From Tillus elongatus (taxonomy: Eukaryota > Arthropoda > Insecta > Coleoptera > Cleridae): a stretch of 64,000 bases of DNA. The notes under the pieces are model-generated. The model was not told the origin of the DNA, did no database searches, and saw only the letters and a program-made list of their open reading frames with translations. The stretch covers positions 164,326,118 to 164,390,117 of the forward strand of contig OZ023265.1 in the NCBI GenBank assembly GCA_964006375.1, written 5' to 3'. Of the stretch, positions 1 to 64,000 are shown in pieces. The position numbers and the translations under genes are program-made. The first letter of the stretch is position 1. Each line of letters starts with the position of its first letter.

Positions 1-181
1 CTCATTAATTTTTCCGGTTTATACCTTTTTGGGAGACAATATTTTTGGGGGACTTTGGGGTGTATAACCGCTAACCTTCTTCTTTTGTTATAAAGTTGTG
101 ACAACTCTTTAAACTACTTTTCACCTCGGTAATCATTTTTGGTAGAGGGTTTTTATTTAGTTTTCTATACGGTTCTGTACG
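1..181 (-). pseudogene. Penelope-like element RT, inverted N-terminal piece
   Basis: Read on the minus strand, this stretch encodes a segment containing NPLPKMITEV followed by KSCHNFITKE. It matches, piece for piece, the better Penelope-like reverse transcriptase relic at about 21.5-21.7 kb (NPLPKMISEV, MRCHNLITKD). A stop follows soon after, and the rest is frameshifted. It belongs to the region just upstream of the RT finger motifs and would have worked in RNA-templated copying of the element. At about position 181 the sequence switches abruptly to the C-terminal half of the same protein on the plus strand. The left end lies outside the window. Family assignment is by motif pattern; the element is certainly non-functional. 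Confidence 0.6.
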
Positions 182-572
182 GATTTAGAAAATGAAAGTG
201 AGTATTTTTATAGAGTATGGTTTCGTTATGTGGACGATATTTTTGCAGTGTGTAACATAAATATATGCAAAGTAGATGATTTTAATAAAAGACCCAACTG
301 TCAATTTGATTCAATAAAATTCACCCACGAATTAGAAATTAACAGTAAACTTACTTTTCTAGATGTACTAGTTATTTAAAATAATAATTCCCTTGAACAT
401 GATGTCCACATGAAGGTAACTACCACTTTATGTTACTTTCCAAATGACTCACGTCATACGTTTGCACAAAAAACGGGCGGTTTAAATTTCTTTGTAAATA
501 GATTAATAACATTTCCCTCAAGTAAAATTACATATAGTGGAGAATTAAAGTACATTAAACGTGGCTAAATAT
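182..572 (+). pseudogene. Penelope-like element RT, C-terminal piece
   Basis: The plus-strand frame reads through YFYRVWFRYVDDIFAVC, which holds the reverse transcriptase catalytic box (YVDD) in the context typical of Penelope-like elements. It continues with FTHELEINSKLTFLDVLVI, then an in-frame TAA at about 381. After the stop the same frame resumes with HDVHMKVTTT, FPNDSRHTFAQKTGG and VNRLITFP, the usual thumb-side region of these RTs. The enzyme would copy element RNA into DNA at a nick or chromosome end. The GIY-YIG endonuclease normally following the RT is not visible; an A-module repeat starts at about 637. The stop and the missing flanks make this a dead fragment. Confidence 0.8.
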
Positions 573-636
573 AACAAATATTCAGAACAAAGAAAATCTT
601 AGAGATATCCACGACATTCAGAAAAGATAAAAAAGT

Positions 637-945
637 TTGGACGCAGCAAGTGCGTTATGGAAGTGAATTTTCATTAAAATGTTTTTAGTAGCAAATATGT
701 CTCTGTAATGCAAGCAGGCATCAATTTGGTCACTGGTATAACCTATATAGTAGAAACAATGTATCATATTTCATCAAAATAACTTGCTTGAAAATGTACA
801 AAAATTTTCCGAAAATAAACTTTAAATGTATCCGAGAAAACTTGTTTCCTAGCCGACGAACCTTAGGCAAATAGCAAATTGAGTTAGTGAATTTCGAAGC
901 ATTTAATAAAAATTTGCTACCAAAACGCACTTACTGCGACTAGAT
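637..945. mobile_element. A-module MITE with ~35-bp terminal inverted repeats
   Basis: This is the reference copy of a short (about 305 bp) element. Its left end reads GGACGCAGCAAGTGCGTTAT and runs into AGTGAATTTTCAT. The right end is the inverse: ATTTGCTACCAAAACGC, then a degraded ACTTACTGCG. The interior contains TTGGTCACTGGTATAACC, TATATAGTAGAAACAATG and a Lys/Asn-rich AT tract. No transposase is present, so it is non-autonomous; the superfamily is not clear. More than fifteen full or partial copies recur through the window, alone or as the first part of the A-C-B composite. Confidence 0.7.
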
Positions 946-1797
<852 letters not shown>

Positions 1798-2289
1798 CAG
1801 GCACTTGTGAAGCCACAGGCTGTCTGTATTGTCTGTCCTGTCTGTTCTGTCTGTCCTGTCTGTCTTGTATGTCCTGTCTGTGCTGTCTGTCGAATATTAA
1901 GACGAGAAACATCCGCTAAGGTTCAGTCGTTAACCAACCTCCGATAGCTCCGATAGTTTTGTTTAAAATCTTTCCTTATAATTTTTGGTCCAGAACCCCA
2001 CCCCCAAATGTGTTTGGGCAAAATCAGCCCTTAGCCTTTTTTTGTCCGGAACCCCCCATGGGTGGGTAGGAGTGAAGCACTCTGATTGGCAAAATGGGCG
2101 TATTTGTGGTGAAAAGCGGCCTCTGATTGGTCAATTTCGGGTAAATGGGTGTGGCTAAAGAGGCGTGGTTTTAAAAATTGTGCATTTTTGAAATATGCTG
2201 GTTTTTTTTGGCCCAGAACTCTCATAGCTTATTTACTTTTGTGCAATCTGCCAAAAATGTAAAAAGTTGCAAAGTTGAACTAACTCAAA
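1798..2289. other. No gene; short CTGTCTGT-type repeat
   Basis: No coding signal. Positions 1818-1890 hold an imperfect run of TGTCTGTCCTGTCTG units. The rest contains two diverged copies of a motif near GGTCCAGAACCCCACCC and GTCCGGAACCCCCCATG, then AT-rich DNA running into the next C module. Confidence 0.5.
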
Positions 2290-2882
2290 AGCGATGAACG
2301 AAATAATTTTTTCCCTTACAAACATGTGTTTTAATTCAATGAAAAATGCAGAAATGCAATCATATAAGGGGTGTTTTGTTAAAAAAAGAAAGTGTGTATC
2401 ACCAACGACTTATGGGCCACCCTGCTATTCTCAAAATAATTATAGTTGTATAAGATGCAGCTCAAAACACCCTATAATTAACGTATAACATTTTTGCTCG
2501 TATCTTGTACATAAACAAAAACATTGAGTTTTACCGTAGAAATGAGTCACCCTGTAAAAGTGTAAACAGACAAAAACTGAAACTTACCCGGTATGTGGAT
2601 TTTAGGGGTTCTAGTTCTCGCTCATTTGAAGACATGTTTTCAAAACTCATAAGTCGCGGTCTTCTCAAAAACGAATTTCTTCTACGAAAATTTGCTAAAA
2701 GACTATTAAACCATAAACTCTATAGTTGAAACTACTGCCAAAGTATCAAAAAGAAAACCCAACATTTTCCCGGAAAAACTAGTCAAAATTTCCTGGCTAA
2801 CGAACTTATCCAAGCCACGTGCAAAAGGAAGGTACCTACCAAATTTCATCACAATCGGGCTATTATTTTTTAAGTTATCAGT

Positions 2883-2951
<69 letters not shown>

Positions 2952-2990
2952 TTAGTGAATTTTTACTTTTACGAAAAATTCCTTATATCT
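2290..2990 (+). mobile_element. Composite repeat, C-B modules, copy 2
   Basis: The C module (ACCAACGACTTATGGGCC, TAAGATGCAGCTCAA, ACACCCTATAATTAACG) is followed by B (CGCTCATTTGAAGACAT, CCTGGCTAACGAACTTAT, AAAAGGAAGGTACCTACC). It then reaches AAGTTATCAGTGGGA and a (TA)n tract at 2886-2949. The end shows ATTAGTGAATTTTTAC. The A module is missing here. Confidence 0.6.
2886..2949. repeat. (TA)n tract 2
   Basis: Uninterrupted TA dinucleotide at the junction AGTTATCAGTGGGA / CATTAGTGAATTT of the B module. Confidence 0.97.
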
Positions 2991-3130
2991 CATTTTATCT
3001 GTTTACTTCTAGATTTACCGTACTGGTTTATTCTCTAAGCTGTTCTGTCTCTTCTTTATCCTTTATCTTATACACATTCCACATCTCCCTTACGCTTACA
3101 AAATATCTTACTAAAACATTAAAGAAAAAA

Positions 3131-4322
<1,192 letters not shown>

Positions 4323-5033
4323 AAAAGAAAACTTGAATCACCAACGACTTATGAGCCAGCTTGTAATTGTAGAAATATTTTTGTAAGATGCAGCTCAAGA
4401 CACCCTATAATTAATGTATACAATTTTTTTCGTATCGTGCATAATAACGGATATATTGAACTTTAAAGATGTTTTACGAAAGTTCGACAAAAATGATATA
4501 CCATTAACCGATAAACTCTATAGCCAACACTACTGCTAAAGCATAAGAGAAAGGGTCTATTTGAAATGAATTTTCTGGGAATATTTTAGTAAAATGAAGG
4601 ACAATGACGATTGAAACTAAGACTTCAGGCTTTGTAAAACATTCTTCTTGAGACATTTTCCTTCCATAGCTCATATTAGTTTCACGTTCATTGCCCAAAT
4701 ATTACCAATTTTGACGTTTAAAATAGCGACTTTGACGTTTTGAGGAAAACCCAATTTTTTTTAATGCCTGTAACTTTTTTGCCCTTTAACCTATAGAGCT
4801 AAATTTTGGTAGGTAACTTACCTTTAATGATATAAACCCGCGTATGAAATTTGGTTGCCCCTACTTTGTTAATTTTAGAAATATAATTTTTTTTCGAAAG
4901 AAAACAACAAAATTTTCCGGGAAAACCTCGGCGGACTTTCCTGGATAACGAACTTATCCAAGCCACTTGCGAAAAGAAGGTACTCACCAAGTTTTATCAA
5001 AATCGGTGGATTATTTTTTAAGTTATAGGTGTG

Positions 5034-5131
<98 letters not shown>

Positions 5132-5263
5132 ATATAAAGTCTGAAACCGACCTCGGATTTGGGTTCCAGGGGTCCTAAATAGCGCTCATTTGAAGACATT
5201 TTTTCAAAATTCAAAAGTCGGGATCTCCTCATTAGTGAATTTTTTTAAAGAAAATTCACTAAA
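4323..5263 (+). mobile_element. Composite repeat C-B, copy 4
   Basis: The cleanest C-B unit, about 940 bp. It is bracketed by palindromes of the type TTAGTGAATTTT / AAAATTCACTAA at both sides (about 4296-4322 and 5232-5263). It holds a (TA)n tract at 5042-5128 followed by AAACATATAAAGTCTGAAAC and a GGTTCCAGGGGTCCTAA block. No transposase. The bracketing palindromes may mark the mobile or amplified boundaries. Confidence 0.6.
5042..5128. repeat. (TA)n tract 4
   Basis: TA dinucleotide in the B module, preceded by GTGACACACACA and followed by AAACATATAAAG. Confidence 0.97.
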
Positions 5264-6120
5264 AACATACATTTACGAGCAAATCTTACAATGAACAGAT
5301 TTAATTCAAATAAATTCCATGGCTGTCATCGTGGATATTCCCATTTGCATGTTCTAGTCGGACTTGTGTGTCGTAAAGTGAAAATCCAATGTAAAAAGCA
5401 ACGTATTGCATGATGAAACACACGGCAATCAGGAAGGCAATCAATTAAAACGGAGGACATGCTACACAGAACAACATTGCCCATTAAACACTATCAGGTT
5501 ATAATATCAGTAAAATGGGAAAATAATACCACATATAACCTATATAATTTCTCTTATTGAAAATCAATTTTTATTACCATTGAAGTACTAGAATCGCGTG
5601 TATCGGTATAAAAAATCACATTCAACAGCCATTAATCATGGATTATCGGCCTCTGTTTATATTTGCACTACTTATCTCTCCTCTGATAATGTAAATAGCA
5701 GTCGTTTCGAATTCAGAGGAGACATTCGAGCTAGTAGCATATAAAAACTCTAATAATATCGCCTAAACCAGACCACATTACAAATATTTTATCTCTGATA
5801 AGAAAGTTTTAACCAGTTCGTTTGTTTTAACTGCGCTTTTAACGCACACCAATGCCTAGCCTTGCTAGACTGTTTTGTTAATTCAGATTTAGATAAAAGT
5901 TAAATAAATTTAGTTTAGATAAAAATCTGGTTTACCGTTTCAAAACACGTTGAAAATATTATTGTTTGCATTGATGTTTTGTGTTAGGGTTCCGTTTTGT
6001 AATATATTCCGCCTAAAATGATAAAATTGTGTCGTGTAATACACCGCACGAGTCTCAAGACAAGACTCTATTAGACATAATGTACAATTATTCAATAATA
6101 AAACATAGAAAATAAAAATT
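5264..6120. other. No recognisable feature
   Basis: AT-rich unique-looking DNA. Short open frames lack any family motif or coding bias that I can see. No repeat family of this window is recognised inside it. Confidence 0.4.
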
Positions 6121-6180
6121 TGGGGACTCAGCATGTGCGTTATAGTATCGAATTTTCATAAGAATTGTACACTATTATCA
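6121..6180. repeat. A-type terminal repeat, long variant
   Basis: GGGACTCAGCATGTGCG, then TTATAGTATCGAATTTTC, then ATAAGAATTGTACACTATTA. It is close to the inverse of the A-type end at about 9889-9946, and the match extends past the usual A end into AAGAATTGTACACTATTA. It may be one end of a larger element, or a diverged A relic. Confidence 0.45.
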
Positions 6181-6225
6181 TACGGCATATTAGTAAAGTT
6201 AATACTTTAAACTTACACAGACATG

Positions 6226-6361
6226 TAAGACTAGATGCATTCTCGCAACGATTAGAACCTTGGACCGGTTTCGCTCTCATTAGTATGCCGTACTGAAGAG
6301 CTCTAATGAGAGCGAAACCGGTCTACGGTTTTAATTGTTGCGAGAATGCATCTAGTCTTAC
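6226..6361. repeat. Near-perfect palindrome around hammerhead unit 1
   Basis: The left arm begins GTAAGACTAGATGCATTCTC and the right arm ends with its inverse. The arms are about 58 bp with a few mismatches, and the spacer is about 19 bp holding the TATGCCGTACTGAAGAGCT segment. The left arm is an inverted copy of only the 3' half of the hammerhead unit (GAGAGC GAAACCGG onward), so it lacks the CUGANGA box. In RNA this arm would compete with the ribozyme fold. Confidence 0.85.
6275..6342 (+). ncRNA. Type I hammerhead ribozyme 1 (retrozyme-like)
   Basis: The hammerhead core is complete: CTGAAGA at 6293-6299, stem II GCTCT-AATG-AGAGC, then GAAA. Next comes ACCGGT, a self-complementary minimal stem III, and GTC at 6321-6323. 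Cleavage is predicted after C6323. Stem I pairs CCGTA just before the core with TACGG just after the cleavage site. After a small internal loop there is an outer helix with one bulge (CATTAG with TTAATTG). Position 7 of the core is A, which the consensus allows. The tiny stem III suggests efficient cleavage only as a dimer, as known for hammerheads of this class. RNA activity is inferred, not shown. Confidence 0.82.
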
Positions 6362-6627
6362 ATACTTTGTCCCTATATTGGGGTAGAAATGGGCCAGGGC
6401 TGACAATTTTGTAAATTGTTAGTTGTATACAGTCTATTTTTTTGACACTTTGTGTTATTTGGAGCTGGCGTGACAACATACTACTTGGTTCCGCAACTAG
6501 GTGACGGCACGTCCACCACTCACTTAGTATTTTAAGGCTGGCTATACTATAGCCGTATTACTTTTGGTGCATTTTTGCTACAATTAGTATGCCGTACTGA
6601 AGAGCTCTAGTGAGAGCGAAACCGGTC
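6324..6627 (+). mobile_element. 304-bp retrozyme-like monomer between two ribozymes
   Basis: The two predicted cleavage sites (after 6323 and after 6627) are exactly 304 bp apart. Transcription across both would release a 304-nt RNA with hammerhead-type ends, ready for circularisation. The monomer carries ATGCATCTAGTCTTACATAC, CCCTATATTGGGGTAG, GCTGACAATTTTG and GTTCCGCAACTAGGTGACGG. It has no open reading frame of note. Animal retrozymes are tandem repeats of a few hundred bp with type I hammerheads that depend on another element's reverse transcriptase; this matches that layout. Whether it is transcribed is unknown. Confidence 0.72.
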
Positions 6628-6645
6628 TACGGTTCTAATTGTTGC
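6577..6645 (+). ncRNA. Type I hammerhead ribozyme 2 (retrozyme-like)
   Basis: The better preserved of the two. Stem I outer helix CAATTAG (6581-6587) pairs perfectly with CTAATTG after the cleavage site. The internal loop is TATG opposite TT, and the inner helix CCGTA pairs perfectly with TACGG. The core CTGAAGA starts at 6597. Stem II is GCTCT-AGTG-AGAGC with all five pairs intact. GAAA is followed by the palindromic ACCGGT and the cleavage triplet GTC (6625-6627). Every base of the catalytic consensus is present. The loop II change relative to copy 1 (AGTG for AATG) leaves the helix untouched. Confidence 0.88.
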
Positions 6646-6845
6646 GAGCATGCATCTAGTCTTACATACTTTGTCCCTATATTGGGGTAGAAATGGGCCT
6701 TCGCTGACAATTTTGTAAATTGTTAGTAAGTTGTATACAGTCTCTCTTTTTTGACACTTTGTGTTATTTGGAGCTGGCGTGACAACATACTACTTGGTTC
6801 CGCAACTAGGTGGCGGCACGTCCACCACTCACTTAGTACTTACAC
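6628..6845 (+). mobile_element. Second retrozyme-like unit, 3'-truncated
   Basis: A direct repeat of the 304-bp monomer from the cleavage site to ACTCACTTAGTAC. It then breaks into unrelated or B-like sequence (GAGGTCCTAGTACGCGC). Identity with the first unit is high, with a 4-bp insertion near TTGTTAGTAAGTTGTATAC and scattered substitutions. Confidence 0.7.
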
Positions 6846-7655
6846 ATACCTTGAAAATCGATTTTTGAGGTCCTAGTACGCGCACATTTGAAGAATTCTT
6901 TCGAAGGTGTTACCATCGATATCTCTATTATCAAAAAAATCTTGCGCTGTAACTCCTTTTGAGAAAAATGCCCAAAACTCAATTTTCTATGAAGCTAAAG
7001 AACTAAATTTTGCTATATCTGTAGATACTGCCAGTCTCTTTAAAATAAACTTGTATTACAAATTTCATTACAGTTATACAAAAGATTTCCAGAAGGAAAT
7101 TTCATTCATATTTAGAAAAGTAAAGTATCTGCCAAATTATAAACGTTATTTTTCCTTATTAATCGCTAGTGTATGATTTCGTTTTAGTCAACCTAATCAA
7201 ACCGGTTTTTTCAATATCAACAATAACAAAATTATAATTTCAGATTCAAAGGTAACAAACTTATTTAGGCGTTTTAAACAAAAATTAGATCTTGTTCAAA
7301 ACGTATGAAATCGGTGCACTATTGGTTCTCAAAATGTCAAAATAAAACATAAAAAAACCAACATTCATCGAGCTGGATTCAATCGCGTAACCTTCTGATT
7401 AGGGGGCAAGCGCGATGCTACGCAATCTAGACCCACGTCAACTAACGTTTTATTTACGTGATACTTTATATCGGCTTCATGCCCGGGATATTATATTCAG
7501 AGTATACGTAACAATTAATTACATAATTAGTAGAATTACCATCGAAACACATCGCACGACTAGCTCGGTCTTATATGACGCCTTTAAGCATAAATATAAA
7601 AGAAACCATTTTAGAATCACGTTCATAGAGACTTACCTTGATTTTGCTTACAGCT
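6846..7655. other. No gene; B-like relic at the start
   Basis: The first ~65 bp (GAGGTCCTAGTACGCGC to CGATATCTCTATTA) are an old B-module variant. The remainder is AT-rich. The 89- and 98-codon open frames here have no recognisable motif. Confidence 0.4.
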
Positions 7656-7765
7656 CTAGTTTACACAAAATGTTATATATAGAGACTGTTTACAACCAAC
7701 TAACAATTTAGTAAATTGTCAGCCCTGGCTCATTTCTTTTATAATACCGGGACAATGTTTGCGTC
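7655..7765 (-). mobile_element. Inverted retrozyme-unit fragment without ribozyme
   Basis: Read on the minus strand this contains GAGCCAGGGCTGACAATTTA, then AAATTGTTAGTTG and AACAGTCTC. It parallels the middle of the 304-bp unit (GGGCCAGGGCTGACAATTTT, TTGTTAGTTGTATACAGTC). The hammerhead part is absent, so this is a partial, diverged third copy. Confidence 0.55.
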
Positions 7766-8189
7766 CGAAAGCGCTAAATTTTAGCATGCTACTGCAAGCG
7801 GCTTGATTGCTGGTTGACGTTAGAAGACACCGCTGATTTTAACAGCAGAGGGGTTGCTACTTGTCACAACTCTCATCTGAATCTGAAGATATGCGAAAAA
7901 TGTATACTAATGAATAAAAATGAATTAATGAAAGTGATTAAATTTGTTTAAAATCAATCTAGAATTACGATTTATTATGTATAAATATGAAACTTCCTAT
8001 TCTTCACGCCATTTAAAATTTAAAGCCATCTCCCTTTCATAGTTTAATATGACAACACATAGCTATTGTGATGAGAGACGAGTATACGCTCTGCGCATCG
8101 CATAACCTCGAAATCGACTCCGTTAATGCAAATTGCTAATACCTTACAATCTTATAATATAAAACAACTACGTATACTCTAAGCTTAAT
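7766..8189. other. No recognisable feature
   Basis: AT-rich DNA with no coding or repeat signal that I recognise. Confidence 0.35.
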
Positions 8190-8202
8190 ACAAATAGTAG
8201 GT

Positions 8203-8560
8203 GTATGTGTGTGTTTTTTTCTTTAACGTCGGCCTATTTCCGCGACTATGGCCAATCACCGACGCCAGGGAGCAGTTTTACCTCACTATCCTGGAAATTT
8301 TGCCGAACCCCTGCCTTTCTGTAAGGAGGGTAGGGATCTTTAACGTGCCCAACATCGCATGAACACGGGAGCGACGGCTTTACGCCCCCTACGAAGGGCG
8401 GAACGTGCAGACATTCAACTTGCTCAAATACAATGCCAGAACCTCGGCTGATGTTAATGTTACAGTTTGTACTGAAAAAGTGAAAGGAGTACCCTGAGAT
8501 CGAACCCAGTACCCTTCGGTTCAGAGGCACACGTTCTTACCCCTGAACCACCGAGGTTCT
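8203..8560 (-). mobile_element. SINE-1, full-length copy with 13-bp target duplication
   Basis: The element is flanked by perfect direct repeats ACAAATAGTAGGT at 8190-8202 and 8561-8573. On the minus strand it begins CCTCGGTGGTTCAGGGGTAA (tRNA-like, with an A-box-like TGGTTCAGGGGT) and has a B-box-like GGTTCGATCTC about 45 bp later. The body includes GAGCAAGTTGAATGTCTGCA, GTTGGGCACGTTAAAGATCC and GGCAAAATTTCCAGGATAG. It ends ATAGGCCGACGTTAAAGAAA and a short (ACAC)n tail. SINEs have an internal Pol III promoter and are moved by LINE proteins. The 94-codon frame spanning it is incidental. Confidence 0.88.
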
Positions 8561-8657
8561 ACAAATAGTAGGTAAATAATATCCCAAGTTTTAATTTTAA
8601 CTTAACTTTAACAAACGCCCTCGGCCGTCGATTGTAGTAATATATTATGATTCAAAT

Positions 8658-8930
8658 GGTGATAACTCAATTTCTCATTAAACTAGAATCTTCAGTTTTG
8701 ATACACAGTAAAACCTACATAAAAACAGAGTGGGTACTAAATTTAAAAAATGACACAATGAGCTTCACAAATAATTACAAATTTGTTTTAAAAACCCTTT
8801 TTTGTTATTTTGTTTGCAGAAACTGGTTCGATTGAGTTGATTAAAACGGATCATCCAAGCGATTAATATGGAAAAATACTTACCTGCCATCTTTAATTTC
8901 ACAGGTGCATTCCTTTTGTAAATAAAATTA
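8658..8930 (+). repeat. Dispersed repeat D, copy 1
   Basis: Shares, at moderate divergence, a series of segments with 9425-9690: GATAACTCAATTTCTCATTA, AAACCTACATAAAAACAGAG, ACTGGTTCGATTGAGTTGA and TTCACAGGTGCATTCC. No coding content. Function unknown. Confidence 0.6.
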
Positions 8931-9365
8931 AAATTTGTGGTAAATTTACAGATTAGTACATGGGAGGTGTTTAGAAAATTTTCAGAAACATGCTTAGGAC
9001 CCCTTCTGGATGCCCAAACCACAAGAACATTTTCTTGCAAACAGCCCACAAAACAGTTACGGGACCAGAGGTGAATAGGGGTTCTGGGCGGGGAAGAAAA
9101 TAAAAAGGAAATGTGAGTGGAAAGTGCGAAAGAAACAGCCCACTTGGACCTCTATAAGCTGCCTTTATCCCATTTTGCAGCTATTCCTAGGCAGTGAACC
9201 AAGATTTTAAATTTATGTTTAAATTTTTATCTCATTTCATTTTTAAAAATCTTTTTCCAAAAATGATTTTGAGGTTGCTTTGTTTGTCAGTCTTACTTAG
9301 TAAGGTGCAATATTTTATCATTTTTAAAAAGTATGGATACAGCAATAGTAAATAAGTGTTGAAAA
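8931..9365. other. No recognisable feature
   Basis: Non-coding DNA between the two D copies. A 94-codon minus-strand frame at 8765-9049 overlaps repeat D and has no family motif. Confidence 0.35.
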
Positions 9366-9946
9366 GGGTCTGGGTGCAGCAAGTATGTTATGGTAGAGAA
9401 TTTTCGTAAACATATTTCAAATCCGATAACTCAATAAATTTCCCATTAAGCTAGAATATTTAATCTTGAGCCGTAGTAAAACCTATCTAAACGCAGCGTG
9501 CGTACTAAATTAAAGGAAAATAACACAATAACTACAAATTTGTTTTAGAAAACCTTTGTTATTATTTGCAAAAACTAGTTCGATTGGGTTGACTAAAACA
9601 AAACGATGCAAGCAATTGATAAGGAAAAATAACTGCCATATTTCTAATTTGGCAGGTACATTCGCTTTGTAAATAGTTAAAAATTTTTGAAAAATTTTTG
9701 CAACTTGAATAAAATTTGTAACACTATTTTTTTAAAGAGACTTGGAGTACTTACATATTATATCTACCAATTTTAATTTTCTAGCTCCATAGAAAATATA
9801 AGTTTTTTCAAATAATCGCTAACTGGGACTCTAAAAGCGATCTCCAATAAATTTAAAGAATTGTTTTTAATAATATATCTTACTAATAGTGTACAATTCT
9901 TATGAAAATTCACTACTATAACGCACTTGCTGCGTCCCGAACTTTT
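9366..9946. mobile_element. Element with A-type ends enclosing repeat D
   Basis: The left end is GTCTGGGTGCAGCAAGTATG with GAGAATTTTCG. The right end is GAAAATTCACTACTATAACG then CACTTGCTGCGTCCCG. Between them sits D copy 2 (9425-9690) instead of the usual A interior. It may be a size variant of the A family that captured other DNA, or two separate A ends. Confidence 0.45.
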
Positions 9947-10110
9947 TGTTTTTGCTTCACGTAACTCATGTTCTTTTTTTTTACTTTCAGGTAAGTTTTC
10001 TACATCCCACAACTTATGAAGCAGGTAACAAATTATAATCCTAAAAAACAAATAACTGTTTTTTCTAGTTAAGTAGAGCCAAGAAACCATTTAAAAAAGT
10101 TAAATCAGAA

Positions 10111-10165
10111 CAATATAAAGGCAGGACGCAGCAATGCGTTGTTAGCGAATTTTTTAAAAGCTTCT
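10111..10165 (+). repeat. A-module left end only
   Basis: GCAGGACGCAGCAATGCG then TTAGCGAATTTTTT. Truncated after about 50 bp. Confidence 0.5.
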
Positions 10166-10249
10166 AAATTTCCAGAAACCCAATTAAATAAACCATTTTC
10201 ATGTGAAAAATATAAAAACGAATAGAAGAATTTTTTTATTTTTTATTTA

Positions 10250-10660
10250 TTTTTATTTCAACAACACACCACGAGGGCTCACAGCCTAAATACTATCGTA
10301 CCGTGGGTGTCGACAAGGCAACTTGTTAATTCTGGACTTGAAGGTTTGGAAGTTCGGAGAAGGACAAACATGTGCCGGCAAGGAATTCCCCAACTTAAAA
10401 GTCCTCGGGACAAATGAGCGGGCATAACAAGATGTTCTATGTCTGGTGACCTGGACAGTAATAGGTTGCATTCGCTCTGTTCCCCTGGTAGATCTGTTGG
10501 GGGTAGCAGGTGGATGAACTATGGAAGAAAGCTCCTCTGAACAGTGCCCGTGCAGATATCTATAAAAGAGAGATAGAGGTCACCAACAGCACGTCGGTGG
10601 GCAAGGGATGGCAGCCTTTGGATGAGGGTAGGGTCACCGATGAGACGTATAGATCTATAT
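10250..10660 (-). pseudogene. Jockey/CR1-type LINE 3' end (copy 1)
   Basis: The minus strand encodes the extreme C-terminus of the LINE ORF2 (QVTRHRTSCYARSF, LGNSLPAHVCPSPNFQTF, INKLP). This is followed by TAGTATTTAGGCTGTGAGCC and TGGTGTGTTGTTGAAATAAA, the family 3' end. Only about 400 bp of the element is present, as expected of a 5'-truncated retrotransposed copy. The C-terminal region of these proteins is cysteine/histidine-rich and its role is poorly defined. Frameshifts make it inactive. Confidence 0.75.
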
Positions 10661-10682
10661 ATTATAACTTATGACTATCAAC

Positions 10683-10707
10683 TATTATTATTATTATTAT
10701 TATTATG
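10683..10707. repeat. (ATT)n tail of RNase H LINE
   Basis: About eight ATT units (TAA on the minus strand) directly at the 3' end of the minus-strand LINE that follows; read as its 3' tail. Confidence 0.7.
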
Positions 10708-12565
10708 GAAAGAAACCCAACAACCAGCCCTACCCCTCCACGGTTCCGTTACCAAACCTCCTCGACTTCGAAATAAAAGCCGTGACGGTCTTCCATTGGA
10801 CGGAAACTACCTGGCTCCTCTGCAGAGTACTCGAACCTAACAATTCTGTCCAAAGACGCCCAAAAGCCTCGCATTAACACAGGTGGTGGTAAGACCTTTC
10901 TTCAGTCTCTCCGTATTCTTGGCAAATGGGATCCCTCTCGACACCTACCAATGTGAGTTGTCTTCTGAGAGCACAGTGTCCGTCAGCACCCAGATGATGC
11001 GGCGAAGCGCAGAAAAACTCCTGTTTCTGTTTGGCCTCTCCACGAAATCCCACGCCTGCCTACAGCCACCGATCGACCTACAGTGCTTCTCCATGGCCTC
11101 CTTGGTCCATTTATCTAGAGCGTCGGAGACCACCTTCCTACTTTATAGCAGGTTTTGGGCCACAGAACGGCCGCCGGGAACCAAACCTTGCGAGGTCATT
11201 CGCCACTTCATTCCCCGCTACGCGACAGTGTCCCGAAACCCACACAAGTTGTACCTCCTTTGTCCTGAACAGTCCCGTAAGAGCGTCAGCGCACTCCTGA
11301 ACCAGCGTTGACCTAATTCTGGGCATGCAGACTGCCCGAAGGACCGCCTGACTGTCTGAGCAAAGATATACACATTTCTCAAGGCTCATCCTCACGTCCT
11401 GTCGATTAGCTACAAACATAATAGCGTAGACCTCTGTTTAAAATGCCGTGGTGTATGCGCCCAGAGCACAATTCTTGCGCACCCCCAGGCTATTGATGTT
11501 ATTTCCGGCCCGGAGGTGTGTTGCTCCTCCAGCCGTGATCCGTTGGTAAAACAGACCAGGCTAGTAGGCTGGAAATCAACTTCATCTTCCCTCCACTGAT
11601 CCTCGCTGTGGATTTCTGAGGGTACATGTCCTAGTCAGCCTAATATAGTCCCCTACCTTGGTGGTGGAAATTGAAATTTCCTTTTCCTCCTCCTTGGCAA
11701 CTTTTACGTGTCCGGTTATTGCGCCCTCTCCACACCAGTTTCCAGAGTCATAGCCTTCCTTCTGATACAGGCGGGAAGCGGTGGCAGCATAAGCAAGACA
11801 TCTAGCGCCGGTGAGGGTGTAGTCTTCATAGCGCCGGTGATACCCAAACTTGCCAGCCTTTGAAGTTTGGCCAGCTTCCGGGTAGCAGTTTGGTTCACAC
11901 CACACCACCAGACCACTGCTACCCTAAAGGACCCTGAGTGGCCTGACGATCGCAGTGTAAATCCAATTACGGATCCTAGGATTAAGGCTCCAGGTTCTTC
12001 CTATCCCACGGCGCAACTGCCAGAGGGTCGCTACTCCCTTCCTCACTACTCATTCTATTTGCGACCCCCATGATAGTTTAAAGTCCAGGACTACCCTCAG
12101 ATATTTGACCTCCCGCAAAGGTTTTCCAAACATCATTGGCGCCCTGAACCCCTCCAGATTTTTCTTCTTGGGAAGATGATCCTCTCCGTCTTCGCTGGGT
12201 TTATGGAGAGTCACAGCTCACCACACCACCTTTCAATTATGCTAAAGGCTGTTTGCATTCACTCACAGACGACGCCGATGAATTTGCTGGTGACTAAGAC
12301 CAGCCAATCATCAGCCTACGCCTGAGCATAGTAGCCATTTTCGGAGAGTCGTTCCATGAGGCTGTCCATGACCCAAACACCATAGATGAGGCGAAACGCA
12401 GCTGCTCTGAGGACAGCCGCCGGTCACTCCAACGTACAGCCTCCGGCCTCTTAAGGTCAGCGAAACTCTCCTGTCCTCCAGCATGCTTGCCACCCAACCT
12501 ATAAGGGATCGCCTATCCTGTAGGGCGGCACAGACCGTATTATCCCATTCCCGTTCACCCATAAC
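10708..12565 (-). pseudogene. R1/LOA-type LINE ORF2, RT end to RNase H
   Basis: On the minus strand, in order: an RT palm segment (SMLEDRRVSLTLRGRR, then TGGCPQSS for the usual GCPQG), a YADD-like box with neighbours of the type ADDWLVLVTS in another frame, and a connection region (WWCGVNQTATRKLAKLQRLA, SLGITGAMKTTPSPALDVLL). Then comes an RNase H domain at 11138-11419 (YLCSDSQAVLRAV with the active-site Asp; GHCRVAGNEVANDLAR) and a C-terminal segment (DALDKWTKEAMEKH, GGCRQAWDFV). Intact relatives run past 1,000 residues; here the endonuclease is missing and several frameshifts break the frame. Clade choice between R1 and LOA is by feel of the motifs; the RNase H domain is clear. Confidence 0.75.
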
Positions 12566-14469
12566 TCTCTGTTATTTTTTGTTGTTGTGAATTTTGAGGT
12601 GATACTGGCATGTGCTGCAGTTTCCCACCACAGTGTCCAAGACGGTCTTTTAAAATAACTCTTTTTGGACGAAACGAACCAGTTTCATCTAATCTATCAT
12701 AAATATTTTTAATTGTGATCGGGCTGTTTTATGTTTGAATGTTTTTCAGCATACATTCTGCACGCCTCCTGTCCATTAAAATTTGCTTGGGCATAAAACC
12801 TAACCATAGCTTACATTGCTTTGCCTATTAGAGAAACACTTATATCGAGGCTTATGACACGACTTTCACATAAATGGTCATAATTTTGTTTATGACAGAC
12901 GCCTACTATGCGATAATAAAAAAAGATCTGAAAACTATTATGAAGAATGTGTGGCTGCTACTTCAGAAACCGTAAATATTTTTCCGGTTTATTTTAGCGT
13001 CATTCAACAAGGACACCTTTTTGTTGATAAAATGCAAGATAATACTGTTTTCTAATCAAAAGATTCCTGGAGGTTCCAACAAGGAAGTGTGAGTATTTGT
13101 AAAACGTAAATGGTACAGAAAACACCGCTCTTTCCCCATTAGTCAAATTGGGAACGAATTATTTTTTATCTCTAATGGAAAAGTCATCTCTATCTATTTT
13201 CAATTTAAATAATATTCTGAATATCAAGGAAAATCTAAACTTATTTTCTCACTTTAACACCCGCTATCTTTTTATTTAATCTTGACTTTTAAGCTAAGGT
13301 AGATTGTAATATTTTAATTCCAAGAATCTCCTGTTTCTTTGTATACTTTTCGATCACAATTTAAACCATTTTAATTAACCCGCTACTTTATCGCTACATT
13401 TTTTTAAATAATTTTTAGGTTCTCTTGTACATATTGTGAGGTAAAATAGAGTGACAAAGAAACTAGAAAAGATAAGAGATAGAAAGAGAGAGAGAGAGAA
13501 GGACTAAGAGCGGTTGTCTAGAATAGTGAGAGAGGTAGTGTCAATATTTAGGCAACACATGAGTTCACTTAGACTGTTTGATCTTGGCAATGATAAATAT
13601 TTTAAGAAGCTTTTAGCGGCATTTTATAACCACTAATGCATATCTGTTTACCCACTGTTTCTAATTAGTACAACTCAAACAGAAGATTGACTTGTCAGTT
13701 TGAAGAGAGAACTCTCTCAGCTTCAATAATCATCATGCACTAAGTGCCATATCTACATACAAACAGGTTTAAAACTAGATACATATACATGTTTAATACT
13801 AAGCAGGTGAAGATGACAAAAATCGAAAAATTTGGCCAACAGAGAATCTTAGCTTCGATTTAACCCTTGGTTAGGCGGGTCACTTAACGTAACGCGCTTA
13901 CGGGCGGGGGGTCCAGCAGACACCCGGCTAATAATCACATTATCGCTGTTTTCTAAGAATTTATGTTGTAATCTATTTATATTAATTGGTATAAAGCTTA
14001 TTAAACCCATTGTAGAGAAGGTTCTTGTTAAAAACTGGATATTATATTCCATTCTTTGTAAATACAAAATTACCAAGCCAATTTCCCATTAGACACCTCC
14101 CGTTTTATATATGTCTGATAATTGTTATTGAATTCCAAGAATGTGAAACAACACTTGTTTTTGTGTATTTTTTTAAAGATAAGCTGTAAATGCCAATACT
14201 TGAAAATACCAACCGACCCTCAATAAATCTAGTTATATCTATCTATCTGGCTATAAAGAAACAGCTTGTATTTGAAGGTTTGATGAATTCCAGAAGAATT
14301 TATGCTAATCCTCATTCTCATTACATACAAAGGGCTCGCCTCTACTGTAAAATTCGCCTTCATACGCACAGAATGAAACAATATAGGTAAACGATTTTGT
14401 AGAGGAATTTATTTTCACAAATGAAACTGAAGAAAAGTAGAATAATGATGTACGAATAAAGTAACTGGT
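12566..14469. other. Long stretch without recognised features
   Basis: AT-rich DNA with no gene, transposon protein or repeat of this window recognised. A short GA-rich run (GAAAGAGAGAGAGAGAGAAG) lies near 13481-13501. Small open frames at 13849-14076 and 14190-14390 show no motif. A GC-richer patch near 13880-13925 is unexplained. Confidence 0.35.
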
Positions 14470-14705
14470 AGGTGGTAGTGGACTTTTTCTTTACGTGACA
14501 GCAAAGGATTCTTTCACGCCCGAGGAGGTACCACCCCTTACATCAAGTGGAGTCCCAACGGGCATTTACGGTTCTGGTGTATGAGTCGGTTTCCCTTGTA
14601 AACAAAAATAATGATGGCTCCTCCGTGTACAAAAGATCCCGGAGATAAAATACCGCTCCATTCGAATCTCCGGGAGAGGGGTGTGCAGTAGGCGCCGGCA
14701 TCAAG
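14470..14705 (+). other. Probable 5' leader of the LINE at 14.7-16.6 kb
   Basis: GC-richer than its surroundings, directly upstream of the endonuclease coding start. Contains GTACCACCCCTTACATCAAG and GAATCTCCGGGAGAGGGG. No other copy is in the window to confirm the boundary, so this is inference from position and base composition. Confidence 0.35.
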
Positions 14706-16562
14706 ATTTAACATATTCTTCTCGAATATATGTGGCCTAAATTCTAACCTGAACTCCGCCCACCATTTCCTTGAGGCTAATAGGCCTCAACTCCTCTTCC
14801 TCACTGAAACCCAAATCAGTGCTAAACAGCCACTAATCACCTTAATTTCCCGGGGTATGAACGCCTTACTTCCTTTATATTGCATGGAGGACTGTGCGCA
14901 TAGGTCCGTAGCAATCTACCCTGCACCACACTCCCCAATTTGGAAGCTGGAAGAAAAGACATACTTTGGATGAAACTCTCTCAGGGCTGCAACTAAATTC
15001 ATTTGTTGCATTTACCGGTCGCCCTCTGACAACAACTTTGTCCAGCTCTTCGACTACCTTTCTGAAATAACCGTCCATCTGATTTCTGAATATACTTCCT
15101 CCGAGGTCACTACTCTTGGTGACTTCCATGTCCATCATAAGGAATGGCTAGGATCTTCAAAAACCGATCCACAAGGGAGAGCAGCGGAAGCCTTCGTAGT
15201 CAGCAATTCTTCAGCCAATATGGTTCAGCAACCTACTTACTTTCCTCGCATCCCAACACACAGCTCAAATCCCTTGGATCTGCTTCTTACTACAAAACCT
15301 GAACGCTATAAGACATCAGTTACCGCCTCCTTGGTCGCTCAGACCACGGCATGGTCACTGCTTCCTGCGCACTGCAACCCGAGGTCACACAGTCATCACA
15401 CCCACGTATCGTTTGGCACTACAACTGGGACGAAATGCGGGATTACTTTTCCTCATTTCCATGGGCGTCTGTCCGCTTCTCTCATCCTGCTGGCATGGAA
15501 TTATTAATCCACGTACACAGAAAACCTCTTCAGCCACTCAAAAGCGCTGGTTCTCTAAATCCTGTGACAAGACCAGACTTGAAAAGGTCAAAGCTCACAA
15601 AACGCTTCTACACAATCCCAGTCAAGAAAACCGCCAAGCATGTTCGCATTTTTTCTGAGGCAAAAAACTGGTTTATAAACCACATCAAAGACAATGTCCT
15701 CTCAAGCTCCAACGGCAGCAAACCCTTCTGGACTTTTGCTAAATCTATTACAATAATTTCTGCAAGAGCACGTTTTCACCTCTTGTTTCAGGGGATGAAA
15801 TTATTTCGACCGCCCTGGACAAGGGTGAACTTTTTGCCTCGTTGTTCGCCGGCAATTATGCTCTCAACCCACCTTCAAATGTTCAACCACCAACAGTCCC
15901 CAATGTCGCGCATAAAATGATGGATATTATTTTTAAAACTAAAAAAGTACGAATGGTGCTCTCTTCTCTTAATACCAGGAAAGCCTCTGGCCTTGACGAG
16001 ATCCCAGCAATTGTACTCAAAAAATCCGCACCAGAAGTTGCTCCTGTCCTGACTCGTCTGTTTCAGACATCTTACAATAGAGGCATATTCCCTAGTAACT
16101 GGAAAACTGCTCGAGTACAACCGGTCCCGAACAAAGGATCCAAAGCGCTTCCTAGCAACTACAGGCCTATTTCTTCCCTTCCAGTCGTCGCTTAAGTGAT
16201 GGGAAAGTATATAAACACCGAATTACTAAAATGACTTGAAAAACACAGTCTAATCCACGACAGGCAGTATGGATGCCGACCTCCTTTCCTTTGTCACCCT
16301 TTCTTGGAACAGGTCTATGGAACTACACGGTGAATCCCAGATTGTCGCTCTAGACATATTCAAAGCATTCGACCAGGTCTGGCACGCAGCGCTGCTTAAT
16401 AAACTTCCGGCCTTCCTCTCCAACCGGAGCCTTTCTCTTGTCGTGGACGGCCACTCCTCTAAACTGTATCCAATTAATGCAAGAGTCCCTCAAGGTTCAG
16501 CTTTAGCCCCTACTTTGTTTCTTCTCCACATCAATGACCTCTTCTCTAGCACATCCAACCCA
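14706..16562 (+). pseudogene. Jockey/CR1-type LINE ORF2, endonuclease plus RT (copy 2)
   Basis: The most complete LINE of the window. The APE endonuclease begins near 14708 (FSNICGLNSNLNSAHHFLEA, then LLFLTETQIS with the catalytic Glu). After a frame change at 15006 it reads CCIYRSPSDNN and GDFHVHHKEW, where His replaces the Asn of the usual GDFNAH. LDLLLTT follows. RT parts are NTRKASGLDEIPAIVLKK, TSYNRGIFPSNWKTARVQPV, NYRPIS, motif A ALDIFKAFDQVWHAALL and motif B PQGSALAPTLF. The enzyme nicks target DNA and primes reverse transcription. Two internal deletions (after HDRQYG and after NKLPA) and several frameshifts disable it. The YADD box and everything 3' are lost at the junction with an A-module piece at about 16562. 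Confidence 0.85.
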
Positions 16563-17531
16563 TATGTCTCTCTAATGCAAGCAGGTATTAATCTGGTTAC
16601 CGGTATATCCTATATAGTAGAAACAATGTACCATATTTTATCAAAATAACTTGCTGTTTGAAAGCGTACAAAAATTTTCCGAAAGTAAACTTAAAATGTT
16701 TCCGAGAAAACTGGTTTCCCATCCAACAAACCTTGGGTTAATAGAAAATTGAGTTATTGCAATTTGAAGTATTTAATGAAAATTCGATACGAAAAGACAC
16801 TTACTGCCTCCTGATTTTTTTTCTTACAAACATGCATCATAGTTCGATAAAAAATGCAAAGATGCAAAAATGCAATAATATAAGTGGTTCGAAAAAAATT
16901 TGTAGCTATCACCAACGACTTCTGGGCGACCTGTGATTGTTAAAATTTGATAAGATGCAGCTCAAGACACCCTATAATTAACGTATACAACATTTTCTCG
17001 CATCTTTTATAATAACAATTATATTGAGCGTTACCGTAGAAATTCGTCACCTGTATATATGTAAACGGATAAAAACTGAATGTGAATCAAAAGTCGCGGT
17101 CTCTGCATTAACGAATTAGTTAAAAATTATAAACCGTTAACCCATAAACTTAATTAAAACTACTATTTTTTTTGGAAATATTTTAGTAGAATGAAGAACA
17201 ATGACGGTTGAAGCTGAAACTTAAGGGGTTGCTGAACACTCTTCTTGCGACGTTTTCTTTACATAACAGGTATTGAAGCTGAAACTTAAGGGTTTGCAGA
17301 ACCCCTTTTTTTCTTTAAATGACAATAACGTTTTTATCTTTAAACTTACAGATTTAAATTTTGGTACATGGTTCACTGTTTATAATACAAACACGCGTAT
17401 ACAAAATTTATATATATAATTGAAACTGACCCTGGATATGGGTTCTAGTTCGCGCTCATTTGAAGAAATTTATTCAAAATTGAAAAGTTGTGATCTCCTC
17501 ATTAGTGGATTTTTTAAAGAAAATTCACTAT
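16563..17531 (+). mobile_element. Composite repeat A(right half)-C-B, copy 5
   Basis: Starts inside the A interior (GCAAGCAGGTATTAATCTGG) and passes its right end near 16815. It continues through C (CATGCATCATAGTTCGATAA, ACCAACGACTTCTGG) and a shortened B. In place of the long (TA)n of other copies there is only TTTATATATATAATTGAAAC near 17408, so this copy shows the unexpanded state. Ends with TTAGTGGATTTTTTAAAG. Confidence 0.65.
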
Positions 17532-17945
17532 AAATCCAAATGCACTTGGTAACACGTCGCAGTAGATTTTATTTTTTAAAGCTCTACGTGTGTATGTATG
17601 TGGTAATGATCTTTAGTTTATATCTAGTGGTCACCACAATACTTATCTGGGGATAATGAAATATGCCCTGTGAAGTTTTTATCAAGCGTTTTCGTCACTT
17701 CTTACCTAAACAAGATGCTTCAGCAAAAGCCAAGCGAAAATAGGGACTTTATGTCGTTAAGATATTAAGTGTCTAAAAGATGCGGCACTTTGAGATAATT
17801 GTTCTCTTTGCCAATTGGTGATTTTCAAAAAACGAAAAAGCTGCAATATAAAAATTTGCTGGAGAGACGAGATAGTTTCTAATTACCAACAAGATGGCGT
17901 TAATGCAATACATTTAACGATTAAGCAAGACTACCTTTAGATATT
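17532..17945. other. No recognisable feature
   Basis: Unique-looking AT-rich DNA between composite copies. Confidence 0.35.
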
Positions 17946-18078
17946 TTAGTGAAAATTTATTTAAAAAAAATTCACTAATAGAGAGGTATCGATGGTGAGA
18001 CTTTGCAAAAATTCTTTCAAATGAGTGCGAACTAGGACCCCTAGAACCCATATCCGGGATCAGTTTCAATTTTTATAT

Positions 18079-18081
<3 letters not shown>

Positions 18082-18168
<87 letters not shown>
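18082..18168. repeat. (TA)n tract 5
   Basis: TA dinucleotide with one ATACAT near the right end, at the usual B-module site (inverted). Confidence 0.97.
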
Positions 18169-18353
18169 CCCTGTGATAACTCAAAAAATAACTAACCGAT
18201 TTCGATGAAACTTGGCAAGTGCCTTTCTTTTATTAATGGCTTGGATGAGTTCGTTAGCCAGAAAAATCTGACGGGGTTTTTCAAAAAAAATCTGAGTTTT
18301 CTTTCGAAAAAAATTTTTTTCTCCGAAAGTAACAAAGCTGTTTTAATGAAATT

Positions 18354-18740
<387 letters not shown>

Positions 18741-18792
18741 AGTGATGAGCTCTAAGAGTTTAAATGTATTTGATGATGGTCAAAATGCATCT
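18741..18792 (+). ncRNA. Decayed hammerhead/retrozyme remnant
   Basis: GTGATGAGCTCTAAGAG resembles the CUGANGA plus stem II of the 6.3-kb ribozymes (first base changed, GAAA lost). Further on, AATGCATCTAGTCTCACATA is almost identical to the sequence just after those ribozymes. The catalytic GAAA and stem I partners are gone, so it should be inactive. Confidence 0.5.
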
Positions 18793-19520
18793 AGTCTCAC
18801 ATACCACTAATCTCTTAATTTGTATGCATTTCTTAAATAACACATATGTTTATGGTTCAGATATGGCAAGACAATATATAGTGAAGTGTAACTCATATAT
18901 TCTCACAACACCCACTTTATTTAGCATCGATATCTCATAATCTTTAACCACGGCAATAAATACGAGTGTTGAATAAATTTATCCCCTCATATTAGCAAAT
19001 TATTCTATCGGATAGATGAAAGATAAGAGAAACAATGTTATAAGTTCTGATCATGAATTAATGGCGTTATTATGCAAGCAAGCGGCAAAATATCGACACC
19101 GCATTTGAATAACAAATTTCAAAAGCACACACACATACATACCCATATATACAGTGCAATTTTCAAATAGCTAATGATAAGTTAAGAGTTAATCAGATAC
19201 AAACTGATTGTCTCTCACTATTATCAAGAGTCTCCAGATATGATCAGCCGAGAAACAGGTATGAGATGAAACTTGGAGGGCGAGTCAGAGTCTGATACAT
19301 CCTCTATAAGGGAACGTCTACATATTTGAACGCGTCTTCTATGGGTTGGCCCCCAATGATAAAAACTTTGCGTGTATTATATCACCACAGTGTATTAAAT
19401 AGATTACACTGGGTCTGAAAAGCCATCTTAGTGAATAGTTTGTTAAGACACATTTTCTTTGCAATTTGTTAAATATAAGCTATATCGAATCAACATAATG
19501 AAATTAGGATAACTTAAGAT
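18793..19520. other. No recognisable feature
   Basis: AT-rich DNA, including a short CA/TA-rich patch near 19120-19155. No coding signal. Confidence 0.35.
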
Positions 19521-21024
19521 TTTTTATTTATTTCAACAACACACCACAAGGGCTTACAGCCTAAATACTATCGTACCGTGGGTGTCGACAATGAGGAAAG
19601 AGGCAACTTGTTAATTCTGGACTTGAAGGTTTGGAGGAGAAGGAAAAACATGTGCCGGCAAGGAATTCCACAACTTGGAAGTCCTCGGGACAAAAGATCG
19701 GGCATAACAAGATGTTCTATGTTTGGTGACCTGGACAGTAAAATGGTACAGATCTGGTAGATCTGTTGGGGACAGCAGGTGGAGGAACTATGGAAGAAAG
19801 CTCCTCTGAGCAGAGCTTGTGCAGATATCTATAAAATAGAGAGAGGTCACCAACGACGAGTCGGTGGGCAATAGATGGCAGCCTTTGGGTGAGGGTAGGG
19901 TGTATAGCTTTCTTCTGAATGGAGTCCAGGATAGCGAGTGTAGAAGCGCTAGCGGCACCCCAGATGTGGGAGCAGTATTCGAGGTTTGGCCTTATTTTTG
20001 AAGTATATAAGGTATAGAGATTAGCTGGTGAAAAGTATTTTCGAGCCCGGAAGAGGAAACCGATCCTCATCTAATTGAGCTAAAGAGACAGGCTTAGAAT
20101 ATTGTATATTTGAGTGACGGGTGCTGTCGTCCGCGTAACTGTGAACTGGGCTGGATGTGCTAGAGATGAGGTCATTGATGTGGAGAAGAAACAAAGTAGG
20201 GGCTAAAGCTAAACCTTGAGGGACTATTGCATTAATTGGATACAGTTTAGAGCAATGGTCAGCCACGACAACGAAAAAACTCCAGTTGGAGAGGAAATTT
20301 GCTGTCGAGGTACAGAGTTTTGGTGATAGGCCATAGGCCAGCAGTTTATTAAGCAGCGCTGCGTGCCAAACCTAGTCGAATGCTTTGGATATGTCTATAG
20401 CGACAATCTGGGATTCACCATGTAGATCCATAGAGTTGTTCCAAGATTGGGTGACAAAGGAAAGGAGGTCGGCAGTTTATCTGCGCTGGCGGAATCTATA
20501 CTGCATGTCGTGGATTAGATTGTGTTTTTCAAGAAATCTTAGTAATTTGGTGTTTATATACTTTTTCATCACTTTAGAGACGGCTGAAACGAGAGAAAAT
20601 GGCCTGTAGTTGCTAGGAAGCGCTTTGGATCCTTTCATGGGGACGGGTTGTACTCGAGCAGTTTTCCAGTTACTATGGAATATGCCTCTATTGTAAGATG
20701 TCTGAAATAGACAAGTCAAGACAGGAGCAACTTCTGGTGCGCATTTTTTGAGAACAATTGCTGGGATCTCGTTAAGGCCAGAGGCTTTCCTGGTATTAAG
20801 AGAAGAGAGCATCTTCCGTACCTTTTTAGTTTTGAAAATGATATCCTCATTTTACGCGCGACATTGTGGACTATTGGTGGTTGAACATTTGGAGGTGGGT
20901 TGAGAGTAGAATTGCCGGCGAACAACGAGGCAAAAAGTTCAGCCTTGCCCAGGGCGGTAGAAACAATTTCATCCTCTGAGACAAGAGGTGGGAACGTGCT
21001 CTTGCAGAAATTATTCCCAATAGA
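19521..21024 (-). pseudogene. Jockey/CR1-type LINE, RT to 3' end (copy 3)
   Basis: From 5' to 3' on the minus strand: a pre-RT segment (SIGNNFCKSTFPPLVSEDE), an RT start (SSLNTRKASGLNEIPAIVLK, GSKALPSNYRPFSLVSAVSK), then motif B degraded to PQGLALAPTLF. The intact motif C is HSYADDSTRHS. The C-terminal region reads ARKYFSPANLYTLYTSKIRP, NLEYCSHIWGAASASTLAIL and DLSLFYRYLHKLCSEELSS. The 3' end is the family TGGTGTGTTGTTGAAATAAA. Frameshifts and a deletion before QTRHR leave it inactive. Upstream it is cut off by an A-module fragment at about 21030. Confidence 0.82.
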
Positions 21025-21029
21025 TTCAC

Positions 21030-21270
21030 ATATATTCACATTTGAATAGCTCAATTTGCTATTAACCTATAAGGTTGACCAAGAAACGAGTTTTTTCAAG
21101 AACACAATAAAGTTATTTTGATGAAACGTGGCACATTGTTTTTACTATATAGGTTATACTGTTAACCAAATTTGATGCCTGTTTTCTTAAAAAAACACAC
21201 CTATATTTGATATTAACATTTTCATGAAAATTCACTACCATAACGCATTTGCTGCGTCCAGACTTTTTTT
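21030..21270 (+). mobile_element. A module, left-truncated
   Basis: GAATAGCTCAATTTGCTATT, AAACGTGGCACATTG, TTTTTACTATATAGG and the right end GAAAATTCACTACCATAACG, CATTTGCTGCGTCCAGAC. It sits exactly between a LINE fragment and a Penelope fragment. Confidence 0.65.
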
Positions 21271-21274
21271 AACT

Positions 21275-21985
21275 AATGGTGTCAATACGTTAACGTTTCT
21301 TTCATGGGAACACTGGGAAACAGCGAGGTCACATCAAACGATATTAAAACCTCTCCTTTAACCAAGTTAATATTTTTAACTTTATTAATAAATTCAGGTG
21401 AATTTGAGAATGAAAAACTTTTTTGTTTAATAGGCAAGCCTTTAAATTCGTTTGTTAACCATTTCGCTATATTGTACTTCGGGGAATCTATAGCCGAAAC
21501 AATAGGTCTCACCGATTTTATAGATTTTCGGGAGACAATACTTTATAGGAACTTTAGGATTTGAAACTTGTAACTTTTTTGTTAAATCTTTTGTAATAAG
21601 GTTATGACATCTCATTAAATTGTTTTTAACTTCGGAGATCATTTTTGGGAGAGGGTTTCTATTTCGTTTTTTATACGGTCCTGATTCTATTGCGTTATAT
21701 ACTCTTATAATCACTTTTATCTAAAATCACAACCTTATTACCCTTGCCAGCTTTAACATATATTTAGTACACAGGGTTCTTGTTGATTGGGTAACTGACT
21801 TTCAGTAACTTTGTGAATCTATTCACGATTTCTTTGCTCCTTCTTATATCAGATAAAATGTCAAGTTTATCATCTTCACTTTCGTCACAATCACCATAGC
21901 CGCAACTGTGGCGCTGCATTTGAGGACTTGAAGCTCCATCCTTTATCAAGGGCGTAAAATCGCACTTCATCTTGTAATGCTGAAT
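21275..21985 (-). pseudogene. Penelope-like element RT, N-terminal half
   Basis: Minus-strand pieces in order: DDKLDILSDIRRSKEIVNRF, YPINKNPVY, a stop, then KAGKGNKVVILDKSDY (the lysine/glycine/valine block characteristic of Penelope-like RTs). Next are NPLPKMISEVKNNLMRCHNL, VPIKYCLPKIYKIGE, MRPIVSAIDSPKYNIAKWLT and LISFDVTSLFPSVP, which carries the first catalytic Asp of the RT palm. The reading frame changes at least three times. The YVDD half is missing; that half is what survives at 182-572. Penelope-like elements pair this RT with a GIY-YIG endonuclease; none is seen. Confidence 0.85.
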
Positions 21986-22620
21986 AACTTGTCATGGAAA
22001 GAGTTTTGGAAAACTTGCACGTAGCGAGTCTCGCTGGTGATTAGTTATAGAATACAATTGGCTATAGGGTTCATAAATAATTTAGTGTTGTTGGTAACCG
22101 TTTAGTACATCTAGTTTGGTTCATACATGCCGGAACCCTGTTTTTTAATCTCTACGTTCCTTAAGGAATCTCCGACGGTAATACAGGCGAGTCTGTAGGG
22201 GCCTAGCGCTTTAAATTACGGAGAAAGGAATGTTCTACTGTTCTACTCAAAATATATGACACGGTTCGAGATGTGTATCTTTAACTTCTCTGAATTGTAA
22301 ATTTGACCGGCTTATATTTACATCTTTCCGAATAAAATGAACACAACTTTACATTTGTACCTTTTTCACAGACATAACCGTGGTCTCTCTTTTCTTCGTC
22401 TTCGTTCTTGTGGGCCACGCATTTGTATGAAAAAGTTTTGTATCTTTTAGGGTTATGTTTATAAGGAGTGGAAAGGTAGAAGACAATGTATCTATACAAC
22501 CAAGAGTTGTGCACATGTGTTATAAAAATTATGTGAATTTTCATTGGCAGAAGTCGATTGTGTAAATATTTTGGATAAGTTTGTTGATGAAAGACCTATG
22601 GTAATATTGCTGTTTTTAGT
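21986..22620. other. No recognisable feature
   Basis: Non-coding DNA of mixed composition. The 87-codon minus-strand frame at 22281-22544 has no recognisable motif. Confidence 0.35.
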
Positions 22621-22750
22621 GAATCTTTATTAAGAAAATTCATTAATAGAGAGGTATCGATGGTAAGACTTTCGGAAAATTTCTTCAAATGAGCGCGAAT
22701 TAGGGCTCCTGGAACCCATATTCAATGTCCGTTTGAATGTTTATATATAC
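22621..22750 (-). mobile_element. B-module end, inverted variant
   Basis: GAATCTTTATTAAGAAAATT / CATTAATAGAGAGGTATCG, then the inverse GCGCTCATTT block. Shares the AGAGAGGTATCGATGGT variant with 17.99 kb. Confidence 0.55.
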
Positions 22751-23990
22751 AGGCGTCCCAAAAGTCGTAAATCAAACGTCACATGAAGATAGGATAGCTT
22801 AAGACCTTTCAGAAAAACCCTATATGATCTTATCAAAAAGTTTACGGTTTTCAAGAAAATTGTCAAATTTTAAGGTATTTTGCCATCCTTACACCCCCCC
22901 CCCCCAACATGCAGAAAAACAATTTCTGGAATGTGATTTTTGTGCCTGTTGATCCTCTATAATAGCGTTATCGAACCAATCTGAAATATTTTGTATTATT
23001 ATTCAGAAAATCTGGAAAAAAAAACGGACATTTCTTCCCCAATTTCTTTATAATTTGGAATAAACCTCCGTACTGAAAAAAAATGTTAAAAAATTTACTG
23101 GCTCATAGTTTCAAAAACTTCCCTGTTTTATGGAGATTCTAAAATGGCATCAAACATTATCAATATCTCTTAAAAGTAATTAACTATCGACGATTGAAAG
23201 TAAATTTGGAAGTGAAATCCGGTAGCTAATAATTAAAAATAAACAGATTGTGACATTTACAAAAATTATTCTATTCATAACAGATGCTCTATTTGACGGC
23301 CATTCTGTCTTATACATAAACGATATCGTCTTAGGAACGATCATCTTAGTCTTCTCTAATCTCTAGCCATAGTGAAATTCCTTGAGCTGCTGTTCTGATT
23401 CTTTGACGTCCACCTGCCAGGGTATGTCTGATTCAAGTATTGCCTTACTGCTAAGGCAGAGTGGGCTGGCATCCATCATTTTGAAGCCACAATGTTCTCC
23501 GAAGTTCTAATGGGGTGTCTTCCAGGAGTTCTGGCATATTGTTTTGTAAAAACGCCAAAAATCTTTGGCCATTTAACGTAGGGCGCAGATCCACTGGTCC
23601 CAAAAGTGTTCTGTTAAAAATACCGGCCCAGAGATTTATCTTAAATTGATGCTGGGACTGATCCTCTCTGAACTCATGTGGGTCTTCAATTTTGCAACTA
23701 TGACAGTTATGGAGGTTCATGTAAGAAATCATTTATACATGCTGACTCGCCACTCCATAAAACTTTATCGAAGAAATTGGGATCTTGTATGATTTTTCTT
23801 AACATAATTTCTCAAAATTGCTTGCGCCTTGCGTATTTACGCAGTTCCAAAATTTGGACCGTCTGAATATGGTGACCATACCGTTTTAAAATTCTATGAG
23901 TAGTAGACCTTGGGTCACCATCCTCGTCTGCAGTTCCCGATCGTCCAGTTCGATCAACACGATCGATTCCAGGCATTCTAACAGCGCTGT
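22751..23990 (-). pseudogene. Tc1/mariner-type transposase relic 1
   Basis: The plus-strand left edge ACAGGCGTCCCAAAAGTCGT looks like a mariner-type terminal repeat. On the minus strand the degraded transposase reads RKQF, IIQDPNFFDKVLWSGESAC (first catalytic Asp region, Asp replaced by Gly), FKINLWAGIFNRTLLGPVDL, PTLNGQRFLAFLQNNMPELL and LWLQNDGCQPTL (second Asp present). A last piece similar to RQYLNQTYPGRW follows. The DDE/D transposase would cut and paste the element. The missing first Asp plus many stops make it dead. It resembles the better copy at 29.7-30.6 kb in motif order (GP..L.G..Y..FL, QQDGCPAHY), so both belong to the same broad group. Confidence 0.72.
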
Positions 23991-24245
23991 TATCGAATAA
24001 CCTGGTACCTCGACGCGAAAAGTACAGAGACGAACTGGTGTCTCAACGTCTACTACTCATAGAACTTTAAAAAGGTATGGGTACCATATTTAGATGGTCC
24101 AAATTTTGGAACTGCGTGAATACGCAAGGCACAAGCAATTTTGCGAAATTATGTTGAGAATAATCATACAAGATCCCAATTTCTTCGATAAAGTTTTATG
24201 GAGTGGCGAGTCAGCATGTACAAATGATGATGAACTTTCATGGTT
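23715..24245. repeat. Large inverted repeat of transposase fragments
   Basis: The left arm (about 23715-23912) and right arm (about 24048-24245) are inverse copies covering the N-terminal and first-Asp part of the mariner-type transposase. The right arm in plus orientation reads VQILELREYARHKQF and IQDPNFFDKVLWSGESAC. Arms are roughly 190 bp and about 85-90% alike by eye. The loop contains GATCGTCCAGTTCGATCAAC. Confidence 0.8.
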
Positions 24246-24259
24246 GGAAAATTCAAAGA

Positions 24260-24610
24260 GAGGAGTTATTTATTTATTTATGTATGTGTATGTATGTATG
24301 TATGTCTGTATTCAACCGATAACTCAAAAAATACTTCACTGATTTGGACCAAATTTGGGAATTACCTTTATTTGGTTAATGGCTTGGATGAGTTCGTTCA
24401 TTAGATCTTAACGCCCAATTTTTCTTAACAAAAAATTAAAAAATATTTTTTAAAACGCAATATCTTTCAAATGTTTTAACTCATTAAAATGAAAATTAAC
24501 AACTTAAAAGAACATACAAATACGTAGTTATATACCAATTTTTTTAATTCTTTTGATCAAAGAAAAATTAAGTTATTCGAAGTTAATAATAAAATAATCC
24601 TCAACATCAC
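24260..24610 (-). repeat. (TATG)n and inverted B-like relic
   Basis: A GTATGTATGTATGTATG run at about 24283-24305 is followed by AACCGATAACTCAAAAAATA and AATGGCTTGGATGAGTTCG, the inverse of B. Here a TATG tetramer occupies the place where other copies have (TA)n. Confidence 0.55.
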
Positions 24611-25361
24611 TTCAAATTCTGTAATGCAATATCTACAATGTTGGACAAAGACAGATGACGTTACATGTAATGCTATGCTATTTAAATAAATCGTAGATAA
24701 AAATCTAAATAATGGAAGTTACAATCATTGCAAGATGTCAATATGTAGCTGTTTCTTACCGGGGTTGTCAGATCTGCAGAAGTTTCATGCAGTTAAACCT
24801 TTTATGTATAAACATCTCAAATTTTCACAACTTCTGATAATAAAGAAAACATTTTATAAAACTTTATTTTATCAGTTAGTTAAAAATACCGTAATCCATA
24901 GCTGTATTAATAGCTGCAAATTTCGAATTACCCATTTCTCATGATTTTTAATTTACCCCTCCAATCTTAATTTACTCTGACAATGTTGTTAGAAAGCGTT
25001 CGTGCTGGAACTCCATTGTAACGCGATGACCATGTCGACACTAAAGTCATCTATTGCTTCAAATGCTTACTACTGTCGCAATGATAGATGCCTTGTTGCC
25101 AGTCGTGCAGCTACCTAATTTTGTGTGACTTTTCCTGTCGAAAGTCGAAGTTCAAACTTATTATATTACGATCTTACCGCTTACCTATCCATCCGCCTTG
25201 AATTATTGTGATTAATTGTGTAAGAATATGTAGTGATTGTGTTATTTGTGTGAATTAAAAATGACCCGTGGTTCATATTGCATAAGTAATTCATGTTACA
25301 ATATATAAACACAACAACAGAGATGTAGCGTTCTTTAATTTGCTGAAAGATCGCCTGGTGT
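24611..25361. other. No recognisable feature
   Basis: AT-rich DNA without coding or repeat signal that I recognise. Confidence 0.35.
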
Positions 25362-25376
25362 AAGTAAACATTATTA

Positions 25377-25734
25377 GAGCCTCGGTGGTTCAGAGGTAAG
25401 AACGTGTGTCTCTGAACAGAAGGGTACTGGGTTCGATACCAGGGTTCTCCTTTTACTTTTTCCGTACAAACTGTAACATTAATATCAACCGAGGTTCTGG
25501 CATTGCATCTGAGCAAGTGGAATGTCTGCCCGTTCCGCCCTTCGGAGGGGGCGTAAAGCCGTCGGTCCCGTGTCCATGCGATGCTGGGCACGTTAAAGAC
25601 GCCTACCCTCCTTACAGAAAGGCAGAGGTTCGGCAAAATTTCCAGGATGGTGAGGTGAAACTGCTCCCTGGCGTCGGCGATTGGCAATAGTCGCGGAAAT
25701 AGGCCGACGTTAAAGAGAGAAAACACACACACAC
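25377..25734 (+). mobile_element. SINE-1, full-length copy with 15-bp target duplication
   Basis: Flanked by perfect direct repeats AAGTAAACATTATTA at 25362-25376 and 25735-25749. It opens with GAGCCTCGGTGGTTCAGAGG and a B-box-like GGTTCGATACC. The body is the same as in the 8.2-kb copy and it ends with a (CA)n tail. It is the same length (358 bp) as that copy, so both are probably full-length. Moved in trans by LINE machinery; Pol III transcription is inferred from the tRNA-like head. Confidence 0.9.
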
Positions 25735-25749
25735 AAGTAAACATTATTA

Positions 25750-26096
25750 ATTTATTACAGCTATTAGCGAAGTCCCTATCAGAATTTTAATGAAAAACAA
25801 AATTTAATTGCTGTAATTGTTGGTAGAAACGACCTATTGTTGGATGACCAATACATCAAATCCCATTAAGTATGCAGCAAACATTTTTCTTGGGCCAATT
25901 AAAAAAAATATGTCAATAATAAGCAAAAACTGAAAAATATTTGTCATGAAAGATTATAAAAATAATGTAACAATAAATAATTCAACATCACCATTTTGTG
26001 CTTATAATTTTATTATTATTACTCATAATAAGAGTGTAAAAACACTTTTACAGTCAGTGCAGTGGAAACTTGTTTTAGAGTTTCAAATTTACCGCC
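25750..26096. other. No recognisable feature
   Basis: AT-rich DNA between the SINE and the hAT-type element. Confidence 0.35.
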
Positions 26097-26190
26097 TCTA
26101 TATCCAGTGGCGTCTCCTGACCAAAATGTTCGGGTGTGCGGTAACGAGTTGCTGTTAGTGGTGGTTTTAAAAATTATTAACACTAAATGT

Positions 26191-26195
<5 letters not shown>

Positions 26196-26267
<72 letters not shown>
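26196..26267. repeat. (TA)n tract 7
   Basis: TA dinucleotide preceded by ACACAC and followed by TTCGACCTATATGGG, near the left end of the hAT-type element. One of the few tracts not in a B, A or LINE site. Confidence 0.97.
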
Positions 26268-26268
<1 letters not shown>

Positions 26269-26500
26269 GACCTATATGGGAATGATACGTAGATAAATAA
26301 ATTAATTTCCCACTGCAACACTAACAAATTAAAAAGTCACTTAAAACTTTAAAACACGAAAAGAACATGGAATTATTATCAAGCTCTTCTCTTCACACAA
26401 ATTTGTGTTAGCGTTAGCACTGTCCGGAACGGGGTGAAAACTGTAAACATTAAAAGTAGTTCAATGTTAATATGGTACTAAATAATAAAATGTGTAAAAA

Positions 26501-26837
26501 TCCTGGATGCAGCAAGTGCGTTATGGTAGTGAATTTTCATAGAAATGATCTGGCACAAAATATTTTATTATAACTTTTTTATCTTGCAACATAGAAATCT
26601 AAATTTTGGTGTATAGTTTAATTTTTATATCGTAAACCTACCTACCAAATTTGGCTATCTTATCTTTTTAATTTTTTGAGATACAAATTTTTTTCGAATA
26701 AAAACTCAAAATTTTCCCGGAAAACCTCGTCCGATTTTCCTGACTAACGAAATTATCCAATACATTTACAGAAGGAAGGTACATGCCAAATTTTATCAAA
26801 ATCGGCCGATTATATTTTGAGTTATCGGTGTGATACC

Positions 26838-26924
<87 letters not shown>

Positions 26925-27322
26925 TATAGTTTATTGTTATATAAATAGTACAAAGCATCTTACAAATAAGTCTAAACTTGTGACTGCAAATGATGCAATT
27001 TTGACTAAATTTTAATCTAAATGTCAATTGTTCTAAAGTTCTGTCATCTGATTTCTAATCTCCAAAATTACCTCACCTCATTATGTACCATTACAATTTC
27101 TAGAAATATGGATGGTACTTGAAATCAGTTTTTTCATTTTAATCAAAAATTTCTATATTTTAAAACTTGACTCAAATTAAATTCTTATATATAAAAATTG
27201 AAACTGACCCCGGATATGGGTTCTAGGGGTCCTAGTTCGCGCTCATTTGCAAACAATTTATCAAAATTCAAAAGTCGAGATCTCCCCATTAGTGAATTTT
27301 TTCTACGAAAATTTACTAAAAT
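26501..27322 (+). mobile_element. Composite repeat A(left)-B, copy 7, nested in hAT
   Basis: TCCTGGATGCAGCAAGTGCG then GTAGTGAATTTTCATAG gives the A left end. It joins to B (ATAACTTTTTTATCTTGCAA, CCTGACTAACGAAATTATCC), a (TA)n at 26842-26921, then about 260 bp of other DNA. The B end follows (GAAACTGACCCCGGATATGG to CATTAGTGAATTTTTTC). Confidence 0.6.
26842..26921. repeat. (TA)n tract 8
   Basis: TA dinucleotide after GAGTTATCGGTGTGATACC, the B-module site. Confidence 0.97.
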
Positions 27323-27832
27323 GTATTATAGTCTTTGATTCTAGAATACTGTGGTCCAGGCAAGCGCAGTTGTAATGTTTGTAAATAATGCTATCACAAC
27401 GTTTGTTAAACCGGCGTTCCATTCATTTGTCTTGAGCGGTATTTTTACCGCTCACTGCAGTGTTAAAACGAATGGTATTTCCTTACTATTTTAAACACAT
27501 GGGTGGGGGACTGTATTGTATACCAATACAGCTCTGTCGAGTGAAGTTGTTCGGAAATAACAACGCACACCTAACCCGAATTCATTCCCAGTTGCTATTG
27601 ACCTACTCATATTTTCTGAATGAAGACGTGGTGCCGACTTCATTCCAAGTCACTATTAACCGACTATTTATGAAATCAAATAAGTAAATTAAATCGATTG
27701 TCATAACATATGTAGTGTATTAAGACTAAGGGAAAAAGAAATAAAACATATTTAACTGTGCACATTTTAATTATATTTTAGGGTGTGCGGCGCACACCTA
27801 GCTCACTAGGAGAAATCGCCACTGTCTATATC

Positions 27833-28210
27833 TGCCATTTTAATGGCCTAGAGCGCTATAATAGACGTGTCAAATGTTAACTAGAGTCAACCCAAAAGCT
27901 GGTCGCTTATGTGTATAGGTAGCTTATGGGCAATTGCTATCTTCTCCTCACTAATCTTTGATTCTGTGGTAATGTTATATATTGTCAATAATTGACAACA
28001 TAATATTAGCAATCTAGCTTCGAATGGTTTTAGACATGATACAATTACTAAAGAAATATGATAATGCGGCTACCTATTTTTACGAAACTATTGTTTTTAT
28101 TAGATTTTATTAATGTATTTTACTAATTTTTGTGTGCATACAGTTAAAAGTAATTTTTTATCATCAGAATATTACTGTGACATGGTGATGAAATCAAGTT
28201 TATGACTGTT
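27833..28210. other. No recognisable feature
   Basis: AT-rich DNA without recognised content. Confidence 0.35.
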
Positions 28211-29232
28211 AACGGCTCTAAATAACTTTTCCGAAAATAAACGTAAAATGTTTACGAGAAAACTAGTTTCCTAGCCAACAAACCTTAGGTTAATAGGAAA
28301 TAAAGTTTTTGAGATTAAGGATTTAATGAATATTCGCTACCAAAACGCACTTACTGCGTCTCGATTCTTACACACATGTATCATATTTCGATAAAAAAAT
28401 GCAAAAATGCAATAATATAAGGGTGTTCGAAGAAAACAATTGTAGGGATCACCAACGGCTTATGGACCAGCCTGTGATTGTCAAAATAGTTTTATAAGAT
28501 TCAGCTTAAGACACTCTATAATAAACGTATACAATTTTTTCTCGTATCTAACAGATAAAAACCATAAGTAAACCCGGATATGGGATTCTAGGGGGCCTAG
28601 TTTGCCTTCATCTGAAGAAATCTTCTTAAAATTCAAAAATCGCGGTCTCATTAACGAATTTTTTGTACGAAAAATGGCTAAAAATTATAGACTGTTAAAC
28701 CACAAACTTAACTAAAACTACTGCCAAAGCATCAGATGAAGGGTCTATTTGCAATGAATTTTCTGGAAACATTTTAGTAAAATGAAGGGCAGTGATGGTT
28801 GAAGCTGAAACTTAAGGATCTGGAGAACACCCTTCTTACGAAATTTTCGTTACATAATCCGTATTTGTTTCAGGTTCTTTTTCTAAATTTTATCAATTTT
28901 GGCGTCTGAAATCGCGACTTTGACGTTTTGAGGAAACCTCTTTTTTTTCTTTAACCCATAGCTTTTTTGACTTTAAAACTCACAGCCCTAGATTTTGGTA
29001 CATGGTTCACCCTTTATGATACAAACCCGCGTACCAAATTTGGTTGCCCTTACTGTGTTACTTCCGGTGATATATTTTTTTCCGAAAGAAAACACAAAAA
29101 AATTCCCGGGAAAAACTTGGGCCAATTTTCCTGGCTAACGAACTTATCCAAGTCAGTTACAAAAGGAAGGTACTCAGCAAATTTGATCAAAATCGATCTA
29201 TTATTTTTTGAGTTATCGGTGTGATACATATA
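28211..29232 (+). mobile_element. Composite repeat A(right half)-C-B, copy 8
   Basis: A right half (AACTTTTCCGAAAATAAACG to CGCACTTACTGCGTCTCG), C (ACCAACGGCTTATGG, AGATTCAGCTTAAGACAC) and a long B up to GAGTTATCGGTGTGATACA. It stops exactly where (TA)n normally begins; a mariner-type end (ACAGGGTGTTTCATTATAAA) starts at 29233, probably having inserted at a TA there. Confidence 0.65.
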
Positions 29233-30557
29233 CAGGGTGTTTCATTATAAAATGTCAATATTGAAGCGAATGGATGATTTTAAGAAAAAAAGTTCATATG
29301 AACATAGGTCCATTTTCGCTTTCTGTATGAGATACAGAGTGATAAAAAATCATTTTTTGTTTCCTTTTGTATAATCCAGAACAGCCCTTGAAGATTTTTA
29401 TGCAATTTAGTGGGGGTGAACTAGGTAGAGGCACATCTTTCAAGGGGAAGGCCGACGTTCACTCTCGTCTTGTGGTTCGAATTTGTCGTTTTGTATTGTT
29501 TTGATGACACCATGAATCGATTTTCCGGTACATTTGGGTGTATTGTTGTTGGACCGCTGGTGCAATAGATGAAGATTCCAGCCTTGGCAACCTGTGTATA
29601 GTTTGAATCTAATTTTTCAAGAATTAGAAAATTTGCCCCTGATGATGGCTATTGCATAGCCGAAACGCGTAGGGCACCTCATCAATAAAATTTTGCTGTC
29701 TGGATGAAGCCTCTCATTAAGTACCTTAATTGTTTCAAAGAAGATCCCACGACAAGCACTAGGAAAGTTTCCTCTTCTCTGGGCCTCTCCCAGTGGAAAG
29801 TATAGTCAGTTCTGTATTGGGAAGGACAGCACCCTTATCATTACATGCCAGTTCAACGATTGCACCTAGGTGATACAACAAGAAAGCTCCATTTTTGTCA
29901 TTTCCTGTTGAACCCTGATAATGAAGATAGAAATTTCCTGTCTAGAATTCTGTGGACCGACGAGTCAAAATAAACTAAAGAAGGAATATTCAATTGTCAT
30001 AATTCTCATTATTGGTCTATGGAGAACCCCATATTAACTAAGGTAACAAGTTATCAAAGACGATTCAGTGTGAATGTTTGGATTGGTGTGATTGGTATCA
30101 ATCTGATAGGTCCGCATTTCTTTCCACACAACCTAAATGGTGAAGATTATGAAAATTTCTTATCACATGATCTTATGGAGTTACTGGATGACGTACCACT
30201 AGCAAACAGATGTGATATGATTTTCCAGCAAGACGGGTGTCCGGCACATTATAGTCGCAACGTGAGGGCGCTATTAGATCGCTGGTTTCCAAACAAGTGG
30301 ATTGCGACGGTAGGACCAATACCGTGGCCGCCAAAGAGTCCAGATTTAACTCCAATAGATCTATGTATGGGGTCATATGAAACAAATCGTTTACGAAGTG
30401 GAGATTCATACACGAGAGCAACTGATTTACATAATTCGGAAAGCAGCAGGCCAAATCAAAAGCAATTTTTCTAGTAGGATTACTAAAACAGAAATTTGCA
30501 AACGAGCTCCTGCGTGTATAAGAAATAGAGGTAACCATTTTGAGAATAGTTTGTGAG
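29233..30557 (+). pseudogene. Tc1/mariner-type transposase relic 2, nearly complete
   Basis: ACAGGGTGTTTCATTATAAA at 29233 resembles a mariner-type terminal repeat. From about 29738 the plus frame reads FKEDPTTSTRKVSSSLGLSQ (helix-turn-helix), YHYMPVQRLHLGDTTRKLHF, then SRILWTDES with the first catalytic Asp. After an in-frame stop come HYWSMENP, NVWIGVIGINLIGPHFFPHN and MIFQQDGCPAHYSRNVRALL (second Asp). PPKSPDLTPID holds the third acidic position. At about 30366 the frame shifts and continues GHMKQIVYEVEI to NRGNHFENSL and a stop at 30557. Such transposases excise and insert at TA. It is dead: two in-frame stops, one frameshift, and an insertion of about 110 bp at 29595-29705 upstream. Confidence 0.85.
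29634..29676 (+). ncRNA. Hammerhead-like ribozyme fold 3
   Basis: Stem I TGCCC (29634-29638) pairs perfectly with GGGCA (29672-29676). The core CTGATGA is at 29639-29645. Stem II GGCTAT-TGC-ATAGCC has six perfect pairs. GAAA (29662-29665) is followed by the self-complementary ACGCGT, with GTA as the cleavage triplet (predicted cut after A29671). The one departure from the canonical fold is an extra U (29646) between CUGAUGA and stem II. GUA is an allowed though less common triplet. It lies in a ~110-bp segment interrupting the mariner relic and ending ATCAATAAAATTTTGCTGTC. Confidence 0.6.
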
Positions 30558-30877
30558 ACTTTTTTTAGTTAAGTTAAGTTTTTTGCAATATTTGTAGAAA
30601 TTTTTTGTCATCAAATTTTAAAAATAAACGTCTTTGAAATGTTAAATTGATTTGAATTTTTTCACGATACTGATAATTTTTGCCCTCACATTTCTTTACT
30701 ATTATCCTGTTCAACATAGTAATGATTGCACTAAAGAAAAAAAAAGAGGATGTGCTTACCACTTCTTCTAAAATTTGAATATTACTAGCAACACATAAAT
30801 TTTCGAAAAATCATTAAAAGTGAAAGAGAGGTGTACTATCGCTGTCTCAAAGAAATGGAACCAATTACCAGTGTGTG

Positions 30878-30982
<105 letters not shown>

Positions 30983-31118
30983 GGGGTCGAGGTGTAGTTC
31001 GCGCTCATTTGAATTCAAAAGTCGGAATCTCCTTATTAGTGAATTTTCTTTAAAAAATTCACTAAAAGGTGTCTTGAAAATTCGCTACCATAAAACAGTT
31101 GCTGCGTCTAGACTTTTG
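30983..31118 (+). mobile_element. B-module end joined to A right end
   Basis: GCGCTCATTTGAATTC, the palindrome TTAGTGAATTTTCTTT / AAAATTCACTAAAA, then GAAAATTCGCTACCATAAAA and CAGTTGCTGCGTCTAGAC. Confidence 0.6.
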
Positions 31119-31907
31119 TTTATAAAAATTAGTTATAATTATTACATACATGTTTTTTGTTACAAAATCTAGAGGGAAAACTCTAACTGAGCAAGAGATT
31201 CTCAAGAAAGAGCTTTTATTCTCTGATTTGTTGATGTTTCTTTATCTTTTTGTCGATCCCTCAAACTCTGTCAGCGCTTATTTAAATCAGACGGGGAAAA
31301 GAAGGAATAAAACGTTTTAGTCGGAGATGAAAGTAGATTTAATTTATTTAGAGATGTTGCGACACTAATTGCGTTATGGAGTTTAATAAAACAAAATGTA
31401 GAAGTTCATTTCGAGGTTATTTATCCTGTTACGTTGCGGTTAGATTATCTGCTTTTGCCCTTTTGGTATTTTTAAACCCGGTTTACTCTTAGAGAAATAA
31501 TTACATTATTGTAAATAGCAGAAAGAATTTGCATTCAAAAATTTAATTTGATATCCTGTATTAATAAAGTAAACGTTTGTTTTTTTTACCAGAAAAATCA
31601 TGAAACGAAACGTCTGTGTTGTCTCAAGCAAAAGGACTCTTTGGTTATTCATACTTAAAAGGTTTGATCTTTATTTCTTTCCAGAACTGTTTGATAGAAG
31701 TACTTTCCAAAACTTTGAAGACTGCGTGAGACGCAATGGCTCAAAGAGATTATTTATATGCATGTCTTTTAAAGTAGAGAAACCAGTGAAGCAATTTCTA
31801 AGAAAACATGTTGATTAAAGCGACGGAGCTTGTTACCAATTGACAATTCTTATTAAAAATAAGCAGCTGGCTTTTGTAATTCAAGAACTGTAACTGAGCC
31901 TTGCTTT
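31119..31907. other. No recognisable feature
   Basis: Unique-looking DNA. The 72-codon frame at 31600-31818 has no family motif and I do not call it a gene. Confidence 0.35.
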
Positions 31908-32033
31908 AAGGGAATTTTCTTTAAAAGATTCACTATCGGGGTGATCTCGACTTTTGAATTTTGAAAAATTTCTTCAAATGAGCGCTAACTAGGCCCCCTA
32001 GAACACACATCCGAGGTCAGTTTCAATTTGTAT

Positions 32034-32114
<81 letters not shown>
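31908..32114 (-). mobile_element. B-module end, inverted, with (TA)n
   Basis: GGAATTTTCTTTAAAAGATT / CACTATCGGGG, then the inverse GCGCTAACTAGGCCCC block, CAGTTTCAATTTGTATG, and (TA)n at 32037-32114. Confidence 0.6.
32037..32114. repeat. (TA)n tract 10
   Basis: TA dinucleotide at the B-module site. Confidence 0.97.
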
Positions 32115-32116
<2 letters not shown>

Positions 32117-32273
32117 ATGTTATATTGCATAAAATGTATATTATAATGTTTTGTAATTTATGCTACACTTCTCATTTGTTAAAATAGTTGCAAAATTTGC
32201 CTCTAAAGACCTTAAATATTACAAATAAATAACTTAAGACCATTATCCGTTATCTACCAGTCTTCATTGCAGT

Positions 32274-32610
32274 TTAACAGAGGCCCTAAGTGGTCTAATG
32301 GTTAGCATCTCCGTCTGATGAGCGCAGGGACGCGGGCTCAAATCTCACCGGTGACCGAATTTCTCTTTTAACTTTTTTAACCTTTTTTTCGTCTTTGATT
32401 TCATTTTAACGTTATCTGATCAGATTGTGTAATTCCAATATATTTTTTAGAGACTTTTTGATGAAAAGAACTTTTAAGACTCTTAATTCAAGTTTAATAG
32501 CAGCTGTTGTTGTCCTTAGTTAAACCGTGCCACAGTTAACATAGACGTAGAGATTTGTGACATGAGAAGAGGTTGTTATCTTCTCTACAACCGGCTTCAA
32601 TTTTTACAGC
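32274..32610 (+). mobile_element. SINE-2 (tRNA-derived), copy 1
   Basis: The head has an A-box-like GTGGTCTAATGGTTAGC and a B-box-like GGGCTCAAATCTC spaced as in a tRNA, but the acceptor ends (GGCCCTA and GGTGACC) do not pair, so it is not a tRNA gene. The body (AACGTTATCTGATCAGATTG, TTTAATAGCAGCTGTTGTTG, CTTCTCTACAACCGGCTT) recurs inverted at 41.94-42.13 kb, supporting a dispersed SINE family. No target duplication found. Confidence 0.55.
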
Positions 32611-32694
32611 ATCCACAAGCAAAATATTTTTTTCTGTGAAGCCACAGAAAAAGTATCTAGTCCTGTATTTATATCAGATTTTCAAAATTTTGTA

Positions 32695-33556
32695 ATTTAT
32701 TTAATTTATTTCTATTTCTATTAGTTAATTTCCTTGTACAAAATGTTCTTTTAATAGCGAATTTTCTTATAAATGAATTTAATGAATTTTCTTTAAAGAA
32801 ACGTTTGTTGCAAATTTTTGTATGAAAAATTATTCAATTGGTGGAACATTTTTTAAACGAAATTAATCGCAAATAAGGTTTTAATGGATTTTCGTGCAAA
32901 CAAATTATTTTATTTCCAGTTTTAATCACAGATTAGGTATATAATTTGAATTTTATGTATTCTTTTTGCAACATTTGGTGTAAAAAGATATTTAGCCAGT
33001 TTTCGCAGAATTTTTTTTTCCTTCGTAGAAATAATTTTTTGTAAGATGTTTTTGTGTAATTTTTGTAACTAATGATAAATGTTTAACAAGTTATTATAAA
33101 AAAAATGTATACGGATTTTCTTGAAAAATTGTTTGCAAATTGTCATGAAATTTTTTTTGTATGGTCGAAACAGTTTTTGGGAAAAATTATTTTTTAGTTT
33201 TGGTAGGTGGGTAAATAACTTGAAATGGTTAGTTGGCCAGGAAAATCGGACCAGTTTTTAAAATTTATTTCATTTATCTTTATTAGCGAATTTTCTTGTA
33301 CAAAATGTTCTTTTAATAGCGATTTTTCTTATAAATTAAATTAATGAATTTTCTTTGAAGAAACATTTGAGAATTTTTGTATGAAAAATTATTCAATTGA
33401 TGGAGCATTTTTTAAATGAAATTCGGCGAAAATAAGGTTTCAATGGATTTTCGTGCAAACAAATTATTTAATTTTTAATTTTAATTATAGATTAGGTATA
33501 TAATTTAATAGTATGTATGCTTTTAGCAGAATTTTGTGTCAAAAATATTTAGCCAA
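32695..33556 (+). repeat. Tandem duplication, period about 565 bp
   Basis: Units 32695-33000 and 33262-33556 share TTGTACAAAATGTTCTTTTA, GAAAAATTATTCAATTG, GATTTTCGTGCAAACAAATT and ATTAGGTATATAATTT, at roughly 85% identity by eye. The 260-bp spacer is AT-rich and includes GGTTAGTTGGCCAGGAAAAT, which looks B-related. Confidence 0.7.
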
Positions 33557-33655
33557 ATTTGATGCCTGCTTTCATTAGAAAAATACATATATGCAATTAA
33601 AAATATTTTTATGAAAATTCACTACCATAACACACTTGCTGCGTCCAGACTTTTA
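33557..33655 (+). repeat. A-module right end
   Basis: AAATTTGATGCCTGC, GAAAATTCACTACCATAACA, CACTTGCTGCGTCCAGAC. Confidence 0.6.
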
Positions 33656-34830
<1,175 letters not shown>

Positions 34831-35250
34831 ATTTTACATTTAATTTCACAAACATAAAAACGTATCTATGGTAGGCGATGATAATAACTTTTTGTTGTTT
34901 AAAATTGCCGTTATCATGTTTGTTTTTTATCCGCCCTCTAAATGCTCTAATAATCCGTATAATGATTTTGTTAGAACATGTTTAAAACTTATCTGTTTAT
35001 AATTATATAATAAGTGGATTATCATTAATTATTTCCTCAGTTTTGTGTGTTAATGTATTTAATTACATTTGATGAGTGTGGAACCGCAAGCCGCTGATAA
35101 TTCTACTGATATTTACTTCAAGGTCACCGCAACTATTAACTATTACGGTTAATAATAGAGGTCACATAAGACTGATATGATAAGATACCCAGCTGCTTAT
35201 TAAACCTTTGCTTCCGTTAAGCTAGGCTACTTGTACAAAAAATAAAAAGC
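34831..35250. other. No recognisable feature
   Basis: AT-rich DNA between composite copies. Confidence 0.35.
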
Positions 35251-35416
35251 CTGGACGCAGCAAGTGCGTTATGGTAGTGAATTTTCATAGAAATGATCTG
35301 GCACAAAATATTTTATTATAACTTTTTTTCCTTGTAACATAGAAATCTAAATTTTTGTGTATACTTTACTTTTTATATCCTAAACCTACCTACCAAATTT
35401 GGTTATCATAGCTTTT
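35251..35416 (+). mobile_element. A-module left end with B start
   Basis: CTGGACGCAGCAAGTGCG, GTAGTGAATTTTCATAG, then ATAACTTTTTTTCCTTG. It is the same A-left/B junction as at 26501, so this hybrid is itself a repeated form. Confidence 0.6.
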
Positions 35417-36614
35417 TAGTGAATTTTCTTAAAAAAATTCACTAATGAGGAGATCCCGACTTTTTAATTTTGAAAAAATTTCTTCAAATGAGCGCTAATT
35501 AGGCCACCCAGAACACATATCCGGGGTCAGTTTCAATTTTTATATGTTAATAAATTCCTTTTGCAAATGGCTTGGATAAGTTCGTTAGCCAGGAAAATCT
35601 GCCCAGGTTTTCCCGGAAAATTTTGTGTTTTCTTTCGAAAAAAAATTATATCTCCGAAATTAACAAAGTAAGGGCAACCAAATTTGGTACGCGGGTCTAT
35701 ATCCTTATAGGTAAGTTACCTACCAAAATTTAGCTATTTAGGTCAAAAGACAAAAAAGTTATAGGCATTTAAAGAAAAATAAATTGGGGTTTTCTTCAAA
35801 ACGTCAAAGTTGCGATATAAAACGTCAAAATCGGCAACATTTAGGCAAATAACGTGAATCTAATACGGGCTATGGGAATCAAATGTCTCAAGAAGGATGT
35901 TTTACAAACCCTGAAGTCTTAGTTTCAACCGTCATTGTCCTTCAATTTACTAAAATGTTTCCAGAAAATTCATTTCAAATAGACCCTTTCTCTGATGCTG
36001 GGCAGTATCCTTAGCTATAGAGTTTATCGTTTAATGGTATATAATTTTTGTCGAATTTTCGTAAAAAATCAATAAAGCTCAATATATCCGTTATTATACA
36101 AGATATAAAAAATATCTTTATACATTAATTATAGGGTGTCTTGAGTTACATCTTCAAAAAATATTTCTACAATCACAGGGTGGCCCAAAAGTCGTCGGTG
36201 ATACAAATTTTCTTTTTTTTTTAATCAAACACGCCTGATGTTATTGCATTTTTGCATTTTCCATCGAAATATAATGCATGTTTGTAAAAAAGAAATTCCG
36301 GATGCAGCAAGTGCGTTATGGTGGCGAATTTTGATCAAATGCTTCATATTTGTATAGCCCAATTTGCTATTAACCTATAAGGTTGACCAAGAAACGAGTT
36401 TTTCCGGGAACACTTTAAGTTTACTTTTGGAAATTTTTGTATATTTTCACACAATAAAGTTATTTTTATGAAACATGGCACATTGTTTTTACCATATCGG
36501 TTATACTGGTAACCGAAATTGATGCCTCTTTTCTTAAATTAAAAGAAAAACACATATTTGCAATAAAAACATTTTTATGCAAATTCACTACCATAACGCA
36601 CTTGCTGCGTCCCG
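35417..36614 (-). mobile_element. Composite repeat A-C-B, inverted copy 11
   Basis: Palindrome TAGTGAATTTTCTTAA / AAATTCACTAATGAGG, inverse B (no TA expansion: CAATTTTTATATGTTAATAA at about 35537), inverse C (AGGGTGGCCCAAAAGTCGTC near 36177), and a complete A module at 36297-36614. It shows the unexpanded state of the TA site. Confidence 0.7.
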
Positions 36615-36780
36615 AGTTTTTATTTTTTGAGATAAAAATGTTTTTCTAAAAAAAACTCAAAATTTTCACGGAAAACCGCGTCCGATTTTCCTTACTAACG
36701 AACTTATCCAAGCCATTTACAAAAGGAAGGTACGTGCCAAATTTTATCAAAATCAGCCCATTATTTTTTGAGTTATCGGT

Positions 36781-36875
<95 letters not shown>

Positions 36876-37100
36876 ATATAAAAATTGAAACTGACCCCGG
36901 GTATGGGTTCTAGGGGTCCTAGTTCGCGCTCATTTGCAAATTTTTTTTCAAAATTCAAAAGTCGGGATCTCCCCATTAGTGAATTTTTTCTACGAAAATT
37001 CACTAACAATAAACTTCGCTGACAAATCAAAGTCTGAACGCAGCAAATGCGTTATGGTAGCGAATTTTTATAGAAATGATCTACAGAATTTCTTTATTAA
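36615..37100 (+). mobile_element. Composite B module plus A left end
   Basis: B from GAGATAAAAATGTTTTTC to its (TA)n at 36785-36872 and end palindrome. From 37024 an A left end (GTCTGAACGCAGCAAATGCG) stops after about 75 bp. Confidence 0.6.
36785..36872. repeat. (TA)n tract 12
   Basis: TA dinucleotide between GAGTTATCGGTGTGA and AAACATATAAAAATTGAAAC, the consensus B-module site. Confidence 0.97.
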
Positions 37101-37305
37101 AAGAATATATATAGGGTTAGTAAAAAGTCCCGGAACGGTCGTATATCCCTGTTATTAATGACGCAATTTTTTTGGATTTTTGTAATGACGAATGGTCTCA
37201 AATAAGCTTTTTTTATAACACATTCACTTGTTCCTCACTTCCGGTTTAACAGGAAATGACACAAACTTAAGTTTTTTTAATGGGATGTATTATTAACTCT
37301 TTTCA

Positions 37306-38545
37306 GATTCATGTCCAAACCCAGCTTTTTCACAAATTCTCGTCGTCTCAATTGTCTTTCAGAATTGTTTGCATTGTATACGACAAAGCTGTTGATGGGC
37401 GCCGTATTCAAAAGTGAAAAAAAGTCAGTCATTGGCCACCTACGACTATTTCACGATACATAATAGTTACTGAAAAGTTCGTCAACCACGTCAACACTAC
37501 CCTTAAAATTATAGAACGTAATTATCACTGGCTTTTTGTCGGCTCCTGTATCCTCGTCGATCCTTTCTGTGTGATGTAAGGATGACAACAACAGAACATT
37601 CTTGCCTTTTCTGGGTATATACGACACTAATGTGACGTCTTTCTGGAACGCAAACAACGAACTCTTCTCCTCACGATTTGTCAATTTCAAAAATTGGGGG
37701 GGAATTTCTCTCTTATTTTTCTTTAAAGTACAGACTGATGTTAACTGGTACTCTCCCAACAATCTGGTTACAAGAGAATAACTGGAAAACCAGTTGTCGT
37801 AGGTAATATTGCGTCTAGATCGTTGAAGAGGCTTAGAAATTCTCATGACGATTTCTTCTGGTTTGTTGCTCAAGTTAAAAGGGCCATACGGTTGTTTTCC
37901 AACGTAAATTTCTTGATTTAAGACGTAAAACGTCCATGCATCCACCAGCGCAAAAATCTTTATCCCATACTTGGCGGGTTTATTAGATATAAATTGATGA
38001 AAACTGCATCGTCCCCGAAACGCTTCTAGTTTTTCATCACTTGTGACATATTTGCTAGAAGTGTACACATTCAAACAATTTTCATTGAGTAACTCAAAAA
38101 TTGTTCTAATTGGTGCGAGCTTATTCAACTGACGTCCTTCTGTCCTGGCCTGACTGTTATCGAACGCAAACATTACAGTAACAGACTAAACCTTTTCTGG
38201 CACATGGTTGTCCTGAATATATCGACGCCTAAACCATTTGTGGCCCATAGGTCATCCAAATTTTGTCTTGCTGACTCCAAAACGCTGGATAAATACAAAA
38301 TACCTAATAAATCCTGCAACTCTTCTACAGTGGTGTCTTTCACCAGATGCATTGTATCGGATCGCATGGAATTCTTGGCTTTTTCACGTAGTTTTTCGTT
38401 CGTGAATCTGACAACATCTGACAGCATTGCATCTGTAAAAAACAACTTCCAACGTTCTAATAGTTCCTTGATATTGTCGAACGGTATGACGCCGCCGCGC
38501 TTCCTTTTATACCAGATGACAAATGCTCAAATAATTCCTAACCTA
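37306..38545 (-). pseudogene. piggyBac-type transposase, catalytic part
   Basis: On the minus strand: LLERWKLFFTDAMLSDVVRF (start of the DDE_Tnp_1_7 domain), LQDLLGILYLSSVLESARQN, DLWATNGLGVDIFRTTM, a stop/frameshift near 38173, then DNSQARTEGRQLNKLAPIRT. The first catalytic Asp is in YVTSDEKLEAFRGRCSFHQF, the second in NITYDNWFSSYSL and the third in FKGSVDVVDELFSNY. After a further frame break, RWPMTDFFSLLNTAPINSF and RRREFVKKLG give the usual C-terminal region. The enzyme cuts and pastes at TTAA. All three catalytic Asp are intact and the 240-codon block is long, so decay is recent or modest, but at least two frame breaks make it inactive. No CRD zinc finger is seen. Confidence 0.9.
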
Positions 38546-40489
38546 TCCACAAATCTAATTTGTCATTGGCATAAGCTAAGTTACCGGGAAGTTAGAGGGC
38601 CGCCAGCTTTTATACAGTGGAGATGGGCGTGGGTTAAAATAAGATCTTAATTAGGGGCGCCACTTGATTGTTTAACCTCCACTCCCGGATATTCTAGTAA
38701 GATGTTCACAAATATGCTTCCTTGCCCAGATCCAACACAACCAAGAATTCTTGGATCACACTGGCAACTATAGCCAACCACAATCGAGCACACGAAGCTA
38801 CAAGGGAGTTGTAATTACGATAACACCAACTAAATTTCGGAACGGTATGGTCTCATAGACCCACAAGTAAAGATAACGGTAATGAACTAATCTATCAACA
38901 GCCCTGAAAAGAAAACACCAACACAAAGCCAAAACACATCTAAAATATGATAAAATACGGGCTTTTATTAAGCTTCTTTGGCATACAAGAATTTATTAAA
39001 AGTTGTTCTAAAATTCTGATCTAAAATAAAATAAAAATAAAAAGTCTCTATAATATCACAAAATGGCTTACTATTTTTACTGAGTCTAAAGATGAATGTG
39101 CTCCAAACTATATTTGTTCTACGGGAAATCCCACTTTTCGTGCACGCAAAGTTCACAACTTATTTTTCCCCAAATATTAATTAATTACACGTTAATTACG
39201 GTAAGTGGCCTGATTAAAGATCAAGTCCCAAAGAATAATCAATAAGCTTGACTAACGCTAACAATCTATGATAACTGATGGTACTATCAAAAGTGAAGCA
39301 ATTATATTAACAGTGGTCTTATAAAAATCTGTACCATATTTAGTGAACTTAAAATAAAATAAACTCAGTTCGATCTTAGCAAGTTTAACAAGGATGAATA
39401 TTTAAAAATGTAGCTTATCAAAATTGTCTCTTATCACTTGATTCGTTATCACAAAACGGAAAATTCTTACTTGAAATTCCTGAGCTCCTAGACCATAAAA
39501 TTACCAATAATTTGTTCTTGACTAGCACAATAAAACTCCAATTACTCTAATAGCCATACTCCATTCGGTACTTAAAAATTCGCTAATCCATATGAGACTT
39601 ATTCCACCAAAATTGCGATACGGGAATTTGCCAACGGTACTGCCCAATACTTTAATTTCTCAACACACATAACTTCCATACCTGATGCTAGGAATCTTCC
39701 ATCCAGCACCAGGATTCGTCTATCCGGCACAAGAATTGCCCTACGCAAGAATCTCGTTATCCAGCCGGTACAAGGAGAACCTATCCGGCACAAGTATTTC
39801 GTCTAATACGAAAAATCTTCCCATCCGGTACAAGGACCCTAAAAACAACAAGTAACGGAATGCTAAAGGTGTTATAGTTAAGAGAGAGGATGATTTCTTA
39901 CCTCCAGAGAGGGAAACGAAATTCCACAACGGGACACGATAAATGTGGTCCTTAAATCCCCTCGAATGGGTATCTCCACAGCCTTCAGCACTAAATCCGT
40001 ACATTACGACATCACCAAAAAGACTGCAGATTAAGTTCTGAGAGCAATAAAATCCACAAAGGAGGATACTTAATATCCAAACTTGCTCATCAGAACGAAC
40101 CACGTGTTAACTCCACAAATTGCCAACGAAATCTCTCCCTCGAAACTTTCGGCGCATTCACATCTCCGACTTGAAAACAGGTGCTGCCACACCCACGCTC
40201 TCTCTCGCATCACATACGTCCCCAGCCATGTTCTATCCTTCTCAACATGCGGACCCTTCTCGAACTACCGGCAACGGCAACGCAAGCGTGTAAGCCGGCA
40301 CGATATACCAGGGGTAGTACAAATAAACATGATTTAACGAAAGATCTCAATTCCGTTCCTTATACGAGGGATATCCAGAAGAAATAACCACGGTTGTCGC
40401 CAATAATTCTTTGTGCAAAGCAGAGGAGGAACCACAAATACGTCCTAACTAGCTTAGTTGTTTAGCTATCCAATTTATACTGTTACAAC
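38546..40489. other. Foreign DNA splitting the piggyBac gene
   Basis: About 1.9 kb lies between the N-terminal and catalytic parts of the same minus-strand transposase. On the minus strand one edge reads TGTAACAGTATAAATTGG (about 40487 downward). Near the other edge TTAAACAATCAAG is followed by TGGCGCCCCTAATTAAG (about 38664-38641). TGT...ACA ends followed by TGGCGCC suggest a long terminal repeat plus primer-binding site, but no second LTR or pol gene is present. LTR origin is therefore a guess. Confidence 0.4.
39695..39835. repeat. Degenerate ATCCGGCACAAG mini-repeat
   Basis: Five imperfect occurrences (CATCCAGCACCAGG, TATCCGGCACAAG, CCAGCCGGTACAAGG, TATCCGGCACAAG, CATCCGGTACAAGG) spaced about 20-40 bp within the block that splits the piggyBac gene. 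Confidence 0.6.
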
Positions 40490-40835
40490 GGTGGTTTTAC
40501 GCCGGGAAGGTGGACAATAATATTTTCTCGTCTTGTTTTGACTGCGACATTGTAGCAACGTTTAGACCATTTCATGTTGCCGTCCTTACCAACAAAACCA
40601 TCTTTTTTATTGAGCCGAGATTTCTTGTTCGTTGGAAGCGACTAAATCATCTTGTGCTTCTTGCTGTATCACAGCCTGGTGATCTTTCACTGATATTATC
40701 CTCCTCTGCTTCCGAAGCAGATTCGATTTCTTGCTGTGCTGTAGATGAATTATTTTCTTCCTCCTCAAGTACTTCCCTCTACAACTTAAGCAGACGCTCT
40801 TGCTGTTCTTCATTACTGGACATAGGTACTACTTT
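40490..40835 (-). pseudogene. piggyBac-type transposase, N-terminal part
   Basis: On the minus strand: MSSNEEQQERLLKL, a stop, REVLEEEENNSSTAQQEIES and ASEAEEDNISERSP (acidic N-terminus typical of the family). After two frame changes KKDGFVGKDGNMKWSK and RRENIIVHLPGV follow. The GKDG..WSK and NI...LPG motifs immediately precede the catalytic domain in piggyBac transposases. The frame is lost after PGV, where foreign DNA starts; the catalytic part resumes about 1.9 kb away at 38545. A short initiator context (CATAGGTACTAC on the plus strand) precedes the ATG. Confidence 0.78.
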
Positions 40836-41194
40836 TGTTGAAGCAAACTTCACGAAAACAAAATTATTACCAACGCACTCCGATGAGTTACTGTCTAAAA
40901 TTGCTAAACTTGGCAACAAGTACGGTGTGGTATGAAGAAGTACTGAGTTCTCACGTGATTGGTACGGTGGGGTATGGCATACACAGTCACACTTCACTTC
41001 CTACCAGCTACACACCAAATGAACTGCACCAGAAACTGCATTATATTTGAGTGAAATACAGACTAGCACTAAGATAGACGAGGTATGGCGACGCTCATAG
41101 CCGTAGTTTCGCCGCTAATTTGCATTAAATTGCACTGGGGTATGCCATACTTCACCGTACCGACGCCGGGTTAATAACTTTTTGAATTATCGTG

Positions 41195-41198
<4 letters not shown>
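40836..41198. other. No gene; probable piggyBac leader
   Basis: Contains near-repeats GGTACGGTGGGGTATGGCAT and TGGGGTATGCCATACTTC, possibly the 5' leader or end of the piggyBac element. The last 30 bp (AATAACTTTTTGAATTATCG) resemble B. Confidence 0.35.

Positions 41199-41268
<70 letters not shown>
41199..41268. repeat. (TA)n tract 13
   Basis: TA dinucleotide between a B-like left flank and AAAGGGTTAAGGGCAAAGCC of the Penelope-like arm. Confidence 0.97.
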
Positions 41269-41271
<3 letters not shown>

Positions 41272-41275
41272 GGTT

Positions 41276-41753
41276 AAGGGCAAAGCCGCAAGGAGGCAAC
41301 CGTATACACGTGTTTCAAGCTTATTAGCCATCATCAGTACGGTATAGCCAGGTGAAGATGGGAACACTCTGGATGAAGATGCAAAATACACGGAGTCACA
41401 ACAGGCAATCAGTGCACATTTGCAGCAACATTTGGAAGACCCTCAATCCGAGGGAAACAACCAAAATAGCCATGGAGGCAAAGAAATCACCTGCGTGAAC
41501 ATCCGAAGCCCTTAACCCTTTTTCCTTGTATAGTACAGAATTGCCGTGTTATAAATCCTGTTATAGTTAGTATAACTTCCCGGGCTTCGGATGTTCACGC
41601 AGGTGATTTCTTTGCCTCCGTGGCTATTTTGGTTGTTTCCCTCGGAGGGTCTTCCAAATGTTGCTGCAAATGTGCACTGGTTGCCTGTTGTGACTCCGTG
41701 TATTTTGCATCTTCATCCAGAGTGTACCGTACTGATGATGGCTAATAAGCTTG

Positions 41754-41757
<4 letters not shown>
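41276..41757. mobile_element. Inverted arms of a Penelope/retrozyme-like repeat
   Basis: Left arm 41322-41512 and right arm 41582-41757 are inverse copies: GGCTTCGGATGTTCACGCAG, GATTTCTTTGCCTCC, TTCCAAATGTTGCTGCAAAT and GACTCCGTGTATTTTGCATC in plus orientation. The spacer is about 70 bp. The left arm continues outward through a full hammerhead-like fold. The right arm has a ~19-bp deletion before it and is cut off after GCTTGAAA by (TA)n. Such inverted, partial copies are common for Penelope-like elements; no RT is adjacent, so the assignment is tentative. Confidence 0.55.
41295..41348 (-). ncRNA. Hammerhead-like ribozyme fold 4
   Basis: On the minus strand: GGCTATACCGTA, the core CTGATGA, stem II region TGGCT-AATA-AGCTT, GAAA, self-complementary ACACGTGT, A (cleavage triplet GTA), then TACGGTTGCC. 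Stem I inner helix CCGTA/TACGG is identical to that of the 6.3-kb ribozymes. The internal loop is TATA opposite TT, and the outer helix is GGC/GCC. Stem II has a U-U mismatch next to the core, one G-U pair and three Watson-Crick pairs, so it is weak. Possibly functional or recently decayed. Confidence 0.6.

Positions 41758-41834
<77 letters not shown>
41756..41834. repeat. (TA)n tract 14
   Basis: TA dinucleotide that starts directly after CTTGAAA of the hammerhead-like sequence and ends at AAACATATAAAAATTTAAAC, a B-module right flank. Confidence 0.97.
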
Positions 41835-41837
<3 letters not shown>

Positions 41838-41935
41838 ATATAAAAATTTAAACTGACCCCGGATGTGGGTCCTAGTTCGCGCTCATTTAAAACGTTTAGT
41901 GAATTTTTAAAAATAAAAATTCAATAAGAAGCGAA
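41835..41935 (+). mobile_element. B-module right end
   Basis: AAACATATAAAAATTT, AACTGACCCCGGATGTGGG, GCGCTCATTT, then TTAGTGAATTTTTAAAAATA / AAAATTCAATAAG. Confidence 0.6.
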
Positions 41936-42160
41936 ACCGGCTGTAGAGAAGACAAGTCGCACTTTCAGAAAATTATTTATTATTAAGTATGGAAGGGTTT
42001 CAGCAAGTCTGAGCAACAACAATCTGATCTGCTATTAAAATTGAATATTGATCTCCTAGTTAGTGAATTTTTTCTATCAAAAAAATATTGAAATTACTTC
42101 ATCTGATCAGATAACGTTAAGATTGCTTCAAACATACAAATTTTGGAACCCGCGTTAGAA
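41936..42160 (-). mobile_element. SINE-2 body, inverted fragment
   Basis: The minus strand shares AACGTTATCTGATCAGATG, TTTAATAGCAGATCAGATTG and CTTCTCTACAGCCGGTTTC with 32.4-32.6 kb. The tRNA-like head is absent. Confidence 0.5.
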
Positions 42161-42433
42161 AATGATTATTTGCCGATACCTACATTAGTTGTCTTTACCA
42201 CTCGGCAACAAGTAACATGGAAAATGGGGTATAATGCTAGGTATATTTCCCTACCATAATCGCATAAAGTCGTGTCTGAATTTTCCACGCTCTTAACTTA
42301 TTTATAAGTAAGTAAGGTCTATTGCAAATACATGTTTTCCAAACATCCAAAACATTTCTTGCATTTTTTGCCAGTTACGGACCGCATCAGTGTCGGAATC
42401 TTTGTTAAAAAATCAGCAATTTCGGTTTTTAAA

Positions 42434-43822
42434 AAAATATTTCAACACACCACGAGGGCTTAGCGCCTAAATACTATCATACCGCGGGTGTCGACAAGGA
42501 GGAAAGAGGCAGCTTGTTAATTCTGGACTTGAAGTTTTGGAGGTTGGAATGAGAAGGAAAAACATGTGCCGGCTAGGAATTCCACAACTTGGAAGTCCTC
42601 GGGAGAAAAGAACGGGCATAACAAGATGTTCTACGTCTGGTGACTTGGACAGTTAAAGGGTGCATTCGCTCTGTTCCCCTGGTAGATCTGTTAAGGGCAG
42701 CAGGTGGAGGAACTATGGAAGTAAGCTCCTCTGAGCAGTGCACGTGCAGATATCTATAAAAGAGAGAGAAGTCACCAACGACATGTCGATGGGCAAGGGA
42801 TGGCAGCCTTTGGGTGAGGGTAGGGTCACCGATGAGACGTATATCTTCTGAATGGAGTCCAGGATAGCGAGTGTAGAAGCGGCAGGGGCACCCCAGATGT
42901 GAGAGCAATATTCGAGGTTTGGCCTTATTTGTGAAGTATATAAGGTATAGAGATTAGCTGGTGAAAAGTATTTGCGAGTCCGGAAAGGTTAACCTAATTT
43001 CTTAGCAGCCGCTTCTGCAATTGATGTGACATGTTGGTGCCAATTGAGATTTCGATCCACAGAAATGCCAACAAGTGAAAAGGACTCATTACTTTGTTGT
43101 TCATTACCTGGTTGTTCATTGTGATGGGTCTTGGGCTGGTGTATCTCTTATGAGATAGAAAGCAAGACTGATATTTGGTGTAGTTGAATTGTACAAGATT
43201 TCTACTTCCACAGACTAATATTTTTTGGAGATCCACAGAGACAGAACCCTCCAGAAGTCTGCGATCCTCATCTAATTGGGCTAAAGAGACTTAGAATATT
43301 GTATATTTGAGTGGAGGGTGCTGTCGTCCGCGTAACTGTGAGCTGGGTTGGATGTGCTAGAGAGGAGGTCATTGATGTGGAGAAGAAACAAAGTAGGGGC
43401 TAAAGCTGAACGTTGAGGGACTCCTGCATTAATTGGATACAGTTTAGAGGAATTGCCATCCACCACAACAGAAATACTCCAGTTGGAGAGGAAATTTGTT
43501 GTCCAGGTACAGAGTTTTGGTGGTAGGCCATAGGCCGGAAGTTTATTAAGCAGCGATGCGTGCCAGACCTGGTCGAATGCTTTGGATATGTCTAGAGCGA
43601 CAATCTGGGATTCACCGTGTAGTTCCATAGACTTGTTCCAAGAATGGGTGACAAAACAAAGGAGGTCGGCAGTTGATCTGCGCTGACGGAACCCATACTG
43701 CCTGTCGTGGATTAGCCTGTGTTTTTCAAGAAATTTTAGTAATTCGGTGGTTATATACTTTTCCATCATTCTAGAGACGACTGAAAGGAGAGAAATAGGC
43801 ATGTACTTGCTAGGAAGCGTTT
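42434..43822 (-). pseudogene. Jockey/CR1-type LINE, RT core to 3' end (copy 4)
   Basis: Carries the best RT core of the window, one 173-codon frame at 43281-43802: VSRMMEKYITTELLKFLEKH, YGFRQRRSTADLLCFVTHSW, motif A ALDISKAFDQVWHASLLNKL, YGLPPKLCTWTTNFLSN, motif B as PQRSALAPTLFLLHINDLLS and motif C HSYADDSTLHS. It continues with VQFNYTKYQSCFLSHKR, LAFLWIEISIGTNMSHQLQ (the GIS..L.W..H.. thumb), then DPTLTQRLPSLAHRHVVGDF and the 3' end CAACACACCACGAGGGC (inverse). Upstream of 43822 the element is cut off. Frame breaks after HSNIQYSK and in the C-terminal part inactivate it. Confidence 0.87.
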
Positions 43823-44837
43823 CAAGTCGTCACTGGTATTTTCAGAGAAAAGACAATGAAATTTTTAAAGTAATTTCTCTCTTACTTCTTTTCTTGACCT
43901 TTTTGCGCCAAGAAAAGTTAATATTTGTCTGTAATATTTATAGATTTTGTTTAACACACAATATTTTGGTCTTGTGTCCTCCTCTGACCCCCAGTGGCAC
44001 CCAAAATTTGTTATTGTTAAATGTCTAAGATAGACGATGACAAACAAGGAAAATGGTGAGGAATTTGCGTGAAACGATATGTTTCTTTTTTCGCGTGAAA
44101 ATTCGCTGCTAGGGAACATTAAAGGCTTCACAACAATTAAGATAATGTATACTTATCCCCGCGAAAAGCGAGAGTGCCATGGAATTTGTGAATTTTGTAA
44201 TTGTGTGGTAGAAGATCTGACTGGCTACCTCGTGATACTGATCCCTGTAATAGAGCTCAGTGTGTACTAGGTGGGATATGTAATCACCGTGCTAGGTGCT
44301 GCCGGATAAGCAGACATAGACATTCATTAACTGCACAAGTGGTGGTGCCTTGTGCCTTGCCTTGCACGTCGCTCTTTCTTACTTTAATAGCCCCTCTCTA
44401 CACTCTTTACTACCTCAAATTACACTCCTTGCTTCTTCAGATGCACTTTTTATAATCCCTGATTTATTCCTTTTTTCCTTTTCAACCTGTTGCTTACCTG
44501 CTGTTTCCGAGGTTCTAGCAACTTTATAGTACAAAGTGTCGCAGTCTTTCAAATTAAATGTCATCAGTTCATATTAATTGCCGAATACATTGAGTCGAAA
44601 CCTTATTCAAATATATTAGTAGGTATTTGTTGAATTGAAACTCGGAAACAGACTCTTTTTTTCGAACTTCAATTTGTATATTATGTAGAATGTATATACA
44701 TATTCACAATGAAACGGGCCAATGTCACCTAAATGACACGGGTATGTCCATGTATGTCTACTAGTTAAAAAAAAACATAACACAAGCAATCATCAAAACA
44801 ATTAAGAAAATTTGTACTTAAATAGCACACAAAATCA
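43823..44837. other. No recognisable feature
   Basis: Mixed-composition DNA; frames of 84-93 codons carry no family motif. Nothing assignable. Confidence 0.35.
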
Positions 44838-44948
44838 AAAAGTCAGGATGCAGCAAGTGCGTTATGGTAATGAATTTTCATAAAAATGTTTCTAACAGCA
44901 AATATGTCTTTTTTAATGAAAGCAGGCATCAAATTTGGTTACCGGTAT

Positions 44949-44951
<3 letters not shown>
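44838..44951 (+). mobile_element. A-module left half, running into (TA)n
   Basis: GTCAGGATGCAGCAAGTGCG, GAATTTTCATAAAAATG, AAGCAGGCATCAAATTTGG and TTACCGGTATAACATATA. The tract begins precisely where intact A copies read CCTATATAGTAG. Confidence 0.7.

Positions 44952-45037
<86 letters not shown>
44952..45037. repeat. (TA)n tract 15
   Basis: TA dinucleotide seeded in the A-module interior. Confidence 0.97.
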
Positions 45038-45040
<3 letters not shown>

Positions 45041-47255
45041 ATTTGTTGTAATTAGGAGAATAGGTGTAATTTGATTTTAAGTTTTATATATCGTATTTTA
45101 AATTGGAATATATTGATCTACAGTTTACGCCCAATTTTCATACACAAATTATGTAAATCTTATTTAAATTTTGTGTAATGAGGTTAATTAATAAATGTTT
45201 ATGTTTGTCGGTTTTCTGTTTTATTTAATGTAATGTTGGTGGTCTATTCTTTAACACTGTTAAATAGCAATGGATAATTTAGACATATAAATATACTTGC
45301 CCTTTTTAATTTTCCTGACTGCTCTGCTGTGATTCTATCTTCAGTAGTCGGTTCTAATTTAGAGAGAAACTGCTATATGCAAATAAATCCTATACATATA
45401 AGTGTGTCCCAAAGAAATACGTCATGTTTTTTTAAATAGTAACAAATATCTTTATTTTATTATGGAAAATTCTAGAATTTTGGCTTATGTGGATCCTCTA
45501 TTATTTAATCTACTAACAAATTTTTTTATTCATTAAGTAACAGGATTATTATTGTTTTAATGTTGAAAAAATGGCCAAATATTGTTCTTTGAGTTTCTAA
45601 TTTGATACACTATCCGCCCTCTATGATCCCGCTTTTAAACACTATAGGAATTTGGTTTAGATTTCAGTTTACATATGAATTTCTGCTGTTACCATAAAAC
45701 ATTTATTTCTTGACCAAAAAGATTGATAGTTTGTCTATATTTATATTTAAAAGAATCTTCCGTCTGTGATTTAGAATGGATAAATAGATTTGCGATACCT
45801 TGTATCCGATGGTTGCATCCTATAGGTAAGTTTTGATGTTATTTTACCCGTATATTCAATTCTTCTTGTGATTTTCTTATTTGGATCATCTTATCCACTT
45901 CTTATGTTACTTCTAGGACTAAAATGCGTACTATTCACACACAAAATACATTTAAATTTTATCTGGACGGAATGTGACGCTCTTTACTTGGCGTCCTAAC
46001 AAACAACAACCTCTTCATTAAAGTGGAAAACGGATATCGTTGAAAAAAATAATCTCGAAGCCCGTTTCCTTTTCCTGTATTAAGCTCATGGCAAGCTTTG
46101 TGGAAATTATTTTCAATGTTCACTTTTCTCGTTTGTATTGGCCTTAGTTGCATAGACTCTCCAGCCATTGTCATATGGAAATTATAATTTCATGTATTGA
46201 CAGGTATGTCAAATTTAAAAACCCGCCAAATTCAAATCCTGCACCCTAGTTACATTCTCAACACTAAAATTACTAAATCTACAAATGACATTTTGATAAC
46301 CTTATTTATTCTAAATATAAACAATGATTTAAATTTGACACGAAAAACACTTTAAAATGTTCAAATCTTGATGGCAAGTCTTTTCAACATCACTGTTGTC
46401 CTTTGGAGTTACTTATAAAATTTCACTTCTTATATAATATACAGAGTGTTTTTTAATACATCTTATTTTAAATAATGTAAGTAAAAGCCCTTTGACCATA
46501 ATTCTTTGGTTTAAAATGACTTCTTTAAAAAGTTCAAGCTATACATACACCTTTAGGTATGTGGCTTAATTAATCTCTTTACTGATATTATTCCAAATTA
46601 TTTAGGTTATAAATTTAAAATTGTCAACAATGATTCAAGTTAATCATTTCTTTTTCAGCTTTCATAGCTTATCTAACCAGCACTAAATAACAGCAATAAA
46701 GAATATGTCTGGTTATAATGTGTTTTTTATGTTTTAGTGTGTATGAATGTCGAGTAATATGGATATGACATGGATACAATTCACAAAAGAGAACATACAC
46801 ATTACGTGCAAACTGTAAGTATCATTTTTACTGTTTATTTTTTAAGGACTGTGCTTTTTGTATCTCTTTTCATTTATTAACTTTATAATCTTTGTGTTTT
46901 TAGATTGACATGCTGTTAATATGCAGATCCTTATTTGGACATACCTATTTGACAAATGACGCAAAACTGTACTATAGTATTTTACACCAAACCGTTTTGA
47001 CTGAGATCAGTGTTCTGCACGATACCACCTTCGATACCCCCTTATGTTGCTGCCAGGTTTTTTTACAGTATTGACATTTAGTGGCAGTGTTAGTGTTTTG
47101 ACAATTATTGTTCATAAAACTTTAGTATTTTAATTAGTGATAAGTGATATTCTAGTTTACCTGTAAGTACTTAGTTTTAAGTTTTTGGTTTCGAGCTTTG
47201 CGTGAAGTAGCTAATAAATTTAGTCTGATATTACTTAATATCAATACAATACAAT

Positions 47256-47260
<5 letters not shown>
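45038..47260. other. Long stretch without recognised features
   Basis: About 2.2 kb of AT-rich DNA. GTGTGTCCCAAAGAAATACG at about 45400 and ACAGAGTGTTTTTTAATACA at about 46441 look like lone mariner-type ends, but there is no transposase. No gene is supported. Confidence 0.35.

Positions 47261-47339
<79 letters not shown>
47261..47339. repeat. (TA)n tract 16
   Basis: TA dinucleotide preceded by an (ACAAT)n pentamer run (about 47243-47260) and followed by GTAGAAACAATGTACCG of the A interior. Confidence 0.97.
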
Positions 47340-47342
<3 letters not shown>

Positions 47343-47440
47343 GAAACAATGTACCGTATTTCATCAAATAAGCCTTTAGACAATACCACCCCAAGAAAAC
47401 TTTGTGCATAAAAATCTACAAACAATTTTTTCACGAAAAT
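47340..47440 (+). mobile_element. A-module interior fragment
   Basis: GTAGAAACAATGTACCGTAT and TTCATCAAATAAG; the complementary half to the A fragment at 44.84 kb, also broken at the TA site. Confidence 0.5.
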
Positions 47441-47739
47441 CCGAAAACATTTATTTTAAATAACTTACTAAACATTTATTTTTATGCCCTTCACTTCTGA
47501 AACACAAAATACAGACTGTTATATTTGAAACAGTTGAGTTACGACCGTTTGATTTTTTTTTAAATTTAGTGACTATTTGAGAGCGCCCGGTACATGGCAC
47601 CTCGATTTTTTAATGAAATCATATAAATGACAACCTCTCTGAATGCATCATTTGCATTAGACTCCGACTTTTCTTGCTAAAAACGCCGTATCACAATTTT
47701 TGATATGTGCCAAAAAATGTGAAAAGTTGCAAAACAATT

Positions 47740-48064
47740 GAAATAACTCGAAAACAAACATGCATTACAATTCGATGGAAAATGTGAAAATGCAATAATA
47801 TAAGGGATGTTCGATTGAAAAAAGAAAATTTGCATCGCCAACGACTTATGGGCCACCTGTGATTGCCGAAATAATTTTTATACGATGCCGCTCAAATTGC
47901 AGCTATTCAAATTTGAAGCATTTAATGAAAATTCGCTACCATAACGCACTAGCTGCGTCCAGAATTTCTGTTCTTAAAAACATGCATTATATTTCGATGG
48001 AAAATGCAAAACTGCAATAATATAAGCCGTGTTAGATTAAAAAAATGTATCACAAACGACTTAT
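47740..48064 (+). mobile_element. C and A-end fragments
   Basis: CATGCATTACAATTCGATGG, ATATAAGGGATGTTCGATTG and ACCAACGACTTATGGGCCAC, then an A right end (ATTTAATGAAAATTCGCTAC, CACTAGCTGCGTCCAG at about 47965) and a second C start. Modules are in the usual A-to-C order at the right side. Confidence 0.55.
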
Positions 48065-48290
48065 GTATTTGAGCAAGTTCAATGTCTGCACGTTCCGCGC
48101 TTCGGAGGGGGCATAAAGCCGTCGGTCCCGTGTCCATGCGATGTTGGGCACGTTAAAGATCCCCACCCTCCTTACAGAAAGGCAGCGGTTCGGCAAAATT
48201 TCCAGGATAGTGAGGTGAAACTGCTTCTTGGCGTCGGTGATTGGCCATAGGCCGACGTTAAAGAAACAAAACACACACACACACACAATT
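48065..48290 (+). mobile_element. SINE-1, 5'-truncated copy
   Basis: Begins within the body at TATTTGAGCAAGTTCAATGT and runs to CGACGTTAAAGAAACAAAAC and a (CA)n tail. The tRNA-like head is absent. It is inserted within a C module: the C sequence ACAAACGACTTATG lies just before it and GAGCTTTACCGTTGAAATGC resumes after it. Confidence 0.75.
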
Positions 48291-48515
48291 GTTTATCGGA
48301 TCCTGTAATATTGAGCTTTACCGTTGAAATGCGTCACCCTGTATATATGTAAACAGATAAAAACTGAAACTAACCCCGGATATGGGTCCTAGGGGAGCTA
48401 GTTAATGAAGGACAAGACGGTTGAAGCTAAAACTACTTGTAAAACACATTTCTTGCAACATTTTCTCTACATACCTCATATTAGCATTCAGGTTCTTTGC
48501 CTAAAAGCTGAAAAT
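48291..48515 (+). mobile_element. C/B fragment after the SINE
   Basis: TTGAGCTTTACCGTTGAAAT, GTCACCCTGTATATATGTAA, GATATGGGTCCTAGGGG, then the mid-B block GACGGTTGAAGCTAAAAC to TTTTGACGTTTCAAATCG. Confidence 0.55.
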
Positions 48516-48536
48516 TTTGACGTTTCAAATCGGGAA

Positions 48537-49106
<570 letters not shown>

Positions 49107-50295
49107 ACTGACTGTAGCTTGGCTATTTATACCATCCATAGAGATTCTACACCTTCGACAATGTTCTACACCTGTCATTTCTGGTCACTCATGGAAAGAG
49201 AATTCTAGAGCGTTCGCTGTTATCAACACACTTTACAAGCTGCCTGTGACCATAAAAGTGACATAGTTCATAAACTCAATTCTCATAGACGGGTGTGACA
49301 ATGTGAAAAGGGCTGCTGAAGACAGATATTCATGCAAGGCGATATTTTTCGCAGATGTAGACGATCATGCAGGTTTAAATACTAATAAACCACGACTTGT
49401 AGATTGTAATAAAGGTAAATATAATAATTAAATGAGTCATTTCAGAAAAGATTGCGAAACTGAAATAAATCTTACCATATCTTTATTGTCTATCCACAGA
49501 GGCCTTGCTTGTATGATTATTATAGCAAACACAAAAAAATACAAACAATGCCAGACTAGAGAAACGAGTTCAAGTAACGAGTGTTGCTACTTATTTATTC
49601 ATGAAAATGATTATACGCTATTAAATGTATGACAGGGAGATTATATAAAGATATGGAATGTAAAAACTTAAGTAATTCTCACTTAGATCGCTGACTCGCT
49701 GGGGAGTTGAAATTATTACTCACACATGCATTTAACCTAATTTAATTCAATATAAATTAAGTCGGCAGACATAAACAACTAATATACATGTATATTAGAT
49801 CACATTATGTGTATCTATATGTGTAATATAGTTTATTGCCATAACGTCATAAGCAACTGCTTCTTTTGGCGCAGTAAACTTAGAAATAATAGTTATAACA
49901 CTAGTAGCGTTATTCATACATAATAACTGATAGTAAACTGTTCGAAATGACACTTTGCAAACTATATTGAAAAGTACTTACTCTACAATAGAAAACGCAT
50001 TAATTTTTTTAAACAAAATTATATTTATTCAACATAATGTGTCACAAGTCTTGCACATTTAGCAGAACGTTCATAAATCAATTATAGACCATTGCAGCTT
50101 TTTTTATATTGGTCTTCAAATCACCCTCCAACCACACATGACTGCTCTACGGGGCGAGTTTACCAGCCATTTACTTTACTTTAAAAGTATTATGAAGTAA
50201 ACTGTAAACATTATTAACTCGTTTTAACTTTTTATTATTAAGATTACTTGAGTATCTATTTTTGAGTAACTATTTTAGAATACTTGAGTAACTAT
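49107..50295. other. No recognisable feature
   Basis: AT-rich DNA; the 66-codon frame at 49432-49632 has no support. Confidence 0.35.
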
Positions 50296-50299
50296 TCTT

Positions 50300-51976
50300 T
50301 CCGAGGCAAAAAAACTCTTTTAATAACCACATCAAAAAAAAAGTCCTCTCAAGCTCCAACGGCAGCAAACCCTTCTGGACTCTTGCTAAATCTATTGGGA
50401 ATAATTTCTGCAAGAGCACGTTCCCACCTCTTGTTTCAGGGGATGAAATTGTTACTATCACCCTGGGCAAGGCTGAACTTTTTGCCTCGTTGTTCGCCGG
50501 CAATTCTACTCTCAACTCACCTCCAAATGTTCAACCACCAACAGTCCCCAATGTCGCGCTTAAAATGACGGATATCATTTTCAAAACTAAATAGGTACGA
50601 AAGATGCTTTCTTCTCTTAATACCAGGAAAGCCTCTGGCCTTGAAGAGATCCCAGCAATTGTTCTCAAAAAATGCGCACCAGAACTTGCTCCTGTCCTGA
50701 CTCGTCCATTTCAGACATCTTACAATAGAGGCATATTCCCTAGTAACTGGAAAACTGCTCGAGTACAAACCGTCCCCAAATAAGGATCCAAAGCGCTTCC
50801 TATCAACTACAGGCCCATTTCTCCCCTTTCAGTCGTCTCTATAGTGATGGAAAAGTATATAAACACCGAATTACTATAATTTCTTGAAAAACACAGTCTA
50901 ATCCACGACAGGCGGTATGGATTCCGTCAGCGCAGATCAACTGCCGACCTCCTTTCCTTTATCACCCATTCTTGGAACAAGTCTATGGAACTACACGGTG
51001 AATCCCAGATTGTCGCTTAGACATATCCAAAGCATTCGACCAGGTCTGGCACGCAGCGCTGCTTAATAAACTTCCGGCCTATGGCCTACCACCAAAACTC
51101 TGTACCTGGTTAGCAAATTTCCTCTCCAACCGGAGCATTTCTGTTGTCGCGGATGGCCATTCCTCTAAACTGTATCCAATTAATTCAGGAGTCCCTAAAG
51201 ATTCAGCTTTAGCCCCTACTTTGTTTCTTCTCCTCATCAATGACCTCCTCTTTAGCACATCCAACTCAGTTCACAGTTACGCGGGCGACAGCACTCTCCA
51301 CTCAAATATACAATATTCTAACCCTGTCTCTTTAGCCGAATTAGATGAGGATCGTAGACGCGATAAGAAGAGTGAAGATGGAGAATTGAACCAGGCGGGT
51401 TATAGCTATAGTTCTCAATAATTTTAATTAAAATCATATACAGTCCAATCGAGGTCAGCACTTATTTATCGTGCGTCGTGACAGTCTTATGGGGGGTTCT
51501 GTCTGGATCTCCTAAAAATATTAGACTAGGGAAGTAGAAATCTTGTACAATTCAACCTCACCAAATCTCAGTCTTGCTTTCTTTCTCATAAGAGATGCAC
51601 GAGTCCTAGACCCATCATAATGAACAACCAAGTTATTCAAAGTAATGAGACCTTTTCACTTGTTGGCATTTCTGTGCATCTAAATCTCAATTGGCACCAA
51701 CATGTCACATCAATTGCAGAAGCGGCTGTTAAGAAATTAGGTTTCCTCTTCCGGGCTCGCAAATACTATTTTTCACCAGCTAATCTCTATACTACCTTAT
51801 ATACTTCACAAATAAGGCCAAACCTCGAATACTGCTCCCACATCTGGGGTGCTGTTGCCGCTTCTACACTCGCTATCTTGGACTTCATTCAGAAGATAGT
51901 TACACGTCTCATCGTTGACCCTACCCTCACCCAAAGGCTGCCATCCCTTGCCCACCGACGTGCCGTTGGTGACCTT

Positions 51977-52060
<84 letters not shown>

Positions 52061-52377
52061 CTGCACGAGCATTGCTCAGAGGAGCTTTCTTCCATAGTTC
52101 CTCGACCTGCAGCCCTCAACAGATCTACCAAGGAAACAGAGCGAATGCACCCTTTCACTGTCCAGGTCACCAGACATAGAACATCTTGTTATGCCCGCTC
52201 TTTTGTCCCGAGGACTTTCAAGTTGTGGAATTCCTTCCCGTTACAGGTTTGTCCTTCCCCTCCGAACCTCCAAACCTTCAAGTCCAGAATTAACAAGTTT
52301 CCTCTTTCCTCGTTGTCGACACCCACGGTACGGTAGTATTTAGGCTGTAAGCCCTCGTGGTGTGTTGTTGAAATATA
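50300..52377 (+). pseudogene. Jockey/CR1-type LINE, pre-RT to 3' end (copy 6)
   Basis: The longest 3' portion of the family. Pre-RT PFWTLAKSIGNNFCKSTFPP, RT NTRKASGLEEIPAIVLKKCA, a RQRRSTADLLSF-like block, motif A SKAFDQVWHAALLNKLPAYG, and motif B weakened (PKDSALAPTLF for PQGSALAPTLF). Motif C is mutated to HSYAGDSTLHS, losing a catalytic Asp. The thumb has FSLVGISVHLNLNWHQHVTS and the C-terminal region AEAAVKKLGFLFRARKY, NLEYCSHIWGAVAASTLAIL. This is interrupted by (TA)n at 51983-52058, then SFVPRTFKLWNSF and the 3' end TGGTGTGTTGTTGAAATATA. Multiple stops and a foreign ~110-bp patch near 51360-51475 also disable it. Confidence 0.87.
51983..52058. repeat. (TA)n tract 18 inside LINE
   Basis: TA dinucleotide after GACCTTTCTCTCA and before TTTCTGCACGAGC, the same LINE site as tract 17. 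Confidence 0.97.
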
Positions 52378-53255
52378 TACTAAAAGAAAAAAGAATTCAA
52401 GCCCTTAGAATCGACATTTAAAGTGCTTTAAAAATAAACCGAAAAATCTAAAAATAGTGAAGTTATTTTGTGGATATTTGGTACACATTTTGCCTCTATA
52501 AAGATCGCATAAAGGACCAAAGTTGAAGTTTTCTGTAGGTAAATAGGAAATTAAATAACATATTGGAATTAAAAACATTTTTTCAGAATTAGCTACCATA
52601 ACGCACTTGCAGCGTTCAGAGTTTTTATTTATCATTCTTGTTCTTATCAAATGATGACAATTGTCAATCTGTGCATAATTTTCGTAAAAAGGAGTGGGGG
52701 GGGGGTATGGAGATGGGAACTTGTATCTACTACTTTTAGATCCTTATACACAGTGCATGGGGGAGGGGCAGGGGGTGTAATGTTTGATTGTTAACAGATA
52801 ATTACAAGATATTACCCATTACAAGGTAATATGGTAATGCTAATCCTAATTAACATAATAATTTGATAGAGGTTGCTTGTGGCAAATGGACGGATGCGGT
52901 AATAGTGCAATAAATTTACCTGCACTTAATCATAAATTATAATTTTAATTACTCAATTCAATTACCACCGGCATTTTACAACATCGCATTAGAGTTATCT
53001 GTCCGCTACACTCCCAAATACCAAATACTCTTTTTTTATCTTTTTCATCGCGAGTTAATTCGCCGCAAAGTGAAATTACAATGTAAACAAAATGTATGAT
53101 TAGACTTGAATTTAATTTACATTGCCTGTCCAATTAATAACATTTCTTAGCGTAATAGCGGAGGTTTTAGCTTTACAAAAATAGAAAAGTGCACTTCCGT
53201 TTAAACATTATCACTTTCAAAAGAAGTTCACAATTGAAATATTTTTTTCATGTAC
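52378..53255. other. No gene; A-module end and G-rich patches
   Basis: An A right end lies at about 52572-52622 (AGCTACCATAACGCACTTGC). G-rich runs occur at 52691-52706 and 52758-52778 (GGGGGAGGGGCAGGGGG). The remainder is AT-rich and unassigned. Confidence 0.4.
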
Positions 53256-53597
53256 AGGGTGCTTCACTAAAAGCACTTTACCACTTTTAGTTTCCATAAA
53301 AAACGCTGCTTACCATGCTGAAGGTTTATCTATCGCCGTCAGTCTCACATTCTTTGATCGCAGAAGAAATATGAAAATCTTTACTCCTTTCATCGGTACT
53401 ACCATCGACACTTCTTTGCAGAAATTACTTGGTTAGTTCTTCTGTTCGCGGTTTTAAATTGGCCAATCCTCTGATGCCAAAATACTACGCGTTTAGTGTC
53501 CAATTATCAAGCAGTTTGCTAAACTATGGAATGCCCTATTTGCAGATTTATTTCTGATATTCTTTACTAGTTGTTTTTACTTCCTCATCGTCAATAC
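53256..53597. other. Mariner-type end and unit of a ~373-bp repeat
   Basis: ACAGGGTGCTTCACTAAAAG at 53257 resembles a mariner-type terminal repeat. The last part (TTTTTACTTCCTCATCGTCA) is the left half of a repeat unit whose right half resumes at 54693. Confidence 0.4.
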
Positions 53598-53605
53598 GTG
53601 TATGG

Positions 53606-54684
53606 TAGGGCTGGGAATAGAATACGAATAGTTCGAATATTCGAGGATTCGAATACGAATTATTTCAACAAGAGTGGGATGATCCCCAGAAGATTCTAAG
53701 AAGCACTCACCGCAGGCAGCACTAGGAGAAAAAAGTAGATCCTTCAAATAAGTGATTATGAATAATTTGTTAGCTTTGCACTGTATAGGCTCTCTTTGCT
53801 TGGTTTCAACTAAATACTTCTAAGAACCATATAATTTTGTCGAGTATTTCTATGAATCTTTCCGTTTCTTCACGCCTTCATGAGCCAATAAAAATCTGCA
53901 GAGAAACAGCATATGTCGGATTACTAAGCGGAAGGTGTCGCAACACATTTTGAAACTTTGTATTGTAGGGCGCTTTTATCGAGTTGAAAGCGATAAATTA
54001 CTGGGTTTCCAGATTGAGGAATAGTTTGTTTAAAGTTAGTTGAAAGCACTTGAGTAAGTCGAAAGCTGTGTTTGTCCTTTAACTCATAGGCGGCGCATAG
54101 AAGTTCATAAACACCAAAATGTAATCAAAATATGATGATAAAGTTATTGTATTGTATGTTGTAACAAATCGACTGGTATCCATATCGCATTCGAATTATG
54201 CAATGAAAACAAACATGCCTTTACCCTTTAACACATAGAGGACCATAAATACGAAAATAGAAATGCAAGATATTCTTAGATATACTAACAGCACGGCAAT
54301 GATTACAAGTTCGTCTTGCGCAACCTACATTATAATATAATATACCAACATTATAATCGTCATTAATTTTTCTAAAACAAACAATGAAAAATGCCCGGAA
54401 TTATTTGAAAGTTAAGAATCAAATAGTTAATTTTCTAGGAAACAGAGGTAGATTCAAAAAATGATAACGAGACACATTCATGGGCTTAGGGGAGTGTTTT
54501 GTGCGAATATTCGAATACTCTGCAAATATTCGAATACTCGAGGAATATTCGAATAGTCGAATACTCCACGAATATTCGATTATTCGAATACTCCACGAAT
54601 ATTCGAATACTCGAATAATTCGAATAGTCGTGAATCTTTCGGGACTAATATTCGAATACACAAACGGATAAATTCCCAGCACTA
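53606..54684. mobile_element. Non-autonomous hAT-type element with 8-bp TSD
   Basis: Ends TAGGGCTGGGAAT (left) and ATTCCCAGCACTA (right) are inverted repeats. Flanks are GTGTATGG (53598-53605) and GAGTATGG (54685-54692), an 8-bp duplication with one difference. Subterminal clusters of ATTCGAATA lie inside both ends, dense on the right (about 54505-54660), as expected of transposase-binding arrays in hAT elements. No transposase is recognisable in the 1,079 bp. Confidence 0.78.
54505..54660. repeat. ATTCGAATA subterminal array
   Basis: Ten or so palindromic ATTCGAATA-type units, often as GAATATTCGAATACTC with CCACGAATATTCGA spacers. Confidence 0.85.
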
Positions 54685-54749
54685 GAGTATGGCACCGGCG
54701 ACAAAAATCTCAAAAAATTTTTTCGCTTAAATGTCGTATAAAGTGTCAA

Positions 54750-54925
54750 AATATTTCAAACAATAAAGCAATTTTGATGAAATATGGTACATTGTTTCTA
54801 CTATATAGGTTGTATTGGTAACCAAATTTCATGCCTGCTTTCTTTAAAAAAATACATATTTGTTAATAAAAACATTTTTATGAAAATTCACTACCATAAC
54901 GCACTTGCTGCGTCCAGACTTTTTA
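54750..54925 (+). mobile_element. A module, left-truncated
   Basis: AACAATAAAGCAATTTTGAT, TGTTTCTACTATATAGG, AAATTTCATGCCTGC and the right end GAAAATTCACTACCATAACG, CACTTGCTGCGTCCAGAC. Confidence 0.65.
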
Positions 54926-55044
54926 TAGATAATTTAATTTCGTAAAATTTAGAATTGAAATTTGCCAGAGAAGATATTTGGCTTACAGAAAATAGTTTTT
55001 CTAAAAGGATTTTGTGAAAAGTGTCAAATATTGTATGTTTCTTT

Positions 55045-55770
55045 TTGCTTTTTGTTATATATTATTTCCACATCGTCACAACGTGTGGAAGTATCGCATC
55101 GGCGACAAAAAAAATTAAATTTTTTTTCGCTTAAACATCGCAAAAAGTATTAAACCATATAGAAAACATGATTTGGGAACGACATTTTTTGTGGGTGTCG
55201 GTCTGTATGTCTGTTTGTAGCCACGATAACTTTAGGACGAATTGAGATAACGTTTTCAAATTTGGTATACAGTTAGCACTCGACAAACGAACGGGTCGGA
55301 TTGTCTTTGGGTAAAATCGCTTAAGGAGGCAGGGTATGAATGGGGGGTAATTTGGTGAAAATTGACATTTTTTCGTTAAGGCTCGAGAAACAACATTTAT
55401 TACAAAACTTTTAATTTCATCAAATATCTGGTATTTTTTGTGCTGAAATTAAATTAGGGGTTGAATGTGCGGGGGTGGAATATTGTTGACAATTTTTTTT
55501 TGCCAAAACGGCGTAAAAAATCTCAAAACATATAGAAAACTTCATTCTGGAATAAGTTATTTGTGTCTATCGGCATGTACGTCTGTCTGTTAATAGGCGC
55601 AATACCTTTCTAACAAATTGAGACATCATCTTCAAATTTGGTATACAGTTAGCACACGACAAAGGAACGCTTCGAATTGTTTTTGGGTAAGATCGCTTCA
55701 GGGGGTAGGGGATAAATAAGGGGTGATTTGGTGAAAATTGACATGTTTTCAATAAAACTCCTCCTAAATT
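55045..55770 (+). repeat. Tandem repeat, period about 373 bp
   Basis: CATATAGAAAAC occurs at 55156 and 55529. Both units share TTCAAATTTGGTATACAGTT, AGCAC(T/A)CGACAAA, TTTTGGGTAA-type sequence (55305 and 55682) and GGTGAAAATTGACAT. A third partial unit is split by the hAT element upstream. Short peptides are not conserved between units, so it is likely non-coding. Confidence 0.7.
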
Positions 55771-56884
55771 CTTTCCACGAGAATCTCTTTTTGAAGATAA
55801 TAAATTATCACAGCCATGTGGAAGTTATGATTCAATTGGCAGCACTACTTTTTAATTACCGTGAAATATAAAAACATTATACTTGCTTGCTGGGTGATTT
55901 GTAAACTATTGAAAACGTTGTACTAACTAGATAGTAATATTGATTAAATTTGGAGCACTATTTTTCAACAAAATAAGCCTAATGCTTTGTTGTTATGATA
56001 TATTATATAATTTTCGACATTTAAATATAAGGTAAAGTATACACAATTTTGCATTTTTGTGAAAAGTTTTGAATTGAAATGAAAGCAAAAATTGAATGAC
56101 ACTCTTGAAGTACAATAATTGTTCGCTCTATTGTCTGAATTAATTTACAATTTCCTCCTAAGGCTTTTTAATTTTTTTTATAAGCGCTCGTAAATATCAG
56201 AAGTATCATAATTACGACTTTGACCAAAGGACTTTGATGAAAAATAATTGCAGAAAACAATTCTTAATGTTGCGAAAAAGTTTTCTTAATAAATCAGAGG
56301 AAAAAAAGTAAAGTTGTTACAGAGTCTGTGATGAATGTAAGGAATAATTAATAATTCCTCCTTGGAGTGGGGAATGTGAAGTTCGAAACAAAGAAAACTG
56401 CTCAGACCACTTTATGACATTTTACATTAATTTAATTAAGTTTATGGAGGCGTTTCCACCAGTTTTATTATACCAGTCTAAGCCTGCATCTTTATACGTA
56501 TAATTTAATTAAAAAGAATTATGCCTCGACATGCGTTGCAATAGTATCTGCACTAAATTAGAATGCTGAGTACTTTTGGAATATCTCTGGTTTTTCTGGG
56601 AGAGGGGAGAAATATTCATGGCCATCTTTTCTCTGTTTATTAAGACAATAAATTGCATTCCGAAGGAATTGGCTATAAACATTTTTATCCCTGCGTTTTC
56701 CTTAAAACTCAATAACAATAAAAAATATAAGTAGCGAATATTCCTAGGTTTAACTAGAAGCACCTTATTAAATTATAGACAAAAACATTACGGAATTTAA
56801 AAACATTATTTCTTCAATTTTCTGTTACAAAATAACGCAAAGAGGACATTTATTATAGATATTAAACAAATGTTTCACTGTACT
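55771..56884. other. No recognisable feature
   Basis: AT-rich DNA; no gene or repeat of this window recognised. Confidence 0.35.
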
Positions 56885-56960
56885 GTCCCGACTATGGCCA
56901 ATGATCAACGATAGACAGCAGTTTTACCTATCTATCCCGGAAATTTTGCCTCCTTTTTGT
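56885..56960 (-). mobile_element. SINE-1 3' fragment
   Basis: CCCGACTATGGCCAATGATC to CCCGGAAATTTTGCC matches the inverse of the SINE-1 3' part. It is joined directly to a LINE fragment at about 56963. Confidence 0.6.
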
Positions 56961-56962
56961 AA

Positions 56963-57822
56963 GCAAACCCTTCTGGACTCTTGCTAAATCTATTGGGAAT
57001 AATTTCTACAAGAGCCCGTTCCCACCTCCTGTTTCAGGACATGAAATTGTTTCTACCGCCCTAGGCAAGGCCGAACTTTTTGCTCGTTGTTCGCGCGGCA
57101 ATTCTACTCTCAACTCACCTCCAAATGTTCAACCACCAACATTCCCCAATGTCGCGCTTAAAATGACGGATATCATTTTCAAAACTAAATAGGTACGAAA
57201 GATGCTTTCTTCTCTTAATGCCAGGAAAGCCTCTGGCCTTGACGAGATCACAGCAATTGTTCTCGAAAAATGCGCCCCCGAACTTGCTCCTGTCCTGACT
57301 CGTCTGTTTCAGACATTTTACAATATAGGCATATTCCCTAGCAACTGGAAAACTGCTCGAGTACAACCAGCCCCAAGAAAGGATCCAAAGCCCTTCCTAG
57401 CAACTACAGACCTATTTCTCTCCTTTCAGTCGTCTCTAAAGTGATGGAAAAGTGTATAAACACCGAATTACTAAAATTCCTTGAAAACACAGTCTAATCC
57501 ACGACAGGCAGTATGGATTCCGTCAGCGCAGATCAACTGCCGACCTCTATTCCTTTGTCACCCATTCTTCGAACAAGTCTATGGAACTACACGGTGAATC
57601 CCAGATTGTCGCTCTAGACATATCCAAAGAATTCGACCAGGTCTGACACGCAGCGCTGCTTAATAAACTTCCGGCCTATGGCCTACCACAAAAACTCTGT
57701 ACCTAGACAGCAAACTTCCTCTCCAATCGGAGCATTTCTGTTGTCGTGGATGGCCATTCCTCTAAACTATATCCAATTAATGCAGGAGTTCCTCAAGGTT
57801 CAGCTTTAGCCCCTACTTTGAC
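56963..57822 (+). pseudogene. Jockey/CR1-type LINE RT fragment (copy 7)
   Basis: Pre-RT to motif B only: PFWTLAKSIGNNFYKSPFPP, SSLNARKASGLDEITAIVLE, FYNIGIFPSNWKTARVQPAP, then frame-broken YGFRQRRSTADL. Motif A appears as ALDISKEFDQV followed by a stop (TGACACGC). It ends at TTTAGCCCCTACTTTG, where a short (ACCTG)n run begins. Truncated at both ends, so it is not a simple 5'-truncated insertion. Confidence 0.82.
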
Positions 57823-58100
57823 CTGACCTGACCTGACTTAATACAAAATTAATAATTTTGGATTCAATCCTACGTATGATAATGGAAATCACCCTAATAA
57901 GAATAATATAACTATGCATACCACTCTATGATGGTAATCGGAATAATAATTAAATTAATATTTTTGAATACAACCTTACGTTAGATAATCGACATAACAA
58001 GGATGGTAATATAATAAATAAAATAATATTTTGATACACTCTATGTATCATAATCGAAATAACAATGATTAAAATAATATAATTATGTATACCATTCTAG
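57820..58100. repeat. AT-rich degenerate tandem repeat
   Basis: Starts with a (ACCTG)n run, then about four imperfect units of 45-70 bp sharing ACTCTATG(A/T)(T/A)G, ATAATCG(A/G)(A/C)ATAA and AATAATAT motifs. Confidence 0.6.
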
Positions 58101-59991
58101 GAGCGTAATATAATTTACATGATCTAACAATTTCTTCCTCCTTTCTGGTGATGGGTTGTATACGCCATTTCGTCTTCCTTTTGGTGCCTCTACTCCATGT
58201 TGTCTTGCGGTTGCTTCCCCTGCTGAATAAGTTGACGAACTGTCTCGGCTTTGCTTGCAGAGCTCTTCCCACTCCACAAAATCCAGCCACGCCGACCCTG
58301 AGTCGTTTTGGAGTGCTTTACCATTGACCCTTGACTGAACTTGACCACGCAGCGGCCATTGGTTGGTTGTTACTATGTGCCCTGCGTGTACTTTCTTCCT
58401 CTTGAACTTCCATCTAAACATGTGCTTTCATTGGCGAACATGCACCTTATACCCATATACCTTGTACTATTGCTCTGTTCGTGAGCCCTCCATTTTTACT
58501 GGATGGCCCTTGTATACTGTGTGGCCTCTGCCCATTTTTGCTTGTCCTTGCTTCCAACCTCCATACTTCACCCCAGTGTGTGTAAATATCTGGGTGGTTA
58601 TACTTCTTACTGCTCTTACCTTATACCTCAACTGTTTCGTGGTTTCTTTCTTGGACGCATTGGTCAAACCATTAACTTTTACCCTTGATGTGGTCGCTGT
58701 TTGTTCCCCCCTTGGTTGACTCATCCAAAATTTGGGAATTTTCAGCTTGACAACCATTTTTGATTTGTTGCTGGACCATTTTCTATAAATTTCTTTATTT
58801 TCTATCTTCGTTTCTATAGGGATTTTTTCTATTTGTACTACTGCTTCTTGTAACTCTTTCTTCCCCTTTATCATTGATGCCTCAAAATTTGATAAATTGC
58901 TCTTTTTTCTTACATTAGTTTTCTTCGATGATGATTTGGCTCCAGATATGAGATTATCTGGATAATTTTTTAAATTAACTCTTTCCTGCTCGTCTTTGGC
59001 TTCTTTTATCATTGCTTAAATTTAAATTAAATATTTCTTGCTTGTTTTTGGCTTCTTCTACTTTTTTACTTAACTTTAAATTAAGTATTTCTTGCTTGTT
59101 TGTGGCTTCTTCTACTTCTGGTATCTCTTTACTTGAGTTTAAATTAAATATTTCTTGCTCGTTTTTGGCTTCTTTTACTTCTGGCATTTCTTTACTTAAA
59201 TTTAAATTCACTCTTTCATAATTGCTTCTTGCTTCTTCAACTTCTGGTATTTCTTTACTTAAATTTAAATTAAATTTTTCCTGCTTGTCTTTTAACGCTG
59301 TTTTTGCGTAGAGGTCCTCAACTGTTGAATCTATTGCCTTCTGGACTTGTTCTTGGAATGCTGTCCGTTCCTTGAACTTGCCTGTAAATATTAGTAATTT
59401 GACTGCTGGAAACTGTGAATAGCGGTCTGTTTGTTTGTTAATTTCCCTTTTCAGCTTGACTATGGCGTTATTATACCATTGGTTTAGCGTCAAATAAGAT
59501 TCATCCAGACTTTCTGATTCTGTTATTATTCTTATATCCATTATGTTGTCTTCAATTCTATCCCACTGCCTATCTAAATTTCCTATTATGATTTTATACT
59601 TGATCAGTATATCGCCGTCGTCAATTTTTTCTGCTTCTTCTAATTTCTACATAAATTGGTTTACCCGTAATTTTAGTTCTCTCGAACGTCTTGTGATTTT
59701 TTTTTGTTCCTCCATTGCTTCCTTAGTTTTATTTGATTTATTGTATATTTGCTTTATTGGAACTGACCTTCTTCTGGTACTGCCCTGGACGTTTTCTGTC
59801 CTGTATATTTGCTTTATTGGAACTGAACTTCTTCTGGTACTGCCCTGGACGTTTTCTGTCCTGTATATTTTCTTTATTGGAACTGACCTTCTTCTGGTAC
59901 TGATTATTTTCACTAAAATAAAGGGTATTTGGAGACTTGGGTTAAAGGATATTTGATAAGGTTTAAGTGAGCACTGTATTTTCACTGGCAC
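58083..59991 (-). pseudogene. BEL/Pao-like Gag-type gene with internal repeats
   Basis: One minus-strand frame of about 635 codons, broken by two UAG, one UGA and one frameshift near 59010. Order: three 20-residue repeats (SVPIKQIYRTENVQGST; 60-bp DNA units at 59745-59910), a basic/coiled stretch EAMEEQKKITRRSRELKLRV, EKIDDGDILIKYKIIIGNLD and LNQWYNNAIVKLKREINK. Then come FPAVKLLIFTGKF and AFQEQVQKAIDSTVEDLYAK, four to five coiled repeats of the type NLNLSKEIPEVEEA, and a Lys/Arg-rich tail. The N-terminal third and the LP.V.LP.FTG.F-like motif resemble BEL/Pao Gag. No protease, RT or integrase follows, so it is at best a Gag-only or deleted element. Function otherwise unknown. Confidence 0.5.
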
Positions 59992-59999
59992 TGGTTCTT

Positions 60000-60110
60000 T
60001 TTCGTCGAAGGACTTATTCTTCGACTACCCTTGGCTTCGAAGGACCATGTTTAGGTTCTGCCCTCGAAGGACCATGTTTAAGGGAGCGTAGGATATTTGG
60101 AGGATAAAAT
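60000..60110 (-). other. Probable leader of the Gag-like gene
   Basis: Minus strand: AACATGGTCCTTCGAGGGC and AACATGGTCCTTCGAAGCC in tandem, then TAGTCGAAGAATAAGTCC. A repeated GGTCCTTCGA leader fits a BEL-like element but is not proof. Confidence 0.35.
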
Positions 60111-61540
60111 TCCCGAACTAGGCACATATATAGACATAGGTAACAGAATAATGTAAACTATATAAAATCACAAAACTGAACAGTAATATTATTAATTAAC
60201 AAACATTGAACTTACGTAGATTGTGACATGATGACTATTAATTCAACAATCTTTATGTTTACATAATTAAATTATAAGTATCGCGGCGTTATATCTGAAG
60301 CAATCTACAATTAAGCGTCTACATTGTAAAACAGTATTTAACTAACTGATTCCTTGCTTACTAAAATTGATCTCTCTTATATTTACAAAACAATAACACT
60401 TATGCGCTGACTGCAACATTTCTGTATATCTTGCAAATTTACATGTTTATTGTTTACCTACTGAATGTGATATTTTCAATGTCAATCGATTCAATGCTGA
60501 CCTCTAATTAATTGCAATATTTACAATCCTTGCTTAAAGAATTAAACTGAACTACTATTAACTATTATTTTGGTGTTTTTAACAATTATGTTTGTACGTT
60601 TATTACGGCCCTTCTGGAGACATATCCTGTTCTCTGAACAGCCTCTTTGCTAGACTTTATAATGAACTTTCCCTAAATTATCGTTTTTCTAAATTTAATG
60701 GCATAATTTTTTGTCACATTAAATATTTGATAACTTGAGGTTGACGTTGAAGAAACAAAACAGAAAGAAACCTAACGTAAACATTAAGTCAGTTACGTTG
60801 TAGGTTCAGGGTATCTCTTTTTATCTCGCCGAGTTATAGACGCACAATATACGATTTTAAACTTTGAAAAAGCATAATTTGGTTTTAAGTCTCTATCAAT
60901 CTCTCAGTGCATATAGGGACTTGACTAATATCATTAAAAGACATGATTTATAAGACAGGAATGACATGTAATAAAGACACTATAATCGTCACAGAAATAA
61001 TCGGCTGAAATCCAGGGCATTTTATGACCTCGAGCCCTACAAGAAGGCAACACTCTACATAAATCACTGATCTAATTAATAATCACCTTACACACTACAC
61101 GACCATTATTAATTAGTTCGCTCAAAAACAAATGAGTGTGCATTATTCACAAGGCCTACTGCCTGTGTCTATCTCTGCCTTCTTTCACGACATGGCAGAA
61201 TAAACAATAAATAATGCTGTGATATTGTGTGATCGTGATCAGGGAACATTTTTCTGTGGCTTCGCGAACGGTTCGGAGGTTATTAATTGTGTTCTACATT
61301 CTTTACGTGCCCGGTTTGATATGACATAGAAAATATAGCGCGGGATAGACTGAAAATATCCCTGGAAATATCACTGTTAAAGATCAAAGCACACAATTAA
61401 AATACAAAGCACCCTAAACAAATGTTTCATTTGAATTGTTTTGTCGCTGCGTCATGAATTATTCGAAAGGTGCCTAGTTGATTTAATTGTGAGCTGTTTA
61501 TATCTCAATTTTTCTGAATAATTCTGATCTTTTATAGTAA
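60111..61540. other. No recognisable feature
   Basis: AT-rich, no open frame worth calling. Might include an LTR of the Gag-like element, but I find no second copy to define it. Confidence 0.35.
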
Positions 61541-62284
61541 TCTTAATTTTATATAATAATAATAGTAATAACAAGCCTTTATTTGAGACATCAGTATACA
61601 GTAATGATACAAAAAAAATCCTAACCCTACAAACAAAAGCTACCCACAAATTAAGTGGTCTTGCCACTTGTGTTAGTATTAGTAGTAGCAGTGGTGGGAA
61701 GGCCAACGCCATGCAAGTAGGTCACCATGGGCATTTTTTGCCAACCCCAGCAACCAAAAGCCTCGCATTCGCACAGGTAGTGGCAGGACGTTTCCTCATC
61801 CTCGCCGCATTCCTGGAAAATGGGATCCCTCTCTACGCCTATCAATGTGAGGTGTCTTCTAAGGGCGCAGTGGCCTGTGAGCACCCCAAGGATGCGGCGA
61901 ATCATAGGTCGACTCCTTCCGAGTAACCAGACAGCTTTGTCTCTCTCCTGCCCCTCCACGAAATCCCTCGCCTGCCTGCAGCCACCAACCGACCCCCAGT
62001 GCCTCTTCATTGCTTCCTCGGTCCACCTGTCTAAGGCGACAGAGACCGTCTTCCTACTTATACCCATCGCCGGCTCCGGGCCACAGAACGGCAGCCGGGA
62101 ACCGAGCCTTGCGAGATTATTCGCCACCTCATTGCCCGCCAGGCCACAGTGTCCCGGAACCCACACTACTTGTACATCCTTTGTCCTGGCTAGTCCCCTG
62201 AGGGCGTCAGCGCACTCCTGAACTAGTGTAGACCTGATTTGGTCGCGCCGACTGCCCGGAGGACTGCCTGGCTATCCGAGCAGC
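61541..62284 (-). pseudogene. R1/LOA-type LINE 3' fragment with RNase H end
   Basis: Minus strand: an RNase H C-terminal motif (WVPGHCGLAGNEVANNLARL) and GSRLPFCGPEPAMGISRK. This is followed by VSVALDRWTEEAMKRHWGSV, GGCRQARDFVEG, ILGVLTGHCALRRHLTLIGV and a cysteine/histidine cluster (CGEDEETSCHYLCEC). The frame is open for 171 codons to 61651. The 3' end is AAATAAAGGCTTG with a (TAA/TAG)n tail. The 5' boundary at 62284 cuts within RNase H. Same family as 10.7-12.6 kb and better preserved over the shared part. Confidence 0.82.
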
Positions 62285-62309
62285 CACTTGTGTTTGTTTC
62301 GGGTCTAAC

Positions 62310-62516
62310 AATATATAACATATGACACGTAAACCACATAATAAGATATCTACACCTACAAAGTACTTATAACTATTCAACTAAAATATAACCATACAAT
62401 ACATGTTGCATAATAATATATAACATATGACACGTAAACCACGTAAACATAAGATATCTGCACCTATAAAGTACTTATAACTATTTAACTAGAATATAAA
62501 TATCCAATACACACAC
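62310..62516. repeat. Tandem duplication, period about 105 bp
   Basis: Two units share AATATATAACATATGACACG, TAAACCAC, ATAAGATATCT(A/G)CACCTA and AAAGTACTTATAACTATT. High identity suggests a recent duplication. A (CA)n patch follows at about 62505-62526. Confidence 0.8.
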
Positions 62517-62892
62517 TCACACACACGCAACAACAGAACGCCACATCCACTCTCAAGCTTGCACTCAAAATCATCCGTACTTCATCTTGCACTTACAGGA
62601 AAACACTTATTCTCACACTTAACATTCATTATATCATTTATTACAGCCCTTGGTGTACTAAATGAAAACATCTTCCATCTATTTTTAAAAATTCGTAAAC
62701 GTGGGCTTTGTTTCATCTGGAAACGAATTATAAGATTTGACACTAAGATCTTTGACCAATAGCTTTGCTTATTTTAGGAACAGTGATACCTCTTTTGTCA
62801 CGCATGTTGTAGGAATCAGTCTTTGGTCCATGAACAATTTGGTACTGATGACAAAACGTCACCGAAATTATCCAAGCTGGCATATAACTATT

Positions 62893-64000
62893 TATTTCAC
62901 GTACACAGAAAACCTATTCAGCCTCTCAAAAGCACTGGTTCTCTAAATCCTGTGACAAGGCCAGACTTGAAAAGGCCAAAGCTCACAAAACGCTTCTACA
63001 CAATCACAGTGAAGAAAACCGTCAAGCATTTAACGACGCAAGAAAGCGCTATGTCCGCATTCTTTCCGAGGCAAAAACTCGTTTAATAACCACATCAAAA
63101 ACAAAGTCCCCTCAAGCTCCAACGGCAGCAACCCCTTCTGGACTCTTACTAAATCTATTGGGAATAATTTCTGCAAGAGCGCGTTCCCACCTATTGTTTC
63201 AGGGGATGAAATTATTTCTATCGCCCTGGGCAAGGCTGAAATTTTTACCTCGTTGTTCGCCGACAATTATACTCTCAACCCACCTCCAAATGTTCAACCA
63301 ATAACAGAGTCCCCAATGTCGCGCATAAAATGATATGGATATCATTTTCAAAACTTAAAAGGTACGAAAGATACTCTCTTCTCTTAATACCAGGAAAGCC
63401 TCTGGCCTTGACGAGATCCCAGCAATTGTTCTCAAAAAATGCGCACCAGAACTTTCTCCTGTCCTGAATCGTCTGTTTCAGACATCTTACAATAGAGGCA
63501 TATTCCCTAGTAACTGGAAAACTGCTCGAGTACAACCCGTCCCCAAGAAATGATCCAAAGCGCTTCCTAGCAACAACAGGCCTATTTATCTCCTTTCAGT
63601 CGTCTCTAAAGTGATGGAAAATTATATAAACACCGAACTACTAAAATTTCTTGACAAACACAGTCTAATCCACGACAGGCACTATGGATTCCGTCAGCGC
63701 AGATCAACTGCCAACCTCCTTTCCTTTGTCACCCATTCCTGGAACAAGTCTATGCAACTACACGGTAAATCCCAGACTGTCGCTCTACACATATCCAAAG
63801 CATTCGAGCAGGTCTGGCACGCAGCGCTGCTTACTAAACTTCCGGCCTATGGCCTACCGCCAAAACTTTGTACCTGGACAGCAAATTTCCTCTCCAACCT
63901 GAGAATTTCTGTTGTCGTGGATGGCCACTCCTCTAAACTGTATCCAACTAATGCAGGAGTCTCTCAATGTTCCGCTTTAGCCCCTACTTTGTTTCTTCTC
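62893..64000 (+). pseudogene. Jockey/CR1-type LINE, pre-RT to motif B (copy 8, runs off window)
   Basis: Starts at CGTACACAGAAAACCTATTC (linker after the endonuclease) and reads ENRQAFNDARKRY, PFWTLTKSIGNNFCKSAFPP, SGLDEIPAIVLKKCAPEL, SYNRGIFPSNWKTARVQPVP and HYGFRQRRSTANLLSFVTHS. Motif A is altered (ALHISKAFEQVWHAALLTKL, losing the first catalytic Asp to His). It continues through VVVDGHSSKLYPTNAGVSQ to the window edge before YADD. Stops and frameshifts occur (for example the TGA after VPKK). The 3' part lies outside. Confidence 0.83.

What the first reader, a model, noticed from the sequence alone, without database searches (positions are those of the whole stretch)
6275..6645. Two tandem type I hammerhead ribozymes 304 bp apart: a retrozyme-like unit
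Both copies hold every consensus element: CUGAAGA, a perfect 5-bp stem II, GAAA, palindromic ACCGGU stem III, GUC cleavage triplet, and stem I with CCGUA/UACGG plus an internal loop. Copy 2 adds a perfect 7-bp outer helix. The predicted cuts (after 6323 and 6627) are exactly 304 bp apart with no coding frame between, which fits animal retrozymes (tandem repeats producing circular RNA). The two-pair stem III predicts dimer-dependent cleavage. Sequence and pairing are seen directly; activity and circular RNA are inference.
Basis: partly seen in the sequence, partly recalled or inferred. Interest (0 to 1): 0.92.

Follow-up and report, generated by a model that had tools for sequence, protein, structure and literature searches.

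The report
Head-to-head retrozyme insertion with two starts
A small ribozyme-carrying RNA parasite of an animal genome (probably a beetle) is present in thousands of copies, and the shape of its insertions suggests that it is written back into DNA from two fixed points at once, one for each strand of the broken target, as its larger Penelope-type cousins also seem to be.

Summary
Two type I hammerhead cores (cuts after 6323 and 6627, 304 bp apart) lie in a non-coding repeat; the same 1.72-Gb genome holds 10,709 exact matches of the core pattern (reversed-pattern control 0). The window insertion (6223-6837) is flanked by an 11-of-12-bp target duplication and has two head-to-head arms. In 43 sequences examined, 54 of 58 outer ends of head-to-head insertions lie at one of two points of the ~307-nt unit, A (~u37) or B (~u207). 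Of 29 such insertions 25 have one A and one B end; so do all 21 (of 25 tested) with a clear target duplication. In the predicted circular RNA, A and B face each other across one helix. Penelope-like GIY-YIG elements are abundant here, and copies seen are head-to-head with one short and one tailed end. Best reading: a Penelope-type enzyme starts two cDNAs on one circular RNA, one per target strand. Ribozyme activity, circular RNA and the enzyme are inferred. In the resident Penelope RNA the predicted fold does not place A opposite B.

The parts
6211..6222 (+). Left target-site duplication, ACTTACACAGAC (11 of 12 equal to the right copy)
   Evidence: sequence, 12-bp extent read by eye; one search scores the 9-bp exact core ACTTACACA
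6223..6283 (-). Minus arm: starts at site A (~u40), runs to ~u287 in stem II
6279..6837 (+). Plus arm, about 1.8 units, starts ~u263 and ends at site B (~u208)
   Evidence: start read by eye; end
6279..6283 (+). ATTAG at the junction, readable as the end of either arm (5-nt microhomology)
   Evidence: sequence, read by eye
6280..6340 (+). Hammerhead copy 1 (core 6293-6323, predicted cut after 6323)
6324..6627 (+). One full unit, cut to cut (304 nt); predicted circular RNA
6357..6360 (+). Internal copy of start site A (CTTA, u34-37)
   Evidence: position from the ends of other insertions
6523..6526 (+). Internal copy of start site B (CTTA)
   Evidence: position from the ends of other insertions
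6580..6645 (+). Hammerhead copy 2 (core 6597-6627, predicted cut after 6627)
6830..6837 (+). Right outer end at site B (CACTTAGT)
6838..6849 (+). Right target-site duplication, ACTTACACATAC
   Evidence: read by eye; for the 9-bp core

Best explanation
This is one insertion of a non-autonomous, non-LTR retrozyme. Transcripts of tandem units are cut by type I hammerheads, probably acting as dimers, and closed into ~304-307-nt circles (inferred). The circle folds into a rod in which two CUUA-containing stretches, A (~u37) and B (~u207), face each other (predicted). A Penelope-type RT/GIY-YIG enzyme, perhaps a dimer, cuts both target strands about 9-16 bp apart and starts one cDNA at A from one target strand and one at B from the other. 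The two cDNAs run apart, sometimes several times round the circle, and their ends are joined head to head. This gives minus arm, plus arm, one A end, one B end and a target duplication. Shown: the insertion anatomy and its recurrence. Inferred: ribozyme activity, circular template, enzyme, dimer, joining step.
For: Two fixed ends: of 29 head-to-head insertions 25 are A/B, 1 is B/B, 3 have an end elsewhere, 0 are A/A; none of the 51 rows is tail-to-tail, one (L041) is minus-plus-minus. Of 25 pairs of ends tested, 21 have a target duplication scoring 9 or more, and all 21 are A/B (L022, split, counted with its outer piece); 2^-21 if ends were chosen independently. Arms share a source: the own opposite arm is the closest relative in 11 of 23 loci (9 without ties), chance about 1 in 22 (a 24th, L048, was dropped for short overlap). 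Arms run through the cut site in 41 of 48 (24 insertions); 24 of these are forced by how loci were chosen, so 17 of the 24 others, one by a single base. L034 has arms of ~1.2 and ~2.5 kb, 99.9% identical. A faces B: u31-37:213-219 and u39-43:206-210 in the L034 and window units; 19 of 30 units show 5 or more facing pairs, 0 of 400 shuffles reach the 12 of the L034 unit, 16 reach 3; in the 30-unit consensus 95% of cells pair against 28-44% slid, with 12 further pair types against 4-9. Penelope link: 150 GIY-YIG matches scored of 14,221 candidates; L060 carries RT plus GIY-YIG and a hammerhead-like motif; 5 of 6 two-ended Penelope-derived insertions have one short and one tailed end (by eye). 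A purified Penelope enzyme cuts and extends both strands and starts internally at two sites (PMC11167929).
Against: In the resident Penelope RNA the predicted fold puts A in a hairpin loop and B in a closing stem, not opposite each other, and sequence 3' of B was not obtained. Of 30 units, L004, L009, L018, L021, L038 and L045 show no facing pairs, L023 shows 1, and four (L025, L051, L027, L042) could not be scored properly because the site motif was not found or was found in the wrong place. Double changes in the A/B helix are few (3) and not above slid controls (0-5). Excess junction microhomology is not significant (16 of 24 with 2 nt or more, simulated 35%; Mann-Whitney p 0.06). No sequence similarity between retrozyme and Penelope element beyond 13-nt matches. 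In 12 of 23 loci the opposite arm is not the closest relative, the window included (rank 12 of 24). For the anole enzyme the paper reports no start-site difference between strands, and that hammerhead cleavage is not needed for insertion in vitro, unprocessed RNA being the main substrate (PMC11167929). Five of 21 single-arm rows end at neither A nor B.
Confidence: 0.6

Rival explanations
1. The template is not a circle but a linear or multimeric transcript with two processed 3' ends near A and B (for example after cutting of the A/B helix); each end primes ordinary target-primed reverse transcription.
For: A and B lie across one predicted helix, where a double-strand nuclease could cut; tandem arms could come from multimeric transcripts; the anole enzyme used unprocessed RNA in vitro.
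Against: The geometry is wrong for an RNase III cut: A ends at ~u37 and B at ~u207 leave u38-42 and u208-212 beyond both ends, while a 2-nt 3' overhang would need B near u212 (inference). Arms up to ~2.5 kb of near-identical units fit a circle more simply.
Confidence: 0.2
2. Self-priming on an antisense template, as proposed in 2013 for head-to-head Penelope copies of rotifers.
For: PMC3846280 (passages read) argues this from palindromes at inverted junctions.
Against: Junctions here lie at scattered unit positions and 21 of the 24 measured overlap by 8 nt or less; a self-primed hairpin does not predict two fixed, different outer ends.
Confidence: 0.08
3. L1-like twin priming by a LINE enzyme (LINE-like ORFs lie in the window).
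For: Gives the same minus-plus order with target duplications (recalled); LINE-like RT frames are present (family recalled, not tested).
Against: Twin priming starts one cDNA at the RNA 3' end or poly(A) and the other anywhere (recalled); here both starts are fixed and internal, and no poly(A) is seen at the listed ends.
Confidence: 0.07
4. DNA-level inverted duplication or a fold-back DNA transposon.
For: Arms are inverted repeats.
Against: The two termini are not inverted repeats of each other, copy number and junctions vary, and target duplications flank the whole two-armed unit.
Confidence: 0.03

Closest known systems
Animal non-LTR retrozymes (Cervera and de la Pena 2020, PMC7229834)
   Same: Type I hammerhead, 150-450-bp tandem non-coding units, many copies, target duplications longer than 4 bp, predicted self-paired RNA
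   Different: Head-to-head arms and two fixed A/B ends are not described in the parts read; 'inverted' occurs 0 times in its main text
Penelope-like elements (PLEs), e.g. rotifer Pen families (PMC3846280, passages) and anole Poseidon PAc (PMC11167929, parts 1-3 of 4)
   Same: Head-to-head arms, tail on one of the inverted ends, 8-10-bp target duplications, hammerhead in the repeat, internal RT starts at two sites, both target strands used
   Different: PLEs encode RT and GIY-YIG and are kilobases long; here the element is non-coding and the two starts are about 170 nt apart
Plant LTR retrozymes (PMC4918200, passages)
   Same: Hammerhead-bounded non-coding elements with circular RNA
   Different: Type III hammerhead, LTRs, 4-bp duplications
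Newt and axolotl hammerhead repeats (PMC7229834)
   Same: 330-350-bp tandem units; one axolotl family with a one-pair helix III and palindromic tetraloop
   Different: Head-to-head order not reported in the sections read; sequences were not compared here

Membership tests
Animal non-LTR retrozyme | Type I hammerhead with complete core | tested here: met
   Rfam HH9 27 bits, below gathering score
Animal non-LTR retrozyme | Tandem units of about 150-450 bp in many copies | tested here: met
   304 bp in the window, 302-311 bp in 30 loci; 10,709 exact core matches
Animal non-LTR retrozyme | No coding frame in the unit | tested here: met
   no frame of 100 aa or more overlaps it
Animal non-LTR retrozyme | Target duplications longer than 4 bp | tested here: met
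   21 of 25 pairs of ends score 9 or more
Animal non-LTR retrozyme | Self-cleavage and circular RNA in tissue | not testable with these tools
   needs in vitro cleavage and northern blot
Penelope-like element (as a member) | Encodes RT and GIY-YIG | tested here: not met
   non-coding unit
PLE-type insertion (works like) | Head-to-head arms, one plain and one tailed end, target duplication | tested here: met
   A/B rule; resident PLE copies
PLE-type insertion (works like) | The resident PLE enzyme starts cDNA at A and B | not testable with these tools
   needs reconstitution
Plant LTR retrozyme | Type III hammerhead, LTR, 4-bp duplication | tested here: not met
   type I order, duplications of 9-16 bp

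The most novel reading that the evidence does not exclude
A dimeric Penelope-type reverse transcriptase starts two cDNAs in opposite directions from the two strands of one RNA helix, one for each strand of the cut target, and rolls them around a circular RNA; the two cDNAs then anneal at their ends and fill each other in, so that no separate second-strand priming is needed. The same rule would explain why Penelope elements in general are head-to-head with a tail on one end only.
Probability: 0.4. Interest if true: 0.87.

Novelty: new variant of a known kind. Interest (0 to 1): 0.73.

Why it matters
A 2020 review states that metazoan retrozymes show no conserved motif that would reveal whose machinery moves them (PMC7761336, passages). 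The two fixed ends with the one-A-one-B rule are such a mark, they point to Penelope-type enzymes, and they name the nucleotides to test. They also suggest a simple cause for the long-standing oddity of Penelope copies: inverted arms with an optional tail on one end.

Tried and rejected
Rejected: mir-1305 match at 6259-6326, which is only the inverted-repeat hairpin, below gathering score. Viral-contig hits L001 and L002: one match each; only L001:1-900 and L002:7500-8100 were read, no second copy seen there. L003: a lone hammerhead-like motif, no self-repeat and no match to the other loci. Excess junction microhomology: suggestive only. Double changes as proof of the helix: too few. Enrichment of cDNA ends at the cut site: 6 of 48 within 10 nt, 3.1 expected.

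Sample limits: the listing holds 100 of 10,709 places, all at the start of contig 1, in 46 clusters; 42 clusters and the window were examined, 4 clusters were not fetched. All were picked because they hold an intact core. Target duplications were scored for 25 pairs of ends known; L005, L054, L055, L057 and L058 were not scored. Junction overlaps used 24 of the 29 head-to-head loci (L006, L022, L027, L057 and the window dropped; L027 and the window overlap by more than 60 nt because the unit is self-complementary there), and 558 of 600 simulations. L061-L063 were picked because their GIY-YIG hits were minus-plus neighbours in the list, so they are no unbiased sample of arrangement; by eye that list holds three minus-plus and no plus-minus pairs within 5 kb. 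The Penelope pieces in L010, L012, L040, L052 and L053 came along unasked.

Full report
Check of the finding. Rfam's closest model is RF02275 (Hammerhead_HH9), at 27.7 and 27.2 bits, E about 2e-4, below its gathering score of 52. The decisive test is the genome: the window lies in a 1.72-Gb assembly of 30 contigs, and the pattern CTGANGAGCTCTNNNGAGAGCGAAACCGGT matches 10,709 times exactly, the pattern read backwards 0 times. The feature is real and is a dispersed repeat family.

Just left of copy 1 lies an inverted partial copy: 6223-6283 is 93% complementary to 6303-6363. The insertion therefore reads as a minus arm followed by a plus arm, head to head, flanked by ACTTACACAGAC (6211-6222) and ACTTACACATAC (6838-6849), 11 of 12 bases equal. 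Of the 100 places listed, neighbours within 1.2 kb are minus-plus 9 times, plus-minus 0 times, and alike 44 times.

Two fixed ends. I numbered a real 307-bp unit from the cut site and mapped it on 42 of the 46 listed clusters of contig 1 plus the window. Outer ends fall at A (about u35-48 by alignment) or B (about u206-217). Of 51 rows, 29 are head-to-head: 15 are B-left/A-right, 10 are A-left/B-right, 1 is B/B (L009) and 3 have an end elsewhere (L006 both ends, L022, L057), so 54 of 58 outer ends are A or B. L022 is split, and its next piece ends at B. L041 has a third arm (minus-plus-minus); its first two arms are B and A. Of 21 single-arm rows, 16 end at A or B and 5 elsewhere (L020, one piece each of L051, L052, L053, and the window fragment at 7651); L052 and L053 look like copies of one region. 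Thirteen single-arm loci were searched for a hidden short second arm; one, L005, has it, with a B end. Target duplications were scored for 25 pairs of ends: 21 score 9 or more; hybrids of flanks from different loci average 3.8-5.5 per locus and reach 9-12 at best in 5 of 25 loci. All 21 are A/B, counting L022 with its outer piece. The four without a clear duplication are L004, L006, L009 and L041; L006 and L009 are also exceptions to the end rule, so they may be rearranged copies.

Template. In 41 of 48 arms (24 insertions) the copy runs through the cut site. At least one arm per locus must do so because loci were chosen by an intact core; of the other 24 arms, 17 do, one of them by a single base. 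L034 has arms of ~1.2 and ~2.5 kb that are 99.9% identical. The two arms of a locus tend to be each other's closest relatives: 11 of 23, 9 without ties, chance about 1 in 22 (L048 dropped for short overlap). In the other 12, including the window (rank 12 of 24), they are not, which age and later mutation may explain. A circular RNA copied by both cDNAs is the simplest template, but multimeric transcripts are not excluded.

RNA structure. The circular minimum-energy fold (-98.6 kcal/mol; 400 shuffles -73.4, sd 5.0) extends stem I into a rod in which A and B face each other. None of 400 shuffles reaches the observed 12 facing pairs, and 16 reach 3. Of 30 units folded singly, 19 show 5 or more facing pairs, 7 show 0 or 1, and 4 could not be scored properly. 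In the 30-unit consensus 95% of cells pair, against 28-44% when slid, with 12 further pair types against 4-9, but double changes are few (3, slid 0-5), so the helix is supported by energy and conservation, hardly by covariation.

Penelope connection. GIY-YIG domains are abundant: 150 scored of 14,221 candidates. L060 holds a 637-codon frame with RVT_1 and GIY-YIG; its closest named relatives among the 120 of 431 listed are from longhorn beetles, so the host is probably a beetle (inference). Its 3' region has a hammerhead-like motif CTGAAGATGTTGACTTGGTCAACGAAACGATC, and L061-L063 have the like. L061, L062 and L063 are head-to-head copies, but they were picked as minus-plus neighbours from the list; L062 and L063 are inverted repeats of at least 3.1 and 4.75 kb. 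Ends come in two kinds, plain (after about GTACTTAT) and with a ~35-nt tail (after TCACATAG or TCACTTAG). Of six two-ended Penelope-derived insertions, five (L010, L040, two in L053, L061) have one of each kind, four of them with 9-13-bp duplications read by eye; L061's duplication is unclear, and the sixth, an old copy in L012, looks tailed at both ends. L052 repeats L053 and is not counted; L062 and L063 were fetched with one end only. Both retrozyme sites, and the Penelope sites in most copies seen, hold CTTA or CATA. This matches published work: rotifer Penelope copies with an inverted pLTR, a 31-bp tail at one of the inverted pLTRs and a 9-bp duplication (PMC3846280, passages), and a purified anole enzyme that cuts and extends both strands and starts internally at two sites that bound the 'tail' (PMC11167929, parts 1-3 of 4 read). 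That paper also reports no start-site difference between the two target strands and no need of hammerhead cleavage in vitro, which does not favour my reading. In the anole RNA the start site at +111-118 faces +148-156 across an internal loop; the second site's position is not given in the text I read, so this is consistent, not shown. In the resident Penelope RNA the fold does not put A opposite B, which counts against making the helix rule general.

Mechanism. The best reading is two-point, target-primed reverse transcription: one cDNA from A, one from B, one per target strand, running apart around a circle, then joined. The joining step by end annealing is a guess; junction overlaps of 2 nt or more occur in 16 of 24 loci against 35% of 558 simulated blunt joins, p 0.06 (5 of 29 loci left out).

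Novelty. The retrozyme is a new member of a known kind. Head-to-head arms with two fixed ends are not described for retrozymes in the texts I read ('inverted' 0 times in PMC7229834; once in PMC4918200, in the abbreviation MITE). Searches for retrozyme plus head-to-head (0 papers), Penelope plus twin priming (3 papers, listing only), Penelope-like plus target-primed plus circular RNA (1 paper, listing only), Penelope-like plus hammerhead plus inverted (10 papers, of which PMC11167929, PMC4918200, PMC7761336 and PMC8490949 were opened) and retrozyme plus insect plus hammerhead plus Penelope since 2020 (4 papers, two opened) showed no such account. Only open-licence papers were searched, and supplements were not.

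Noticed in passing
window 7651-7737: Minus-strand fragment of the same unit (about u38-148, 76-78% identity), no hammerhead; its right edge lies at u38, next to site A.
   Followed up: partly
window 1-622 and 21285-21763: Decayed Penelope-like RT fragments; the first looks head-to-head (minus 3-184, plus 161-622).
   Followed up: partly
L053 about 2804-3087: A Penelope-derived two-armed insertion sits inside a retrozyme's hammerhead stem I, with TTAGTATGCCGTA duplicated (by eye).
   Followed up: partly
window, e.g. 4180-4276, 18357-18471, 33779-33925, 48695-48782: Long (TA)n arrays, 18 rows in 64 kb; translated flanks such as [12 protein letters not shown] recur beside several, as if a mobile element carried them.
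   Followed up: no
window 14974-16649, 19717-21066, 42573-43829, 50266-52336: Broken LINE-like RT frames (LDISKAFDQVWH motif; family recalled, not tested).
   Followed up: no
window 37451-38526: piggyBac-like transposase frames on the minus strand (name recalled, not tested).
   Followed up: no
L003 1481-1560: Solitary hammerhead-like motif CTGAAGAGTCC..GGACGAAACTGTTC, the only Hammerhead_1 match of the genome search (33.7 bits, just under the cut-off); no repeat around it.
   Followed up: partly
retrozyme loci, unit positions u160-200: Inner (5') cDNA ends pile up there (14 of 48 in that 40-nt bin, about 6 expected), just upstream of site B; possibly a stop in the RNA structure.
   Followed up: no
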